Source of the DNA: Pseudomonas oryzae
Lineage (GTDB): Bacteria > Pseudomonadota > Gammaproteobacteria > Pseudomonadales > Pseudomonadaceae
NCBI RefSeq assembly: GCF_900104805.1
Contig: NZ_LT629751.1
Coordinates: 3,866,501 to 3,930,500 of the forward strand
DNA length: 64,000 bases
Direction of reading: 5' to 3'
Part shown: positions 1 to 64,000 of the stretch, piece by piece
How the letters are laid out: every line of letters starts with the position of its first letter
Numbering within the stretch: the first letter of the stretch is position 1
Position numbers and translations under genes: made by a program
The notes under the pieces: generated by a model
What the model saw: the letters and a program-made list of their open reading frames with translations, nothing else
Told to the model about the DNA's origin: nothing
The model's database searches: none

Positions 1-670
1 CGTAGTAGCTGGGGAACTCCAGAGTCACCAGCCAGCCGTCGAGGCCCTTGGCCTGGGCGGCCTGCTGCATCTGCGCGCGGGCCGACTCCGGCAGGCCGGC
101 CAGCTGCGCCTCGTCGGCGATCTGCCTGGTCCACGCCTGGGTGGCGTCGAGCAGCTGGTTGGAGAACCTGCTGGACAGCTCGGCCAGGCGCATCTGGATG
201 GCGCCGTAGCGCTGCTGCTGCTCGGCCGGCAGGTCGATGCCCGACAGGTGGAAGTCGCGCAGGGTGTGCTGGACGATGGTCCGCTGCGCCACCTCGAAGC
301 CGGCCGCCGCGGGGCTGGCGGCCAGCGCGTGCCAGGCGTCGTAGAGCGCGCGGTTCTGCCCCAGCTCGGTGTAGTAGGCCGACAGCTTGGGCAGGCAGGC
401 CTCGTAGGCGGCGCGCAGCTCGGCGCTGTTGCATACCGCGTTGAGGTGGCTGACCGGGCTCCAGGCGCGGCCCAGGCGGGCGTTCAGCTCGTCGAGGGCG
501 AGCACCAGGCCGTTCCAGTCGGGGCTGGCGCCCTGGCTTTCGAGGATGCGCGCGATGGCGGCGCGGTTGTCGGCGAGGATCTGGTCGACGGCCGGCTCGA
601 CGTGTTCCGGGCGGATCGCCGAGTAGGGCGGCAGATCGAAGGCTTGCAGCAGCGGGTTGGTGGCAGTCAC
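1..670 (-). CDS. prlC: Oligopeptidase A (PrlC), N-terminal part, cut by window edge
   Basis: Reading the minus strand from a GTG at 670 gives about 223 residues starting VTATNPLLQAFDLPPYSAIR, the typical start of the M3-family zinc metallopeptidase PrlC. The helical N-terminal region is visible (AVDQILADNRAAI, WSPVSHLNAVCNS, LSSRFSNQLLDATQ). The HExxH catalytic motif lies beyond the window. The family degrades short peptides, including cleaved signal peptides, in the cytoplasm. A GTG start is chosen because no in-frame ATG lies upstream and an AAGG stretch precedes it. The divergent neighbour at 752 is a gamma-carbonic-anhydrase-like gene; I recall the same pairing in P. aeruginosa. Identity is secure, the exact start slightly less so. 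Confidence 0.9.
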   Translation of the reverse strand, partial: MTATNPLLQAFDLPPYSAIRPEHVEPAVDQILADNRAAIARILESQGASPDWNGLVLALDELNARLGRAWSPVSHLNAVCNSAELRAAYEACLPKLSAYYTELGQNRALYDAWHALAASPAAAGFEVAQRTIVQHTLRDFHLSGIDLPAEQQQRYGAIQMRLAELSSRFSNQLLDATQAWTRQIADEAQLAGLPESARAQMQQAAQAKGLDGWLVTLEFPSYY

Positions 671-751
671 GGCGTTTGACCTTGAGTCGAGAGATTCACT
701 GGGTCATGTTAATGAGAATTGCCCGACAACGCAGCTCAGGAGCTCTCTATC

Positions 752-1297
752 GTGTCCATCAGAACCTTCCAGGGCCACCGCCCGCAGCTCGGCGCGCGCG
801 CCTTCGTCGACCCCAGCGCGGTGGTGCTCGGCGACGTGACGCTCGGCGACGACTGCTCGGTGTGGCCGCTGGCGGTGATCCGCGGCGACATGCACCGCAT
901 CCGCATCGGCGCGCGCACCAGCATCCAGGACGGCAGCGTGCTGCACATCACCCACGCCGGGCCGTTCAACCCGGACGGCTACCCGCTGGAGATCGGCGAC
1001 GACGTCACCGTCGGCCACAAGGTGACCCTGCACGGCTGCCGGATCGGCAGCCGCGTGCTGGTCGGCATGGGCGCGATCGTCATGGATGGCGCGGTGGTCG
1101 AGGACGAGGTGGTGATCGGCGCCGGCAGCCTGGTGCCGCCGGGCAAGAAGCTGGAGAGCGGCTACCTGTACGTCGGCAGCCCGGTGAAGCAGGCGCGCCC
1201 GCTGAACGACAAGGAGCGCGCGTTCTTCGCCTACAGCGCGGCCAACTACGTGAAGCTCAAGGACCAGCACCTGGCCGAGGGCTACCAGGCGGAGTGA
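752..1297 (+). CDS. yrdA: Gamma-carbonic-anhydrase-family hexapeptide-repeat protein
   Basis: A 181-residue left-handed beta-helix protein. Hexapeptide repeats run through most of it (VVLGDVTLGDDCSVWPLAVI, IGARTSIQDGSVLH, VTVGHKVTLHGC, VLVGMGAIVMDGAVVEDEVV). Candidate zinc ligands are the histidines in VLHITHAG and VGHKVTLHG, as in the YrdA/Cam-like group. Members fold as trimers; carbonic anhydrase activity is shown only for some. The GTG at 752 is preferred over an upstream ATG because AGGAG lies 9 bases before it. It is divergent from prlC. A bicarbonate permease and pyruvate carboxylase lie 2-6 kb away, so a role in CO2/bicarbonate handling is plausible but inferred. Confidence 0.88.
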   Translation: MSIRTFQGHRPQLGARAFVDPSAVVLGDVTLGDDCSVWPLAVIRGDMHRIRIGARTSIQDGSVLHITHAGPFNPDGYPLEIGDDVTVGHKVTLHGCRIGSRVLVGMGAIVMDGAVVEDEVVIGAGSLVPPGKKLESGYLYVGSPVKQARPLNDKERAFFAYSAANYVKLKDQHLAEGYQAE

Positions 1298-1317
1298 GCA
1301 CGCCCCCGTCAGCACCT

Positions 1318-1347
1318 GGTGGAAAATCGCTGCGCGAGTTTTCCACC
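1318..1347. repeat. Intergenic palindrome (GGTGGAAAA stem)
   Basis: GGTGGAAAA at 1318-1326 pairs with TTTTCCACC at 1339-1347 around the loop TCGCTGCGCGAG. The same loop with different stems recurs near 22.0 kb, which marks this as a dispersed Pseudomonas intergenic repeat. It lies just after yrdA and may help terminate transcription. Confidence 0.7.
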
Positions 1348-1389
1348 CTACGGGTTGGCCGAGGGCTATGGCGGCTGAGCGAGCCATCG

Positions 1390-1430
1390 TTCCAGCCGTA
1401 GGGTGCGCACGGCGCACCCTACGGCTGGAA
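1390..1430. repeat. Perfect 19-bp-stem palindrome of the GTAGGGTGCGC family
   Basis: The stem TTCCAGCCGTAGGGTGCGC (1390-1408) and its exact complement (1412-1430) flank the loop ACG. It sits in the convergent gap between yrdA and the acuI-like stop codon at 1433, so it can act as a bidirectional terminator. Related copies occur near 8.0, 8.98, 16.8-17.0, 22.07 and 50.88-51.0 kb. Confidence 0.8.
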
Positions 1431-1432
1431 CC

Positions 1433-2416
1433 TCAGCGATTGACGTCCACCACCACCCGTCCGCGCACCTTGCCGGCGAGCAGGTCGCCGGCCACCGCGA
1501 TGGCGTCTTCCAGACCGATGGTGCGGGTGATCGGCGCCAGCAGGCGCTTGTCCAGATCGCGCGCCAGGCGGCTCCAGGCCTCCAGGCGGTCGGCGCGCGG
1601 GCGCATCACGCTGTCGATGCCGGCGAGGGTCACCCCGCGCAGGATGAACGGTGCCACCGTGGCGGGGAACTCCATGCCCTGGGCCAGGCCGCAGGCGGCC
1701 ACGCAGCCGCCGTAGCGGGTGCTGGCGCAGACGTTGGCCAGGGTGTGGCTGCCCACCGAGTCGATCGCCCCGGCCCAGCGCTCGCGGCCCAGCGGGCGGC
1801 CCGGCTCGCTGAGGCTGGCGCGCTCGATGAGTTCGGCGGCGCCGAGGCCCTTCAGGTAGTCGGCCTCCTCGGGGCGGCCGGTGGAGGCCACCACCCGGTA
1901 GCCGAGGCGCGCCAGCAGGGCGACGGCGAAGCTGCCGACGCCGCCGCTGGCGCCGGTGACCAGCACCTCGCCGCGGTCGGGCGTCACGCCGTGGCGCTCC
2001 AGGGCCAGCACGGAGAGCATCGCGGTGTAGCCGGCGGTGCCCACCGCCATCGCCTCGGCGGCGGAGAAGCCTGCGGGCAGCGGGATCAGCCAGTCGCCCT
2101 TGAGGCGCGCCAGCTGGGCCAGGCCGCCCCAGTGCGTCTCGCCGACGCCCCAGCCGTTGAGCAGCACGGCGTCGCCGGCCTGGAAGTCGGGGTGACGGCT
2201 CTCCTCCACCACGCCGGCCAGGTCGATGCCCGGCACCATGGGGAACTGGCGCACCACCGGGCCCTTGCCGGTGATCGCCAGGGCGTCCTTGTAGTTGAGG
2301 GTGCTGTGGCTGACGCGCACGCACACCTCGCCCTCCGGCAGGCGGGTCTCGTCGAGCTCCTGCAGGCTGGCGCGGTAGCCGTGGTCGTCCTTGTCGATCA
2401 GGATGGCGCGGAACAT
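1433..2416 (-). CDS. acuI: Acrylyl-CoA reductase-like MDR oxidoreductase (AcuI/YhdH family)
   Basis: A 327-residue zinc-independent medium-chain dehydrogenase/reductase. It has an N-terminal GroES-like domain ([30 protein letters not shown]) and a Rossmann domain with the NADPH loop [16 protein letters not shown]. The sequence [16 protein letters not shown] is characteristic of the AcuI/YhdH group, which reduces acryloyl-CoA to propionyl-CoA with NADPH, an electrophile-detoxifying step. Length equals the family norm. A tetR gene lies directly upstream on the same strand, and a copy of its probable operator sits 24 bases before this ATG. That supports induction by a reactive electrophile. The substrate is inferred from family membership. 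Confidence 0.88.
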
Positions 2417-2439
2417 GGAATCACACCTCTCTGGTTAAT

Positions 2440-2454
2440 AGACCGGTCGTCTAG
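2440..2454. promoter_or_regulatory. Probable TetR operator in front of the acuI-like gene
   Basis: TAGACCGGTCGTCTA is near-palindromic (TAGAC ... GTCTA). Its 12-base core GACCGGTCGTCT (2442-2453) is repeated exactly at 3119-3130, just upstream of the tetR start. Two identical sites, one before each gene, are the usual arrangement for a TetR repressor controlling itself and its target. Confidence 0.75.
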
Positions 2455-2472
2455 AAATGGGCGATAAAAAAC

Positions 2473-3105
2473 TCAGCGTGGCAGCAGGGCGAGGAAGCCG
2501 CGGATGAAGGTCGCCAGCGGCGCGTCGCTCTGCACCAGGCGGGCGCGCAGCACGGCGCCTTCCCAGCCGATCCAGAAGAACGCCGCCAGCTCGTCGCAGT
2601 CCACCGTCGGCGCCAGGCTGCCGTCCTGCTGGGCGGCGCGCAGGCAGGCGGCCAGGCGCGCCTGCCAGTCGCACAGCACCGCTTCCAGCTGCTCGCGGAA
2701 GCCTGCCGGCAGCTGGGTCACCTCCTGGCCGAGGTTGCCGACCAGGCAGCCGCGGCGGAAGCCGTGGCGGGCCATGCCGGCGCGGGCGTCGGCGACGAAA
2801 GCCTCCAGGCGCGCCAGCGGCGGCCGCGAGGCGTCGCCCAGCCAGCGCTCCAGCTTGGTGGCGAAGTAGCCGGCGTAGCGCTCCAGCACGGCCAGGCCGA
2901 AGGCCTCCTTGCTGGCGAAGTAGTGGTAGAACGAGCCCTTGGGCACGCCAACCTCCCTGAGCACCGTGTCGATGCCGGTGCTGAGGAAGCCCTGCTCGGT
3001 GAGCAGGCGCATGCCGGCGTGCAGCAGCGCCTCGCGCGTTTCGCGGTTGTCGCGGTCGAGCTTGGGCGGGCGGCCGCGGCGCGGCTGGAGGGCGGGAGCT
3101 GTCAT
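2473..3105 (-). CDS. TetR-family repressor, probable regulator of the acuI-like gene
   Basis: A 210-residue protein with an N-terminal TetR helix-turn-helix: RETREALLHAGMRLLTEQGF, then STGIDTVLREVGVPKGSFYHYFASKEAF. The helical ligand domain follows and resembles the TetR_C group found in AcuR/NemR-like regulators. The start MTAPALQPRRGR at 3105 is preferred to an in-frame ATG 36 bases upstream, because that longer version would place the operator (3119-3130) inside the coding sequence. The gene precedes acuI on the same strand with a 56-base gap containing the second operator. Repression relieved by an electrophilic ligand is inferred. Confidence 0.85.
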   Translation of the reverse strand: MTAPALQPRRGRPPKLDRDNRETREALLHAGMRLLTEQGFLSTGIDTVLREVGVPKGSFYHYFASKEAFGLAVLERYAGYFATKLERWLGDASRPPLARLEAFVADARAGMARHGFRRGCLVGNLGQEVTQLPAGFREQLEAVLCDWQARLAACLRAAQQDGSLAPTVDCDELAAFFWIGWEGAVLRARLVQSDAPLATFIRGFLALLPR

Positions 3106-3118
3106 GCGCCGATTATTG

Positions 3119-3130
3119 GACCGGTCGTCT
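3119..3130. promoter_or_regulatory. Probable TetR autoregulatory operator
   Basis: GACCGGTCGTCT lies 14 bases upstream of the tetR start and matches the acuI-proximal copy exactly. It falls in the 32-base gap after the PII-like gene, so the tetR promoter must overlap this site. Confidence 0.72.
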
Positions 3131-3137
3131 CGAAAAA

Positions 3138-3452
3138 TCAACCGGCCGGTTTGGCGGCGAACTTCTCCGCGCGCAGCACCTCCACCTCGGCCAGGTAGCA
3201 GATCATCGCGAAGTTCGCGTAGTAGCGTTCCTGCAGGTGGCGGGCGATGCGTTCGGCCAGCTCGCGCTCGCAGAGGATCTCGGCGCGGATGTTGCCGGCG
3301 GTGTCCCAGTCGGCGCGGCGCAGGCCGTGGGAGCCGCGGCCGCGCACGTCGGACAGGGTCCAGCCGGGCGCGCCGAGCTGTTCCAGGTCGGCGACCAGCT
3401 TGTGCTCCAGGGCCGCTTCGCAGATCACGGTGAGCAGGGTGGTGTGGGCCAT
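3138..3452 (-). CDS. PII-like protein partnered with the bicarbonate permease (SbtB-like)
   Basis: A 104-residue protein with the ferredoxin-like PII fold pattern: LLTVICEAALEHKLVADLEQ, GAPGWTLSDVRGRGSHGLRR, ERIARHLQERYYANFAMICY. The loop RGRGSHGLRRADWDTAGNIR occupies the T-loop position. Its ATG starts one base after the stop of the SbtA-like gene, so the two are translationally coupled. Cyanobacterial SbtB binds adenine nucleotides and controls SbtA. This protein ends at about VEVLRAEKFAAKPAG and lacks the C-terminal cysteine R-loop (CGPxGC) of cyanobacterial SbtB. PII-like fold and pairing are well supported; ligand and mode of control are inferred. Confidence 0.82.
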   Translation of the reverse strand: MAHTTLLTVICEAALEHKLVADLEQLGAPGWTLSDVRGRGSHGLRRADWDTAGNIRAEILCERELAERIARHLQERYYANFAMICYLAEVEVLRAEKFAAKPAG

Positions 3453-3453
3453 G

Positions 3454-4395
3454 TCAGAGTCCCCAGGCGATCAGTTGCTCGGCCAGCGCCAGGTACAGCG
3501 GTATGCCGATCAGGATGTTGAACGGGAAGGTGATCCCCAGCGCGGCGGTCAGCGACAGCGAGGGGTTGGCTTCCGGCAGGGCCAGGCGCATGGCCGCCGG
3601 TACGGCGATGTAGGAGGCCGAGGCGGCCAGGGTGGCGAGCATCGCCGTGCCGCCCAGCGACAGGCCCATCAGGCGCGCCAGCAGGGCGCCGATCAGCGCG
3701 CCGAGCAGCGGCATGCACAGGGCGAAGGCGGCCAGGCGCATGCCGTACTGGCGCAGCGAGCCGAGCTGGCCGGAGGCGATCAGGCCCATCTCCAGCAGGA
3801 AGAACGCCAGCACCGGCTTGAACATGCCGGTGTACAGCGGCTCCAGCGGCTTGATCGCTTCCTTGCCGGCCAGCGCGCCGATCACCAGGCCGCCGAGCAG
3901 CAGCATGATGCTCTTGCCGAGGAAGATCTCGCGGCCCAGTTCCTTCCAGTGGGTGTCACGGGAGATGCCCTTGGCCAGCAGGATGCCGACCAGGATCGCC
4001 GGGATCTCGAGGATCGCCACGAACAGCGGCATGTAGCTCTCGAAGAAGATCTGCCGCGAGGCCAGGTAGGCGACCACCACGGCGAAGGTACCGGCGCTCA
4101 CCGAGCCGTAGTGCGCCGCCACGCTGGCGGCGTTGATCCGGTCGAAGCGCAGGACGCGCAGCAGGGCGAAGGCCAGCAGCGGCAGGACGATGCCCAGGCC
4201 CAGCACCAGTGCCGACTGGCCGAGCAGCGCCGGGCTGGCCTGCTCTGCCAGTTCCACGCCGCCGTGCAGACCGATGGCCAGCAGCAGGATGATGGACAGG
4301 GTCTCGTACAGCGCCGGCGGCAGCTTCAGCTCGCTTTTCAGCAGGCCCGCGGTCAGGCCGAAGACGAAGAACAACACCACCGGATCAAGACTCAT
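3454..4395 (-). CDS. sbtA: Sodium-dependent bicarbonate permease, SbtA family
   Basis: A 313-residue integral membrane protein with about ten hydrophobic segments in two inverted halves. Family landmarks are visible: LLLAIGLHGGVELAEQ, AAHYGSVSAGTFAVV near residue 95, EIPAILVGILLAKG, and ASASYIAVPAAMRLALPEANPSL in the second half. SbtA imports HCO3- with Na+ in cyanobacteria; proteobacterial homologues are mostly annotated by similarity. It is the first gene of a two-gene unit with the PII-like gene. It lies 97 bases downstream of pycB on the same strand, separated by a strong terminator. The likely job is supplying bicarbonate to pyruvate carboxylase (inference). Confidence 0.87.
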   Translation of the reverse strand: MSLDPVVLFFVFGLTAGLLKSELKLPPALYETLSIILLLAIGLHGGVELAEQASPALLGQSALVLGLGIVLPLLAFALLRVLRFDRINAASVAAHYGSVSAGTFAVVVAYLASRQIFFESYMPLFVAILEIPAILVGILLAKGISRDTHWKELGREIFLGKSIMLLLGGLVIGALAGKEAIKPLEPLYTGMFKPVLAFFLLEMGLIASGQLGSLRQYGMRLAAFALCMPLLGALIGALLARLMGLSLGGTAMLATLAASASYIAVPAAMRLALPEANPSLSLTAALGITFPFNILIGIPLYLALAEQLIAWGL

Positions 4396-4454
4396 CTACC
4401 CCTCCTCGGGTTTGCGGACAGTTTACGTGCATGGTTGTGGGTACATAGTACAGG

Positions 4455-4483
4455 TAAAAAAAAGGGGAGCCATTCGGCTCCCC
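4455..4483 (-). terminator. Rho-independent terminator of the pycAB operon
   Basis: GGGGAGCC (4464-4471) and GGCTCCCC (4476-4483) form a perfect 8-bp stem with loop ATTC. Nine A residues at 4455-4463 become a U-run on the minus strand, 10 bases beyond the pycB stop codon. It should isolate sbtA from most pycAB read-through. Confidence 0.9.
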
Positions 4484-4492
4484 TCAAGGGAC

Positions 4493-6301
4493 TTATTCTC
4501 CAATCTCGATGAGTACCTCACCAGGATTGACCCTGTCGCCCTTGACCACATGGATGGCCTTCACGGTGCCGGCGATCGGCGCCTGCACCTCGGTCTCCAT
4601 CTTCATTGCTTCGGTGATCAGCACCGGCTGGCCGGCCCTGACCACATCACCTTCCTTCACCAGCACGTCGACGATGTTGCCCGGCATGGTGGTGCTGACA
4701 TCGCCTGGACCGGCACTCTGCTTGCGCTTGCCGCCGGCGGTGCCGCCGACGAAGGCGTTCAGCGGCTCGAACACCACCTCTTCCGGCATGCCGTCGATGG
4801 CCAGGTAGAAGTGGCGCTTGCCGTCGGTCTTCACGCTGACCCCGGTGATGTCGACGCGATAGCTCTCGCCGTGCACGTCGACCACGAACTCGGTCGGCAC
4901 GCCTTCCTGGGCGGCCGGGCGGCCGGCGGCATCCGGCTGCGGCAGCAGGGCTTCCGGCTTGAGGGTGCCGGCGGCGCGCTCCTCGAGGAACTTGCGGCCG
5001 ATGTCGGGGAACATGGCGAAGGTCAGCACGTCCTCCTCGGACTTGGCCAGGTTGCCGATTTCCTCGCGCAGGCGGGCCATCTCCGGCTTGAGCAGGTCGG
5101 CCGGGCGCACGTCGATGACGTCCTCGTGGCCGATGGCCTGGAAGCGCAGCTTCTCGTTGACCTCGCCCGGGGCCTTGCCGTAGCGGCCCTGCAGGTACAG
5201 CTTCACCTCGTTGGTGATGGTCTTGTAACGCTCGCCGGCGAGCACGTTGAACACCGCCTGGGTGCCGACGATCTGCGAGGTCGGGGTGACCAGCGGCGGG
5301 AAGCCGAGGTCGGCGCGTACCCGCGGGATCTCCTCGAACACCTCGTTGATGCGGTGCAGGGCGCCCTGCTCCTTCAGCTGGTTGGCCAGGTTGGACATCA
5401 TGCCGCCCGGCACCTGGTTGACCTGCACGCGGGTGTCGACGCCGGTGAACTCGCTCTCGAACTGGTGGTACTTCTTGCGCACGTTGTAGAAGTACAGGCC
5501 GATCTCCTGCAGCAGCTCCAGGTCCAGGCCGGTGTCGAACGGGGTGCCGCGCAGCGCGGCGACCATCGACTCGGTGCCCGGGTGGCTGGTACCCCAGGCG
5601 AAGCTGGAGATGGCGGTGTCGATGTGGTCGGCGCCGGCCTCGATGGCCTTGAGCTGGCACATGGCGCCCATGCCGGCGGTGTCGTGGGAGTGGACGAACA
5701 CCGGCAGGTCGATCTCGGCCTTCAGCGCCTGCACCAGCTCGGCGGTGGCGTAGGGGGTGAGCAGGCCGGCCATGTCCTTGATGGCGATCGAGTCGACGCC
5801 CTTCTCCTGCATGCGCTTGGCCAGCTCGACGAAGGCGGCGGTGGTGTGCACCGGGCTGGTGGTGTAGGCGATGGTGCCCTGGGCGTGCTTGCCGGCGGCC
5901 TTGACCGCCTCGATGGCGGTGCGCAGGTTGCGCACGTCGTTCATCGCATCGAAGATGCGGAACACGTCGATGCCGTTGACCGCCGCCTTGGCGACGAAGG
6001 CCTTGACCACGTCGTCGCTGTAGTGGCGGTAGCCGAGCAGGTTCTGGCCGCGCAGCAGCATCTGCAGGCGGGTGTTGGGCAGCGCGGCCTTGAGCTGGCG
6101 CAGGCGCTCCCACGGATCTTCCTTGAGGAAGCGCACGCAGGCATCGAAGGTGGCGCCGCCCCAGACTTCCAGCGACCAGTAGCCGACCTGGTCGAGCTTG
6201 GCGCAGATCGGCAGCATGTCCTCGAGGCGCATGCGGGTGGCGATCAGCGACTGGTGGGCGTCGCGCAGGATGGTATCGGTGACGGTGATCTTCTTGTTCA
6301 T
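4493..6301 (-). CDS. pycB: Pyruvate carboxylase subunit B (carboxyltransferase plus biotin carrier)
   Basis: A 602-residue protein. Residues 1 to about 300 form the HMGL-like carboxyltransferase barrel, with TDTILRDAHQSLIATRMR at the start, metal-binding residues in VHSHDTAGMG, and KDMAGLLTPYATAELV. The conserved carboxylase domain (PYC_OADA) follows, then a biotinyl domain with biotin lysine 567 in TEAMKMETEV. It transfers CO2 from biotin to pyruvate to make oxaloacetate. The sequence also matches oxaloacetate decarboxylase alpha. Its pairing with a separate biotin carboxylase subunit, and the absence of membrane beta/gamma subunits, favour the anaplerotic carboxylase. It starts 9 bases after the pycA stop and ends at a strong terminator. 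Confidence 0.93.
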   Translation of the reverse strand: MNKKITVTDTILRDAHQSLIATRMRLEDMLPICAKLDQVGYWSLEVWGGATFDACVRFLKEDPWERLRQLKAALPNTRLQMLLRGQNLLGYRHYSDDVVKAFVAKAAVNGIDVFRIFDAMNDVRNLRTAIEAVKAAGKHAQGTIAYTTSPVHTTAAFVELAKRMQEKGVDSIAIKDMAGLLTPYATAELVQALKAEIDLPVFVHSHDTAGMGAMCQLKAIEAGADHIDTAISSFAWGTSHPGTESMVAALRGTPFDTGLDLELLQEIGLYFYNVRKKYHQFESEFTGVDTRVQVNQVPGGMMSNLANQLKEQGALHRINEVFEEIPRVRADLGFPPLVTPTSQIVGTQAVFNVLAGERYKTITNEVKLYLQGRYGKAPGEVNEKLRFQAIGHEDVIDVRPADLLKPEMARLREEIGNLAKSEEDVLTFAMFPDIGRKFLEERAAGTLKPEALLPQPDAAGRPAAQEGVPTEFVVDVHGESYRVDITGVSVKTDGKRHFYLAIDGMPEEVVFEPLNAFVGGTAGGKRKQSAGPGDVSTTMPGNIVDVLVKEGDVVRAGQPVLITEAMKMETEVQAPIAGTVKAIHVVKGDRVNPGEVLIEIGE

Positions 6302-6310
6302 CTCAATTCC

Positions 6311-7726
<1,416 letters not shown>

Positions 7727-7833
7727 GGAGGTCTCCCTCGGCTGGACTGGCTGACCCGGCCGGTCAGGCGGCAGGTGCATTCACCCTAGCGCCGAGGGGT
7801 GAATTAAGAAAAATGAATATTTGTTAGGTTGAG

Positions 7834-7851
7834 CATAAACTACAGCTTATG
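7834..7851. promoter_or_regulatory. Candidate LysR-type operator between pycA and the LysR gene
   Basis: CATAA (7834-7838) and TTATG (7847-7851) form an inverted repeat with an 8-base spacer in the AT-rich part of the 297-base divergent intergenic region. The ATAA-N-TTAT layout is typical of LysR-type sites. No other strong dyad was seen nearby. Confidence 0.5.
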
Positions 7852-7935
7852 ATCAGGTGGAGGCCCCGGATTTCCTGGGCTGCAGCCGACCGCCAGACCA
7901 CAGCGAGCCGCTCGTCGCTACATGTTGCACGCGTG

Positions 7936-8001
7936 CCGTAGGGGGCGCCATGCGCACCGCGAGGGGCGGCAGGTTCGATGGTGCGCGCGGCGCACGCACC
8001 C
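7936..8001. repeat. Degenerate GTAGGGTGCGC-family intergenic repeats
   Basis: CCGTAGGGGGCGCCATGCGC at 7936-7955, followed by GGTGCGCGCGGCGCACGCAC near 7980-7999, are diverged copies of the dispersed palindrome family. They lie in the leader of the LysR gene, just before its ribosome-binding site. Confidence 0.5.
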
Positions 8002-8023
8002 CACGACTGCGGAGCCCCTTCCC

Positions 8024-8953
8024 ATGCGCAAGTCCCTGATGCGTCTTACCCTGCGCCAGCTGCAGGTGTTCCGTGCGGTGTGCGAGACGCGCTCGTACAG
8101 TCGCGCCGCCGAGGAGATGGCGCTGACCCAGCCGGCGGTCAGCCTGCAGATCCGCCAGCTCGAGGAGCTGGTCGGCCAGCCGCTGTTCGAGTACGTCGGC
8201 AAGAAGCTCTACCTGACCGACGCCGCCGAGGCGCTGCGCCGCGCCGGCGCCGACATCTTCGGCCGCCTGGAGAGCCTCGACATGCAGCTCTCCGACCTGC
8301 AGGGCTCGCTGCAGGGCCAGCTCAGCCTGACCGTCGAGTCCAGCGCGCAGTACTTCGTGCCCCACCTGTTCGGCGAATTTCGCCGCGAGCACCCCGAGGT
8401 CGGCCTGCAGCTCACCGTCGCCAGCCACGCCCAGGTGCTGCGCCGCCTTGGCGTCAGCCGCGACGAGCTGATGATCCTGTCCCAGGTGCCGACCGGGATG
8501 AACCTGGAGTTCAATCCCTTCCTCACCAACCAGATCGTCGCGGTGGCGCCGCCCGGGCATCCGTTGTGCCAGCGCGACACCCTGAACCTGGCGGATCTGA
8601 CCGCCTGGCCGCTGCTGGTGCGCGAGCCGGGCTCGGGCACCCGCCAGGCCTGCGAGGCGTTCTGCCACGACAAGCGCGCGCACTTCGCCCAGACCCTGCA
8701 GCTCGGCTCGCTGGAGGCGCAGCGCGCCGGCGTGCTGGCCGGCCTCGGCCTGGCCCTGCTGCCGCGTCACGCGGTGAGCCTGGAGCTGGCCAGCGGCCGC
8801 CTGCGCGAGCTGCCGGTGGTCGAGCTGCCGCTGCAGCACAGCTGGTGCGTGGTGCACCCGCGCGACCGCCGCCTGAGTCCGGTGGCCAGCGCCTTCGTCG
8901 AGTTCATCCGCGCCAACCGCGCGGCGATCAACGCGCTCAACCTGCGCCTGTGA
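8024..8953 (+). CDS. pycR: LysR-family regulator divergent from pycAB
   Basis: A 309-residue LysR protein. The N-terminal winged helix is clear (LTLRQLQVFRAVCETRSYSR, AAEEMALTQPAVSLQIRQLE), followed by a periplasmic-binding-like effector domain from about residue 90 (QLSLTVESSAQYFVPHLFGE). The length is normal for the family. The ATG at 8024 has GGAG nine bases upstream; the next in-frame ATG at 8039 is an alternative. The P. aeruginosa gene at the same place is, as I recall, called pycR and acts on pyruvate carboxylase. Regulation of pycAB is inferred from divergent orientation, the dyad at 7834-7851 and that homology. Confidence 0.85.
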   Translation: MRKSLMRLTLRQLQVFRAVCETRSYSRAAEEMALTQPAVSLQIRQLEELVGQPLFEYVGKKLYLTDAAEALRRAGADIFGRLESLDMQLSDLQGSLQGQLSLTVESSAQYFVPHLFGEFRREHPEVGLQLTVASHAQVLRRLGVSRDELMILSQVPTGMNLEFNPFLTNQIVAVAPPGHPLCQRDTLNLADLTAWPLLVREPGSGTRQACEAFCHDKRAHFAQTLQLGSLEAQRAGVLAGLGLALLPRHAVSLELASGRLRELPVVELPLQHSWCVVHPRDRRLSPVASAFVEFIRANRAAINALNLRL

Positions 8954-8970
8954 ACGGCACCGCGCCGTTT

Positions 8971-8997
8971 CGTAGGGGGCGCCCTGCGCACCCTACG
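8971..8997. repeat. GTAGGG palindrome between convergent genes
   Basis: CGTAGGGGGCG ... CGCACCCTACG forms a stem at the end of the LysR gene and overlaps the stop codon (8993-8995) of the convergent small gene. It is another member of the dispersed intergenic palindrome family and a probable bidirectional terminator. Confidence 0.65.
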
Positions 8998-9217
8998 CGC
9001 GGGGCTGGCGGCGCGCGGCGTTGCGTAGCGAACGCACGTAATTGATGGCGATCAGCTCGGGAAAATCATGCATTTCCTGATCCAGGCGGCGCTCCTCGTT
9101 GTAGCGCTCGATGGCCCGGCGAAAGGCCATGCGGCGCTGGTCTTCCAGCTTGCGGCGGGCCTTGGCGTCCAGCTGTGGGATGGCGGAGTTGGCGTCGACA
9201 GCATGGTGGCGGGGCAT
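8993..9217 (-). CDS. Small conserved protein, possibly PA3496-like
   Basis: A 74-residue, strongly charged protein. Its core RRKLEDQRRMAFRRAIERYN, EERRLDQEMHDFPELIA should form one or two amphipathic helices; there is no signal peptide or membrane segment. I tentatively associate it with the small Pseudomonas PA3496-type proteins, but the match is from memory. The ATG at 9217 is chosen because GGGAGA lies 6 bases upstream; the longer ORF reading has no conserved extension. It follows hexR on the same strand after a GC-rich hairpin. The function is unknown. Confidence 0.6.
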   Translation of the reverse strand: MPRHHAVDANSAIPQLDAKARRKLEDQRRMAFRRAIERYNEERRLDQEMHDFPELIAINYVRSLRNAARRQPRA

Positions 9218-9315
9218 GGCGTCTCTCCCATCGCGAATGATCCAGGGAGTTCGAGCATGCCGCAGCGGGCGTGACGGCTTGACGGCAGGCGGGTGACGCC
9301 GGCGTGACAGGCGCG

Positions 9316-9337
9316 CCCTCGCCCGGGCGGGCGAGGG
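9316..9337 (-). terminator. GC-rich hairpin after hexR
   Basis: CCCTCGCCC (9316-9324) and GGGCGAGGG (9329-9337) form a 9-bp stem 12 bases beyond the hexR stop. There is no clear U-run, so termination strength is uncertain. Confidence 0.45.
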
Positions 9338-9348
9338 GGGAAGAGGGT

Positions 9349-10230
9349 TCAGGCGCCGCTCGGGCCGTCCTCGGCGGGCTTGGCGGTCTTCGGCGACAGG
9401 CGCAGGCTGCGCAGGCTGCGCTTGACGCTCTTCAGGTGGTTGACCAGGTCCGGGCCGCGGGCCATGGCCACGCCCATCGCCAGCACGTCGATCACCACCA
9501 GGTGGGCGATGCGCGAGGTCAGCGGGGTGTAGATCTCGGTGTCCTCCTGCACGTCGATGGCCAGGTTGACCGTGGCCAGGTCGGCCAGCGGGGTCTGGCT
9601 CGGGCACAGGGTGATCAGCGTGGCGCCGCTCTCGCGCACCAGGTTGGCGGTGGTCAGCAGATCCTTGGAGCGCCCGGACTGCGAGATGCAGATCGCCACG
9701 TCGCCGGGCTTCAGGGTCACCGCGCTCATCGCCTGCATGTGCGGGTCGGAGTAGGCGGCGGCGGTCAGCAGCAGGCGGAAGAACTTGTGCTGGGCGTCGG
9801 CGGCCACCGCGCCGGAGGCGCCGAAGCCGTAGAACTCGACGCGCGAGGCGTTGGCGATGGCGTTGACCGCGCGCTCCAGCGCCTGCATGTCGAGGTGCTC
9901 GCGCACCTCCATCAGGGTGTGCAGGGTGGTGTCGAAGATCTTCAGGCTGAAGTCGGCCAGCGAGTCTTCCTCGTGGATGGCGAACTGGCCGAAGCTGGCG
10001 CCGGCGGCCAGGCTCTGCGCCAGCTTCAGCTTGAGATCCTGGAAGCCGGTGCAGCCGATGGCGCGGCAGAAGCGCACGATGGTCGGTTCGCTGACCCCCA
10101 CCTCGTGGGCGAGATCGGCCATCGAGCTGTGCATGACGGCGGCCGGGTCCTGCAGCACGTAATCGGCGACCTTGAGCTCGGACTTGCGCAGCAGCGAGCG
10201 GGACTGGGAGATATGTTGCAACAGATTCAC
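9349..10230 (-). CDS. hexR: HexR, RpiR-family repressor of glucose metabolism
   Basis: A 293-residue protein. The N-terminal RpiR helix-turn-helix occupies roughly residues 1-77 (SELKVADYVLQDPAAVMHSS, LAHEVGVSEPTIVRFCRAIG). A SIS sugar-phosphate domain follows at about 120-260 (VEFYGFGASGAVAADAQHKF, AICISQSGRSKDLL, plus TPLTSRIAHLVVIDVL). HexR senses 2-keto-3-deoxy-6-phosphogluconate and controls zwf, edd and gap genes in Pseudomonas. It is divergent from zwf, and the 103-base gap contains a perfect HexR palindrome. Autoregulation is likely because the site lies 45 bases from its start. Confidence 0.93.
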   Translation of the reverse strand: MNLLQHISQSRSLLRKSELKVADYVLQDPAAVMHSSMADLAHEVGVSEPTIVRFCRAIGCTGFQDLKLKLAQSLAAGASFGQFAIHEEDSLADFSLKIFDTTLHTLMEVREHLDMQALERAVNAIANASRVEFYGFGASGAVAADAQHKFFRLLLTAAAYSDPHMQAMSAVTLKPGDVAICISQSGRSKDLLTTANLVRESGATLITLCPSQTPLADLATVNLAIDVQEDTEIYTPLTSRIAHLVVIDVLAMGVAMARGPDLVNHLKSVKRSLRSLRLSPKTAKPAEDGPSGA

Positions 10231-10274
10231 GGTGCGGACTCGGTTATGATCGGCTCAAGCCGGAGGTAGTGACC

Positions 10275-10291
10275 TTGTAGTTATACTACAA
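10275..10291. promoter_or_regulatory. HexR operator
   Basis: TTGTAGTTATACTACAA is a perfect 7+3+7 palindrome and closely resembles the known HexR consensus (TGTARTWWWAYTACA-like). It lies between hexR and zwf, 43 bases upstream of the zwf ATG. Confidence 0.9.
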
Positions 10292-10333
10292 AAACTGCGC
10301 CAGCGCCCAGGCAAACCGTGTCGGAGACATCCC

Positions 10334-11797
<1,464 letters not shown>

Positions 11798-11839
11798 GGG
11801 GCCCTCCAACCGGCCGCCCTGGCGGCAGGGAGCGAAGCG

Positions 11840-13510
11840 ATGGAGCACAGCCTGATCCGCGAGCCCTACGCCGAGTTCGCCCTGCTGCTGCTGATCTCGG
11901 CGATCGCCGGCGGCATCGCCGTGCGCCTGCGCCAGCCGGTGCTGGTCGCCTACGTCGTGGTCGGCATCCTGGTCGGCCCGGCGGTGTTCGGCGTGGTCCG
12001 CGCCCACGACCAGATCGCCCTGCTCGCCGAGGTCGGCGTCACCGTGCTGCTGTTCGTGGTCGGCCTCAAGCTCGACCTGCACCACATCCGCCACATCGGC
12101 CCGGTGGCGCTGGCCACCGGCCTCGGCCAGCTGGCCTTCACCACCGTGTTCGGCTTCGTGCTCATCCTGCTGCTCGGCAAGGGCCCGCTGGAGGCGCTCT
12201 ACGTCGCGGTGGCGCTGACCTTCTCGAGCACCATCATCGTGGTCAAGCTGCTCTCCGACAAGCGCGAGCTGGACGCGCTGCACGGGCGCATCGCGGTGGG
12301 CTTCCTGATCGTCCAGGACCTCGCCGTGGTGCTGGCGATGATGGCCATGAGCGCCCTGCGCGGCGCCGGCGAGGCGCAGCTGACCGAGGTCGCCGGCTCG
12401 CTGCTGCTGCGCCTGAGCGCCGCCGCGGCGCTGCTGTTCCTGTGCATGCGCTACCTGCTGCCGCCGCTGGTCGACACCATGGCGCGCTCCCTCGAGCTGC
12501 TGCTGGTGTTCGCCATCGCCTGGGGCACCGGCCTGGCCGCGCTCGGCGAGTGGGCGGGCTTCAGCAAGGAGGCCGGCGCCTTCCTCGCCGGCTTCTCGCT
12601 GGCCTCCACCCGCTACCGCGAGGCGATGAACGCGCGCCTCACCGGCATCCGCGACTTCCTGCTGCTGTTCTTCTTCGTCGACCTGGGCACCCGCCTGGAT
12701 TTCTCCAGCCTCGGCGGCGAGCTGCTGCCGGCCGCGGTGCTGTCGCTGTTCGTGCTGGTCGGCAATCCGCTGATCGTCATGGCGATCATGGGCTACATGG
12801 GCTACCGGCGGCGTACCGGCTTCCTCGCCGGGCTGACCGTGGCGCAGATCAGCGAGTTCTCCATCGTCTTCGTCGCCATGGGCATCAGCCTCGGCCACGT
12901 CGGCGTCGAGGCGCTCGGCCTGACCACCCTGGTGGGGCTGGTCACCATCATGGTGTCGACCTACATGATCCTGTTCTCCCAGTCGCTCTACGAGCGTCTG
13001 GAACCCTGGCTGCAGCCGTTCGAGCGCAAGCGTCCGTTCCGCGAGCTGGAGGTCGAGCAGCCCGGCCGTGCGGTCGGCCAGCCGGCCATCGTGGTGTTCG
13101 GCCTCGGCCGCTACGGCGGCCGCCTGCTGCTGCAACTGCGCCATGCCGGCGTCGAGGTGCTCGGCGTCGACTACGATCCGGAGATCATTCGCCGGCTGAG
13201 TCGTCACCACCTGCCGGTACGCTACGGCGACGGCGAGGACCCCGAGTTCCTCGCCTCGCTGCCGTTGCGCCAGGCCGCCTGGGTGGTCACCACCTTCCCG
13301 CAGTGGGAGGCCAATCGCGCCTTCCTCGACGCCCTCGACCAGGCCGGCTTCCAGGGCCGGGTCGCCGGCGTGGTGCGCGACGAAGAGCATGGCGCGGCGC
13401 TCGACGCCGCCGGTGTGGCGCGCGTGCTCAATCCGTTCAGCGATGCCGCCGATTTCGCCGCCCGCAGCTTCGCGGCCGAACTCGCCGGCGACAAGGAGAC
13501 CGTCAGATGA
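11840..13510 (+). CDS. CPA2-family monovalent cation:proton antiporter with TrkA-N domain
   Basis: A 556-residue protein. Residues 1 to about 385 carry 12-13 membrane segments of the Na+/H+ exchanger fold (LISAIAGGIAVRLRQPVLVA, VGVTVLLFVVGLKLDL, LTFSSTIIVVKLLSDKREL, AGFSKEAGAFLAGFSLAS). From about residue 415 comes a TrkA-N/RCK nucleotide-binding domain (AIVVFGLGRYGGRLLLQLRH, GVDYDPEIIRRL). It resembles YbaL/KefB-type K+/H+ antiporters. It overlaps the next gene by ATGA and starts 43 bases after zwf, so it may be co-transcribed. Ion specificity cannot be read from sequence. Confidence 0.87.
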   Translation: MEHSLIREPYAEFALLLLISAIAGGIAVRLRQPVLVAYVVVGILVGPAVFGVVRAHDQIALLAEVGVTVLLFVVGLKLDLHHIRHIGPVALATGLGQLAFTTVFGFVLILLLGKGPLEALYVAVALTFSSTIIVVKLLSDKRELDALHGRIAVGFLIVQDLAVVLAMMAMSALRGAGEAQLTEVAGSLLLRLSAAAALLFLCMRYLLPPLVDTMARSLELLLVFAIAWGTGLAALGEWAGFSKEAGAFLAGFSLASTRYREAMNARLTGIRDFLLLFFFVDLGTRLDFSSLGGELLPAAVLSLFVLVGNPLIVMAIMGYMGYRRRTGFLAGLTVAQISEFSIVFVAMGISLGHVGVEALGLTTLVGLVTIMVSTYMILFSQSLYERLEPWLQPFERKRPFRELEVEQPGRAVGQPAIVVFGLGRYGGRLLLQLRHAGVEVLGVDYDPEIIRRLSRHHLPVRYGDGEDPEFLASLPLRQAAWVVTTFPQWEANRAFLDALDQAGFQGRVAGVVRDEEHGAALDAAGVARVLNPFSDAADFAARSFAAELAGDKETVR

Positions 13511-14388
13511 CCCCGATCCGTACCATCCTCGCCGCTACCGATCTGTCCGTGCCCTCGCGCCACGCCGCCGAGCGCGCCGCGCTGATCGCCCGCGACTGCG
13601 CGGCCGCCCTGACCCTGCAGCACGTGGTGCATACCGGTGCGCTGGAGATGCTGCGCCAGCTGTTCGCCGCCGCGCCGGCCGACCTGCATCAGCGCCTGCT
13701 CGACGAGGCGCGCGAGGAGTTGCGCGCGCAGGCCGGCGAGCTGCACCTGCGCTTCGCCACCGCAGCCGAGCTGCACCTGTCGGCCGGCGCGGTGGTCGCC
13801 GAGATCGCTGCCCAGGCCGATGCCCTCGACGCCGGCCTGCTGGTGCTGGGCGCGCGCGGCGCCAGCCTGGTGCGCGACCTGACCATCGGTTCGACCACCG
13901 AGCGTGTGCTGCGCCAGACCGCCCGCCCGCTGCTGGTGGTGCGCCATGCCGTGCATCACGGCTACCGCCGCGTGCTGCTGCCGGTGGACTTCTCGCCGCG
14001 TTCGCTCCGGGCCATCCGCATGGCCATGAGCCTGGCGCCGCAGGCCGAGCTGGTCCTGCTGCACAGCTTCGAGGTGCCCTTCGAGGGCCGCCTGCGTCAC
14101 GCCGGGGTCGGCGAGGACGAACTGGCCCTGCTGCGCGCCCGCGCCCAGCGCGAGGCCGGCGAGCAGATGGCCGAGCTGGTCGCCGCCGCCGGCCTCGAGC
14201 CGGACAGCGTGCGCAGCGTGCTGCTGCATGGCGAGGCCGGCGTGCACATCCTCGATCAGGAGCAGCTGCAGGGCTGCGAGCTGATCGCCATCGGCAAGCG
14301 CGGCCAGGGACCGGTCGAGGAGCTGCTGCTGGGCAGCGTGACCCGCCATGTGCTGACCCAGGCGCGCGGCGACGTGCTGGTGATCTGA
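13507..14388 (+). CDS. Tandem-domain universal stress protein
   Basis: A 293-residue cytoplasmic protein with two UspA domains. The first (1 to about 145) starts IRTILAATDLSVPSRHAAER and contains LLVLGARGASLVRDLTIGST. The second (about 150-293) starts YRRVLLPVDFSPRSLRAIRM and has LIAIGKRGQGPVEELLLGSV, the ATP-binding G-x2-G-x9-GS(S/T) type motif. The start codon overlaps the antiporter stop (ATGA), so the pair is translationally coupled. Usp domains often modulate neighbouring cation transporters, so control of the antiporter is a reasonable inference. Confidence 0.9.
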   Translation: MTPIRTILAATDLSVPSRHAAERAALIARDCAAALTLQHVVHTGALEMLRQLFAAAPADLHQRLLDEAREELRAQAGELHLRFATAAELHLSAGAVVAEIAAQADALDAGLLVLGARGASLVRDLTIGSTTERVLRQTARPLLVVRHAVHHGYRRVLLPVDFSPRSLRAIRMAMSLAPQAELVLLHSFEVPFEGRLRHAGVGEDELALLRARAQREAGEQMAELVAAAGLEPDSVRSVLLHGEAGVHILDQEQLQGCELIAIGKRGQGPVEELLLGSVTRHVLTQARGDVLVI

Positions 14389-14493
14389 GACGAGCGACGG
14401 CGCGCTGCTGCCGTGCCAGGCCATGGACGCCGCCCCGGCAGGCCGGCTATCTTGCGCCTACCCTCAAGGACGACCCCGGCGACGGAGCCCGCC

Positions 14494-15117
14494 ATGCCCT
14501 CGATCTACCAGCTCAAGCCCCGCTTCCAGGCCCTGCTGCGCCCCACGGTGCAGCGCCTGCACGCCCGCGGCGTCACCGCCAACCAGGTGACCCTGGCCGC
14601 CGCCGGCGTCTCCGTGCTGCTCGGCACGCTGGTCGCCGCCTTCGCCGGCTACCTCTGGCTGTTCGCCCTGATCCCGCTGTGGATGCTGCTGCGCATGGCG
14701 CTCAACGCCATCGACGGCATGCTCGCCCGCGAGTTCGCCCAGCAGTCCACCCTCGGCGCCTATCTCAACGAACTGTGCGACGTGATCGCCGACAGCGCGC
14801 TGCTGCTGCCCTTCGCCGTGCTGCCAGAGGTGTCGACGCTGTGGGTGGTGCTGGTGACCCTGCTGGCGGTGTTCGTCGAGTACGCCGGGGTGATGGGCCC
14901 GCTGGTCGGTGCCGGGCGCCGCTACGACGGCCCCATGGGCAAGAGCGACCGCGCCTTCGTCTTCGGCGTGCTAGGCGCCGGCATCGCCACGGGGTTGCTG
15001 CAGCAGGCCTGGCTCGACGGCCTGTTCCTGCTGATCGCCCTGCTGCTGCTGTGGACCCTGGCCAACCGGGTGCACCAGGGCATCGCCGAGGCCGCGCGCC
15101 TGGCGCCGCCGGCCTGA
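14494..15117 (+). CDS. CDP-alcohol phosphatidyltransferase-family protein
   Basis: A 207-residue membrane protein with about five hydrophobic segments. The family motif is present as DGMLAR, then GAYLNELCDVIAD: the pattern DGxxAR-x8-Gx3-N-x3-D has Asn where the usual third Asp stands. Family members exchange CMP of CDP-diacylglycerol for an alcohol. The ATG at 14494 follows GGAG by 7 bases; the longer upstream reading is not conserved. Next come an acyltransferase and a CdsA-like gene. The set resembles E. coli ynbABC (recalled), suggesting a dedicated lipid pathway. The alcohol acceptor is unknown and the Asn substitution leaves activity open. Confidence 0.82.
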   Translation: MPSIYQLKPRFQALLRPTVQRLHARGVTANQVTLAAAGVSVLLGTLVAAFAGYLWLFALIPLWMLLRMALNAIDGMLAREFAQQSTLGAYLNELCDVIADSALLLPFAVLPEVSTLWVVLVTLLAVFVEYAGVMGPLVGAGRRYDGPMGKSDRAFVFGVLGAGIATGLLQQAWLDGLFLLIALLLLWTLANRVHQGIAEAARLAPPA

Positions 15118-15149
15118 ACGCCGAATCCATCGCCGCAAGGAGCACGCCG

Positions 15150-15845
15150 ATGAACGACACCCCGATCCCGCCGCCCGGCGAGGACCTGCCGCCACCCCCC
15201 CCAGCGCCGCGTCCGTCGAGCGGCCTCGCCCAGCGCCTGCTGGCGCGCGCGATCATCGGCTTCGCCCGCCTGCTCACCGGCGCGCGCAGCCTGTGGCGCG
15301 GCTGCCTGCCGGAGGCGCGCCAGCGCATCTACTTCGCCAACCACAGCAGCCACGCCGACTTCGTGCTGCTGTGGTCGTCGCTGCCGCCAGAACTGCGCGC
15401 GCGCACCCGCCCGGTGGCCGGCGCCGACTACTGGCTGCGCGACGCCGTGCGCCGCTTCCTGATCCACCGGGTATTCCACGGCGTGCTGGTCGACCGCGAG
15501 CGCCAGGGCGCGCAGCACAACCCGCTCGAGCCGCTGCTCGCCGCGCTGCACGCCGGCGACTCGCTGATCCTGTTTCCCGAGGGCACGCGCAACCTGACCG
15601 AGCAGCTGCTGCCGTTCAAGAGCGGCATCTACCGCCTGGCCCGGGCCTGCCCGCAGGTCGAACTGGTGCCGGTGTGGATCGCCAACCTCAACCGGGTGAT
15701 GCCCAAGGGCCGCGTGCTGCCGCTGCCGCTGCTGTGCACGGTGACCTTCGGCGCCCCGCTGAGCCTCGCGGACGACGAGGGTAAGGAGGCCTTCCTCGCC
15801 CGTGCTCGCGACGCCCTGCTCGAACTGGCTGCGGAGGCCGACTGA
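15150..15845 (+). CDS. 1-acylglycerol-3-phosphate acyltransferase-like protein (PlsC family)
   Basis: A 231-residue protein. It has the acyltransferase HX4D motif in ANHSSHADFVLLW near residue 67 and the glycerophosphate-binding motif LILFPEGTRNLTEQL near 145. The N-terminus is proline-rich (ETLPPP-like run at residues 6-21) before a hydrophobic segment. Family enzymes acylate lysophosphatidic acid to phosphatidic acid at the inner membrane. It lies between the CDP-alcohol transferase and the CdsA-like gene with gaps of 32 and 1 base, so the three form one operon. Phosphatidic acid from this enzyme would feed the CdsA-like partner. Confidence 0.87.
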   Translation: MNDTPIPPPGEDLPPPPPAPRPSSGLAQRLLARAIIGFARLLTGARSLWRGCLPEARQRIYFANHSSHADFVLLWSSLPPELRARTRPVAGADYWLRDAVRRFLIHRVFHGVLVDRERQGAQHNPLEPLLAALHAGDSLILFPEGTRNLTEQLLPFKSGIYRLARACPQVELVPVWIANLNRVMPKGRVLPLPLLCTVTFGAPLSLADDEGKEAFLARARDALLELAAEAD

Positions 15846-15846
15846 C

Positions 15847-16779
15847 ATGGACCGTGACACCCTCGCCCTGTTCGCCGGCATCGGCGCCCTGCTGGCGCTG
15901 GCCTCGCTGATCGGCTTCGTCCTCAAGTGGCGCAGCCGCGGCGCCGCCAGCCCGGTGATCGACAACCTCAACGCGCGGATCAACGCCTGGTGGGTGATGG
16001 TCGCGGTGCTCGGCACGGCCTTCTGGCTCGGCCAGGGCGCGGTGATCGGCCTGTTCGCCGCCATCTCCTTCTGCGCCCTGCGCGAGTTCATCACCCTCGC
16101 GCCGACCCGTGGTGGCGACTACCCGGCGCTGGTGGCGGCCTTCTACCTGGTGCTGCCGGTGCAGTACCTGCTGATCGCCGCCGACTGGTACGGGCTGTTC
16201 TCGATCTTCATCCCGGTCTACGTGTTCCTCCTGCTGCCGATCCTCGCCTCGCTGGGCGGCGACACCACCGGCTTCCTCGAGCGCGCGGCCAAGGTGCAGT
16301 GGGGGATGATGATCGCGGTGTTCTGCATCTCCCACGTGCCGGCGCTGCTGACCCTCGACATCCCCGGCTTCGCGGGGCGCAACCTGCTGCTGATCGCCTG
16401 GCTGGTGCTGGTGGTGCAGCTTTCCGACGTGCTGCAGTACGTGTGCGGCAAGCTCTTCGGCAAGCGCAAGATCGCCCCGCGGCTGTCGCCGTCGAAGACC
16501 GTGGAAGGCTTCGCCGGCGGCGTGGCGCTGGCCAGCCTGGTCGGCGCCAGCCTGTTCTGGATCACCCCGTTCGGCTTCTGGCAGGCGCTGGGCATGGCCT
16601 TCGTCGTCACCCTGCTCGGCTTCTTCGGCGGCCTGGTGATGTCGGCGATCAAGCGCGACCGCGGGGTGAAGGACTGGGGCCACATGATCGAGGGTCACGG
16701 CGGCATGCTCGACCGGCTGGATTCGGTGTGCTTCGCCGCGCCGATCTTCTTCCATGTGCTGCGCTACGGCTGGACCTGA
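15847..16779 (+). CDS. Phosphatidate cytidylyltransferase-like protein (CdsA family)
   Basis: A 310-residue protein with eight or so membrane segments and the CdsA signature near the C-terminal third: SDVLQYVCGKLFGKRKIAP, then LSPSKTVEGFAGG and IKRDRGVKDWGHMIEGHGGM. CdsA makes CDP-diacylglycerol from CTP and phosphatidate. The start MDRDTLALF at 15847, one base after the acyltransferase stop, is preferred to an overlapping upstream ATG. Housekeeping cdsA normally lies with uppS/dxr/bamA, so this is probably a paralogue serving the local lipid operon. Confidence 0.88.
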   Translation: MDRDTLALFAGIGALLALASLIGFVLKWRSRGAASPVIDNLNARINAWWVMVAVLGTAFWLGQGAVIGLFAAISFCALREFITLAPTRGGDYPALVAAFYLVLPVQYLLIAADWYGLFSIFIPVYVFLLLPILASLGGDTTGFLERAAKVQWGMMIAVFCISHVPALLTLDIPGFAGRNLLLIAWLVLVVQLSDVLQYVCGKLFGKRKIAPRLSPSKTVEGFAGGVALASLVGASLFWITPFGFWQALGMAFVVTLLGFFGGLVMSAIKRDRGVKDWGHMIEGHGGMLDRLDSVCFAAPIFFHVLRYGWT

Positions 16780-16795
16780 GCGGCGCCCCGTGGCC

Positions 16796-17022
16796 TGCGC
16801 ACCATCCGGGCGCGGCGGGATTCGCGGTGCGCAGGGCGCACCCTACGGACGGTGCGGCGACGAGTGCCACGTGGGCCGGGCGCTGATGTAGGGTGCGCCG
16901 TGCGCACCACCCGGGCGCAACGGGATTCGCGGTGCACAGGGCGCACCCTGCGGACGGTGCGGCGACGAGTGCCACGTGGGCCGGGCGCTGATGTGGGGTG
17001 CGCCGTGCGCACCACTTGGGCG
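16796..17022. repeat. 105-bp tandem repeat (two copies plus partial third)
   Basis: Copies at 16796-16900 and 16901-17005 differ at only a few positions, and a third begins at 17006 and breaks off after about 17 bases. Each unit starts TGCGCACCA and contains GATTCGCGGTGC, GCGCACCCT, GACGAGTGCCACGTGGGCCG and ends at GGGTGCGCCG. The palindrome GGGTGCGCCGTGCGCACC spans the unit junctions, so the repeat may have grown by recombination between palindromes. It fills the convergent gap after the CdsA-like gene. Confidence 0.88.
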
Positions 17023-17054
17023 CACCCTAGGCTGGGCGTCCGTCGCCGATTGCC

Positions 17055-18065
17055 TCAGAACTCCAGGCAGATCTTGCCGAAGTGCTGGTTGCTTTCCTGG
17101 TAGCGGAACGCCGCGACGATCTCCTCGAGGGCGAAGCGGCGGTCGATCACCGGGCGCAGGCCGTTGGCGTCGATGGCGCGGATCATCGCCTGCTGCTGGG
17201 CGCGGCTGCCGACCAGCACGCCCTGCAGGCGCAGCTGCTTGAGCAGCGCCGGCACCAGCGGCAGCTCGCCGGCCACGCCGCTGAGGATGCCGATCACCGC
17301 GATGTGCCCGCCGACCCGCGCGGCGGCCATCGACTGCACCAGGGTCGCCGGGCCGCCGACCTCGATGACGTGGTCGACGCCGCGCCCGCCGCTCAGCTCG
17401 CGGGCGGTCTCGCCCCAGGCCGGATTCTCGCGGTAGTTGATCACATGGTCGGCGCCCATGGCCTTGAGGCGCTCGAGCTTGGAGGCGCTGGACGAGGTGG
17501 CGATCACCGTGGCGCCGGCCAGCTTGGCGAACTGCAGGGCGAAGATCGACACGCCGCCGGTGCCCTGCACCAGCACGCTGTCGCCGGCCTTCAGCCCACC
17601 GTCGACCATCAGCGCGCGCCAGGCGGTGAGGCCGGCGGTGGTCAGGGTGGCCGCCTCGGCATGGCTCCAGCCGCGCGGCGCGCGGGTGAAGGCGCTGGTG
17701 CGGGCGGTCACCACTTCGCGGGCGTAGCCGTCGACGCCGTCGCCCGGCACCGTGGCGAAGCCCTCGACCTGCGGCTCGCCGTCCAGCCAGTCGGGGAAGA
17801 AGGTGCTGACCACATGATCGCCGACGGCGAACTCGTCGACCCCTTCGCCCACCGCGATCACCTCGCCGGCGCCGTCGGCCATCGGGATGCGCGGCTCGCT
17901 CGGCCCCCACATGCCGCTGACCACGGCGAAGTCGTGGTAGTTGAGCGAGCTGGCGTGCAGGCGCACGCTGATCTCGCCCGGACCCGGGGCGGCCGCGCTG
18001 CTGCTGCCGACGCTGACCTGGTCGTAGCCGCCGCCCGGCTGGACGTAGATGGCCTTGCCTTGCAT
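17055..18065 (-). CDS. Zinc-independent MDR oxidoreductase (quinone reductase/alcohol dehydrogenase-like)
   Basis: A 336-residue medium-chain dehydrogenase. The GroES-like half (LHASSLNYHDFAVVSGMWGP, ADGAGEVIAVGEGVDEFAVG) precedes a Rossmann half with VLVQGTGGVSIFALQFAKLA. The usual structural-zinc cysteine cluster is absent, so it belongs to the zinc-free NADPH:quinone reductase side of the family. It is a single-gene unit, with the tandem repeat downstream and the ydcH-like gene divergent. The substrate cannot be assigned. Confidence 0.85.
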   Translation of the reverse strand: MQGKAIYVQPGGGYDQVSVGSSSAAAPGPGEISVRLHASSLNYHDFAVVSGMWGPSEPRIPMADGAGEVIAVGEGVDEFAVGDHVVSTFFPDWLDGEPQVEGFATVPGDGVDGYAREVVTARTSAFTRAPRGWSHAEAATLTTAGLTAWRALMVDGGLKAGDSVLVQGTGGVSIFALQFAKLAGATVIATSSSASKLERLKAMGADHVINYRENPAWGETARELSGGRGVDHVIEVGGPATLVQSMAAARVGGHIAVIGILSGVAGELPLVPALLKQLRLQGVLVGSRAQQQAMIRAIDANGLRPVIDRRFALEEIVAAFRYQESNQHFGKICLEF

Positions 18066-18297
18066 GGGGAATCTCCTTCGATGGCATGGTTGCGGAACTG
18101 ACCGGTTGATCTGACCGGAGCCGGGGCGCGCTGTCCAGTCGCGCGGTGTGCCGGCGCCGCGAGGGCGGCATGATCCCGGTCAATACACGCGGCTACCGCG
18201 GTGCCAGTATGAAACCAAGATGCACGTCACGCTTTCCCGGTGCTGCGGCCATTTCGGCAGCCCGACCCTTCGCTGTAGCCATGAACCAGGAGTTTCC

Positions 18298-18516
18298 ATG
18301 TTCCCCGAATATCGCGACCTGATCACCCGCCTGAAGACCGAAGATGCGCACTTCACCCGTCTGTTCGACGAACACAACGAGCTGGATCAGCGCATCAAGA
18401 ACCTCGAGGCACGCATCGAGCTGGGCACCGATGCCGAGATCGAGACCCTGAAGAAGGAGAAGCTGAATCTCAAGGACCAGCTCTACGTGATCCTCAAGGA
18501 CGCGGCCGTCGCCTGA
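18298..18516 (+). CDS. YdcH-family (DUF465) small coiled-coil protein
   Basis: A 72-residue protein of DUF465: YRDLITRLKTEDAHFTRLFD, HNELDQRIKNLEARIELG, LKKEKLNLKDQLYVIL. It is nearly all helix and coiled-coil and cytoplasmic. The ATG at 18298 has CAGGAG 5 bases upstream; the longer reading from 18148 adds non-conserved sequence. A hairpin terminator follows 22 bases after the stop. These proteins are widespread and of unknown function. Confidence 0.9.
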   Translation: MFPEYRDLITRLKTEDAHFTRLFDEHNELDQRIKNLEARIELGTDAEIETLKKEKLNLKDQLYVILKDAAVA

Positions 18517-18538
18517 CGCGGGCGACCCGCCGTGCCGA

Positions 18539-18570
18539 CACAGCCCGCCATCCGGCGGGCTGTGTGCTTT
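18539..18570 (+). terminator. Terminator after the ydcH-like gene
   Basis: CACAGCCCGCC (18539-18549) and GGCGGGCTGTG (18554-18564) form a perfect 11-bp stem with loop ATCC, followed by TGCTTT. It lies in the convergent gap with the RIO kinase gene. Confidence 0.85.
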
Positions 18571-18603
18571 CCGGCCCCTGCAATCGCGCCGCTCTGCCGC
18601 GCC

Positions 18604-19497
18604 TCAGCCGCGCAGCCAGGGCGGCGTCGGCTCCTCGCGCTGTGCCGGCGCGTCCGCGGCCTCCAGCGCCGCCTTGCGCCGCGCCTCGTCGGCCAGCGCG
18701 GCCTGGATCTCGCGCAGCACCGCATCGAGATCGGCGGCTTCCTCCGGCTCGGCGAACTCGCCGGTCAGCACGGTGGTCGGGGTCAGCTTGCCGGCCTCGT
18801 ACAGTGCCCACATCTCCTTGGCGTGCCTGCAGGCGAGCAGCTCGGGGGCGAAGTGGCCGAAGTAGGCGTTCATGTTGGCGACGTCGCGCTCGAGCATCTT
18901 GAACGCATGGTTGTTGCCGGCGGCGTCCACCGCCTGCGGCAGGTCGATGACCACCGGGCCGTCCGGGCCGAGCAGCACGTTGAACTCGGAGAGGTCGCCG
19001 TGCACCAGGCCGGCGCAGAGCATCAGCACCACCTGGCGGATCATGAAGGCATGGTATTCGCGCGCCTGCTCGGCGCTCAGCTCGACGTCGTTGAGGCGCG
19101 GCGCGGCATCGCCGTCGGCGCCGGCGACCAGCTCCATCAGCAGCACGCCATCGAGGAAGTCGTAGGGCTTGGGCACGCGCACGCCGGCGCCGTCCAGGCG
19201 GTAGAGCGCGGCCACCTCGGCGTTCTGCCAGGCTTCCTCCTGCTCGCGGCGGCCGTACTTGCTGCCCTTGGCCATGGCGCGGGCGTCGCGGCTGTTGCGC
19301 ACCTTGCGGCCCTCCTGGTACTCGGCGGCCTGGCGGAAGCTGCGCTTGCTGGCCTCCTTGTAGACCTTGGCGCAACGCAGTTGGTCGCCGCAGCGCACCA
19401 CGTACACGGCGGCCTCCTTGCCGCTCATCAGCGGACGCAGGACCTCGTCTATCAGGCCGTCCTCGACCAGGGGCAGAAGGCGTTTCGGGGTTTTCAT
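18604..19497 (-). CDS. RIO1-family serine protein kinase
   Basis: A 297-residue kinase. Visible RIO elements: flexible loop/ATP site SGKEAAVYVVRCGDQLRCAK, VYKEASKRSFRQA, hinge LLMELVAGADG, catalytic loop LVHGDLSEFNVLLG and metal-binding VVIDLPQAVD. RIO kinases autophosphorylate and in archaea/eukaryotes act in ribosome maturation; bacterial targets are poorly known. The extra C-terminal tail (from about residue 240) is acidic then Pro-rich and not part of the kinase fold. It is a single gene, convergent with the ydcH-like gene. Confidence 0.9.
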   Translation of the reverse strand: MKTPKRLLPLVEDGLIDEVLRPLMSGKEAAVYVVRCGDQLRCAKVYKEASKRSFRQAAEYQEGRKVRNSRDARAMAKGSKYGRREQEEAWQNAEVAALYRLDGAGVRVPKPYDFLDGVLLMELVAGADGDAAPRLNDVELSAEQAREYHAFMIRQVVLMLCAGLVHGDLSEFNVLLGPDGPVVIDLPQAVDAAGNNHAFKMLERDVANMNAYFGHFAPELLACRHAKEMWALYEAGKLTPTTVLTGEFAEPEEAADLDAVLREIQAALADEARRKAALEAADAPAQREEPTPPWLRG

Positions 19498-19588
19498 CGG
19501 TTCGTGCGGTGCTCGTGGTGGCGCGGAAAATTCCAGCCCCCCTTATACGGCAATCCGCGGCCGGCGCGCAGCCCGGCCGGCCCTCCGT

Positions 19589-20419
19589 TCAGCGGCCGAG
19601 CACGGCGCCCAGCGCCGTGCGGGCCAGCGGTGCGGTGCCGGCGAGCGCGCTGCCGGCCAGCGCGCCGAGACGACCGAAGCCGCAGCGCCACAGCTCGACC
19701 TCGCCAACATACGGGTTGCCCCAGCCCATCTCGCAGGCGATCGCCTGGTTACGCCGGCGTTCCTCGTCGTCGGCCGGATACTGGCGGTGCCAGGCCTCGT
19801 AGAGCTGGCGATCCTGCTTCGACAGAAGCAGCCGGTAGCGCTCGTGCATATACAGGTAGGTGCGCGCGATGGCGCCACGGGTGTGTTCCGGCGGCATCGC
19901 CTTGCGCGCGCGGAAGTCGACCACCATCTGGCACTGGCCGTACTGGTGCGGCCGGGTCGGCAGCAGGGCGAAGGGGAAATTGCTGCGGTCGCCGTTGACC
20001 TCGCCGATCGCCGGCACCAGGTTGTGCAGGTCGGCTTCGGCGCGGGCGAACAGCGGATCGCTCTTGCTGCAGTGCTCGCGCCCGCCCCGCTGCCAGCACT
20101 GGCGCTGGTGGCCGATCACCCAGGCCGGCACCACGTGTTCCCACTCGATGCGCGCCGCGCGCTCGCGATTCTTGCGTGGGCGGTAGCCGCAGCTGGCCAG
20201 GTCGACGCGGTTGTCCTGGTAGGCGCAGCCGCAGTAGAAGGTCCGACCTTGCTCGCCGTGGATCTGCCGGGCGAGCTGCTTGGCTTCCGGGAAGCTGTCC
20301 GGCGCCTGCGGCGGGATCAGCAGGGTCGCCGCCAGCGCGGCCAGCAGGCCCAATGCCAGTCCGAGCAGGCGGCTGGCGGGTTTCTTTCTGGCCGATTTCC
20401 GTCTGGCCGGTTTGCGCAT
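19589..20419 (-). CDS. endA: Endonuclease I (periplasmic or secreted DNase)
   Basis: A 276-residue protein. An Arg/Lys-rich N-terminus (MRKPARRKSARKKPASR) precedes a hydrophobic segment LLGLALGLLAALAATLL, a signal peptide or anchor. The endonuclease I domain follows: IHGEQGRTFYCGCAYQ, the His-metal motif IEWEHVVPAWVIGH, and DLHNLVPAIGEVNGDRSN. It cleaves double-stranded DNA non-specifically. The ATG at 20419 is chosen because the signal-like segment then lies at the N-terminus; the upstream reading is Arg-rich filler. The C-terminal 30 residues (GALAGSALAGTAPLARTALG) are low complexity. Confidence 0.9.
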   Translation of the reverse strand: MRKPARRKSARKKPASRLLGLALGLLAALAATLLIPPQAPDSFPEAKQLARQIHGEQGRTFYCGCAYQDNRVDLASCGYRPRKNRERAARIEWEHVVPAWVIGHQRQCWQRGGREHCSKSDPLFARAEADLHNLVPAIGEVNGDRSNFPFALLPTRPHQYGQCQMVVDFRARKAMPPEHTRGAIARTYLYMHERYRLLLSKQDRQLYEAWHRQYPADDEERRRNQAIACEMGWGNPYVGEVELWRCGFGRLGALAGSALAGTAPLARTALGAVLGR

Positions 20420-20577
20420 GACGAGCCTCGCTCCACTCTGTCGGGGGCGCGACTCTAGGCGGCGCGGCGCCCCGGGGCAAGGCCGCGCCCGTCGCGCGGC
20501 GGCCGGGCGGGCGCGCATTCGTGGCCAATCCACAGTAAAATGCTGCGTTTTTCGCCGCCCCTGCGAGTCGCCGCGCC

Positions 20578-21951
20578 ATGACCACCGCCTTCCGCCCCGA
20601 ACTGCTCTCCCCCGCCGGCACGCTGAAAAGCATGCGCTACGCCTTCGCCTACGGCGCCGACGCGGTGTACGCCGGGCAGCCGCGCTACAGCCTGCGGGTG
20701 CGCAACAACGAGTTCGACCACGCCAACCTCAAGCTGGGCATCGACGAGGCGCACGCGCAGGGCAAGAAGTTCTACGTGGTGGTCAACATCGCCCCGCACA
20801 ACGCCAAGCTGAAGACCTTCATCAAGGATCTCGAGCCGGTGGTGGCGATGGGCCCGGACGCGCTGATCATGTCCGACCCGGGGCTGATCATGCTGGTGCG
20901 CGACCACTTCCCGCAGCAGGTCATCCACCTGTCGGTGCAGGCCAACGCGGTGAACTGGGCTTCGGTGGAGTTCTGGCGGCGCATCGGCGTCAGCCGCATC
21001 ATCCTCTCGCGCGAGCTGTCGCTGGAGGAGATCGGCGAGATCCGCGAGCAGGTGCCGAGCATCGAGCTGGAGGTGTTCGTCCACGGCGCGCTGTGCATGG
21101 CCTACTCCGGGCGCTGCCTGCTGTCCGGCTACCTCAACCACCGCGACCCCAACCAGGGCACCTGCACCAACGCCTGCCGCTGGGAGTACAAGGTGCACGA
21201 GGGCAAGGAGGACGAGCTGGGCAACGTCGTCCACGTCCACGAGCCGATCCCGGTGATGCAGCTCGACCCCGCCGCCGTCGAGCCGACCCTGGGCGCTGGC
21301 GCCCCGACCGACCAGGTGATGCTGCTCGAGGAGAGCAACCGTCCCGGCGAGTACATGGAGGCGTTCGAGGACGAGCACGGCACCTACATCATGAACTCCA
21401 AGGACCTGCGCGCCGTGCAGCACGTCGAGCGGCTGACCCGGATGGGCGTGCACTCGCTGAAGATCGAGGGGCGCACCAAGAGCCACTACTACGTGGCGCG
21501 CACCGCCCAGGTCTACCGCAAGGCGATCGACGACGCGGTGGCCGGCCGGCCGTTCGACATGAGCCTGATGGACACCCTCGAATCGCTGGCCCACCGCGGC
21601 TACACCGAGGGCTTCCTGCGCCGCCACGTGCATGACGAGTACCAGAACTACCAGCACGGCTACTCGCTATCCGAGCGCCAGCAGTTCGTCGGCGAATTCA
21701 GCGGCGAGCGCAAGGACGGCCTGGCCGAGGTGGCGGTGAAGAATCGCTTCCAGGTCGGCGACCTGCTCGAGCTGATGACCCCGCAGGGCAACCTCAACTT
21801 CCGCCTCGAGCACCTGCTCAACAAGAAGGGCGAAGCGGTCGAGGTGGCGCCGGGCGACGGCCACACCGTCTACCTGCCGGTGCCGGAAGGCGTCGAGCTC
21901 AAGTACGCGCTGCTGATGCGCCACCTCGACGGCGGCAGCACCCGCGGCTGA
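20578..21951 (+). CDS. trhP: tRNA U34 hydroxylation protein TrhP (peptidase U32 family)
   Basis: A 457-residue protein formerly called YegQ. The N-terminal U32 barrel starts PELLSPAGTLKSMRYAFAYG and carries ALIMSDPGLI, LSVQANAVNWASVEFWRRIG. The cysteine set CMAYSGRC and GTCTNACRWEY is the probable Fe-S ligand region, followed by HSLKIEGRTKSHYYVA. TrhP, with prephenate, hydroxylates uridine 34 of several tRNAs to 5-hydroxyuridine, first step to cmo5U. It is a single gene with no obvious partner next to it. It is followed by the palindromes at 22.0-22.1 kb. Confidence 0.92.
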   Translation: MTTAFRPELLSPAGTLKSMRYAFAYGADAVYAGQPRYSLRVRNNEFDHANLKLGIDEAHAQGKKFYVVVNIAPHNAKLKTFIKDLEPVVAMGPDALIMSDPGLIMLVRDHFPQQVIHLSVQANAVNWASVEFWRRIGVSRIILSRELSLEEIGEIREQVPSIELEVFVHGALCMAYSGRCLLSGYLNHRDPNQGTCTNACRWEYKVHEGKEDELGNVVHVHEPIPVMQLDPAAVEPTLGAGAPTDQVMLLEESNRPGEYMEAFEDEHGTYIMNSKDLRAVQHVERLTRMGVHSLKIEGRTKSHYYVARTAQVYRKAIDDAVAGRPFDMSLMDTLESLAHRGYTEGFLRRHVHDEYQNYQHGYSLSERQQFVGEFSGERKDGLAEVAVKNRFQVGDLLELMTPQGNLNFRLEHLLNKKGEAVEVAPGDGHTVYLPVPEGVELKYALLMRHLDGGSTRG

Positions 21952-22004
21952 GCGGCGTTTGCGCCGCCGTCGGCGTAGTTGGTCTACCGACACCGGCCCC
22001 GCTG

Positions 22005-22110
22005 GAGGGCAATCGCTGCGCGAGTTGCCCACCCTGCGTTCTCGCCCTCGCGCCTCAGCGCCGTAGGGTGGATGGCCACTCCGTAGAAAACCCGCGCAGC
22101 GGTTTTCTAC
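22005..22110. repeat. Pair of intergenic palindromes after trhP
   Basis: GGGCAA (22007-22012) and TTGCCC (22025-22030) flank TCGCTGCGCGAG, the same loop as the element at 1318-1347. GTAGAAAACC (22083-22092) and GGTTTTCTAC (22101-22110) form a second perfect 10-bp stem, with CCGTAGGGTGGATGG between them. They fill the convergent gap between trhP and the GGDEF/EAL gene and probably terminate both. Confidence 0.75.
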
Positions 22111-22126
22111 CGGTCGCCGCGCTGTC

Positions 22127-24289
22127 TCAGGCGGGCACGCCGACCGCGTGGCCCTGCGCGCTCAGCAGCGCGGCGAATGCGGCGGCCTCCAGCGGCCGGC
22201 TGATCAGGTAACCCTGGATCTCGTCGCAGCCGTGGCGGCGCAGGAAGTCCAGCTGCGCCGGCTGCTCGACGCCCTCGGCGACCACTTCCAGACCCAGGCT
22301 GTGCGCCATGGCGATGATCGCGCGGGTGATCGCCGCGTCGCCGCACTCCTCGCTGCCGTCCAGCTCGCGGATGAAGGTCTGGTCGATCTTCACCACGTCC
22401 ACCGGCAGGTGCTTGAGGTAGCCGAGCGAGGAGTAGCCGGTGCCGAAGTCGTCGATCGCCAGGCGCACGCCCAGCGCGCGCAGCTGGCGGAACTGCGCGG
22501 CGACGTCCTCGACGTTGTCCGACAGCTGGGTCTCGGTCAGCTCCAGCTCCAGCAGCGGCGCCGGCAGGCCGGTTTCCTCCAGCACCGCGGCGATGCGCGC
22601 GACGAAGTCGCTCTGGCGCAGCTGCTGCATGGAGATGTTCACCGACACGCGCAGCTCGGCCAGGCCGTCGCGCTGCCAGGCGCGCGCCTCGGCGCAGGCG
22701 CGGCGCAGCACGAAGTCGCCGATGGCATTGATCTGCCCGGTTTCCTCGGCCAGGGCGATGAAGCCGCCCGGGGTGACCAGGCCGTAGTCCGGATGGCGCC
22801 AGCGCACCAGCGCCTCGGCGCTGAGCAGGCGCTCGACGCCCAGGCTCAGGCGTGGCTGGTAGAACACCTCGAGCTGGCCGCGCACCAGCGCCTTGTCCAG
22901 CTGCGCCTCGAGTAGCAGGCGTTCGCGGCTGCCGCCCTGCAGACTGTCGCGGTAGAACTGCACGCTGTTGCCGCCGAGCTGCTTGGCGTGGCGCATGGCG
23001 ATGCTCGCCTGGTTGAGCAGTGTGGCCGGATCGCCGGCGGCGCCGGACAGCAGGGCGATGCCCAGCGAGGCGCTGATCACCAGCTCCTGCTCGCCGACCA
23101 CGATGCCTTCGCGCAGCAGGGCGAGCAGGTGGCGGGCCAGCGGCTCGAGGCCGTCGTCGCCCTCGCGCACCTCGAGGAGGATGGCGAACTCGTCGACGGC
23201 GATGCGCGCGATCAGCTCGGCCTGATGCAGGCAGCCCTCGATGCGTCGCGCCATCTCGCGCAGGATGCCGTCGGCGGCGGCCAGGCCGAGGCTGTCGTTG
23301 AGGCGCTTGAAGCGGTCGAGATCGAGGTGCAGCAGGGCCAGCTCCTGGCCCGGCCGCGGCGGGCACGCGGCCAGCGCCTCCAGGCGCTGCAGCAGCAGGC
23401 TGCGGTTGGCCAGCCCGGTCAGCGCGTCGTGGTTGGTCAGGTACAGGCGCTCGGCCTCCTCCTTGCGCCGCGCCAGTTCGCTGGCGGTCAGCGCGCGGGT
23501 GCGCTCGCTGACCCGCTCCTCCAGCGCCCGCTGCGCCGCGCGCAGCTGCGCCTCGACGCGCTGGCGCTGGCGCACCTCGCTGGCCAGCTCGAGGTTCATC
23601 TGCACGCTGGCGCGGCGCGCCTGCTCCTGGAACTCGAGCAGCGCCTGCTTCTGGAAGCGCTGCACCAGGTGGTGCTGCCAGTTGCGGTTGATCTGCCAGG
23701 CGCTGAGCAGCAGGGTGGGCAGCAGGATCAGGCCGAACACGCCCCAGCCCTGCAGCTGCGGATCGGCGTGGCGCAGCAGGTACAGGCTGGAGGGCAGCAG
23801 GCCGGGCAGGGCGAAGGCGAGGAAGGTGCGCGGGCTGGCGGCGTAGGACACGCTGGCGGAGATGATCGCCGCAGCCAGCAGGCCGTAGACCAGTGCCTGC
23901 TGGCGCGGCTCGGCCAGCGGCATGAGCAGCACGCCGATCACCGCCAGGGTCATCCCCGAGGCGGCGACGCCGAGCAGGAAGGTGTGGCGCCAGGCGGGCG
24001 CGGCCTGCTCGCCGGCGCTGGCGCGCTGGAAGGCCGCGGTCTGCCACAGGCGCAACAGCGCCAGCAGGGTCAGCCAGCCGAGCAGGGTGCCCAGCAGGGC
24101 GTGGTGGGCGTGGCTCCACAGCAGGCTGACGCAGCTCAGGCCGCTGAGCAGCATCAGCAGCGTGGGCAGACCCGAGCCGCGATAGAGCTGGCGGGTCAGC
24201 GCCGCCTCGATCTGCTGGCCGTACTCCCGGCGCACCGCGTCCGGCTCGAGGACCGGGGGCTTGACGTCGGGCGAGAAGAGAAAGGTCAT
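22127..24289 (-). CDS. Membrane GGDEF-EAL protein, probable c-di-GMP phosphodiesterase
   Basis: A 720-residue protein. About seven hydrophobic segments lie within residues 40-210 ([40 protein letters not shown]), then a coiled coil ([20 protein letters not shown]). A GGDEF domain follows ([37 protein letters not shown]), with the active-site loop degenerated to [11 protein letters not shown], so cyclase activity is unlikely. The EAL domain looks intact: [56 protein letters not shown]. Net hydrolysis of c-di-GMP at the inner membrane is therefore predicted. It is a single gene. Confidence 0.9.
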
Positions 24290-24407
24290 GGGCGCCTGGG
24301 CCCCTGTCGGCTGTCCTGAGTGAGTGTCTGACCGCCTGCCTGGCAGTCCCCGTCGTGAAGCTGCGCAGAGTTTGCCCCGTCTTCGCGCCGGCCGCTAGAA
24401 TGCCTCG

Positions 24408-26597
24408 ATGCGCGAAGACCTATCCTTTCTGCTCAGTTCCCTCAACGATGCCCAGCGCCAGGCGGTGGCCGCGCCGCTCGGCCGCCAGCTGGTGCTGGCC
24501 GGCGCCGGCTCGGGCAAGACCCGCGTGCTGGTGCATCGCATCGCCTGGCTGATCGAGGTCGAGAATGCCGGTGCGCACTCGATCCTCGCCGTCACCTTCA
24601 CCAACAAGACTGCCGCCGAGATGCGCGCGCGCATCGAGCAGCTGCTCGGGGTCAATCCGGCCGGCATGTGGGTGGGCACCTTCCACGGCCTGGCCCACCG
24701 CCTGCTGCGCGCCCACTGGCAGGAGGCGGGGCTGGCGGAGAACTTCCAGATCCTCGACTCCGACGACCAGCAGCGCCTGGTCAAGCGGGTGATCCGCGAG
24801 CTGGGCCTTGACGAGCAGCGCTGGCCGGCACGCCAGGCGCAGTGGTTCATCAACGGCCAGAAGGACGAAGGCATCCGCCCGGCGCACATCCAGCCAGCCG
24901 GCGACCTGTACCTGGCCACCATGCTCAACATCTACAGCGCCTACGAGGCGGCCTGCGCGCGCGCCGGGGTGGTCGACTTCGCCGAGCTGCTGCTGCGCTC
25001 GCTGGAGCTGTGGCGCGACAACCCGGGCCTGCTCGAACACTACCGCCAGCGCTTCCGGCACATCCTGGTCGACGAGTTCCAGGACACCAACGCCGTGCAG
25101 TACGCCTGGCTGCGCCACCTGGCGGCGCCTTCCGGCAGCGCCGGTAGCAGCCTGATGGTGGTCGGCGACGACGACCAGTCGATCTACGGCTGGCGCGGCG
25201 CGCGCATCGAGAACATCCAGCAGTTCAGCCGCGACTTCAGCGATGCCGAGACCATCCGCCTGGAGCAGAACTACCGCTCCACGGCGAGCATCCTCAAGGC
25301 CGCCAACGCGCTGATCGCCCACAACCAGGGGCGTCTCGGCAAGCAGCTGTGGACCGAGGGCGACGAGGGCGACCCGCTCAGCCTGTACGCCGCGTTCAAC
25401 GAGCATGACGAGGCGCGCTTCATCGTCGAGCGCATCCAGGAGGCGGTGCGCAAGGACGGCCTCGAGCGCCGCGAGATCGCCATCCTCTACCGCTCCAACG
25501 CGCAGTCGCGGGTGCTCGAGGAAGCCCTGCTGCGCGAGAAGATCCCCTACCGGATCTACGGCGGCCAGCGCTTCTTCGAGCGCGCCGAGATCAAGAACGC
25601 CATGGCCTACCTGCGCCTGATCCGCCAGCGCGACGACGACGCGGCGCTGGAGCGGGTGCTCAACCTGCCGCCGCGCGGCATCGGCGAGAAGACCGTGGAG
25701 ACCCTGCGCGAGGTGGCGCGCAGCCAGCAGCTGTCGCTGTGGCGCGCGCTGCACCAGGCGGTCGGCCAGAAGCTGCTGCCCGGCCGCGCCGCCGGCGCGC
25801 TGAACGCCTTCGTCGAGCTGATCGACGGCCTCGCCCTGCGCGTCGAGGCCATGCCGCTGCACCTGTTGACCCAGACGGTGATCGAGCAGACCGGACTGAT
25901 CCCCTTCCATCTGGCCGAGAAGGGCGAGAAGGGCCAGACCCGCGTCGACAACCTCGAGGAGCTGGTCAGCGCCGCGCGCTCGTTCGAGAGCGCGGAAGAC
26001 GAGCTGTCGCCGCTGGCCGCGTTCATCGACCACGCCGCCCTGGAGGCCGGCGACGCCCAGGCCGACGAGGGCGAGGACAGCGTGCAGCTGATGACCCTGC
26101 ACAGCGCCAAGGGCCTGGAGTTCCCGCTGGTGTTCCTCGCCGGCATGGAGGAAGGCCTGTTCCCGCACAAGATGAGCCTGGAAGAGCCCGGCCGCCTCGA
26201 GGAGGAGCGCCGCCTCGCCTACGTCGGCCTGACCCGCGCCATGCAGCGCCTGGTGCTGACCTACGCCGAGACCCGCCGCCTGTACGGCAGCGAGACCTAC
26301 AACAAGGTGTCGCGCTTCGTCCGCGAGATCCCGCCGGGGCTGATCCACGAGGTGCGCCTGGCCGGCAGCGTCAGCCGGCCCATGGCCGCGCCGCGCAGCG
26401 TGGCCAGCCCGTTCGCCGGGGCCGGCGTGCCGGACACCGTGTTCGCCCTCGGCCAGCGCGTGCGCCACGCGCTGTTCGGCGAGGGGGTGATCCTCAACTA
26501 CGAGGGCAGCGGCGCGCAGGCGCGCGTGCAGGTCAATTTCGATGGCGAAGGCAGCAAGTGGCTGATGCTCTCCTACGCCAAGCTGGAAGCGCTCTAG
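24408..26597 (+). CDS. uvrD: DNA helicase II
   Basis: A 729-residue SF1A helicase. Motif Q/I reads LNDAQRQAVAA and VLAGAGSGKTRVLVHR; motif Ia TFTNKTAAEMRARIE; motif II LVDEFQDTNAVQY; motif III MVVGDDDQSIYGWRGA; motif IV RLEQNYRS; motif V LMTLHSAKGLEFPLVF; motif VI RLAYVGLTRAMQRLVL. The C-terminal tail VFALGQRVRHALFGEG, ILNYEG is the UvrD-type tudor-like domain. It unwinds DNA 3'-5' in mismatch and nucleotide-excision repair. I saw no convincing LexA box in the 118 bases upstream. Confidence 0.95.
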   Translation: MREDLSFLLSSLNDAQRQAVAAPLGRQLVLAGAGSGKTRVLVHRIAWLIEVENAGAHSILAVTFTNKTAAEMRARIEQLLGVNPAGMWVGTFHGLAHRLLRAHWQEAGLAENFQILDSDDQQRLVKRVIRELGLDEQRWPARQAQWFINGQKDEGIRPAHIQPAGDLYLATMLNIYSAYEAACARAGVVDFAELLLRSLELWRDNPGLLEHYRQRFRHILVDEFQDTNAVQYAWLRHLAAPSGSAGSSLMVVGDDDQSIYGWRGARIENIQQFSRDFSDAETIRLEQNYRSTASILKAANALIAHNQGRLGKQLWTEGDEGDPLSLYAAFNEHDEARFIVERIQEAVRKDGLERREIAILYRSNAQSRVLEEALLREKIPYRIYGGQRFFERAEIKNAMAYLRLIRQRDDDAALERVLNLPPRGIGEKTVETLREVARSQQLSLWRALHQAVGQKLLPGRAAGALNAFVELIDGLALRVEAMPLHLLTQTVIEQTGLIPFHLAEKGEKGQTRVDNLEELVSAARSFESAEDELSPLAAFIDHAALEAGDAQADEGEDSVQLMTLHSAKGLEFPLVFLAGMEEGLFPHKMSLEEPGRLEEERRLAYVGLTRAMQRLVLTYAETRRLYGSETYNKVSRFVREIPPGLIHEVRLAGSVSRPMAAPRSVASPFAGAGVPDTVFALGQRVRHALFGEGVILNYEGSGAQARVQVNFDGEGSKWLMLSYAKLEAL

Positions 26598-26647
26598 AAC
26601 AACAACACGCGGCCGCTGGCCGCCCCGTCGAGAATGGAGAAAACCCG

Positions 26648-27751
26648 ATGAATCGTCGCCAACTGTTCGGCGCTGCCGCAGCGCTGCTGGCCGCCCTCGG
26701 CCTGGCCGGCTGCAAGGATGAACCCGCCGCGCAACAGAACGCCGCGCAACCGGCGGCCGCGCCGGCGCAGAGCTTCACCTGGAAGATGGTCACCTCCTGG
26801 CCGAAGAACTACCCGGGCCTGGGCACCGGCGCCGAGGGCTTCGCCCAGCGCGTCAACGCCATGAGCGGCGGCCGCCTGACCATCAAGGTCTACGCCGCCG
26901 GCGAACTGGTCCCGGCCCTGGAAGCCTTCGACGCGGTGTCCCAGGGCACCGCCGAGCTGGCGCACACCACCCCCTACTACTGGAAGGGCAAGACCCCGGC
27001 CGCGCAGTTCTTCACCGCCGTGCCGTTCGGCCTGTCGACCCAGGAGATGCACGCCTGGCTGAGCCACGGCGGCGGTCAGGCGCTGTGGGAGGAGGCCTAT
27101 GCGCCGTTCGGCGTCAAGCCGCTGGCCGCCGGCAACTCCGGCATGCAGATGGGCGGCTGGTTCAACAAGGAGATCAACAGCCTGGAGGATCTCAAGGGCC
27201 TGAAGATCCGTACCCCGGGCCTCGGCGCCGAGGTCTACAACCGTCTCGGCGCGACCACCGTCAACCTGCCCGGCGGCGAGGTGTTCACCGCCATGCAGAC
27301 CGGCGCCATCGACGCCACCGACTGGGTCAGCCCGTACAACGACCTGGCCTTCGGCATCCACAAGGCCGCCAAGTACTACTACTTCCCGGGCTGGCAGGAG
27401 CCGCAGGCGGTCATCGAGCTGCTGCTCAACAAGAAGGCCTGGGACAGCCTGCCGGCCGACCTCAAGGCGATCGTCGAGGAAGCCGCGCGCGGTTCGGTGC
27501 AGGTCATGCTCGAGGAGTACGCCTTCAACAACGCCAAGGCGCTGGCCGAGCTGAAGAACCAGGGCACCGAGCTCAAGCGCTTCCCCGACGAGGTGCTGGC
27601 CGCCATGCGCCACGAGTCCGAGCAGGTGCTCGACCAGCTGGCCAGCCAGAACGAGCTGAACGGTCGCATCTGGGCGTCGATGAAGGCCTTCCGCGAGCAG
27701 GCCGTGGAGATGAGCAAGGTCTCCGAGAAGCAACTGCACAACTGGCGCTGA
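26648..27751 (+). CDS. TRAP-type substrate-binding lipoprotein (DctP family), no permease nearby
   Basis: A 367-residue protein. The signal MNRRQLFGAAAALLAALGLA ends in the lipobox LAGC, so Cys-22 is probably lipidated. The DctP fold follows: WKMVTSWPKNYPGLGTGAEG, GLKIRTPGLGAEVYNRLGAT with the conserved Arg that binds carboxylates, and GEVFTAMQTGAIDATDW. The family binds C4-dicarboxylates, keto acids or other organic acids for TRAP transporters. No DctQ or DctM gene lies on either side; the neighbours are uvrD and a Tim44-like gene. The binding protein must therefore use a permease elsewhere. The aromatic AKYYYFPGW segment suggests the 2-oxoacid-binding branch (tentative). Confidence 0.87.
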   Translation: MNRRQLFGAAAALLAALGLAGCKDEPAAQQNAAQPAAAPAQSFTWKMVTSWPKNYPGLGTGAEGFAQRVNAMSGGRLTIKVYAAGELVPALEAFDAVSQGTAELAHTTPYYWKGKTPAAQFFTAVPFGLSTQEMHAWLSHGGGQALWEEAYAPFGVKPLAAGNSGMQMGGWFNKEINSLEDLKGLKIRTPGLGAEVYNRLGATTVNLPGGEVFTAMQTGAIDATDWVSPYNDLAFGIHKAAKYYYFPGWQEPQAVIELLLNKKAWDSLPADLKAIVEEAARGSVQVMLEEYAFNNAKALAELKNQGTELKRFPDEVLAAMRHESEQVLDQLASQNELNGRIWASMKAFREQAVEMSKVSEKQLHNWR

Positions 27752-27896
27752 GCCGGTTCGCGGCGCGCCGCTGTCCTCGCGGCAGCGGTGGCGCCCGCGC
27801 GGCATGCAACAGTCCGAAACACACTGCGGCTGGTCGTCGGCCCGCCCCTGGGCAAAGATGGCGCGCGTGAACCCCCCACACCGAGAGCACTCTCAC

Positions 27897-28769
27897 ATGC
27901 AACGAATCCTCAGCCTGGCGATGGCCCTGTGCCTCAGCCTGACGCTCAGCGTCGACGCCTTCGCTGCCAAGCGCTTCGGCGGCGGCAAGTCCTTCGGCTC
28001 CGCGCCGACGCATCAGACCCAGCAGCGCCAGACCCAGCAGGCCGCCCCGGCGCCGACCGCGCCGAGCGCCGGCGCCATGGCCGGTGCCGCCGCCAAGCCG
28101 AGCGGTGCCTCGCGCTGGCTCGGCCCGCTGGCCGGCATCGCCGCCGGTGGCCTGCTCGCCTCGATGTTCATGGGCGACGGCTTCGAGGGCTTCCAGTTCC
28201 TCGACTTCCTGATCCTCGGCCTGATCGCCTTCCTGGCCTTCCGCTTCTTCGCCCGTCGCAAGATGCAGGCCCAGACTCCGGCCTACGCCGGCATGGGCAA
28301 CGCCCAGGCCTACCAGGCGCCGCAGCAGCCGGCCTACAGCCCGGCCGCCAATACCGTGTTCGGCGGCGCCGCGCAGCCGGCGCGCACCTTCCAGGCGCCG
28401 GCCTGGTTCGACGAGCAGCGCTTCCTGGCCGCCGCCCGCGAGCACTTCCTCAGCCTGCAGCAGCACTGGGACGGCAACGAGATGGACAAGATCGCCGAGT
28501 TCGTCACCCCGCAGCTGCTCGAATTCCTCAAGCAGGAGCGCGCCAGCCTGGGCGACGGCTTCCAGTCCACCTACATCGACCAGCTGCAGGTGCGCCTGGA
28601 CGGCATCGAGCAGCAGGGCGGCAAGACCCTCGCCACCCTGACCTTCGACGCCGTGGCCAAGAGCTCGCGCTTCGACCAGGGCGAAGCCTTCAGCGAAAGC
28701 TGGGCCATGGAGCGCCTGGACGGCGACAACCAGCCCTGGCTGCTCGCCGGTATCCGCCAGAACGGCTGA
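27897..28769 (+). CDS. Tim44-like domain protein with signal peptide
   Basis: A 290-residue protein. A cleavable signal (MQRILSLAMALCLSLTLSVD then AFA) is followed by a Gly/Ser/Gln-rich low-complexity stretch (KRFGGGKSFGSAPTHQTQQR). Two hydrophobic segments come next, around residues 75-115 (LGPLAGIAAGGLLASMF and FLDFLILGLIAFLAFRFF). The Tim44/Mba1 domain spans about residues 165-288 (WFDEQRFLAAAREHFLSLQQ, DKIAEFVTPQLLEFLKQER). The domain binds membranes or anchors complexes in mitochondria; bacterial function is unknown. The ATG at 27897 is chosen for the signal peptide. A strong terminator follows. Confidence 0.87.
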   Translation: MQRILSLAMALCLSLTLSVDAFAAKRFGGGKSFGSAPTHQTQQRQTQQAAPAPTAPSAGAMAGAAAKPSGASRWLGPLAGIAAGGLLASMFMGDGFEGFQFLDFLILGLIAFLAFRFFARRKMQAQTPAYAGMGNAQAYQAPQQPAYSPAANTVFGGAAQPARTFQAPAWFDEQRFLAAAREHFLSLQQHWDGNEMDKIAEFVTPQLLEFLKQERASLGDGFQSTYIDQLQVRLDGIEQQGGKTLATLTFDAVAKSSRFDQGEAFSESWAMERLDGDNQPWLLAGIRQNG

Positions 28770-28788
28770 GCCGCGCGGCGCTTACGAG

Positions 28789-28814
28789 AAAACCCGGGCT
28801 TGCCCGGGTTTTTT
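28789..28814 (+). terminator. Rho-independent terminator after the Tim44-like gene
   Basis: ACCCGGGC and GCCCGGGT form a perfect stem with loop TT, preceded by A4 and followed by T6. It works on the plus strand and may also act in reverse. Confidence 0.92.
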
Positions 28815-28851
28815 CATGTCTGTCGTCGGCCCGTGGCGCAGCGGCGTCCGA

Positions 28852-28869
28852 CTGTCACCTTTCCGTCGT
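28852..28869 (+). promoter_or_regulatory. Candidate PHO box upstream of phoX
   Basis: CTGTCAC-CTTT-CCGTCGT resembles the PhoB direct repeat (two 7-base half sites spaced by 4). The first half is a perfect match and the second is weak. Its position, 57 bases before the phoX start, fits PhoB activation. Confidence 0.45.
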
Positions 28870-28925
28870 CTTGCCTCGCTACGGTCAGGCTTGCGTCGCC
28901 AGTCCCATGACCGAGGAACCGAACC

Positions 28926-30908
28926 GTGAGCCGCGAATCCGACCACGCCGTGCTGTTTGGCAACGGCGATGAACTGCCCAGCAACCCCTCCGCCAATCCG
29001 CACCTCGGCGAGCTGATCGACCAGCGCCGCCGCCAGCTGCTCGCCGGCGGCGCCGCCCTCGGCCTGCTCGGCTTCCTCGGCGTCAGCCCCTGGGCAGCCG
29101 CGGCCCAGCCGGCCGGTGCGCCGCCGTTCGCCCGGCGTCACGGCCTGGCGTTCGACGCCGTGGCGGTGACCCGCGCCGACAGGGTCACGGTGCCGGCCGG
29201 TTATCGCGCCACCCCGCTGATTCCCTGGGGCACGCCGATCACCGGCAGCTACCCGGCGTTCCGCGCCGACGCCGGCAACAGTGCCGCCGAGCAGGCGGAG
29301 CAGACCGGCATGCACCACGACGGCATGCACTTCTTCCCCATCGACGGTCAGGGCGGTGGCGGCCAGCGCTCCGACCACGGCCTGCTGGTGGTCAACCACG
29401 AATACATCGATGCCCCGCTGCTGCACCCCGACGGCCCGACCGTGGTCGACGGCCGGCGCACCAGCGCCGAGGAAGTGCGCAAGGAGATCAACGCCCACGG
29501 CGTGTCGGTGGTGGAAATCCGCCGCGATGCCGGCGGCGACTGGCAGGTGGTGCCCGGCCCGCGCAACCGCCGCATCACCGCCGCCACGCCGATGCAGATC
29601 ACCGGCCCGGCGCGCGGCCATGCCCTGCTGGCGACCGCCTGGAGCCCGGACGGCACCGCCACCCGCGGCACCCAGAACAACTGCGCCAATGGCTTCACCC
29701 CCTGGGGTACCTACCTGACCTGCGAGGAGAACTGGGCCGGCTACTTCGCCAGCCGCGACGCCGCCAAGCCGCGCGAGCTGAGCCGCTACGGGGTGGCGAG
29801 CAGCAGCCGCTACGGCTGGGAAACCCTCGAGGGCGACGAGTTCCGCCGCTTCGACGCCAGCCGCACGGCCGGCGACGCCAGCGGTGACTACCGCAACGAG
29901 CCGAACCACTTCGGCTGGATCGTCGAGATCGACCCCTTCGACCCCGAGTCGGTGCCGGTCAAGCACACCGCCCTCGGCCGCTTCGCCCACGAGGGGCTGA
30001 TCTTCGCCAATCCGCAGCCGGGCAGGCCGCTGGTCTGCTATTCCGGCGACGATTCGCGTGGCGAGTACATCTACAAGTACGTCAGCCGCGACAGGTACGC
30101 CCCCGGCCGCGCCGACGGCCGCCTGCTCGACGAGGGCACCCTGTACGTCGCGCGCTTCAACGCCGACGGCAGCGGCGCCTGGCTGGCGCTGGACATCGAG
30201 GATGCGGAGTTCCGCGTCGCCTGCGCCGCCGCCGGGGTGAGCTTCGCCGACCAGGGCGATGTGCTGATCAACACCCGCAGCGCCGCCGACGCGGTCGGCG
30301 CCACCAGGATGGACCGTCCGGAGTGGGGCGCGGTGCACCCGCAGAGCAACGAGGTGTACTTCACCCTGACCAACAACACCAACCGGACCGCGGCCGACGC
30401 CGCCAACCCGCGGATCAACAACGCCTACGGCCACATCGTGCGCTGGCGCGAGGACCAGGCCGACAACGCCGGCCGCCGCTTCGCCTGGGACATCTTCCTG
30501 CTCGCCGGCCCGCAGGGCGACAGCCAGGGCCCGGACGGCCAGGCGCTGGACGCCGACAACATCCTCGCCAGCCCGGACGGCCTGTGGTTCGACCCGCAGG
30601 GCCGCCTGTGGATCCAGACCGACATGAGCGGCAGCCAGCTGAGCAGCGGGCCGTTCGGCAACAACCAGATGCTGGTGGCCGACCCGGCCAGCGGCGAGGT
30701 CAAGCGCTTCCTGGTCGGCCCGCTGGGCGCCGAGGTGACCGGCATCGCCGCCACCCCGGACATGCGCACCCTGTTCGTCAACATCCAGCATCCGGGCGAA
30801 GGCTCGACCGCGACCAACCTGCTCAGCAGCTGGCCGGACGGCCCGGGACGGCGGCCGCGTTCGGCCACCGTGGCGATCCGCCGCGAGGACGGCCAGCGCC
30901 TGCTGTGA
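28926..30908 (+). CDS. phoX: PhoX-family alkaline phosphatase, Tat-exported
   Basis: A 660-residue protein. The twin-arginine signal RRRQLLAGGAALGLLGFLGV sits around residues 34-53, ending near AAAAQPAG, so it is exported folded. The PhoX/DUF839 domain follows, with NCANGFTPWGTYLTCEENWA (a conserved Cys and acidic pair of the metal centre), HFGWIVEIDPFDPESVPVKH, LGRFAHEGLIF and VCYSGDDSRGEYIYKYVS. PhoX releases phosphate from organic monoesters using Ca2+ and Fe3+. The GTG start at 28926 is preceded by GAGGAA. It stands alone after a terminator and has a possible PHO box. Confidence 0.9.
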   Translation: MSRESDHAVLFGNGDELPSNPSANPHLGELIDQRRRQLLAGGAALGLLGFLGVSPWAAAAQPAGAPPFARRHGLAFDAVAVTRADRVTVPAGYRATPLIPWGTPITGSYPAFRADAGNSAAEQAEQTGMHHDGMHFFPIDGQGGGGQRSDHGLLVVNHEYIDAPLLHPDGPTVVDGRRTSAEEVRKEINAHGVSVVEIRRDAGGDWQVVPGPRNRRITAATPMQITGPARGHALLATAWSPDGTATRGTQNNCANGFTPWGTYLTCEENWAGYFASRDAAKPRELSRYGVASSSRYGWETLEGDEFRRFDASRTAGDASGDYRNEPNHFGWIVEIDPFDPESVPVKHTALGRFAHEGLIFANPQPGRPLVCYSGDDSRGEYIYKYVSRDRYAPGRADGRLLDEGTLYVARFNADGSGAWLALDIEDAEFRVACAAAGVSFADQGDVLINTRSAADAVGATRMDRPEWGAVHPQSNEVYFTLTNNTNRTAADAANPRINNAYGHIVRWREDQADNAGRRFAWDIFLLAGPQGDSQGPDGQALDADNILASPDGLWFDPQGRLWIQTDMSGSQLSSGPFGNNQMLVADPASGEVKRFLVGPLGAEVTGIAATPDMRTLFVNIQHPGEGSTATNLLSSWPDGPGRRPRSATVAIRREDGQRLL

Positions 30909-31055
30909 CGCGCGCGGGGCGCCGAGCAGCCACGGCCGGGGCGGCCCGCCGCGGGCTTCGCGCCCGGCCACTTGTGCCCACGGCAGGCGCAGGGTAAAAG
31001 GCGCGCAGCGCTCGGCTACCCTCAAGCCGACCATCGCCTTGCCTGGAGAGCCACC

Positions 31056-31460
31056 GTGGAAGACATCATCGACAAGCTGCACGAACTCAACGAGCCGGTA
31101 CCGGTGCCGCTGGAGCTGCCGGACGAGGACACCCTGGTGGAGATCCAGGAGCAGATCCTCATCCACCTGCCGTTCGAGCTGCGCGAGTACCTGCTCAAGG
31201 CCAGCGACGTGGTCTACGGCCAGCTCGAGCCGGTTACCGCCAGCGACCCGCAGTCGCACACCTACCTGCCGGACGTCGCCGCGCGCGCCTGGGACGAGGG
31301 CCTGCCGCGCTACCTGGTGCCGCTGTGCGAGGACCGCGGTCGCTACTACGCGGTCGATCCGGAGGGCCAGGTGCTGCTGTGGGACGGCGAGATCGACGAG
31401 GAGCAGAGCTGGGACTCGGTGTGGCAGTGGGTCGAGGAGGTCTGGCTGGAAGGCGCCTGA
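31056..31460 (+). CDS. Smi1/Knr4-family small acidic protein
   Basis: A 134-residue, strongly acidic protein with the SMI1/KNR4 layout: EIQEQILIHLPFELREYLLK, ASDVVYGQLEPVT, then YLVPLCEDRGRYYAVDPEGQ and VLLWDGEIDEE. SUKH-type domains in bacteria are often immunity proteins for contact toxins, but stand-alone housekeeping-like versions exist in Pseudomonas. The GTG at 31056 is chosen because GGAGAG lies 6 bases upstream and the N-terminus then starts at the conserved helix. No toxin gene is adjacent. Confidence 0.78.
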   Translation: MEDIIDKLHELNEPVPVPLELPDEDTLVEIQEQILIHLPFELREYLLKASDVVYGQLEPVTASDPQSHTYLPDVAARAWDEGLPRYLVPLCEDRGRYYAVDPEGQVLLWDGEIDEEQSWDSVWQWVEEVWLEGA

Positions 31461-31638
31461 AGCCGGCAGGCGGGCGTCGCGCCGCCCGCCACTGTCGCCC
31501 GCCGCCCTGTCGCAAAGCCGACAAGGCCCGCGTCCCGCTCGCCGCCGCCGCCCACGCAGCCCTTGCCAGCCGTGGCCCTGGCGGTGTGGTATCGCTCTTG
31601 CAGTGACCTTTCCCAGGCCTCCAGGAGCGTGCCGAGCC

Positions 31639-33285
31639 ATGCCGACCCAGCCCCCGTCCGCCACCACCGCCATGCAGGTGGTGCGCGACTACCACCAGCG
31701 CACCAAGCACCGCCTGACCGGTTATGCGCGCGGCCCCGGCAGCCTCGACTGGGACGCCCAGCCGGCACCGTTCCGCCATTTCGACGGCGCCGCGCAGCTC
31801 GCCTTGCCGCGTCTGGCCGCGCTGGACCCGGGCAGCGCCCTGCACGCGGCGCTGACCCGGCCGTTCGCAGCGCTGGCGAGCCAGGCGCCGCTGCCGGCCG
31901 ATCTGGCCAGCCTCGGCGCCCTGCTGCAGCTGTCGCTCGGCCTCACCGCCTGGAAGAGCTACGGCCCGGACCGCTGGGCGCTGCGCGCCAACCCCTCCAG
32001 CGGCAACCTGCATCCCGCCGAGGCCTACCTGCTGGTCGGCGGCATCGACGGGCTGGCCGACGGTCTCTACCACTACCGTCCGGAGAATCATGCGCTGGAG
32101 CTGCGGGCCGCCCATCCCGCCGGCTGCGGCGGCCCGCGCCTGGCCGTGCTGCTGACCTCGGTGATCTGGCGCGAGGCCTGGAAGTACGGCGAGCGTGCCT
32201 TCCGCTACTGTCAGCTGGACTGCGGCCACGCCGCCGGCGCCCTGCGCTACGCCGCTGCCGCCCTCGGCTGGACGCTCGCCGAGCAGGCGCAGGTCGGCAG
32301 CGCCTGCCTGGCGCGGCTGGCCGGCAGCGACCGCCTGGCCGAGTTCCCCGCCGTCCGCCGCGCCGAGACGGAGCTCGAGGAGGCGGAGATCCTCCTCGCC
32401 GTCGGCCTGGACGGCGCGCCGCCGACACCGTGGGTCGCCACCGAGCTGCGTGCGCTGGCCGATGCCGCGCAGTGGCACGGCGTCGCCTCGCCGATCGACC
32501 GTCAGCCGATGTACGCCTGGCCGGTGCTCGCCGTGGTGGCCGAGGCCAGCCGCCGTGTGGACGGCGAGCCGCCAGCCCTCGCCGCACGGCCGGCGCCGCG
32601 CCCGCGCGCGCCCGGCGAGGCGCCCCAGGCGCTGCGGACGCTGATCGACGGCCGGCGCAGCGCACAGCGCTTCGATCCGCGCCACACGATGAGCCTCGCC
32701 CAGTTCGCCGCCATCCTCGCCCGCCTGCAGCCCGCCGGCCTGCCCTGGGATGTGCTCGCCGCCCCGTCGCGCGTCGCCCTGCTGCTGTTCGTCCACCGCG
32801 TCGACGGCCTGGTACCCGGCCTCTACCTGCTGCCGCGCAGCGCGGCGCAACTGGACGCCCTGCGCCCGCTGCTGGCCGGGCGCTTCCGTCTCGGGCCGAT
32901 CCCCGGCGTCGACGCGCTGCTGCAGCTCACCGCCGTCGAGCCGGCGGCGCTGGCGCGCATCGCCCGCGCCCTGCATTGCCACCAGGAGCTGGCCTCCAGC
33001 GCCTGCTTCGCCGTCGGCATGCTCGGCGAGTTCGACGCCGCCCTGGCGGAGGGCCCGCACGCCTACCGCGCGCTGCATCGCGAGTGCGGCCTGCTCGGCC
33101 AGGTGCTCTACCTCGAGGCCGAAGTCCACGGCCTGCGTGGCACCGGCATCGGCTGTTTCTTCGACGACCCGGTGCACGAGCTGTTCGGCCTGTCCGGTAC
33201 GGCCTGGCAGAGCCTCTACCACTTCACCGTCGGCCGGGCGCTGGACGATGCGCGCATCGAGTCCGCCCCGGCCTACCCCGACTGA
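31639..33285 (+). CDS. SagB-type dehydrogenase with two nitroreductase-like domains
   Basis: A 548-residue protein. The first nitroreductase-fold half spans about residues 15-265: LSLGLTAWKSYGPDRWALRA, the SagB-like motif ANPSSGNLHPAEAYLL, and CGHAAGALRYAAAALGW. The second half (about 330-548) starts LIDGRRSAQRFDPRHTMSLA and contains ASSACFAVGMLGEFDAALA and LRGTGIGCFFDDPVHELFGL. SagB proteins are FMN enzymes that oxidise azolines in peptide natural products, but orphan members are common. No YcaO cyclase or precursor peptide gene is visible. The next gene, 20 bases downstream, is a rhodanese-ankyrin protein and is likely co-transcribed. Substrate unknown. Confidence 0.82.
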   Translation: MPTQPPSATTAMQVVRDYHQRTKHRLTGYARGPGSLDWDAQPAPFRHFDGAAQLALPRLAALDPGSALHAALTRPFAALASQAPLPADLASLGALLQLSLGLTAWKSYGPDRWALRANPSSGNLHPAEAYLLVGGIDGLADGLYHYRPENHALELRAAHPAGCGGPRLAVLLTSVIWREAWKYGERAFRYCQLDCGHAAGALRYAAAALGWTLAEQAQVGSACLARLAGSDRLAEFPAVRRAETELEEAEILLAVGLDGAPPTPWVATELRALADAAQWHGVASPIDRQPMYAWPVLAVVAEASRRVDGEPPALAARPAPRPRAPGEAPQALRTLIDGRRSAQRFDPRHTMSLAQFAAILARLQPAGLPWDVLAAPSRVALLLFVHRVDGLVPGLYLLPRSAAQLDALRPLLAGRFRLGPIPGVDALLQLTAVEPAALARIARALHCHQELASSACFAVGMLGEFDAALAEGPHAYRALHRECGLLGQVLYLEAEVHGLRGTGIGCFFDDPVHELFGLSGTAWQSLYHFTVGRALDDARIESAPAYPD

Positions 33286-33305
33286 CCCGCCTGCGGAGAC
33301 GCCCC

Positions 33306-34097
33306 ATGGCCCTCGCCCCCCGCGTTCCCTTCCAATGCCTGTCCGCGGCCGAGGCCGCGGCGCTGGTCCGCGCCGAGCCGGACCTCGTCCTGTTCGACGT
33401 GCGCGACCGGCACAGCTACCAGCAGGAACATCTCGACGGCGCCATGCACCTGACCGAGGACCGCGTGCCGCTGTGGGTCGCTCGCCTGGAGAAGAGCGCG
33501 GCGCTGCTGGTCTACTGCTACCACGGCAACGCCAGCAAGACCTTCGCGCAGATGTTCAGCGACTTCCGCTTCGCCCGCGTGTACAGCGTCGACGGCGGCT
33601 ACCGGCCGCTGGCCAGCGCCCTGGCCGCGCCCGCCGAGGAGGCGCCGAGCGACAGCCCGAGCGCGGTGCTGGCCGGCTTTCTCGCCGACTGGGGCTACCC
33701 GGCCGGCGGGCTCGACACCCGCGGCGCACATGGCCTGACCCCGCTGATGCGCGCCGCCCTGCTCGGCCGCCGCGAGATCGTCCAGGAGCTGCTGGCTCTC
33801 GGCGCCGACCTGCAGGCGCGCAACGACGACGGCAACACCGCACTGTGGCTGGCCTGCGTGTCGCGCGACGCCGGCCTGGTGCAGGACCTGATCGAGGCCG
33901 GCAGCGAGCTGGACAGCCGCAACGACGCCGGCGCCACCGCGCTGATGTACACCGCCTCCAGCGATCGCGCCGAGCTGCTCGCGCTGCTGCTTGCCGCCGG
34001 CGCCGACCCGCAGCTGCGCAACTGCGACGACCTGCGCGCGGTGGAGCTGGCTGCTTCGCGGGATTGCCTCAGGCTACTGCGGCATACGGCGACATGA
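33306..34097 (+). CDS. Rhodanese domain fused to ankyrin repeats
   Basis: A 263-residue protein. Residues 1 to about 105 are a GlpE-like rhodanese: LVLFDVRDRHSYQQEHLDGA and the active-site cysteine in LLVYCYHGNASKTFAQMF, near residue 65. A spacer follows, then three to four ankyrin repeats from about residue 138 (HGLTPLMRAALLGRREIVQE, DGNTALWLACVSRDAGLVQD, AGATALMYTASSDRAELLAL). Rhodaneses carry persulfide sulfur and ankyrin repeats bind protein partners. It is placed directly after the SagB-type gene, so a shared sulfur or redox task is possible. The stop at 34097 is followed by the RNA gene on the other strand. Confidence 0.87.
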   Translation: MALAPRVPFQCLSAAEAAALVRAEPDLVLFDVRDRHSYQQEHLDGAMHLTEDRVPLWVARLEKSAALLVYCYHGNASKTFAQMFSDFRFARVYSVDGGYRPLASALAAPAEEAPSDSPSAVLAGFLADWGYPAGGLDTRGAHGLTPLMRAALLGRREIVQELLALGADLQARNDDGNTALWLACVSRDAGLVQDLIEAGSELDSRNDAGATALMYTASSDRAELLALLLAAGADPQLRNCDDLRAVELAASRDCLRLLRHTAT

Positions 34098-34165
34098 GTC
34101 GGCTGGGAATGCGTTGGGGACGGCGGCAGGATGGGCGTCCGGGGCGGGGAGCGCCTGGCGGCGCC

Positions 34166-34536
34166 ACAAAGCACAAGGGGGAGCCATTGGCTCCCCCTGC
34201 AGTCGGTCGTGCTTTGTTCTTCTTGTGTACAGGCTTGTTGTTGTTGTCGGTTGCCTGCCGGACGTCATGGTCCTGTGCTGGTCCCAAGCCGGGACTCAAG
34301 AACAAGCGGATTCCTTTGGACGCTGATATTGCCGCCACCCTTACGGGTCTGACCGGTGCTGGCCGCTGCCTCGGGGCAGTTTTATCGTTCTCGGGCCGGT
34401 CGGGGGAGAACCCAGTCGGGCAACTCCTCTCCAAAAGAATCAGTTTGTTGCGCCTCCACCCTGTTGTTCTTGTTGTGTTGGAGTCGTTACGTCTTGTTTT
34501 TGTTGTGTTGGTTCAGCGTTGTTGTTTTTGTTGTGG
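34166..34536 (-). ncRNA. CrcZ/CrcY-family regulatory RNA (Hfq-Crc decoy)
   Basis: No protein fits this stretch. On the minus strand it reads as a transcript of about 370 nt, with a sigma-54 promoter at one end and a hairpin terminator at the other. It is studded with CA motifs of the A-rich Hfq/Crc type. The 5' end gives CACAACAAAAACAACAACG and ACCAACACAACAAAAACAAG, then CCAACACAACAAGAACAAC and GCAACAAACTG. The 3' part gives GACAACAACAACAAGCC and ACAAGAAGAACAAAGCACG. CrcZ-type RNAs sequester Hfq (with Crc) and relieve catabolite repression. Start (about 34536) and end are inferred from promoter spacing and the hairpin. It is not next to cbrB, so it may be the CrcY/CrcX-type copy. Confidence 0.85.
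34177..34197 (-). terminator. Terminator of the CrcZ-like RNA
   Basis: GGGGGAGCC (34177-34185) and GGCTCCCCC (34189-34197) form a perfect 9-bp stem with a 3-base loop. On the minus strand it is followed by TTGTGCTTTG, a U-rich tail. Confidence 0.82.
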
Positions 34537-34545
34537 CGCAGATAA

Positions 34546-34561
34546 AGCAGATCCTGTGCCA
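34546..34561 (-). promoter_or_regulatory. Sigma-54 (-24/-12) promoter of the CrcZ-like RNA
   Basis: Minus strand TGGCACAGGATCTGCT matches TGGCAC-N5-TTGCW with exact GG-to-GC spacing and one mismatch. It predicts transcription starting near 34535. Upstream, GTAACG occurs twice on the minus strand (34637-34642 and 34659-34664, 22 bases apart). Both could be activator half-sites, for example for CbrB; that is a guess. Confidence 0.82.
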
Positions 34562-34852
34562 ACTTTTTAAAACCCTTTTAAATCAAGCAGTTAGCTTGTT
34601 TTAGAGGATACCTGTAGTGCCGATCAGGGGCTGCTACGTTACCGAGCTGCCCAGCTGGCGTTACGCCATGGCCGGCGTGGTAACACCGCGCCGCCGCCGC
34701 GCGGACCGACGCGCCGTCTCGTCGGGGACCCCATGGCCCATCCTCTGCCTGCCGATCGTCGCGCGGCCCCGCTCCTGGTCCTTGCGGCGGCTCGACGCTG
34801 CCGGAGCGTGCGGCCTATGATCCGCGCCCCGTCGTCGCGAGCCGTACCGTAG

Positions 34853-35725
34853 ATGCCATACCTGCTGATCGTCACCCTGCTCTGGGCCTTCTCCTTCAGC
34901 CTGATCGGCGAGTACCTCGCCGGCCAGGTGGACAGCGACTTCGCCGTGCTGGCGCGGGTGCTGGTCGCCGCCCTGGTATTCCTGCCATTCACCGTCTGGC
35001 GCGGCCTGCCTATGCGGCTGCTGGGCGGCCTGTGGCTGGCCGGCGCGCTGCAGTTCGGCGTCACCTACCTGTGCCTGTACCGCAGCTTCACGGTGCTGAC
35101 GGTGCCCGAGGTGCTGCTGTTCACCGTGCTCACGCCGATCTACGTGACCCTGATCGACGACGCCCTGGCGCGGCGCTTCAACCGCTGGGCGCTGCTCGCG
35201 GCGGTGGTGGCGGTGGGCGGCGGGGCGATCATCCGTTTCCGGCCGCTGGAGGGCGACTACCTGCTCGGCTTCCTGCTGCTGCAGGTGGCCAACGCCACCT
35301 TCGCCGCCGGCCAGGTGCTGTGCCGCCAACTGCTCGCCCGCCATCCGGTGGCGCAGCCGCTGCCACGCTTCTTCGGCCACTTCTTCCTCGGCGCGCTGCT
35401 GATCGCCCTGCCCTCGTTCCTGCTGTTCGGCAATCCCGCCAGGCTGCCGCACACCGCGGTGCAGTGGGGCGTGCTGCTGTGGATGGGCCTGTTCGCCACC
35501 GCGCTGGGCATGTACTGGTGGGTGAAGGGCAGCACCCGGGTCGATGCCGGCACCCTGGCGGTGATGAACGAGCTGCACGTGCCGGCCGGCCTGGTGGTCA
35601 ACCTGCTGATCTGGAACCGCGACGCCGACCTGCCGCGGCTGGCCGCCGGCGGTGCGGTGATCCTCCTCGCCATGGCGCTCAACCACCTCGGTCGGCGCCG
35701 CTGGGCCGCGCCCAGCCCGGCCTAA
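34853..35725 (+). CDS. DMT-superfamily (EamA) exporter
   Basis: A 290-residue membrane protein with ten hydrophobic segments in two EamA repeats (about residues 3-130 and 140-283). It begins PYLLIVTLLWAFSFSLIGEY and contains LTVPEVLLFTVLTPIYVTLI and TALGMYWWVKGSTRVDAGTL, which place it among carboxylate/amino-acid/amine exporters. Its leader overlaps the promoter region of the divergent CrcZ-like RNA. Substrate unknown. The region downstream of its stop is the dyad repeat at 35730. Confidence 0.85.
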   Translation: MPYLLIVTLLWAFSFSLIGEYLAGQVDSDFAVLARVLVAALVFLPFTVWRGLPMRLLGGLWLAGALQFGVTYLCLYRSFTVLTVPEVLLFTVLTPIYVTLIDDALARRFNRWALLAAVVAVGGGAIIRFRPLEGDYLLGFLLLQVANATFAAGQVLCRQLLARHPVAQPLPRFFGHFFLGALLIALPSFLLFGNPARLPHTAVQWGVLLWMGLFATALGMYWWVKGSTRVDAGTLAVMNELHVPAGLVVNLLIWNRDADLPRLAAGGAVILLAMALNHLGRRRWAAPSPA

Positions 35726-35729
35726 GCTG

Positions 35730-35860
35730 TGTACGAAAAGTGCCTGCGCGCGGTCATGCTGCGTTGAAAGGCGGCTCGGATGCTCATTTGCGACCAGTAA
35801 ACTCCGCGTCCTCGCCGCTTTTCGTCGTGCCTGACCTTCGCTCGGCTGACGCTTCGTACA
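35730..35860. repeat. About 130-bp imperfect dyad element overlapping the FUSC gene end
   Basis: TGTACGAA at 35730-35737 and TTCGTACA at 35853-35860 are exact inverted ends. Inside, GAAAGGCGG near 35766 faces CCGCTTTTC near 35816 around CCAGTAAACTCC. Large dyads of this design are, from memory, dispersed between genes in several Pseudomonas genomes. It follows the DMT stop directly and encodes the last 26 residues of the FUSC protein. Confidence 0.65.
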
Positions 35861-36953
35861 GGCCCTGGCGGGTGAAGCGCGCCGGCACCAGCCGGCGCAG
35901 CTGGCGGCCGGCCACGGCGCGGAAGCGCACGCTGTGGATGCAGGCGCCGCCGGCCAGGCCGACCACACAGCCGAGCAGGGTGTCGTAGAAGCGCGCCTCG
36001 ATCAGCGGGGCGACCGGGCTCTGGCCGAGGGTGGCGGCCTCGGCGAGGAGGATGGTCATCGGCGTGATGAAGATCACCGCGAAGCCGTAGTGGCGCACCA
36101 CCGCCGTCTCCACCACGAAGACCAGCAGCATCATCGCCAGGACGATGTTCCAGCGCTCCAGCGGCAGCAGCAACAGCCCCCAGGCCAGCAGCAGGCCGAT
36201 GGCGGTACCGAGCAGGCGCTGCAGGTGGCGGTTCCACACCGCCTGCAGCGAGGCGCCCTGGATCACCGCCAGGCAGCTGACCGGCACCCAGTAGGCCTTC
36301 TCCAGCTGCAGCAGCTGGGCGATGGCCAGCGCCAGGCCGACGCACAGGCCGATCACCACCGCGTCGAACACCACGAAATCGAAGGTCGGCGCCGGCAGCG
36401 GCGGCGCCGGATCGGGCTCGCGCGAGCGCAGAATGTAGGCGCTGTAGAAGAAGGCGATCAGGCAGGCCAGCAGCGCACCCATGGCCAGCAGGCCAACCAT
36501 CAGCGGCACCTGCTCCCAGGGCAGCGGCGTGTAGGCGCCGATCGACGCGGCCATGACGAAGAACAGGCTGCCCGGCGGGCCCAGGCCGTAGAAGCGGCTG
36601 GCCATGGTCACCAGGATGGTGACGAACACCAGCGTCGGCATCATCAGCAGCGGCACCAGGTGGCTCAGCAGGCCCAGGGTATAGCAGGCGATCATCGCGA
36701 AGGCGCAGCTCATCACCGTCAGCATGCGGTGGTACAGCGGCGTGCGCGGCGTGTACAGGTAGACCAGCCCGCCCAGCGCCGCGACCAGCCCGTAGTCCAT
36801 ACGCCCGAGCAGCGTGCCGATCAGCAGCGGCAGGCCGCTGGCCAGCGCCGCGGCGAACGGCTTCTGCCAGGGGCGGTCGCTGGGGTTGATGGTCACCAGC
36901 TGCCGCCACTGCGCCAGCAGCAGTCGTTTCAGTTCCGCCCGTTTGCCCTGCAT
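35784..36953 (-). CDS. FUSC-family inner-membrane protein (aromatic acid exporter-like)
   Basis: A 389-residue protein with two blocks of membrane segments (about residues 30-175 and 195-340), the FUSC/ArAE pattern. It opens LLLAQWRQLVTINPSDRPWQ; landmarks are PFAAALASGLPLLIGTLLGR, YTPRTPLYHRMLTVMSCAFA and VIQGASLQAVWNRHLQRLLG. The long soluble domain of YccS/AaeB is absent, so this is a short form. The last 26 residues after about ARFTRQGLYEA lie in the dyad repeat and are unlike the rest, so the native C-terminus was probably replaced. Substrate unknown. Confidence 0.82.
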   Translation of the reverse strand: MQGKRAELKRLLLAQWRQLVTINPSDRPWQKPFAAALASGLPLLIGTLLGRMDYGLVAALGGLVYLYTPRTPLYHRMLTVMSCAFAMIACYTLGLLSHLVPLLMMPTLVFVTILVTMASRFYGLGPPGSLFFVMAASIGAYTPLPWEQVPLMVGLLAMGALLACLIAFFYSAYILRSREPDPAPPLPAPTFDFVVFDAVVIGLCVGLALAIAQLLQLEKAYWVPVSCLAVIQGASLQAVWNRHLQRLLGTAIGLLLAWGLLLLPLERWNIVLAMMLLVFVVETAVVRHYGFAVIFITPMTILLAEAATLGQSPVAPLIEARFYDTLLGCVVGLAGGACIHSVRFRAVAGRQLRRLVPARFTRQGLYEASAERRSGTTKSGEDAEFTGRK

Positions 36954-37508
36954 CGTCCGCTCCCCTGCCGCGCTGCGCGCCCTGCTCCCTTATCGCGGCA
37001 ACGCTCCGGCGACGCAAGAGGGGGCCGGCCGGGTTGCTCCGGCGGCGCTACGTCCGGTCTTGCCGTCGTCAGGCCGCGGAGCCCCGGTCGGCTGATCGCC
37101 AAGCGTTTCCGCCGGGCTCGCCGGGAGTGACCACCGGCCGTGATCTATGCTGAAAAAGGTCAACGCGGCGAGATGCTGGTTGCAGACCGACGCTCCGAAG
37201 CACAGGCGGCGCAGTCGTGCCGGGTTTCGTGTGGAGCCTGGCATCCGCGTGACCCAAACAGCTCTAGCAGTCATTCCTTGCAAGCCGCATCGAACAGGCG
37301 TTTCTGCAAGGAGTAAGCTGGTGGTCTATGTGGTTAGCGGGTTAACCCAAGTTCGGCTGACCGTGGTTCCGAGACAAGTCGCCGCTACGAGCCATGGCAG
37401 GATCATGGCGAGGTGCGGCACGCAGTATCGGGAGCATGGGCGCCCAACTTGACCAACTGGGCTAACCAGACGGGCCACCAGCTAGTCAGTCACGGCGAGG
37501 CATTCGTA
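36954..37508. other. 555-base intergenic region before the first RTX gene
   Basis: No convincing gene. Short plus-strand frames at 37147-37452 have no conserved features. GGGTTAACCC at 37339-37348 is a perfect 10-base palindrome in a less GC-rich stretch and could belong to the RTX promoter. Otherwise nothing recognisable. Confidence 0.5.
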
Positions 37509-39011
37509 ATGGCAACCTTGATCGGCGTTTCCAATACCGGGGCCTTCGATCCCGGTTTCGAGTATTCCAGTTTCTGGCAGGGTATCGAGGACTCCAGTGA
37601 TGAGGCCCTCGCCCTGCTCGACCAGCTATCGGATCCCATCAGTGTCCAGCCCTATGCCGGTGGATACAGCCTGGACTTCAGTGATGGAACGAATATCTGG
37701 TTCGCCGGCAGCATCGGCTCGGATCGCATCACCATCCGTGAGTTCGATCTGGACAGCGGCGATCTCGATCTGGGCTTCCGAGGCAGGTTCACCATCCGGG
37801 ACGATCAGGACAGCTTCCCGCCGGTCAAGGTCAAGGAAGTCTGGGTCGGCAATATCGGCGGTTATCAGCTCGATCTTCGCGGCTCGCTGGGGGTTACGGA
37901 TGACGGCATATCCGGCAGCGTCAAAGAGTTCTACATGTTCTCCGCCAACGGCTCCGGGCCCGGTGGGTTCGATTACGTCAGGTTCACCGGCAAGGTGTCC
38001 ATGAACGCGCAGGGCGACATCTGGGGCGGCAAGGTCAAGGGTGTCGAGTGGGGTCGGATCAATTTCGTCGATGGCCAGATCACCAATGCGGTGACCTACG
38101 GCAAGATGACGGGCACCAATATCGACGCCGTCGCCCTGGCAGCCGCGCTGGACGGCCAGGGATTCGACGGCCTGATGCCGTTTGTCACCACGGGTAGCGA
38201 CAAGATCACCGGAACGGGCGGCGACGATTTCCTCGACGGCGGGGCCGGCAACGACAAGATCTACGGCGAAGCGGGCGACGACACCATCTACGGCAACACC
38301 GGCAACGACCAGCTGTTTGGCGGCGATGGCGACGACATCATCGATGGCGGTGCCGGTCAGGACAGGATCAGCGATCTTTCCGGCAACAACACCATCTCCG
38401 ATCTTGAGGGCAAGGCCCGGATTACCACCGGTGCCGGGGATGACCAGATAACGACCGGATCCGGAAACGACAAGATCGTTGCCGGCGATGGTGACAACAA
38501 CGCCAATGCCGGTGCAGGCAACGACAACATCACCACCGGAAGCGGCAATGACCTCATCGAGGCGGGTGCCGGCAATGACAAGATCACTGCCGGAGCGGGC
38601 AACGATACGGTGTCTGCCGGTGCAGGAAACGACAAGGTGGTGGCCGGTGCCGGCAATGACCTCATCGATGGCGGAGAGGGCTCCGACATCCTCACCGGCG
38701 GCCCGGGCAGCGATACCTTCGTCTTCTCCAACATGGCCGTTGGCGGATTCGACAAGATCACCGACTTCGCCGATGGAGACGTCCTCGCCTTCGATACCGG
38801 CGTGTTTACCCAGTTGGCTGGCGCGACGGCCGAGAATTTCACCCTGGGCTCGGCCGCGGTGGATGGCAACGACTACCTGATCTACAACGCTGCCAAGGGC
38901 GCGCTGTACTACGACGCCGATGGTGCCGGTGGTGCAGCGGCCATCCAGATCGCCGGCATCAAGGGCGCGGGTGCCAGCTCGATCGCTTTCGATGATTTCC
39001 AGTTCGTCTAG
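37509..39011 (+). CDS. RTX calcium-binding repeat protein with unique N-terminal domain
   Basis: A 500-residue protein. Residues 1 to about 225 are an unrecognised domain (FDPGFEYSSFWQGIEDSSDE, TNIWFAGSIGSDRITIREFD). From about 228 to 430 come RTX nonapeptides of GGxGxDxxx type (GGDDFLDGGAGNDKIYGEAG, NDQLFGGDGDDIIDGGAG), which fold as a Ca2+ beta-roll. The C-terminus SSIAFDDFQFV has the acidic-plus-hydrophobic ending of AprDEF-type export signals. There is no Sec signal. GAGG lies 8 bases before ATG 37509. Cys-free, as usual for RTX exports. A secretion operon exists 17 kb away at 56-60 kb. Function of the N-terminal domain is unknown; no HExxH or lipase serine motif seen. Confidence 0.87.
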   Translation: MATLIGVSNTGAFDPGFEYSSFWQGIEDSSDEALALLDQLSDPISVQPYAGGYSLDFSDGTNIWFAGSIGSDRITIREFDLDSGDLDLGFRGRFTIRDDQDSFPPVKVKEVWVGNIGGYQLDLRGSLGVTDDGISGSVKEFYMFSANGSGPGGFDYVRFTGKVSMNAQGDIWGGKVKGVEWGRINFVDGQITNAVTYGKMTGTNIDAVALAAALDGQGFDGLMPFVTTGSDKITGTGGDDFLDGGAGNDKIYGEAGDDTIYGNTGNDQLFGGDGDDIIDGGAGQDRISDLSGNNTISDLEGKARITTGAGDDQITTGSGNDKIVAGDGDNNANAGAGNDNITTGSGNDLIEAGAGNDKITAGAGNDTVSAGAGNDKVVAGAGNDLIDGGEGSDILTGGPGSDTFVFSNMAVGGFDKITDFADGDVLAFDTGVFTQLAGATAENFTLGSAAVDGNDYLIYNAAKGALYYDADGAGGAAAIQIAGIKGAGASSIAFDDFQFV

Positions 39012-39039
39012 CGCCAACCGTCATCGGTAGGTACCGGCC

Positions 39040-39068
39040 AAAAGCCCGGCGATTCTCGCCGGGCTTTT
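39040..39068. terminator. Bidirectional terminator between the RTX gene and puuA
   Basis: AAAAGCCCGGCG (39040-39051) and CGCCGGGCTTTT (39057-39068) form a perfect 12-bp stem with loop ATTCT. A/T runs on both sides serve the RTX gene on plus and puuA on minus. Confidence 0.92.
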
Positions 39069-39108
39069 CTTGTCGGCGCGGGATCCCGCCCACCCGCCCG
39101 CCGGCAGC

Positions 39109-40455
39109 CTACAGATACCAGCGATACTCCCGCGCACTGACCTCGTGCATGAAGTCGAGGTGGTCGTGGCGCTTGTTCGCGCAGTACACCATCACGAATT
39201 CGCTGCCGAGCAGGTCCCTGACCACCGCGTGCGATTCCATCGCCGCCACCGCGGCCAGCATGTCGCGCGGGAAGTCGATGCCGCTGGCGCGGTCCTCGTG
39301 GAGCGGCGCGATCGGCTCGCGGCCCTGCTCCAGGCCGTACTCCATGCCGCTGAGGATGGCCGCCAGCACCAGGTAGGGATTGGCGTCGGCGCCGGCCAGG
39401 CGGTGCTCGATGCGCAGGTTGCGGCCGTCCGACTCGGGGATGCGCAGGCACGCGTCGCGGTCCTCGAAGCCCCAGCTGGCCTTGCTCGCCGCGTTGACCC
39501 GCGCGCCGTAGCGGCGGTAGGCGTTGTGGTTGGCGGCGAAGATCGGCATGCAGTGCGGCAGCAGCGCCAGGCAGCCGGCCACGGCGTGGCGCAGCGGGCG
39601 CTGGCCGTCCTGGTCGAGCAGGTTGCGGCCATCGCGGTCGTACAGGCTGACGTGCACGTGCATGCCGCTGCCGGGCGCATCCAGGTAGGGCTTGCTCATG
39701 AAGCTGGCGCGGTAGCCGTGCTGCATCGCCACGCCACGGGTGCTGCGGCAGAACAGCGCGGCCTGGTCGGCGGCGCGCAGGCCGTCGTCGCAGTGGGCGA
39801 AGTTGATCTCGAACTGGCCGGGGCCGATCTCGGCGGTGATCACATTGGCGTCGACGCCCTGCTCCTGGGCGGCCTCGACCATCTCGTGCAGCACGTGGGA
39901 GAAGCGCGACAGGCGCTCGATGTGCATGTTCGGCTGGTCGTCCTCGTCTTCGGTGAGCGGGTCGCGCGGGAAGCGCGGCAGGCCGCCGTCGAGCTTGCGG
40001 TCGAACAGGTAGAACTCCAGCTCGAAGGCCACCACCGGGCGGATGCCCTTGGCCTGCAGGCGCCGGAGCACGCGGGCCAGCACCTCGCGCGGCTCGAACT
40101 CGATGGGCGCCGCGGTGCCGTCGGAGCTGATCAGCATCTGCCCCAGCGGCTGGCCCTCCCAGCGCACCGGCTTGAGGGTGCCGGGGATCAGCCGGCGCGG
40201 CGCGTCCGGGTCGCCGTCGCCGAAGCAGTAGTCGCCGATCGGATGCAGGCCGCCCTGCACGCCGAGCAGCACGCAGTTCTGCGGCAGCTTCAGCGGGCTG
40301 CCGGCGGCGACCTTTTCCAGCATGTCGAGCGGGTAGCGCTTGCCGTAGAAGTGCCCGGGGATGTCCAGGCAGATCAGGTCGACGTAGCGCACGTCGGGAT
40401 GGGCGGCGCGGAAGGCGCGGACTTCGCTGAGCAGATCGGGGAAAGCTGAGGTCAT
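39109..40455 (-). CDS. puuA: Glutamine-synthetase-family gamma-glutamylpolyamine synthetase
   Basis: A 448-residue type I GS-like ligase. N-terminal beta-grasp: VRYVDLICLDIPGHFYGKRY. Catalytic features: PVVAFELEFYLFD, ITAEIGPGQFEINFAH, the metal/ammonia region PGSGMHVHVSLYDRDGRNLL, ANHNAYRRYGA and RIEHRLAGADANPYLVLAAI. In the Puu/Pau pathway the enzyme ligates glutamate to putrescine or another polyamine with ATP. It is third in an operon after a FAD oxidase and a cupin regulator, the Puu gene set, which fixes the assignment better than sequence alone. Which polyamine is preferred cannot be read. Confidence 0.87.
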   Translation of the reverse strand: MTSAFPDLLSEVRAFRAAHPDVRYVDLICLDIPGHFYGKRYPLDMLEKVAAGSPLKLPQNCVLLGVQGGLHPIGDYCFGDGDPDAPRRLIPGTLKPVRWEGQPLGQMLISSDGTAAPIEFEPREVLARVLRRLQAKGIRPVVAFELEFYLFDRKLDGGLPRFPRDPLTEDEDDQPNMHIERLSRFSHVLHEMVEAAQEQGVDANVITAEIGPGQFEINFAHCDDGLRAADQAALFCRSTRGVAMQHGYRASFMSKPYLDAPGSGMHVHVSLYDRDGRNLLDQDGQRPLRHAVAGCLALLPHCMPIFAANHNAYRRYGARVNAASKASWGFEDRDACLRIPESDGRNLRIEHRLAGADANPYLVLAAILSGMEYGLEQGREPIAPLHEDRASGIDFPRDMLAAVAAMESHAVVRDLLGSEFVMVYCANKRHDHLDFMHEVSAREYRWYL

Positions 40456-40533
40456 CTTGTTGTCCTTGTTCTCATCAATATCCGGCAGGTTCGGCTCTGG
40501 GGCGTCAGGCGCGCGGTGGGTTTCGCCCGTAGT

Positions 40534-41091
40534 TCAGGTGAATACCCACAGCACGCGGGTCGGCTGCTCGCCGAGGTTGGCGTAGCGGAAGCGGGCATGC
40601 GGCGGCAGCTGGAAGCTGTCGCGCGGGCCGAGGGTGACCGGCGTGGCGTCGTCGCCGTACCACAGGGTCAGCTCGCCCTCGAGGACGAAGCCGCCCTGCT
40701 CCGAGCTGTCGTTCAGGTGGCCCTCGCCGCTGGTGGCGCCCGGCTCGAGGAAGCTCTCCAGCATGGAGAAACCGCCGGACATGGTCGGCGAGGCCAGCAC
40801 GTCGGTGATGCCGCCGGCGTAGTACAGCGTGCGGCGCTCGTCGGGACGGGTCACCCAGCGCACCGCGCGCGGCCGGCCCGGGTTGTAGAAGTAGGTGGTC
40901 GGCACGCCGAGGGCCTCGCTGATCGCGGTCAGATCCGCCACCGTCGGCCGCGACAGGCCGCGCTCGACCTGGGAGAGGAAGCCCACCGAGCGGCCGATGC
41001 GCTCGGCCAGCTCGCCGAGGGTGACGTTCTTGTGCTTGCGCAGGTCGCGCACCAGGATGGCGAGGCCTTCGATTTCGTCCTGTCTGTCCAT
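40534..41091 (-). CDS. puuR: XRE-cupin regulator of polyamine catabolism (PuuR-like)
   Basis: A 185-residue protein. The N-terminal HTH_3 domain (residues about 10-65) reads LRKHKNVTLGELAERIGRSV, GFLSQVERGLSRPTVADL. A C-terminal cupin_2 domain follows (about 105-183) with LEPGATSGEGHLNDSSEQGG and VLEGELTLWYGDD. PuuR represses putrescine genes in E. coli until putrescine accumulates. The gene lies between puuB and puuA on the same strand (gaps 42 and 78 bases). Palindromes upstream of puuB at 42431-42460 are candidate operators. Confidence 0.85.
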   Translation of the reverse strand: MDRQDEIEGLAILVRDLRKHKNVTLGELAERIGRSVGFLSQVERGLSRPTVADLTAISEALGVPTTYFYNPGRPRAVRWVTRPDERRTLYYAGGITDVLASPTMSGGFSMLESFLEPGATSGEGHLNDSSEQGGFVLEGELTLWYGDDATPVTLGPRDSFQLPPHARFRYANLGEQPTRVLWVFT

Positions 41092-41133
41092 GTGTCTCTC
41101 GATATTCGTTGCGTCCGCTCCGGCGGGAGCGGG

Positions 41134-42420
41134 TCAGAGGTTGTCGCGCAGGCGGTACCAGGCCTTGCCCACCGCCTCCAGCGGCGCGCGCAGCAGCTCG
41201 CCGCCGGGGAAGCGCGGATTGGGGATGGCCTGGTACAGCGCCAGCAGGCGCTCGTCGCCGAGGATGGCGTCGCTCACCGCCCGCGCGCCGGCCAGGGTCG
41301 GCAGCACGCCGTGGCCGGAGAAGCCCTGCAGCCAGTACCTGCCGCCCTGGCGGCCGATGTGCGGGGTGCGGCGCAGGGTGCAGTCGATATGCCCGCCCCA
41401 GCCGTAGTCGATCCGCACGCCGCGCAGCTGCGGGAACACCCGCTCGAGGAACGGCCGGGTGGCCGCCGGCACGTCCCTGGGGATGCCGCCCAGGTAGGTG
41501 CAGGCGCCACCGAACAGCAGGCGGTGGTCCGGGGTCAGGCGGAAGTAGTCGGGGACGAACTGGTTGTCGATCACGCAGCTGTTCTGCGGCAGCAGCGAGC
41601 GGGCCAGCGCCGGGTCGAGCGGCGCGGTGGCCACCTGCCAGGAACCGACCGGCAGCAGGCGCGCCGAGAGGTCGCGGTCGAGGCGGTCGATGTAGGCGTT
41701 GCAGGCCAGCACCAGCACGTCGCTGTGCACCTCGCCGTGCCCGGTGTGGGCGACATGGCCCTCGCCCTGCTCGCGCCAGTCGAGCACCTGGCTCTGTTCG
41801 AAGATGCGCCCGCCGGCCTGCTCGATGGCGGCGGCCAGGCCCTGGGCCAGCTTGAGCGGGTTGAGGTGGGCGCCGAGCGGGTCGTACAGCGCCGCCTGGT
41901 AGCGCTCGCTGCCGATCCACTCCGGCAGCTCTTCCTTGGGGATCAGGCGCATCACCTCGTAGCCCCACTTGGCCACCGCCTCCTCCTGCGCCTCCTGCAG
42001 CAGGTGCACACGCTTGGGCCGCACCGCGGTCCACAGGCTGCCGGTGCGGTAGTCGACGTCGAAGCCGTGGCGCTCGGGCAGCTGGCGCAGCTCTTCGGCG
42101 GCCCAGCGCATGCTGTCCCACAGCTCGCGGGCGCGCCCGGTGCCGAGGGCCTGCTCCAGCGGCGGCATGTCGCACGACCAACCGAGCAGCGCCTGCCCGC
42201 CGTTGCGCCCGGAAGCGGCCCAGGCCACCCGGCTGGCCTCCAGCAGCACCACCTTCTTGCCGGCCATGGCCAGGCGCAGCCCGGTGTGCAGGCCGCTGAA
42301 GCCGGCGCCGACGATCAGCACGTCGCAGTCGACGCGGCCTTCCAGGCGTGGACGCAGCGGGATGGGGCCGTAGTCGGCGGCGTACCAGGTCCCGACGTGC
42401 TGGGCGGATTGCTTGAACAT
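41134..42420 (-). CDS. puuB: FAD-dependent gamma-glutamylpolyamine oxidoreductase
   Basis: A 428-residue DAO-family flavoenzyme. The dinucleotide-binding fingerprint is VDCDVLIVGAGFSGLHTGLR near residues 30-50, with VVLLEASRVAWAASGRNGGQ, and the C-terminal FAD element QGFSGHGVLPTLAGARAVSD. PuuB-type enzymes oxidise gamma-glutamylputrescine to an aldehyde. The ATG at 42420 with GAGG 7 bases upstream is preferred over an in-frame start 105 bases earlier, which would overlap the operator palindromes. First gene of puuB-puuR-puuA. The aldehyde dehydrogenase (puuC) and hydrolase (puuD) are not in this window. Confidence 0.87.
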   Translation of the reverse strand: MFKQSAQHVGTWYAADYGPIPLRPRLEGRVDCDVLIVGAGFSGLHTGLRLAMAGKKVVLLEASRVAWAASGRNGGQALLGWSCDMPPLEQALGTGRARELWDSMRWAAEELRQLPERHGFDVDYRTGSLWTAVRPKRVHLLQEAQEEAVAKWGYEVMRLIPKEELPEWIGSERYQAALYDPLGAHLNPLKLAQGLAAAIEQAGGRIFEQSQVLDWREQGEGHVAHTGHGEVHSDVLVLACNAYIDRLDRDLSARLLPVGSWQVATAPLDPALARSLLPQNSCVIDNQFVPDYFRLTPDHRLLFGGACTYLGGIPRDVPAATRPFLERVFPQLRGVRIDYGWGGHIDCTLRRTPHIGRQGGRYWLQGFSGHGVLPTLAGARAVSDAILGDERLLALYQAIPNPRFPGGELLRAPLEAVGKAWYRLRDNL

Positions 42421-42430
42421 GGCGGCCTCG

Positions 42431-42460
42431 TGAAAATTGTTATTTGAATTTTCATGAAAA
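42431..42460. promoter_or_regulatory. Candidate PuuR-type operator palindromes
   Basis: TGAAAATT (42431-42438) and AATTTTCA (42447-42454) form an 8+8 inverted repeat, overlapped by the perfect palindrome TTTTCATGAAAA (42449-42460). A further ATGATAAAATTCAT stretch follows. This AT-rich block stands out in a GC-rich genome and lies 11-40 bases before puuB. The downstream gap to 42684 holds no gene. Confidence 0.65.
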
Positions 42461-42684
42461 AATACATGATAAAATTCATAAGGCCAAGCCCGGGTACTCC
42501 TCGGTCTCGCCGGGCCCTGCGGCACTCCATATCGGGGGCGGTCGTGTCAGGGCGCATGGCTAGCTGGTGGCGTCAGTAAATACAGTCGCGCGGTGATCGT
42601 GACTGCGCATCACGCCATCAGCTTGCGTCTACCCAGGTCGATACCGATGATGCCGCTCAGTTCATAGCGATGAATTGCGTAAAC

Positions 42685-42721
42685 AAAACACCCTGCGAAA
42701 GGCTGGCTCTCGCAGGGTGTT
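42685..42721 (-). terminator. Terminator of the large RTX gene
   Basis: AACACCCTGCGA (42687-42698) and TCGCAGGGTGTT (42710-42721) form a perfect 12-bp stem; on the minus strand TTGTTT follows. It lies 67 bases after the RTX stop at 42788. Confidence 0.9.
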
Positions 42722-42787
42722 AGAGGTGCGCCGGACCGCAACCACGCTATAGCCGGCAGGTTGCTGCGCTTTCCGGGTTGGCCGACG

Positions 42788-45700
42788 TCAGAGGATGAAG
42801 TCCGCCGTCGACAAGGCGGTGATGCCGGTAAGCTGAATGGCGAACTCGGCAGTGCTGTCGGCATCGGTGTTGCCGTAGAGCACGCCACTTACCACCTTCA
42901 GCTGGCCGGCAGCGGTAAAGGCGGTGGCGCTGCCGATGACCATGGTGAAGGCTTCGTTGGTGGTGGTAGTGTCGGTATTGGCATCCAGCTTCGACAGATC
43001 GATCTTGTCCTGTCCCCTGACGAAGTCGGTGATGACGTCCCAAGTGGTGCTGGACAGCCCCATTTCACTGAGGAGGTCGAAGGCGAAGGTGTCGTTGCCA
43101 TCGCCACCGGCGAGGGTGTCCTTGCCGTCGCCGCCAGTGAGGCGGTCGTTACCGAGCCCGCCTTGCAGGGTGTCGGCGCCGGACCGCCCGCTCAGAATGT
43201 TGTTAAGCGAGTTGCCAATGATCGTGTTGTTGAGTTCGTTGCCGGTTCCGTTGATGTTCAGCGCGCCCTTGAGGGTCAGGTTCTCGACGTTGGCGGTGAG
43301 CGTGTAGGTAATCGAGCTCTCGACAGTATCCAGCTCTGTGGTTGCCGTGCTGACGATGGTTTCGGTGACGACATCAGCGACATGATCGACGATGTAGAGG
43401 TCGGCGCCTTTGCCTCCGTTCATGGTGTCGGCATCCTTGCCGCCGTTGAGCACGTCTGCGCCATCCCCACCCTCCATGAAGTCGGTACCGTCGCCGCCAT
43501 TGAGCGAGTCGTTGCCCGCGTCGCCGCCCAGCGTATCGTTTCCGGCCCCACCGTTGAGGACGTCGTTGCCGTTCAGTCCCTGGAGGATGTCGTTGCCGGC
43601 CAGACCGGCGAGCAGGTTGGCGCCAGAATTACCGAGTATGGTGTTGGCCAAGCTGTTGCCGTAGCCGTTGATGGCTGACGAGCCCAGCAGGGTGAGATTC
43701 TCGACGTTGGCCTCGCTGAGGGTCCAGGTGAGGCCGCTCTCGATGGTGTCGATCTCCAGGCTCGAGTTGTTGGCCTCGAGCACGACATCGTCGATGCTGT
43801 CGACCACATACACGTCGTTGCCCGCGCCGCCATCCATGATGTCGGAGCCGCCGCCGCCGATCAGCCGGTCGTTACCGCCCAAGCCAAAAAGCTGGTTGGC
43901 CGCGGCGTTGCCGGTGACGACGTTGGCTAGTTCATTGCCTCGCCCCACGAGCAGCTCGGTACCCAGCAGGGTGAGGTTTTCGAGATTGCTGCCCAAGGTC
44001 CAGTCGAGCCAGCTCTCGACTGTGTCGATTTCGGCGGTGACCGGCGTGGTCTTGGTAACGATGATGGGCGAAGTGCTGGTCGACACCGCCGTTTCGGTGA
44101 TGCTGTCGGCGAGGCTGTCGACAACATAGGTATCGTTGCCGAGACCGCCTTGCAGGTTGTCGTTGCCCCTGCCGCCGTCGAGTCGGTCGTTGCCGTTCCC
44201 GCCGCTGAGCAGGTTGCCAGCACTGTTGCCGACCAGGAAGTTGTCCAGCGCATTGCCCGTACCGTTGATCGCCGCGGTGCCCGTGAGGAACAGGTTCTCG
44301 AGATTGTTACCCAGCGTGTAGCTGAGACCGATGCGTACCGTGTCGATTTCGGTCTTCGAGGTTCCCGTCTCGGTGACTACATCGCTCAGAGAATCGAGGA
44401 TGTAGACATCGTTGCCCGCGCCGCCGTTCATGTTGTCGATGCCTGCGCCGCCGTCGAGGGTGTCGTTGCCCGCGCCGCCGAGCAGGGTATCGTTGCCCTG
44501 CAGACCGCGCAGCAGGTTGTTCCCCGTATTGCCGGTGATGGTATTGGCCAACGCGTTGCCGTAGCCATTGATGGCCGCCGAGCCGGTCAGAGTGAGTCTT
44601 TCCAGGTTGGCTCCCAGCGTCCAGGTGATCACGCTTTCCACCGTGTCGATTTCGCTGGCGGTCGTTGTGCTTTCGTCAATCACATCGTCGACATTGTCGA
44701 CCACGTAGGTATCGTTGCCGGTACCGCCAATCAGGAGGTCACTGCCGGCGCCGCCATCGAGTCGGTCGTTTCCGGCCAGGCCGGTGAGGATATTGTCAGA
44801 TGCGTTCCCGGTCAGCCGGTTGGCCTTGGCGTTGCCGGTGCCCTCCAGGGCATCACCGATCAGCGTCAGATTTTCAATGTTATCGTGGGCTACCACATTC
44901 AGCGTCCAATCGATGCTGCTCTGCACTTCATCGATTTCGGTGGACGATGTTGAGGTCTCGATCAGCCTGTCGCCCGCATTATCGACAATATAAATGTCAT
45001 TGCCGGCACCGCCATCGAGCGTATCCTGCCCATAGCCACCATTCAAAATGTCGTTGCCGAGCGCGCCGATCAGCTGATTGTTACCCGCGTTACCGATGAT
45101 TAGGTTGTTGCGCTCGTTGCCGGTCCCGCTGTTCGAGAAGGTGCCGGACAAGGTCAGATTTTCAAGGTTGGCGCCAAGCACCCAGTTGATACCGCTTTTG
45201 ACAACCACGGTATCGATTTCGGTGAGCGTTGTGCCGTCTTCGAGCAGGCTGTCGCTCAGGCTGTCGACGACATAGGTGTCATTGCCGGCACCGCCGGCCA
45301 TGACATCGTTTCCAGCGCCGCCGTCGAGCAGATCCTTGCCTTCTCCGCCTTCCAGCGCATCGTTGCCGTCGCCGCCGCTCAGGGTGTCGTCGCCCCCCCC
45401 ACCATTGAGCTTGTCTGCGCCGGCCGCGCCGAATAGGGCATTCTGGGCGCTGTTGCCATCAATGGTGTTGTTGAGCGCGTTGCCAACGCCGACGCTGGCC
45501 AGGATCCCGCTCAAACGGAGGTTCTCGAGGTTGCTGCCCAGCGTCCAGCTGGTACTGCTCACTATCGTATCTACTTCGCTGGCCAGCGCGCTGGCTTCGA
45601 TTACGACATCGGCCGCAGAGTCCACCACATAGGTGTCATTGCCGGCGCCACCGATCAGCGTATCGCTTTCGTCCTGTGTTGAAGCGTCATCTGCGCCGTT

Positions 45701-46162
45701 GAGGAAGTCATTTCCGGCGCCGCCATTGAGGATGTCGTTGCCGGTACCACCATCCAGGGTATCGTCACCGCTCTCGCCATAAATCGTATCGTCGCCGGCC
45801 ATCCCGTACAGCTTGTTGGTTACGGAGTTGCCATAAATGAGATTGTTGAGTGCGTTACCCGAGCCATCGATGAGAGCGCTGCCGGTGAGGGTGAGGTGCT
45901 CAATGTTCTCATTCCCCGCCGAGCTCAGCGACCATGTTATGGAGCTGAACACCTTATCGATTTCGGAAGCGAGCAGGCTGGTCTCGACAATGGAGTCCGC
46001 TGCGTTATCAACGTAATAAATGTCGTTTCCCACGCCGCCATCCATCTTGTCCTTTCCGGCGCCGCCGTTGAGCGTGTCGTTCCCGCCAAGACCAATCAAC
46101 ACGTCATCCAGGCTGCCGCCTAAAAGAGAGTCATTGACGTTACTTCCGGTGTATGTGGTCAT
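42788..46162 (-). CDS. Large RTX repeat protein built of nine tandem modules
   Basis: A 1124-residue protein without Sec signal, starting MTTYTGSNVNDSLLGGSLDD. It is almost wholly repeats: nine modules of roughly 110-130 residues. Each combines RTX nonapeptides (LNGGAGNDTYVVDS type), an EIDTV...WTLGANLENLTL strand segment and an INGYGNALANTITGN segment. The C-terminal about 100 residues form the export domain: TTWDVITDFVRGQDKIDLSK, FTAAGQLKVVSGVLYGN, ending ALSTADFIL. No catalytic domain is visible, so a Ca2+-dependent surface, adhesive or matrix role is likelier than an enzyme. Export by the type I system at 56-60 kb is inferred from the near-identical C-terminus of the 53.6-kb RTX protein. 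Base composition is visibly less GC-rich than the flanks. Confidence 0.88.
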   Translation of the reverse strand: MTTYTGSNVNDSLLGGSLDDVLIGLGGNDTLNGGAGKDKMDGGVGNDIYYVDNAADSIVETSLLASEIDKVFSSITWSLSSAGNENIEHLTLTGSALIDGSGNALNNLIYGNSVTNKLYGMAGDDTIYGESGDDTLDGGTGNDILNGGAGNDFLNGADDASTQDESDTLIGGAGNDTYVVDSAADVVIEASALASEVDTIVSSTSWTLGSNLENLRLSGILASVGVGNALNNTIDGNSAQNALFGAAGADKLNGGGGDDTLSGGDGNDALEGGEGKDLLDGGAGNDVMAGGAGNDTYVVDSLSDSLLEDGTTLTEIDTVVVKSGINWVLGANLENLTLSGTFSNSGTGNERNNLIIGNAGNNQLIGALGNDILNGGYGQDTLDGGAGNDIYIVDNAGDRLIETSTSSTEIDEVQSSIDWTLNVVAHDNIENLTLIGDALEGTGNAKANRLTGNASDNILTGLAGNDRLDGGAGSDLLIGGTGNDTYVVDNVDDVIDESTTTASEIDTVESVITWTLGANLERLTLTGSAAINGYGNALANTITGNTGNNLLRGLQGNDTLLGGAGNDTLDGGAGIDNMNGGAGNDVYILDSLSDVVTETGTSKTEIDTVRIGLSYTLGNNLENLFLTGTAAINGTGNALDNFLVGNSAGNLLSGGNGNDRLDGGRGNDNLQGGLGNDTYVVDSLADSITETAVSTSTSPIIVTKTTPVTAEIDTVESWLDWTLGSNLENLTLLGTELLVGRGNELANVVTGNAAANQLFGLGGNDRLIGGGGSDIMDGGAGNDVYVVDSIDDVVLEANNSSLEIDTIESGLTWTLSEANVENLTLLGSSAINGYGNSLANTILGNSGANLLAGLAGNDILQGLNGNDVLNGGAGNDTLGGDAGNDSLNGGDGTDFMEGGDGADVLNGGKDADTMNGGKGADLYIVDHVADVVTETIVSTATTELDTVESSITYTLTANVENLTLKGALNINGTGNELNNTIIGNSLNNILSGRSGADTLQGGLGNDRLTGGDGKDTLAGGDGNDTFAFDLLSEMGLSSTTWDVITDFVRGQDKIDLSKLDANTDTTTTNEAFTMVIGSATAFTAAGQLKVVSGVLYGNTDADSTAEFAIQLTGITALSTADFIL

Positions 46163-46573
46163 ACTCTTTTCTCATTCGATAGATTACCCGGGCTCTTCTT
46201 GGTAGTAGAGCGGGCTTCGGGATCGCGAGTCATCCAGCTGGCAGAGTGCTACGCCATGCGTAATGGCGGGCTGTCAGTCGTGATTGGCTGATCGCATGTG
46301 CTGGCCCTGCCGAGTGTTTGCGAGCGAACAGGGTAGGCGACGGCTCAAGGCAGTTTCGAGGCGTACGGCGGTCATGAGGTCGTCCTTGGCACTCACAAAG
46401 ATGGGGCTGGGTATCGCCCTGCAAATCTAGCACCTGCTATGTGGTGAAGAACAGCTCCCCTGTTCGCAGTGCAGTGGAATTTCCAATGTCGTTCACCGTG
46501 GTTCGCATCGGCATACTGACAAGAAGTCCGCTGGGTGCGGAGGAAGGCAGCGGCTCGGGTCTTGCGTGCGGCG
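46163..46573. other. Non-coding region upstream of the large RTX gene
   Basis: No gene recognised. It must hold the RTX promoter. AGAAAAGAGT lies directly before the RTX ATG as a ribosome-binding site. Short frames here have no conserved content. Confidence 0.5.
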
Positions 46574-46871
46574 TCAGAGGATGAATTTCGAGAGCGATAC
46601 GCTGGAGATACCGTTGATCCGGATGGCGCATTAAGGCATTGCTGTCCATGTCGGTATTGCCGTAGAGCACTCCGTTAGTCTGGTTCAGTTAGCCAGCCAC
46701 TCCAGAGGTGGCGGTGCTGTCGATGATGGCGGTGAACGGCTCGTGCTTATTGGGCGTGGTCAGATTGGCATCTAGAGTGTGAGGATAAATCTTCTCTTGC
46801 TCTTCGGGGCGGCAATTATGTTCAAGGTTGTACCGGATCCTTCCGTCATCGCTGATGGTATTGAACGCCAA
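46574..46871 (-). pseudogene. Decayed 3' end of another RTX gene
   Basis: Read on the minus strand, fragments follow the export domain of the intact RTX proteins in order. EQEKIYPHTLDANLTTPNKH corresponds to GQDKIDLSKLDANTDTTTTN, PFTAIIDSTATSGVAG to the AFTMVIGSATAFTAAG region, GVLYGNTDMDSNA to GVLYGNTDADSTA, and after a frameshift AIRINGISSVSLSKFIL-stop to AIQLTGITALSTADFIL-stop. It has an internal stop and at least one frameshift, and lies next to a broken IS481 transposase. Confidence 0.8.
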
Positions 46872-46882
46872 TAGTTCGTTGT

Positions 46883-47684
46883 CTAGGTGTGTAGTCCCGG
46901 GATGAGGTGGTGCGGGTCAAGCCTGAAACGGTTCGGCGTTCGAGTCCAGGCATCACAGATCGTTTTGACCGGAGTACGCCACCGAGGGCTTCCAGATGCT
47001 TGGCAAAGTTGCATGCCGTAACGAAGGCCAGCACATGGGCTTTCAGCGCATCGAAATCCGGGTATAGGAACGACTTGATGGTGGCCTCCTTCACGGTGCG
47101 GTTCATGCGCTCGGCCTGTCCGTTGGTCCACGGGTGATCGGGTTTGGTGAGCATGTGCTTGACGCCATGCGCTTGGCAGGCACTGTCGAAAATATGCCCA
47201 CCAAACCGATTGGTCAGGCCGTTTCGATACTGTGGCTGCTCGGTGAACGTCACGCCGTTGTCTGTGAGAGCGGTGTGAATGGTGCCGGGATATGTCGTCA
47301 CCACCTCTTCGAGAAGCGCCGCCCCGTCCGGCTCTCTGCCAGGCAGCCTGGTGATGCCATGGCATACCAGGCAGCGATGCAAGGCACTGCGAGTCAGTTG
47401 AGGAGGGTTTCACGCAGATCCCCCAGCAGGTCATTCAAGGGACGCAAGGTGTGGCGCCTGAGCTCGACCACCATCGCTTCTTCAGCATCCGAGAGTCGGA
47501 CGCTACTCGGCTTGGCAGGCACCATAGGCTTGTCAGCTGTCGTCGAGCGCGAACGATATTGGGGTACGGTCTTGACGTTCAGTCCGTAACGAGCGGCAAG
47601 GGCGCGCGTCGACTCTTGCGACGCTAGCAGTTCGGCTCGAACTCGCGACGTTGTGCGGCCTGAGCCATGAAGACCTGTTGCCAT
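46883..47684 (-). pseudogene. IS481-family transposase, frameshifted and internally deleted
   Basis: The N-terminal part starts MATGLHGSGRTTSRVRAELL, with ESTRALAARYGLNVKTVPQY, and runs to LRETLLN where a -1 frameshift brings in TRSALHRCLVCHGITRLPG. The middle of the catalytic core is missing (about 55-60 residues, including the first Asp of DDE). The rest continues HTALTDNGVTFTEQPQYRNG, LTKPDHPWTNGQAERMNRTV. A second frameshift restores the ending AWTRTPNRFRLDPHHLIPGL. Known family members are about 320 residues. No terminal inverted repeats were found, so it is a fossil. Confidence 0.88.
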
Positions 47685-47774
47685 GGCGCATCTTCTTGAT
47701 GGGGGTTCAAGAATGCACCATGACTTCCCGGGACGGCATACCTAGGGCTGGCAGGGCTATGATCACCCCCAAAG

Positions 47775-47802
47775 GCCGCTAATTCCTCTCGGGAATAGCG
47801 GC
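47775..47802 (-). terminator. Hairpin after trpA
   Basis: GCCGCTAATTCC (47775-47786) faces GGGAATAGCGGC (47791-47802), a near-perfect stem with loop TCTC, 34 bases beyond the trpA stop. The U-run is short. Confidence 0.5.
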
Positions 47803-47835
47803 ATTTCTCATCTCTGGCTTAATTGAGGTGAACGC

Positions 47836-48645
47836 TTAAATTCTTGCCTTCCTCACCCCCTCAGCCAACTCCCGACAAAGCCCCAGCACATCCCCAATCG
47901 CCTGCTCCTTCGACGAAGCCTTGGCAATCCGATCAATCAACGCCGACCCCACCACCGCACCATCGGCGCGCTTGGCCACTTCGGCGGCGTGTTCGGGGGT
48001 GCGGATGCCGAAGCCGATGCACAGCGGCAGGTCGGTGTGGCGGCGCAGGCGGGCCACCGCTTCTTCCACCTGATCCATGGTCGCCGCGCCGGCGCCGGTG
48101 ACGCCGGCCACCGAGACGTAGTAGACGAAGCCGGAGCTGCCGTTCAGTACGGTCGGCAGGCGGGCGTCGTCGGTGGTCGGGGTGGTCAGGCGGATGAAGT
48201 CGATGCCGGCGGCCTGGGCCGGGTCGCACAGTTCGTCGTTGTGCTCCGGCGGCAGGTCGACCACGATCAGGCCGTCTACGCCGGCTTCCTTGGCGTCGGC
48301 GATGAAGCGTTCCACGCCGTAGCAGAAGATCGGGTTGTAGTAGCCCATCAGCACCAGCGGGGTGTCCTGGTTGCCCGCGCGGAACTCGCGGACCATCTGC
48401 AGGGTTTTCGCCATGTTCTGGCCATTGCCGAGGGCGCGGATGTTGGCCAGCTGGATCGCCGGGCCGTCGGCCATCGGGTCGGTGAACGGCATGCCCAGCT
48501 CGATGACGTCGGCGCCGGCTGCCGGCAGGCCCTTGAGGATCTCCAGCGAGGTGGCGTAGTCCGGGTCGCCGGCGGTGACGAAGGTGACCAGGGCGGCGCG
48601 GTTTTCTTGCTTCAGTGCGGCGAAGCGGCTCTGCAGGCGGCTCAT
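47836..48645 (-). CDS. trpA: Tryptophan synthase alpha subunit
   Basis: A 269-residue TIM barrel. The catalytic Glu and Asp are in [18 protein letters not shown] near residues 49-60, and the phosphate-binding region is [16 protein letters not shown] and [10 protein letters not shown]. It cleaves indole-3-glycerol phosphate to indole. Its ATG overlaps the trpB stop (ATGA), coupling the two subunits. The last 30-40 codons use GGG, TTG, AGG and TAA, unlike the strongly GC3-biased rest, and abut the IS481 remnant. Confidence 0.95.
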
Positions 48646-49859
48646 GCGCGGGTCTCCTCGTCCAGATTCAGGTAGTGCATTACGGTCTGCATGTCCTTGT
48701 CGCCGCGGCCGGACAGGTTGACCACCATCAGGTGGTCCTTGGGCAGGCTGGGCGCGCGCTTGAAGGCTTCGGCCAGCGCGTGGGAGGACTCCAGCGCCGG
48801 GATGATGCCTTCCAGGCGGCAGCACTGCTGGAACGCCTGCATGGCTTCGTCGTCGGTGATCGGCACGTACTCGACGCGACCGACCTTGTGCAGCCAGGCG
48901 TGCTCGGGGCCGACGCCGGGGTAGTCGAGGCCGGCGGAGATCGAGTGGGCGTCGGTGATCTGACCGTCGGCGTCCTGCAGCAGGTAGGTGCGGTTGCCGT
49001 GCAGCACGCCCGGCGCGCCGCCGGCCATGCTGGCGGCGTGCTTGCCGGTGTCGATGCCGTGGCCGGCCGCTTCGACGCCGACGATCTGCACGCTCGGCTC
49101 GTCGAGGAATTCGTGGAACAGGCCGATGGCGTTGGAGCCGCCGCCGATGCAGGCGACCAAGGAATCCGGCAGACGGCCTTCGTGGTCGAGGATCTGCGCG
49201 CGGGTTTCGCGGCCGATCACTGCCTGGAAGTCGCGGACCATCGCCGGGTAGGGGTGCGGGCCGGCGGCGGTGCCGATCAGGTAGAAGGTGTTGTCGACGT
49301 TGGTCACCCAGTCGCGCAGCGCCTCGTTCATGGCGTCCTTGAGGGTGCCGGTGCCGGCGGTGACCGGGATGACCTTGGCGCCGAGCAGCTTCATGCGGAA
49401 GACGTTGGCCTGCTGGCGGTCGATGTCGGTGGTGCCCATGTACACCACGCACTCGAGGCCGAAGCGCGCGGCCACGGTGGCGCTGGCCACGCCGTGCATG
49501 CCGGCGCCGGTCTCGGCGATGATGCGCTTCTTGCCCATGCGTTTGGCCAGCAGGATCTGGCCGATGCAGTTGTTGATCTTGTGCGCGCCGGTGTGGTTCA
49601 GCTCCTCGCGCTTGAGATAGATCTTCGCGCCGCCGAAGTGCTCGGTCAGGCGCTCGGCGAAGTACAGCGGGCTGGGGCGGCCGATGTAGTCGCGCTGGAA
49701 GTAGGCGAGTTCTTCGAGGAACGCCGGGTCCTGCTTGGCGGCCTCGTACTCGGCGGCCAGGTCGTTGATCAGCGGCATCAGGGTTTCGGCGACGAACTGG
49801 CCGCCGAACGGGCCGAACAGGCCGCGCTCGTCGGGGCCGTGGGAATAGCTCTGGGTCAT
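48642..49859 (-). CDS. trpB: Tryptophan synthase beta subunit
   Basis: A 405-residue PLP enzyme. The PLP lysine is in [20 protein letters not shown] near residue 90, and the phosphate-binding loop is [17 protein letters not shown]. It starts [20 protein letters not shown]. It condenses indole with serine. It is first in trpBA, divergent from trpI, the normal pseudomonad arrangement in which TrpI with indoleglycerol phosphate activates transcription. Confidence 0.96.
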
Positions 49860-49917
49860 GGCTGGCTCCAGTGGGGAATGGGGGCGACAGGGACGGGCAG
49901 GGCGCGCGCCTGGGCAG

Positions 49918-49934
49918 TGGCTACACGGTAGCCA
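49918..49934. promoter_or_regulatory. Candidate TrpI operator
   Basis: TGGCTAC-ACG-GTAGCCA is a perfect 7-base inverted repeat with a 3-base spacer, midway in the 132-base gap between trpB and trpI. TrpI is known to bind and activate from this divergent region in other pseudomonads. Confidence 0.65.
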
Positions 49935-49991
49935 ATGGCGGGCGGCGGGAAAAGCGATAAGATCGCCCTGACCTGTCAGGAAAACTCACCG

Positions 49992-50882
49992 ATGAGCCAG
50001 CCTCGCGACCTTCCTCCGCTGAACGCCCTGCGCGCCTTCGAGGCCACCGCCCGGCTGGGCAGCGTCAGCCGCGCGGCCGCGGAGCTGCACGTCACCCACG
50101 GGGCGGTGAGTCGCCAGTTGCGCGCGCTGGAGGAGCACCTCGGCGTGGCCTTGCTGGCCAAGGACGGACGTGGCGTGAAACTCACCGATGCCGGCCAGCG
50201 GCTGAGCGCAGTGGCCGCCGCGGCCTTCGATGACCTGCGCAATGTGTGCTTTGAGCTGCGCGAGGGTCGCGCGCAGGCGCCGTTCGTGCTCGGCTGTCCG
50301 GGCAGCCTGCTGGCGCGCTGGTTCATCCCGCGTCTCGACCGCCTGCAGCGCGACCTGCCGCAGCTGCGCCTGCAGCTCTCCGCCAGCGAGGGCGAGCTGG
50401 ACCCGCGCCGGCCGGGGCTGGACGCCACCCTGTGGTTCGCCGCACCGCCGTGGCCGGCGGACATGCAGGTATTCGAGCTGGCCGAGGAGTGCATCGGCCC
50501 GGTGCTGTCGTCCCGCCACGCGCGCTACGCCGCGCTGCGCGAGGCGCCGGCGAGTGCGCTGCTCGGCGAGCCGCTGCTGCACACCGCCTCGCGCCCGCAG
50601 GCCTGGCCGCAGTGGGCGCGTGCGCAGGGGCTCGATCCGGCCGGGCTCGGCCTCGGCCAGGGTTTCGAACATCTCTACTACCTGCTGGAGGCGGCGGTGG
50701 CCGGCCTCGGCGTGGCCATCGCGCCGCAGCTCTTGGTCGCCGACGATTTGGCCGCCGGGCGGCTGGAGGCGCCTTGGGGTTTCGTCGCCACGCCGGCGCG
50801 GCTGGCGCTGTGGGTGCCGGCGCGCGGCGGCGACCGCCGGGCGGTGGAGCTGGCGGCGTGGCTGCGGAGAGAGCTGGCGTAG
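49992..50882 (+). CDS. trpI: TrpI, LysR-family activator of trpBA
   Basis: A 296-residue LysR protein of the GcvA-like branch. The helix-turn-helix reads [40 protein letters not shown], followed by an effector domain with [20 protein letters not shown] and [20 protein letters not shown]. The ATG at 49992 follows TCAGGA; the longer reading from 49935 is not conserved. The stop TAG (50880-50882) is part of a GTAGGGTGCGCC repeat, so the repeat sets the C-terminus at ELA. Confidence 0.92.
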
Positions 50883-51010
50883 GGTGCGCCGTGCGCACCG
50901 TTGGGCGTGGTGTTCTACTGGTGGTGCGCATGGCGCACCCTACGGCTCGGCCGCTCGTTGGTTACAGGTTACGTGCGGGGCTGGGTAGGGTGCGCCGTGC
51001 GCAGCATTTG
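50879..51010. repeat. Cluster of GTAGGGTGCGC repeats after trpI
   Basis: GTAGGGTGCGCCGTGCGCAC (50879-50898) is followed by an inverted GGCGCACCCTACGGC (near 50932-50946) and another direct GTAGGGTGCGCCGTGCGCA (near 50985-51003). The first and second form a long stem across the gap and may terminate trpI and the convergent lipoprotein gene. Confidence 0.7.
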
Positions 51011-51044
51011 GCGTGGCGGAACAGCATCGCCAGCCTGCTGGCTC

Positions 51045-51458
51045 CTACTGGGTGATGCAGTGCCACTCCTGGCCGTCGGCCAGGCGCTGGCCGCCGGCAT
51101 CCTCGAGCCAGGATTCGGTCTGGAACTGCCAGTGGCGCGCCTGCAGGCGGTAGCGCTGGCCGGCGGCGAAATGCGCGTAGTCCAGGCGCAGGTAGCAGAG
51201 CATGTACACCGGGTCGCTGTTCAGCAGCGGGCCGATGAACACCTCGAAGCGGTAGCTGGTCTCCAGGCGATGGGCTCCGGGGGTGACCTGGAAGTAGCGG
51301 CCGTCGTTGAGGCGCTTGCCGTCGATCTTCTCGGCCATCAGCAGCTCGCCGGGCTCGGTGCGCAGTTCGATCCAGGCCTGTTGCGGATCGGGCCGGGGCA
51401 GGGGACTGGCGCAGGCGGCGAGCAGCGCCGGCGCGGCAAGCAGGAGGAGGGCGCGCAT
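51045..51458 (-). CDS. Small lipoprotein, paralogue of the gene at 53011
   Basis: A 137-residue protein. The signal MRALLLLAAPALLAAC ends in a lipobox with Cys-16. The mature part, SPLPRPDPQQAWIELR, then GRYFQVTPGAHRLETSYRFE and LRLDYAHFAAGQRYRLQARH, resembles the 53.0-kb protein along its length. The ATG at 51458 is chosen so the lipoprotein signal is N-terminal. Function unknown; the GxYFQVxPGxHRL pattern recalls PEGA-like or DUF2846-type small beta proteins, but I cannot place it firmly. Confidence 0.8.
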   Translation of the reverse strand: MRALLLLAAPALLAACASPLPRPDPQQAWIELRTEPGELLMAEKIDGKRLNDGRYFQVTPGAHRLETSYRFEVFIGPLLNSDPVYMLCYLRLDYAHFAAGQRYRLQARHWQFQTESWLEDAGGQRLADGQEWHCITQ

Positions 51459-51567
51459 GGCGGGCTCCGGGCAGGGACTGGACAGCTTCAGGATAGCGCC
51501 GGGGCGTCGCTGGCGGCAGGCGCGACTATCGGTTAGCTTCCCGGGGAAACGGCCCGCGCGTACCGCC

Positions 51568-52632
51568 ATGTCGATCCTCCGCCTGCTTCCGCTGCTGCTC
51601 CTGCTCACCGGCTGCTCCAGCCTCGGCTACTACGCCCAGCTGGCCGAGGGGCAGTGGCAGCTGCTGCGCGCCCGTCAGCCGGTGGCCGAGCTGCTCGCCG
51701 ACCCGCAGCAGCCCGCCGAGCTGCGCCAGCGCCTGCGCCTCGCCCAGGACGCCCGCGCCTTCGCCAGCGCGCAGCTGGCCCTGCCGGACAACCGCAGCTA
51801 CCGTCTGTACGCCGACCTCAAGCGCCCCTATGTGGTGTGGAACCTGTTCGCCACCCCCGAGTTCTCCCTCGAGGCACAGACCCACTGCTTCCCGATCGCC
51901 GGCTGCGTGGCCTATCGCGGCTACTTCGACGAGCAGCGCGCCCGCGGCGCCGCCGCGCGGCTGCGTCTGCAGGGGCTGGATACCGAGGTGGCCGGGGTCG
52001 AGGCCTATTCCACCCTCGGCTGGTTCGACGATCCGCTACTCAACGGCATGCTGGACTGGAGCGACGAGCGGGTGGCGGCGCTGATCTTCCACGAGCTGGC
52101 CCACCAGCGCCTGTACCTGCCCGGCGATACTGCCTTCAACGAGTCCTTCGCCCGCTTCGTCGAGGAGGAGGGGCTGCGCCAGTGGCGCCGTGCCCGTGGT
52201 CTGCCGCCGCCGCCAGCGCATTTGCAGCGCCAGCGCGAACAGTTCGTCGCCCTGATGCTGGCTAGCCGCGCGCGTCTGGAGGCGCTGTACGCCCAGTTGC
52301 TGGACGCGGAGGCGCTGCGCGCGCGCAAGCAGGCCGAGTTCCAGCGCCTGCGCGGCGAGTATGCGGCGCTGCGCGACGGCCCCTGGCTGGGTGACCGGCG
52401 CTTCGACGGCTGGTTCGCCCGCCCGCTGAACAACGCCCGCCTGTTGCCGTTCGGCCTCTACGAGCAGTGGGTGCCGGCGTTCGCCGCACTGTTCGCCGAG
52501 ACCGGCGGCGACTGGTCGCGTTTCTACGCGCGGACCGCCGCGCTGGCCGCGCTGGGCGAGGCGGAGCGCCGGCAGGCATTGGCCGCGTTGCAGGCGTGCG
52601 ACGGATTTGCCGGTCCGCCGAGGCTTGACTAG
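51568..52632 (+). CDS. Lipoprotein-like zinc peptidase (putative aminopeptidase, DUF2265 type)
   Basis: A 354-residue protein. A lipoprotein signal MSILRLLPLLLLLTGC gives a lipidated Cys-16. The zinc motif HELAH appears in AALIFHELAHQRLYLPGDTA near residue 176, followed by the downstream Glu region NESFARFVEEEGL. Other landmarks are HCFPIAGCVAYRGYFDE and the C-terminal NNARLLPFGLYEQWVPAFAA. It is probably anchored in the outer membrane, facing the periplasm. Substrates are unknown. The small lipoprotein gene at 51458 is divergent and 109 bases away. Confidence 0.85.
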   Translation: MSILRLLPLLLLLTGCSSLGYYAQLAEGQWQLLRARQPVAELLADPQQPAELRQRLRLAQDARAFASAQLALPDNRSYRLYADLKRPYVVWNLFATPEFSLEAQTHCFPIAGCVAYRGYFDEQRARGAAARLRLQGLDTEVAGVEAYSTLGWFDDPLLNGMLDWSDERVAALIFHELAHQRLYLPGDTAFNESFARFVEEEGLRQWRRARGLPPPPAHLQRQREQFVALMLASRARLEALYAQLLDAEALRARKQAEFQRLRGEYAALRDGPWLGDRRFDGWFARPLNNARLLPFGLYEQWVPAFAALFAETGGDWSRFYARTAALAALGEAERRQALAALQACDGFAGPPRLD

Positions 52633-52668
52633 CGTTCAGGAGACCCCCGTCACCACAGGAGCGCCGTC

Positions 52669-52884
52669 ATGTCGGATCACCACACCTACAAGAAGATCGA
52701 ACTGGTCGGTTCGTCGCGTGCCAGCATCGAGGACGCCATCAACAACGCCCTGGCCGAGGCGGCCAAGACCATCCATCACATGGACTGGTTCGAGGTGGTG
52801 GAAACCCGTGGCCATATCCAGGACGGTCTGGTCGGTCATTATCAGGTGACCATCAAGGTCGGCTTCCGCATCGTCGGCAGCTGA
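52669..52884 (+). CDS. Dodecin, flavin-binding dodecamer subunit
   Basis: A 71-residue protein: [60 protein letters not shown]. It has the beta-alpha-beta-beta dodecin fold, with the Trp (WFEV) that stacks flavins and the family [13 protein letters not shown] ending. Dodecins store FMN or riboflavin in a hollow dodecamer and may bind CoA. It follows the peptidase gene by 36 bases, so co-transcription is possible. Confidence 0.93.
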
Positions 52885-53010
52885 GATCGCGCCTGCGATC
52901 GGCAGCGCGGCGGCCATGCAACGCCGGCAGTCGGCTGCGAATGCCGATGCGCCGCGAGCAAGCCGCCGAGGCCGCGTCTGACGCAGGCCCGCCGGACTCC
53001 CCGAGATCGT

Positions 53011-53439
53011 TCAATACGCCCCGCAGCGCACCACCTCGGCGCGCGCCAGGCGCCTGCCCTCGGCATCCAGCAGGCGGCCCATGGCACGGTGGGCGATGCG
53101 CCGTACCTCCAGGTGGTAGTGTGCCCCGGCGGCGAACTCCGCGTAGTCCACGGCGAGGATGCAGGTGCGCCAGGCCGGCCCGCTGCCCTGGCCGAAGCCG
53201 CCGCTGGGCACCTCGAAACCGAAGCGCACCTGCAGGCGGTGGGCGCCGGGGCTGACCTGGAAATAGCGCCGATCCGGCCAGTAGCGGCCATCGAGCTCGT
53301 CGGCACCGAGCTGGGTGTCCGGCTGTCCGCGCATGTCGATCCACGCCTTGCCCGGATCGTGTGGCGGCAGCGGGGTGGCGCAGGCGGCGAGCAGCAGGCT
53401 GGCGGCGAGGGGCAAAACGGGCAGGAGCGGCTGGCGCAT
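53011..53439 (-). CDS. Small lipoprotein, paralogue of the gene at 51045
   Basis: A 142-residue protein. The signal MRQPLLPVLPLAASLLLAAC gives lipidation at Cys-20. It shares TPLPPHDPGKAWIDMR, RRYFQVSPGAHRLQVRFGFE and LAVDYAEFAAGAHYHLEVRR with the 51.0-kb protein, so the two derive from one duplication. They flank a divergent peptidase-dodecin pair. Function unknown. Confidence 0.8.
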   Translation of the reverse strand: MRQPLLPVLPLAASLLLAACATPLPPHDPGKAWIDMRGQPDTQLGADELDGRYWPDRRYFQVSPGAHRLQVRFGFEVPSGGFGQGSGPAWRTCILAVDYAEFAAGAHYHLEVRRIAHRAMGRLLDAEGRRLARAEVVRCGAY

Positions 53440-53624
53440 GATGGTCTCCGAGCAGGTTTCTGCTGGTCACCATAGCCTCTGGAGAGCAGGCTTGACGATG
53501 TCATGCCTCGGGCGATCGCGTACGTGCTTGCGGCAGAAAGGAGCGGAAGCCCCGGCAGGCATGGCCCGCCGGAGCTGATCAGACGGCAGTGAATTGCGGC
53601 CGCACGGGTGACGGCTCTTCAGGG

Positions 53625-55232
53625 TCAGAGGATGAAGTCTGCCGTCGACAGGCTGCTGATTCCGGTGAGCTGGATGGCGAACTCGGCAGTGCTATCGGCA
53701 TCGGTGTTGCCATACAGCACGCCGCTCACCACCTTCAGCTGGCCGGCTGCAGTAAAGGCGGTCGTGCTGCCAATCACTGCGCTGAATGCATCATTGGTGG
53801 TGGTGGCGGTGTTGGCATCCAGAGTCGACAGGTCGATCCTGTCCTGCCCACGGACGAAGTCGGTGATCACGTCCCAGGTCGTATTGGTGATCCCCGTTTC
53901 GCTGAGGGCGTTGAAGTCGAAGATGTCGTTGCCTGCGCCGCCGCTGAGACTGTCCTTGCCGGCTCCGCCGACCAGGATGTCGTTACCGCTATCCCCGAAC
54001 AGTTGATCCGCACCGTCATACCCATACAACTGGTCGTTGCCGGCAAGCCCGTACAGCTTGTTCACCGCAGCGTTGCCGATGAGCTTGTTGGCTGCGAGGG
54101 AGCCGACCCCGTTGAGCGCTGTGGTTGTCGTGGTGTTGAGGCCCAGGTTGAGATTCTCGATCTGGCTGAGGACGACACTATTGGTCAGGCCGCTGACCGC
54201 TCCGCCAAGGGAGGCTGTCGAGCCGGCGACGGCGACGGTATAGACCACCGTATCAACATCGCTGCTTTGTGGGTCGGCGATGATCTCTTCCAGGACCTTG
54301 TCCAGATTGGAGTCGACGTAGTAGATGTCGCTGCCGAAACCGCCCAGCATGATGTCATTGCCGGTGCCGCCATCGAGAACGTCATTGCCATTGCCGCTGA
54401 ACAGGCGGTCATTGCCGCCCATGCCATACAGCTTTTCCTGGAGCCCCATGTCGCCGTAGGGGTCGACCGAGATCTTGTTGGACAGATCGTTGCCCTTGGC
54501 CGTCATGATCGAGGGCGTGCCCGACGTCATCCAGTGGAATACGCTGAGGTTCTCCACGTTGGCTGCCAGGGTATAGCTCAGCAGGCCTTGTCCATTGTTG
54601 AACTCCACCCTGTCGCGTGCGCCTGCTCCGGCCGCTTCGATGACCTTGTCGCCAGCGTTGTCCACGACAAACACGTCATCACCAGCTCCCCCGGACATGC
54701 TGTCGGCTCCGGCGCCGCCATCCAGCCAGTCGTTGCCATTGCCACCATTCAGGACATCCGAGCCTGCGACGATCGAGTCCGAGTCGTAATCCCACTCCCA
54801 GCTGTCGCCAAACAGTTCATCGTCACCATCGCCACCGTTGAGGGTATCGTTGCCGCCAAAGCCGGCCATTTCGTCGTCGCCGGCACTGCCATTGAGGGTG
54901 TCGTTGCCATTGAGGAGGAAGTCGACACCTCCGTGGTAGCCCGTTTCCAGTGCGCTTACGAACCCCGCCAGGCTGTGATTGAGGCCGCTGCCATCCACGA
55001 CAAGGGTTGTTGCCGGGTTGCCGGATGCATAGTCGTAACCGTATACCTTGACACCGGTGATGGTGCCGAGCGGCGCACCGGAGGTGCCGACGGCGAAACT
55101 GGTTCCGGTGAGCACGATCTGGAATTCCGCGCCTTCGAGAGTGATCTGCGAACTGGAGAACTGCGTGACTATCCAGTTGCCTGATTCGACATAGAGGTCG
55201 TCGAGGTAGGTGTTGAACTTGAAGGTGGCCAT
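53625..55232 (-). CDS. RTX repeat protein with unique N-terminal beta domain
   Basis: A 535-residue protein without a Sec signal. Residues 1 to about 105 are non-repetitive (FKFNTYLDDLYVESGNWIVT, TSGAPLGTITGVKVYGYDYA). RTX blocks follow at about 105-190, 265-310 and 375-435 (LLNGNDTLNGSAGDDEMAGF, DVLDGGTGNDIMLGGFGSD). The last about 100 residues are the export domain, with TTWDVITDFVRGQDRIDLST and SLSTADFIL, almost the same as in the 42.8-kb protein. It is the RTX gene nearest the type I secretion operon (772 bases upstream of its start) and on the same strand, so it is the best cargo candidate. Activity unknown. Confidence 0.88.
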   Translation of the reverse strand: MATFKFNTYLDDLYVESGNWIVTQFSSSQITLEGAEFQIVLTGTSFAVGTSGAPLGTITGVKVYGYDYASGNPATTLVVDGSGLNHSLAGFVSALETGYHGGVDFLLNGNDTLNGSAGDDEMAGFGGNDTLNGGDGDDELFGDSWEWDYDSDSIVAGSDVLNGGNGNDWLDGGAGADSMSGGAGDDVFVVDNAGDKVIEAAGAGARDRVEFNNGQGLLSYTLAANVENLSVFHWMTSGTPSIMTAKGNDLSNKISVDPYGDMGLQEKLYGMGGNDRLFSGNGNDVLDGGTGNDIMLGGFGSDIYYVDSNLDKVLEEIIADPQSSDVDTVVYTVAVAGSTASLGGAVSGLTNSVVLSQIENLNLGLNTTTTTALNGVGSLAANKLIGNAAVNKLYGLAGNDQLYGYDGADQLFGDSGNDILVGGAGKDSLSGGAGNDIFDFNALSETGITNTTWDVITDFVRGQDRIDLSTLDANTATTTNDAFSAVIGSTTAFTAAGQLKVVSGVLYGNTDADSTAEFAIQLTGISSLSTADFIL

Positions 55233-55527
55233 CTGCTGTCCTTGATCGGTTGACCGATGATTGTTGGGTGAGGGGTAGGCGGGGCGCTTGGGAGTCCCCC
55301 GTCATCTGGTGGCTTGGAGTCGTGCCGTCGCGACGGATCACTTGTGAAATCGGCAGGGCCGGCTTCCCGCTCCAACTGAGCCTGATGGGAAAGGACAAAT
55401 ATCATGTCATATTGATATTTGCATGAGCTGAATCAACGGCCAGGCATGTTCCCGACACGACGCTCCCGGTGGGTGAAGGGAGCAGAGGATTCCGCTGTGC
55501 CCCCCGCTGAGGTCGAGCGATGACTCT

Positions 55528-55830
55528 CGGTATCCAAGACTGACGCTGCCGATGGGGTGGATGATGGGCTCGGCGGTGCTGGCGGCATCTGTGTTCGTGT
55601 TGCCGCAGGTGTTTCTGTCAGCCACCTTCGCGGCGGTGCCGGGTGCATCGTCCGCCGATGCCGCGTTGGGCGCCGCGGGCTGCTGTGTGGTGGTGTCATC
55701 GTCCAGACCCCGGTCGGGCTCGTCGATGACGTGTTCCGGTTTTGCCGCGTGCGTTGGCATCGAGGACGTCTGGCGCAAGTGCTTCAGACCGACGAAGTTG
55801 CGCAGTCCATCCTCGAAAGCCGAATCTTGC
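55528..55830 (-). pseudogene. Degenerate remnant of an RTX export domain
   Basis: On the minus strand, blocks match the 3' end of the adjacent RTX gene in order but with indels. GCCAACGC after CTCGAT corresponds to the LDAN codons. GGCAACACGAACACAGATGC corresponds to the GNTDAD codons, and GCACCGCCGAGCCCATCA to the STAEFAI region. A reading frame across it (GNTNTDAASTAEPIIHPIGS) gives no intact protein. The rest of the 55233-56004 gap shows no gene. Confidence 0.55.
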
Positions 55831-56004
55831 CGGGTGTTATTGAAGCGCAGTCCATAACCTGACAGGCCTTCCGCATGCCCCGGTTACTGGCAGCTCCTCG
55901 GGCGAGCGGAGCAGCGCATCGGCTCCGCTGTCGTCGATTGCCGCACGGGGACAGCTGCCGAGGCCGATGGTGGAGATGGGCTATGGCAGGTAGGGGCAGA
56001 GCCC

Positions 56005-57360
56005 CTAGCGTCCACCCCCCGCCACCAGCCACTCGTTGGCCTTGCGGATATCCTCGTCGACCAGGGTGCCGCTCCAGCGGTGCAGGACCAGCACGCTGGT
56101 GATGAAGTCGTACTGCGCCTTGAGCAGATCGCGGCGGGCGCGGTATTCCTCCTTGACGGTATCGAGCACGTCCACGGCGTTCATCACGCCGAGCTCGAAG
56201 GCGCGTTCGGCGGCCTGGCGGGCCTTTTCCGCGGAGGTCTGCGCGGTGCGCCCGGCGGCGATCCGGCTCAGGCTGGTCTCGGCGCTGAAGTAGGCCTCGC
56301 GGGTCTCGCGCACCAGCTGACGGCGGGCGGTCTCGTAGGTGTGCTCGGCCGCCATCAGCTGCTCGTACATGGAGGCGGTGCGCGCGCTGGTCGAGCCGCC
56401 GCTGTAGATGGGCACCTGCACGCCGACGCTGGCGACGTAGGTGTCGGTGCGCGGGTTGGGACTGTTCTCGTAGCCGATGTCGCTGCGCTGCCCCATGAGG
56501 TTGAGGTTGACCGTCGGCAGGTGGCCGGCGCGGGCCTGGCGCACGCTGGCCTGGGCGGCGTCCACCGCCTTCCTGTGCGACTGCAGGGCGGGGTTGAGCT
56601 CCAGCGCCGTGCGCACCCAGTGCTCGCGCTCGTGCGGCGGCAGGCTGAAGGCGGGGTTCGGCCCGAGCCGGCGCAGATCCTCGGTGATCGGTCGGCCGAC
56701 CAGTTCGGATAGCGCTTCGCGGCTCACCGTGACCCGGTTGGCGGCCTCGATCTCCGACGCCTTGAGGGCATCGACCCGGGCGGAGATTTCCAGCACGTCG
56801 GTGATCATCGCCAGCTGGCGCTTGAACAGCGACTGGACGCGCTCCAGGTTACGTTCGGTCGCGCGCAGCTCGGCCCTGACCAGCTCGTGCTCGTCCTCGG
56901 CGGCCAGCGCGGCGAAGTAGCGTTCGACCAGGTCGACGCTGGCCTGCTCCAGGGTATTGCGCGCCTCGGCTTCCTGCTGGCCAGCGAGGGCGGTGAAGCG
57001 CTTGTAGTTCTGCCAGGCTTCCGGGTCGTAGAGCACCTGGTTCAGGCCCAGGGCGTAGCGCTCGCCGTTGTAGTAGGCCTCCAGGCGCTCGGTCTCGCTG
57101 TAGGTGCGGTTGAAGGTGCTGCTCAGCCCCACCTGCGGGAGCATCTGGCCGAAGGCTTCGCGCTGGCTCCAGGCGGCGCTGCGGCTTTTCGCCTGGGCGG
57201 CGAGGATGCGCGGGTCGGCGCTCTGCGCCTCTTGGAACAGTTGCCAGAGGTCGACGGTCTGCCCGGCGGCAGCGCTGTCGCCGGCTTCGGGCGCCACGGC
57301 GGCGATGGCGGGGCTCGCCAGGCAGGCGAGCAACAGCAGGGTAGGGCGGAATGCGGTCAC
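56005..57360 (-). CDS. TolC-family outer-membrane channel of the type I secretion system
   Basis: A 451-residue protein. It has an N-terminal signal peptide (LLLLACLASPAIA). The two TolC/OEP repeats follow, with FQEAQSADPRILAAQAKSRS, GLNQVLYDPEAWQNYKRFTA near residue 100 and VGVQVPIYSGGSTSARTASM near 310, plus long helices (NLERVQSLFKRQLAMITDVL). It matches the AprF/PrtF/HasF type. It forms the outer-membrane tunnel. Third gene of the ABC-HlyD-TolC operon, 4 bases after the HlyD stop. A dedicated channel is typical of protease- and lipase-exporting systems. Confidence 0.9.
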   Translation of the reverse strand: MTAFRPTLLLLACLASPAIAAVAPEAGDSAAAGQTVDLWQLFQEAQSADPRILAAQAKSRSAAWSQREAFGQMLPQVGLSSTFNRTYSETERLEAYYNGERYALGLNQVLYDPEAWQNYKRFTALAGQQEAEARNTLEQASVDLVERYFAALAAEDEHELVRAELRATERNLERVQSLFKRQLAMITDVLEISARVDALKASEIEAANRVTVSREALSELVGRPITEDLRRLGPNPAFSLPPHEREHWVRTALELNPALQSHRKAVDAAQASVRQARAGHLPTVNLNLMGQRSDIGYENSPNPRTDTYVASVGVQVPIYSGGSTSARTASMYEQLMAAEHTYETARRQLVRETREAYFSAETSLSRIAAGRTAQTSAEKARQAAERAFELGVMNAVDVLDTVKEEYRARRDLLKAQYDFITSVLVLHRWSGTLVDEDIRKANEWLVAGGGR

Positions 57361-57364
57361 CGGT

Positions 57365-58705
57365 TCAATCCTCGATCAGCGAACGGGCGAAGGCGTTGGT
57401 CGCCGGTTGCACCAGGTAGCTCAGCAGGGTGCGCTCGCCGGTGTTGAGCAGCACTTCGGCCGGCATGCCGGGCACCAGCAGCAGCTTGCCCAGATCCTGA
57501 CGGCCCTGCTCGGTCAGCTCGACGCGGCCGAGGTAGTAGGGCACGCCGGTTTCCTGGTTGACCAGGCGATCGGCGGAGACATGGGTCAGGCGGCCCTCGA
57601 TCACCGGGGTGGTCGCGTGGTTGAAGGCGCTGAAGCGGATGTCGGCCAGCTTGCCGGGGGCCACGCGGTCGATGTCGATCGGCGAGATCTGCACCTCGAC
57701 GATCAGCTCCTCGCTGGCCGGCACGATGTCCAGCAGCGGCGTGCCGGGGTTGATCACCCCGCCCACCGTGTGCACCTGCAGGCCGAGCACCATGCCGGCC
57801 TCGGGGGCGCGGATCCGGGTGCGGCGGGCGCGGTCCTCGGCGGCGGCCAGACGCTCGCGCAGGTCGAACACCTTGGTCTGCACCTCGGCCAGCTGGTCGA
57901 CCACCTCGGTGGCGAACTCCTTGTTCAGCTGGACGATCTGCAGCTGGGTCTCGCCGATCTGCAGGCGGGCGCGGGCGATCGAGGACTGCAGGTCGGCGAT
58001 CTCCGCGCGCAGCAGGGCCAGGTTGCGCTCCTGCTCGCGCAGGCGCTGCTTGTCGACGAAGCCTTCGCTGAGCAGGGCGCGCAGGTCGCCGACCTCCTCG
58101 CCGTAGGACTTCGACAGTTCCTGCTTGCCGGCGATGACCGCCTGGAAGCCGCGGATCTGCTCCTCGAGCTGGACGATGCGCTTGCTCAGCACGTCGACCT
58201 CGCCCAGGCGCGAGATGCGCCGGGCCTGGAAGATCTGCGCCTCGCCGTCCTGGGCTTCGCGCACGCGCCGATCGGTCGAGGCGGCCTCGGCGAATGCCAC
58301 CGTCTCGCGGCCGTCGCGCTCGGCGAGCAGGCGCGCCTCGAGGGCGCGGGCGGCGATCAGCTGGCTGCGCACCATCTCCTGCTCGGCGGCGGCCTGGGTG
58401 TCGTCCAGTTCGATCAGCACCTGGCCGGCGGCCACCTGGTCGCCGTCGCGGACATGCAGGGCGCGGACGATGCCGCCTTCGAGGTGCTGCACCGTCTTGC
58501 GGTAGCTTTTCACCGTGACCACGCCGGGGGCGAGGGCGGCGCTGTCCAGCGGGGCAAGCGCCGCCCAGGAGCCGAACAGGCCGAAGGTGACGAAGAGGAT
58601 GGCGTAGCCGATCCGGCGGATCGAGCGGTCGCTGGTGGGCAGCTCGTTCGCGGTGGCGAGAGCGTCGTTGCGGGTATCTGACATGCCTGCGTTCATCTCT
58701 CTCAT
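57365..58705 (-). CDS. HlyD-family membrane fusion protein of the type I secretion system
   Basis: A 446-residue protein. One membrane helix near residues 30-50 (IRRIGYAILFVTFGLFGSWA), a lipoyl-like half (VVTVKSYRKTVQHLEGGIVR, ALHVRDGDQVAAGQVLIELD), a long coiled coil (EQERNLALLRAEIADLQSSI) and a beta-barrel end (RIRAPEAGMVLGLQVHTVGG). AprE/PrtE type. It joins the ABC exporter to the TolC channel. Its first ATG overlaps the ABC stop (ATGA); ATG at 58684 (MSDTRNDAL) is an alternative start. Confidence 0.9.
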   Translation of the reverse strand: MREMNAGMSDTRNDALATANELPTSDRSIRRIGYAILFVTFGLFGSWAALAPLDSAALAPGVVTVKSYRKTVQHLEGGIVRALHVRDGDQVAAGQVLIELDDTQAAAEQEMVRSQLIAARALEARLLAERDGRETVAFAEAASTDRRVREAQDGEAQIFQARRISRLGEVDVLSKRIVQLEEQIRGFQAVIAGKQELSKSYGEEVGDLRALLSEGFVDKQRLREQERNLALLRAEIADLQSSIARARLQIGETQLQIVQLNKEFATEVVDQLAEVQTKVFDLRERLAAAEDRARRTRIRAPEAGMVLGLQVHTVGGVINPGTPLLDIVPASEELIVEVQISPIDIDRVAPGKLADIRFSAFNHATTPVIEGRLTHVSADRLVNQETGVPYYLGRVELTEQGRQDLGKLLLVPGMPAEVLLNTGERTLLSYLVQPATNAFARSLIED

Positions 58706-60429
58706 CGCACGCTGTTCGTCGGGGACACGGCGGCCTGTGGCTGGCCACCCTGCAGTTCGCTCAGCACCTGGTCGCGCGGGCCGTAGAGGGCCAGCATGCC
58801 GTCGCGCAGCACCAGCAGCTTGTCGATGCAGCTGAGCAGGCTGGTGCGATGGGTGATCACGAACAGCGTGGTGCCGCGGACCTTGAGCTCCTGCAGGGCG
58901 GTGAGCAGGGCCCGCTCGCCGACGTCGTCGAGATTGGAGTTGGGCTCGTCGAGGACGATCAGCTTCGGCTTGCCGTACACGGCCCGTGCCAGGCCGATGC
59001 GCTGGCGCTGGCCGCCGGACAGCGCGCCGCCGTTGGCGCCGATCAGGGTGTCGTAGCCCTCGGGCAGGCGCAGGATCAGCTCGTGCACCCCGGCCAGGCG
59101 CGCGGCCTCGACCACGGCGACCGGGTCGATCTCGCCGAAGCGGGCGATGTTCTCGCTGATGGTGCCTTCGAACAGCTCGATGTCCTGCGGCAGGTAGCCG
59201 ACGTGCGGGCCCAGCTCCTCGTTGCGCCAGGCGAACACGTCGGCGCCGTCCAGGCGCACCTTGCCCTGCGCTGCCGGCCAGATGCCCAGCAGGGCGCGGG
59301 CCAGAGAGGACTTGCCCGCGCCGCTGGGACCGATGATGCCCACCACCTCACCGGCAGCCACGCGCAGGTTGAGGCCGCGCAGGGCCGGTTGCTGGGCGCC
59401 GGGCGGCACCACGCTGAGGCTCTCCAGGCTGATCTCGCCGCGTGGCGCCGGCAGCGGCATGCGCTCCGGTTCGACGGCGATCTTCTGCAGCAGCTCGTCG
59501 AGCCGCTGGTACTGGCCGCGGGCGGTGGAGAAGCCCTTCCACACGCCGATCATCAGGTCGATCGGCGCCAGCGCCCGGCCGAGCAGGATCGAGCCGGCGA
59601 TCATCAGGCCGGGGCTGATCTCCTGTTCCAGCACCAGCCAGGCACCCACCCCGAGGATCAGCGACTGCACCAGCAGGCGGAAGGTCTTGGACAGGGCGGT
59701 GACGGTGCCGGCGCGGTCGCTGGCCTGCGACTGCAGCAGCAGCACCTGGTTGTTCCGCGCCTGCCAGCGCCGGCGCAGTTGCGGCAGCATGCCCATCGAG
59801 GCCACCACCTCGGCATTGCGCAGGTTCTTCGCGGTGAAGGCGGTGGCGGCGAGGTTTTCCTTGTTGGCCTGCTGCAGCGACTGGTTGGTCAGGCGCTCGT
59901 TGACGTAGGCCAGGGCGATCAGCACCAGCGCGCTGAACACGCCGAACCAGCCGAACCAGGGGTGGAACATGAACATCACCGCCAGGTAGATCGGCAGCCA
60001 GGGGGCGTCGAAGAAGGCGAACAGGCCGTTGCCGGTGAGGAACTGGCGCAGGCCGGTCAGGTCGCTGAGGGGCTGCGCCGAGGCGTTCATGCCGCCGCTG
60101 AACAGCGCCTGGCGGAAGCTGGCGTCATACAGGCGCGGACCGAGCAGGGTGTCGAGACGGGTGCTGATCCGCACCATGATGCGCGAGCGTACCCATTCCA
60201 GGGCGCCCAGGGTGGCGATCAGCAGCAGCAGGATCAGGGTCAGCATCAGCAGCGTCGATTCGCTGCCGGACGCGATCACCCGGTCGTAGACCTGCAGCAT
60301 GTAGAACGCCGGCACCAGCATCAGGAAATTGACGAACAGGCTGAAGAAGCCAACCGTCAGGAAGCTGCCCTTGCAGGTCGCCAGTACCGTTTCGAGACTG
60401 CTGGAGGTGTGGGGGGCCTTGGGTGGCAT
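58702..60429 (-). CDS. Type I secretion ABC transporter (permease-ATPase)
   Basis: A 575-residue half-transporter of the PrtD/AprD type. Six membrane helices in residues 20-310 (LTVGFFSLFVNFLMLVPAFY, FFDAPWLPIYLAVMFMFHPW). The ATPase domain has Walker A IGPSGAGKSSLARALLG, Q-loop YLPQDIELFEGTI, signature ALSGGQRQRIGLARAVYG, Walker B LIVLDEPNSNLDD and switch FVITHR. There is no peptidase C39 domain, as expected for C-terminal-signal substrates. The ATG at 60429 (MPPKAPHTSS) is chosen; the frame runs on upstream but that part is the shadow of the divergent glutaminase. First gene of the operon. Confidence 0.92.
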   Translation of the reverse strand: MPPKAPHTSSSLETVLATCKGSFLTVGFFSLFVNFLMLVPAFYMLQVYDRVIASGSESTLLMLTLILLLLIATLGALEWVRSRIMVRISTRLDTLLGPRLYDASFRQALFSGGMNASAQPLSDLTGLRQFLTGNGLFAFFDAPWLPIYLAVMFMFHPWFGWFGVFSALVLIALAYVNERLTNQSLQQANKENLAATAFTAKNLRNAEVVASMGMLPQLRRRWQARNNQVLLLQSQASDRAGTVTALSKTFRLLVQSLILGVGAWLVLEQEISPGLMIAGSILLGRALAPIDLMIGVWKGFSTARGQYQRLDELLQKIAVEPERMPLPAPRGEISLESLSVVPPGAQQPALRGLNLRVAAGEVVGIIGPSGAGKSSLARALLGIWPAAQGKVRLDGADVFAWRNEELGPHVGYLPQDIELFEGTISENIARFGEIDPVAVVEAARLAGVHELILRLPEGYDTLIGANGGALSGGQRQRIGLARAVYGKPKLIVLDEPNSNLDDVGERALLTALQELKVRGTTLFVITHRTSLLSCIDKLLVLRDGMLALYGPRDQVLSELQGGQPQAAVSPTNSVR

Positions 60430-60633
60430 CTGGGGAACTCTTGCGTCCTGGCAAAGGATTGAGGATACAAAAGAAAAGGGCTTGAGGTTCATGTCGCTTC
60501 GACATTTCGCCTGCTGAGTTGTCGCGGCAGCGCCGCGCTTTTCGGCCGGACGGTACGGCCGCGGGGAGTGTGATCCCGTCCGGGCCCGCGCGCGTCTATG
60601 GTTCTCCAACAACAACGATGCCGTCCCGCCCCC

Positions 60634-61542
60634 ATGCACCAGCTCCTCAACGCAATCCTCGACGAAGTCCGCCCGCTGATCGGCCAGGGCAAGGTCGCCG
60701 ACTACATCCCCGCGCTGGCCGGTGTGCCGGCCGACCAGCTGGGCATCGCCGTGTACGGGGTGGACGGCCAGCTGTACAGCGCCGGCGATGCCACGACGGC
60801 GTTCTCCATCCAGAGCATTTCCAAGGTGTTCGCCCTGGTGCAGGCCATCCGCCACTCCGGCGAGGCGATCTGGCAGCGTCTCGGCCACGAGCCGTCCGGC
60901 CTGCCGTTCAACTCGCTGGTGCAGCTCGAGCTGGAGCGCGGCAAGCCGCGCAACCCGTTCATCAATGCCGGCGCGCTGGTGATCAGCGACCTCAACCAGT
61001 CGCGCTTCGCCGCACCGGCGCTGTCGATGCGCGACTTCGTTCGGCGTCTGTCCGGCAACCCGCAGATCGTCTCCGACGCCAGGGTGGCCGAATCCGAATA
61101 CCAGCACCGCGCGCGCAACGCGGCGATGGCCTACCTGATGCAGTCGCTGGGCAACTTCGACAACGAGGTGGAGGCGGTGCTGAAGAGCTACTTCCACAAC
61201 TGCGCGCTGGCGATGAGCTGCGAGGACCTGGCGCGCGCCTGCGCCTTCCTCGCCAACCAGGGTGTCTGCCCGCACAGCGGCGAGCAGGTGCTGAGCGCGC
61301 AACAGACCCGCCAGGTGAATGCGGTGATGGCCACCTGCGGGCTGTACGACGAGGCCGGCAGCTTCGCCTACCGGGTCGGCCTGCCGGGCAAGAGCGGCGT
61401 CGGCGGCGGGCTGGTGGCGGTGGTGCCGGGGCGCTTCGCGGTGTGCGTGTGGTCGCCGGAGCTGAACGCCTCGGGCAACTCGCTGGCCGGTCTGGCGGCG
61501 CTGGAGAAGCTCAGCGAGCGGATCGGCTGGTCGGTGTTCTGA
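60634..61542 (+). CDS. glsB: Glutaminase (GlsB type)
   Basis: A 302-residue serine-dependent glutaminase of the beta-lactamase-like fold. The catalytic SxxK is in [18 protein letters not shown] near residue 63, and later elements are [35 protein letters not shown] and [20 protein letters not shown]. It hydrolyses glutamine to glutamate and ammonia. The ATG at 60634 gives the family length; an upstream ATG at 60598 lacks conservation. It is divergent from the secretion operon with a gap of 204 bases. Confidence 0.93.
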
Positions 61543-61785
61543 TCGGAGCGAGCATCCGGCTTGCACTTTTTCCGGTTGATTCAGGTCATTTTCCCCTGGA
61601 AGTGCCGTGAAAAGTGCAACAGCAACTGCGTTGCGTGCATTTATCGACACTTTTTGTGTGGCCAATAATCCCCGTGCGTTTCCGATCCGCAGCAGGGATC
61701 AAGGTCCCCGCCGCGCGGCGCCAAGGGCGCCGGCGGCGGGGCACGGGACTTTCCGAATGGCCACCAAGAACAAGTCGAGGCTGCA

Positions 61786-62955
61786 ATGACCAAGCACAAT
61801 CCGATTCTCGAAGACCTCAAGGCGATCCTCCCGCAGATCGCCGCCAATGCCGCCCGCGCCGAGCGCGAGCGCCAGGTCCCGGCCGAGAACATCGCCCTGC
61901 TGAAGAGCATCGGCCTGCACCGCGCCTTCCAGCCCAAGGCCTACGGCGGCATGGAGATCTCCCTGCCCGAGTTCGCCGAGTGCATCGTCGCCCTGGCCGG
62001 CGCCTGCGGCGGCACCGCCTGGGCCTTCAGCCTGCTGTGCACCCACAGCCACCAGCTGGCGATGTTTTCCAAGCAGCTGCAGGACGAGATCTGGGGCGAC
62101 AACCCGGATGCCACGGCGAGCAGCAGCATCGCGCCGTTCAGCACCATCGAGGAAGTCGAGGGCGGCGTGCGCCTGAGCGGCGAGATGGGCTGGAGCAGCG
62201 GCTGCGACCACGCCGAGTGGGCCATCGTCGGCATGCGCCGCAAGAATGCTGCGGGCGAGCTGGTGTACAGCTTCGGCGTGCTGCCGCGCAGCGACTACCA
62301 GATCCGCGACGACTGGTTCGCCATCGGCATGCGCAGCAGCGGCTCGAAGACCCTGGTGATCAAGGACGCCTTCATCCCCAACCATCGCATCCAGGCGGCC
62401 AAGGACATGATGGAGGGCAGCTCCGCCGGTTTCGGCCTGTACCCGGACAGCAAGATCTTCTACGCGCCGTACCGCCCGTACTTCGCCTGCGGCTTCGCCG
62501 CCATCAGCCTGGGCGTGGCCGAGCGCATGCTGGCCGCGTTCAGGGAGAAGCAGCAGAACCGCGTGCGCGCCTACACCGGCGCCAGCGTCGGCACCGCCAC
62601 CCCGGCGCTGATGCGCCTGGCCGAGTCGACCCACCAGGTCGCCGCGGCGCGGGCCTTCCTCGAGAAGACCTGGCAGGAGCACGCCGAATTCGCCGAGCGC
62701 CACCAGTACCCGACCCGCGCCGAGCTGGCCTACTGGCGCACCAACCAGGCCTACGCGGTGAAGCTGTGCATCGAGGCGGTTGACCGTCTGTTCGCCGCCG
62801 CCGGGGCGATGAGCTGGTTCGAGGGCAACGAGATCCAGCGCCTGTTCCGCGACTCGCACATGACCGGCGCGCACGCCTACACCGACTACGACGTCTGCGC
62901 GCAGATCCTCGGCCGCGAGCTGATGGGCCTGGAGCCGGACCCGAGCATGGTCTGA
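61786..62955 (+). CDS. Acyl-CoA-dehydrogenase-fold flavin monooxygenase, oxygenase component
   Basis: A 389-residue protein with the three-domain acyl-CoA dehydrogenase fold, but the catalytic-base Glu pattern of fatty acid dehydrogenases is not evident. Landmarks: LKSIGLHRAFQPKAYGGMEI, LAGACGGTAWAFSLLCTHSH, EMGWSSGCDHAEWAIVGM, and GAMSWFEGNEIQRLFRDSHM followed by GAHAYTDYDVCAQ at the C-terminus. The SGCDHA and HMTGAHAYTD elements are typical of reduced-flavin-using hydroxylases such as HsaA, the p-hydroxyphenylacetate hydroxylase C2 and indole oxygenases. Such enzymes need a separate flavin reductase, which is not adjacent. GAGG lies 5 bases before ATG 61786. Substrate unknown. The 243-base leader shows no other gene. 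Confidence 0.83.
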   Translation: MTKHNPILEDLKAILPQIAANAARAERERQVPAENIALLKSIGLHRAFQPKAYGGMEISLPEFAECIVALAGACGGTAWAFSLLCTHSHQLAMFSKQLQDEIWGDNPDATASSSIAPFSTIEEVEGGVRLSGEMGWSSGCDHAEWAIVGMRRKNAAGELVYSFGVLPRSDYQIRDDWFAIGMRSSGSKTLVIKDAFIPNHRIQAAKDMMEGSSAGFGLYPDSKIFYAPYRPYFACGFAAISLGVAERMLAAFREKQQNRVRAYTGASVGTATPALMRLAESTHQVAAARAFLEKTWQEHAEFAERHQYPTRAELAYWRTNQAYAVKLCIEAVDRLFAAAGAMSWFEGNEIQRLFRDSHMTGAHAYTDYDVCAQILGRELMGLEPDPSMV

Positions 62956-62971
62956 GCCACGCCCGGCGCCT

Positions 62972-63005
62972 CGGACACGCCTCCTGCGGGAGGCGTGTCC
63001 GTTTT
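62972..63005 (+). terminator. Terminator after the flavin monooxygenase gene
   Basis: CGGACACGCCTCC (62972-62984) and GGAGGCGTGTCCG (62989-63001) form a perfect 13-bp stem with loop TGCG, followed by TTTT. Confidence 0.92.
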
Positions 63006-63078
63006 GGCGCGGGCGGCCCCCGCGGCGACGCGCGGCTGCTTCATCGCGCCGAGGGCGACGCTCCCACAGCTTTGCGCC

Positions 63079-63999
63079 TCAGTGACCGAGCAGCACCAGC
63101 AGCAGCGACAGGCTGGCCAGCGAGCCGAGGGTCGACAGCAGGATGCTCCGCGACACCCGGGCGGCGTCGCGCCGGTAGTACTCGGCGAGCATGAACGGCC
63201 CGGTGCCGGTGGGCAGGGCGCTGAGCAGCAGCGCGGCGTGCGCCCACAGCGGCGGCAGGTCGAGCAGGACGAAGGCGATCAGCCAGGTCAGCAGCGGCTG
63301 GACGACCAGCTTCAGCGCCACCAGCGGCAGCACGCCGTCGCGCGGTCCGGGCTGCGGCTGGGCGAGGAACAGGCCGAGCGAGACCAGCGCGCAGGGCACG
63401 GTGGCGCCGCCGAGCAGCTGCAGGAAGCGCTCCAGCGCCGCCGGCAGCGGCGCCCCGCCGAGGTTCCAGGCGGCGCCGAGCAGCGGCGCGATCACCAGCG
63501 GATTCTTCAGCAGGGCCAGCGTCACCTGGCGCACCGCGCGGCCGATTCCCGCGCCGCTGTGCAGGGCGACCTCGATGCACACCAGCGCCAGGCCGAACAG
63601 TCCGCAGACCACCAGCAGGGTGGCGATCAGTGCCGGCGCCATGCCGTCGTCGCCGAGCACCAGCAGGCACAGCGGAATGCCCAGGTAGCCGGTGTTGGCG
63701 TAGGCGGCGCCGAGGCCGTCGATGCTGGCGTCGGCCAGCGGCGTGCCGGATCGCCAGCGCCACAGCAGGGCGAGCCCGAACACCGCGAGGCTGCCGCCGG
63801 CGAAGGCGAGCAGGAAGCCCGGTTGCCAGATGGCCGCCCAGTCGGCCCTAGCGGTGAGGCCGAACAGCAGCGCCGGCAGGCCGAGCCAGACCACGAAACG
63901 GTTGATCTCCGAGGCCGCGCCCGGCCCCAGGCGGTTACTGCGTCGGCACAGCCAGCCGGCGAGGATCAGGCCGAAGATCGGCAGCAGGACGTTGAGCAC
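63079..63999 (-). CDS. AEC-family transporter (auxin-efflux-carrier type permease)
   Basis: A membrane protein of at least 306 residues with ten hydrophobic segments in two halves, the AEC/MleP pattern: VLLPIFGLILAGWLCRRSNR, RFVVWLGLPALLFGLTARAD, GLGAAYANTGYLGIPLCLLV and LLKNPLVIAPLLGAAWNLGG, with the end ILLSTLGSLASLSLLLVLLG. Members export or import organic acids such as malate or malonate. The GTG at 63999 touches the window end, so the true start may lie outside, though few residues would be missing. Substrate unknown. Confidence 0.85.
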   Translation of the reverse strand: MLNVLLPIFGLILAGWLCRRSNRLGPGAASEINRFVVWLGLPALLFGLTARADWAAIWQPGFLLAFAGGSLAVFGLALLWRWRSGTPLADASIDGLGAAYANTGYLGIPLCLLVLGDDGMAPALIATLLVVCGLFGLALVCIEVALHSGAGIGRAVRQVTLALLKNPLVIAPLLGAAWNLGGAPLPAALERFLQLLGGATVPCALVSLGLFLAQPQPGPRDGVLPLVALKLVVQPLLTWLIAFVLLDLPPLWAHAALLLSALPTGTGPFMLAEYYRRDAARVSRSILLSTLGSLASLSLLLVLLGH

Positions 64000-64000
64000 G

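Follow-up and report, generated by a model that had tools for sequence, protein, structure and literature searches.

The window, a stretch of 64,000 nucleotides, most probably contains the gene of a small RNA that sequesters the repressor Hfq-Crc once good carbon sources are exhausted. The best explanation as a whole, in which we place high confidence, is a minus-strand CrcZ-family decoy RNA gene, driven by CbrB, IHF and sigma-54, titrating Hfq-Crc and forming part of a set of five. On the evidence of its sequence, the gene is a confirmed member of the CrcZ family and, taken singly, an ordinary one; the surprise is the unusually expanded set of five such genes, compared with the usual one to three. 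The part worth following is the five-copy set, together with the missing canonical crcZ in two relatives, and not the single gene.

The RNA gene and its upstream region

The gene lies in a 755-base gap (window 34098-34852) between a rhodanese-ankyrin gene, which ends at 34097, and an EamA/DMT transporter gene, which starts at 34853; both flanks, named in this way by the preliminary description, are recognised by Pfam, and both are on the strand opposite to the RNA. The gap had been assigned to the CrcZ/CrcY-type family and a search with the Rfam CrcZ model proposed, the lack of a covariance match being one half of what was to speak against the assignment. The match is present: cmscan aligns the full length of the model (E 2.3e-68) with a score well above the gathering value (Table 1), and CrcZ is the sole Rfam family above its cut-off across the whole 64-kb window. 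In the strict sense, crcZ is the gene directly downstream of cbrB, a place which the window copy does not occupy.

Table 1. Features of the RNA gene (window positions) and CrcZ-type copies of the window genome (genome positions)
Feature	Position	Strand	Remarks
CrcZ-type sRNA gene	34141..34534	(-)	Rfam RF01675, model 1-398 of 398; 249.7 bits, gathering score 95
Conserved unit, CbrB sites to terminator	34160..34700	(-)	Aligns with the G005 and G007 copies at the same locus
CbrB triple site	34638..34685	(-)	Exact pattern: F1 TGTTAC 34685-34680, R1 GTAACG 34664-34659, R2 GTAAC 34642-34638
IHF-consensus match	34581..34593	(+)	AATCAAGCAGTTA; 0 mismatches to the consensus (no shuffle control); between CbrB sites and promoter
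Sigma-54 -24/-12 promoter	34546..34561	(-)	TGGCACAGGATCTGCT; GG-N10-GC spacing; position and spacing the same in 27/27 genus copies
A-rich Hfq-type motif 1 (AANAAYAA)	34522..34529	(-)	Pattern match
A-rich motif 2	34494..34501	(-)	Pattern match
A-rich motif 3	34464..34471	(-)	Pattern match
A-rich motif 4	34238..34245	(-)	Pattern match
A-rich motif 5	34214..34221	(-)	Pattern match
Terminator hairpin	34176..34198	(-)	10 pairs; extended by an outer GCAC/GUGC stem
Copy 1	1291612	(+)	CrcZ match
Copy 2	1792211	(-)	CrcZ match
Copy 3	2480594	(-)	CrcZ match
Copy 4 = window copy	3900641	(-)	CrcZ match
Copy 5, cbrAB-linked	G000:C1:4363224-4363606	(-)	CrcZ match; canonical crcZ place

The sigma-54 promoter with exact spacing that had been described earlier was recovered as TGGCACAGGATCTGCT (34561-34546), although its pattern alone is not significant, with 2 matches in the window against 0.42 expected and 7 of 100 shuffles reaching 2. 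The RpoN class and CbrB control, also claimed before, are supported by an exact CbrB triple site which, like the IHF-like site, had been missed at that stage. The CbrB subsites upstream of the window copy are spaced by 21 and 22, and the triple pattern occurs once in the window versus 0 times in 100 shuffles. The window genome (4,642,093 bases) contains 5 exact matches, one upstream of each CrcZ-type copy, the three-site set standing at near-constant spacing ahead of all five, and no match to the reversed pattern. In the eight genomes of the genus, all 26 exact triple sites lie upstream of a CrcZ-type copy, with 0 in the reversed control, and the 27th genus copy, G003_1, has a triple site with one mismatch. 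The IHF-like site is found at the equivalent position in all 27 genus copies (22 exact, 5 with one mismatch). Regulation through sigma-70 was rejected: its one match (1 found, 0.1 expected) lies at 34792-34821 on the opposite strand and does not precede the RNA.

Outside the genus, 51 other genomes of the family, taken from a 95-genome set, have the exact triple site at 38 of their 63 CrcZ-type copies, 7 of these 63 being below the family cut-off, while 3 of their 45 exact sites have no listed CrcZ-type copy downstream; the reversed control gives 10 matches in the same genomes, so a certain background has to be reckoned with in this group, and outside the family both the pattern and its reversed control are at background level. 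The exact site is found at more than one copy in just 1 of the 16 multi-copy genomes of this group, as against 26 of the 27 genus copies, and an exact enhancer at every dispersed copy is therefore characteristic of the genus. The near one-to-one pairing of triple site and CrcZ-type gene in the eight genomes offers a clean way of finding the strongest CbrB targets of the genus by computation. As a separate observation, a CbrB triple site stands near a contig end (G043:C53:197-243) in the only g9 genome without a CrcZ match, where the RNA gene has probably been cut off by the assembly.

Regarding the RNA body, about six A-rich motifs had been announced: the motifs are present, exceeding all 500 shuffles, and their number is five. 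AANAAYAA occurs 5 times compared with a shuffle mean of 0.24 and a maximum of 3, and (ARN)4+ occurs 5 times compared with a mean of 0.33 and a maximum of 2. Likewise, a hairpin terminator was located, with a stem of 10 pairs compared with the 9 first given; the terminator scan taken alone hardly exceeds chance, with 2 sites in the region against 1.3 expected, and the stem is nonetheless kept across the genus copies. The consensus fold of the genus alignment has 69 predicted pairs, 13 of them with at least one compensatory change, and its covariation term is small (-1.63).

Copy number and history of the locus

The window genome holds five full-length CrcZ-type copies, all above the cut-off (223-255 bits) and each with different surroundings, and the "second copy" of the preliminary description has to be corrected to one of five. 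The cbrAB-crcZ locus, whose location had been proposed as a check, was found at 4.36 Mb, where the RNA lies between cbrB and pcnB, followed by folK and panB. The 1.29-Mb copy is one gene (an aminotransferase) away from a gene for an ACT-PAS-sigma-54 activator (L036:7793-9679). The genus group of the window genome is presumably what is now called Geopseudomonas.

The other seven genomes of the genus, with all candidates scored, have 4, 2, 4, 3, 3, 3 and 3 copies, and no other genome of the 95-genome set, with 12 candidates scored in each, has more than four. A wider family survey found a CrcZ match above the cut-off in 392 of 398 genomes. Rescoring afterwards covered the 28 genomes outside the genus with at least three, those with none, one or two keeping their survey result: 27 have exactly three copies, and in G356, an assembly of 610 contigs, two copies are full-length and three further matches are partial pieces. 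Five full-length copies were found in no other surveyed genome, the survey having scored three candidates per genome and counting poorly above three. No paper on CrcZ-type RNAs in this genus was found in the open-licence literature, nor, among the titles and abstracts listed, one on sets above those already described; the complements reported elsewhere are a single RNA for P. aeruginosa, a pair formed by CrcZ and either CrcY or CrcX, or, in a review, all three of CrcZ, CrcY and CrcX for P. syringae DC3000 (PMC4063720, PMC8871633, PMC12552145). Some particular cases were observed in these surveys: G001 carries two CrcZ-type copies of like orientation, separated by about 6 kb (L040:5001-5393 and 11374-11767); with stricter filters, no CrcZ match appeared in G018, G034, G046 and G057, which are all the g12 genomes of the relatives set, although almost the whole family has one; and the copies of a genus member (L078, L079, L085) are found in a record with the title Stutzerimonas stutzeri strain K1, whose species label looks wrong.

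Location groups of the 27 genus copies were set by neighbour genes, with G003_1 unplaced at a contig end: Z (the cbrAB position) in six genomes, C in six, D in eight, A in two and W (the window locus) in three, one of the eight D genomes having a further copy about 6 kb away. The W locus is shared by the window genome (G000), G005 and G007, in all of which it lies between a Tim44-domain gene and a FUSC gene, the genes inside this frame being different. In G000 and G007 the Tim44 gene has a DctP gene on its outer side, while the G005 contig begins at that point; the DctP match of the window (26003-27751) covers residues 266-548 of a 582-residue frame, which suggests a misplaced start or an extra N-terminal part. 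By blastn, the window and G005 are 86% identical over 554 columns, gap positions 63-603 (34160-34700), a stretch that opens shortly ahead of F1 and closes shortly after the terminator, and within the gap no homology to G005 or G007 was found beyond these limits; the RNA body is 95% identical to the copies of both.

G006 keeps the gene order nitroreductase, rhodanese-ankyrin, EamA and FUSC, but has about 146 bp in place of the 755 and no RNA, and hence the window copy is not needed across the genus. Moreover, the closest relative by CbrA identity, G001 (96%), has none of its four copies among W-locus neighbours. G005 and G007 both possess cbrA (one each) and cbrB, the distance from cbrB to pcnB being about 142 bp with no RNA between, and carry three dispersed copies each (C, D and W). 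The simplest reading of these sequences is that the canonical crcZ was lost in both, because the RNA stands between cbrB and pcnB in 6 of the 8 genus species and also at each of the seven cbrAB-linked loci examined outside the genus.

In a tree that also held nine outside copies, five of them cbrAB-linked and four not, for which 9 of the 15 fetched loci of other genera were used and where a long-branch warning concerned mostly the other genera and also the D copy G002_2, the 27 genus copies form one branch (98/96). Within the genus, the clade tests rejected D (p 0.003) and A (0.002), and did not reject Z (0.24) and C (0.29), while the W copies of G000, G005 and G007 form one branch with a support of 91/94. 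Two G001 copies whose loci are unrelated share 96-100% of their bases in the first 250 nt of the RNA and show 45-57% identity upstream, in 50-nt steps from -400 to -150; this likeness inside the RNA and unlikeness upstream points to gene conversion within the RNA, by which some copies look homogenised.

We give about an even chance to a wider model for the genus, in which the genes would be dispersed, self-contained units of about 540 bp, from CbrB enhancer to terminator, kept alike in part by gene conversion, and the total dose would carry the relief of repression; the cbrAB-linked crcZ would then be dispensable, and would have been lost in two species living on dispersed copies, W included. 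CrcZ, CrcY and CrcX have been treated as largely redundant, and the five intact copies, together with the relatives without the standard crcZ, open a direct way to test redundancy and the effects of copy number and promoter strength.

Proposed action and alternative explanations

The partners of the proposed mechanism are encoded in the window genome. Crc reaches 520.8 bits to PDB 4jg3, its gene lying beside pyrE, and Hfq reaches 154.7 bits to PDB 1u1s, the true hfq being located at 4.47 Mb. A second, weak Hfq-domain match was seen at G000:C1:554455-554646 (L118), with 31.9 bits for a cut-off of 27, and 27.7 bits to the NCBIfam Hfq model, below its 61.7. CbrA and CbrB are both present, named from gene order and length, neither name appearing among the best 25 NCBIfam matches for each. 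Since Hfq, Crc, CbrA and CbrB exist in this genome, we infer for the window RNA, by analogy with studied relatives, the same role, namely that it is transcribed in dependence on CbrB and RpoN, binds Hfq-Crc and relieves repression. When the preferred carbon source runs short, CbrB would bind F1-R1-R2 at about -150, -130 and -108, IHF would bend the DNA between these sites and the promoter, and sigma-54 RNA polymerase would start at the predicted +1 (about 34535), the predicted transcript of about 370 nt ending at the hairpin (about 34166). The five A-rich patches would then be bound by the distal face of Hfq together with Crc, and the decoy would draw the repressor off catabolic mRNAs; the window copy, one of five with its own complete CbrB enhancer, would probably add to the decoy dose.

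Among the alternatives, a specialised decoy is the most probable, and we consider it rather unlikely: the RNA would be under CbrB control and yet respond to another condition, owing to the strength of its enhancer or to additional regulators, or it would titrate another function of Hfq. The five promoters (-155 to 0) are 63-75% identical compared with 80-91% for the RNA bodies, and in P. ogarae control by ANR has been suggested for crcY and not for crcZ in that strain (PMC12552145); on the other side stand the near-equal spacing of the CbrB sites in all five copies and the fact that none of the 27 genus copies has, within 400 upstream bases, an exact ANR site (TTGAT-N4-ATCAA) of the kind known from P. 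aeruginosa crcZ. That the window copy is a silent or decaying duplicate, a CrcZ relic with its expression lost, is very improbable. The coming and going of copies in the genus, seen in the G006 gene order without the RNA and in the lack of a copy among the W neighbours of G001, would fit such a relic, but promoter, enhancer, motifs and terminator are all intact, and the RNA body has kept its identity with G005 and G007 while blastn homology stops at the edges of the unit.

We give a negligible probability to readings in which the feature codes for a small protein or belongs to the 5' part of a neighbour's transcript, and is no stand-alone RNA. Frames of 64, 121 and more codons do overlap the RNA on its strand, and one TTG frame exceeds all others in length in 14 of the 27 genus copies; however, this frame ranges from 4 to 100 codons over the 27, has unrelated residues at its end and contains single-base alignment gaps, and the longest frames of the copies vary from 36 to 108 codons with differing start positions. 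The protein-coding reading was rejected on these grounds, and the earlier statement that the gap has no credible protein stands. As for a neighbouring transcript, the terminator stem closes the unit and the neighbour genes are on the other strand.

Comparison with known decoy RNAs

In P. aeruginosa, the A-rich stretches of CrcZ have been described to bind the distal face of Hfq, with translational repression being lifted (PMC4063720). The window copy resembles this RNA in matching the covariance model over its full length and in its sigma-54/CbrB promoter, terminator and A-rich Hfq motifs, and differs in not being placed behind cbrB and in having five of these motifs, compared with the six given for P. 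aeruginosa CrcZ (PMC4063720). In the P. putida crcZ and crcY promoters, as reported, one forward and two reverse CbrB subsites are 20-25 bp apart and IHF acts between them and the promoter (PMC6296734), which is the arrangement found in the window. For A. vinelandii, both promoters are reported to be RpoN-dependent, with read-through from cbrB keeping CrcZ RNA high in the absence of RpoN (PMC6292655); the window copy is dispersed, with no cbrB upstream.

CrcY of P. putida and A. vinelandii is a second CrcZ-type RNA, reported to be controlled by CbrB and RpoN in the studied cases (PMC8871633, PMC6292655, PMC6296734), and the window copy is likewise a further CrcZ-type RNA gene with, in its case predicted, CbrB/sigma-54 elements. 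Orthology with CrcY and CrcX was considered, and for CrcY it is not supported: in a neighbour-gene comparison with 15 loci from seven genomes of six other genera, seven of these loci being cbrAB-linked and the P. putida gene itself lying outside the set, no orthologous neighbours were found in common with the eight second or third copies, and the genus copies form a separate branch (98/96). Outside the cbrAB context, two families are shared with the D locus, an acyl-CoA dehydrogenase (L072) and a short-chain dehydrogenase (L075), each with 36% identity, which are probably paralogues. CrcX of P. syringae is a further CrcZ-type RNA and a reported CbrB target (PMC8871633). The window RNA can be likened to it as another further CrcZ-type RNA by description, the P. 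syringae reference locus standing outside the comparison. Finally, the RsmY/RsmZ-type system also uses several dispersed RNAs to titrate one RNA-binding repressor. The set of the window genome shares with it the principle of dispersed, multi-copy decoys, and differs from it in the protein (Rsm), the motif (GGA) and the control.
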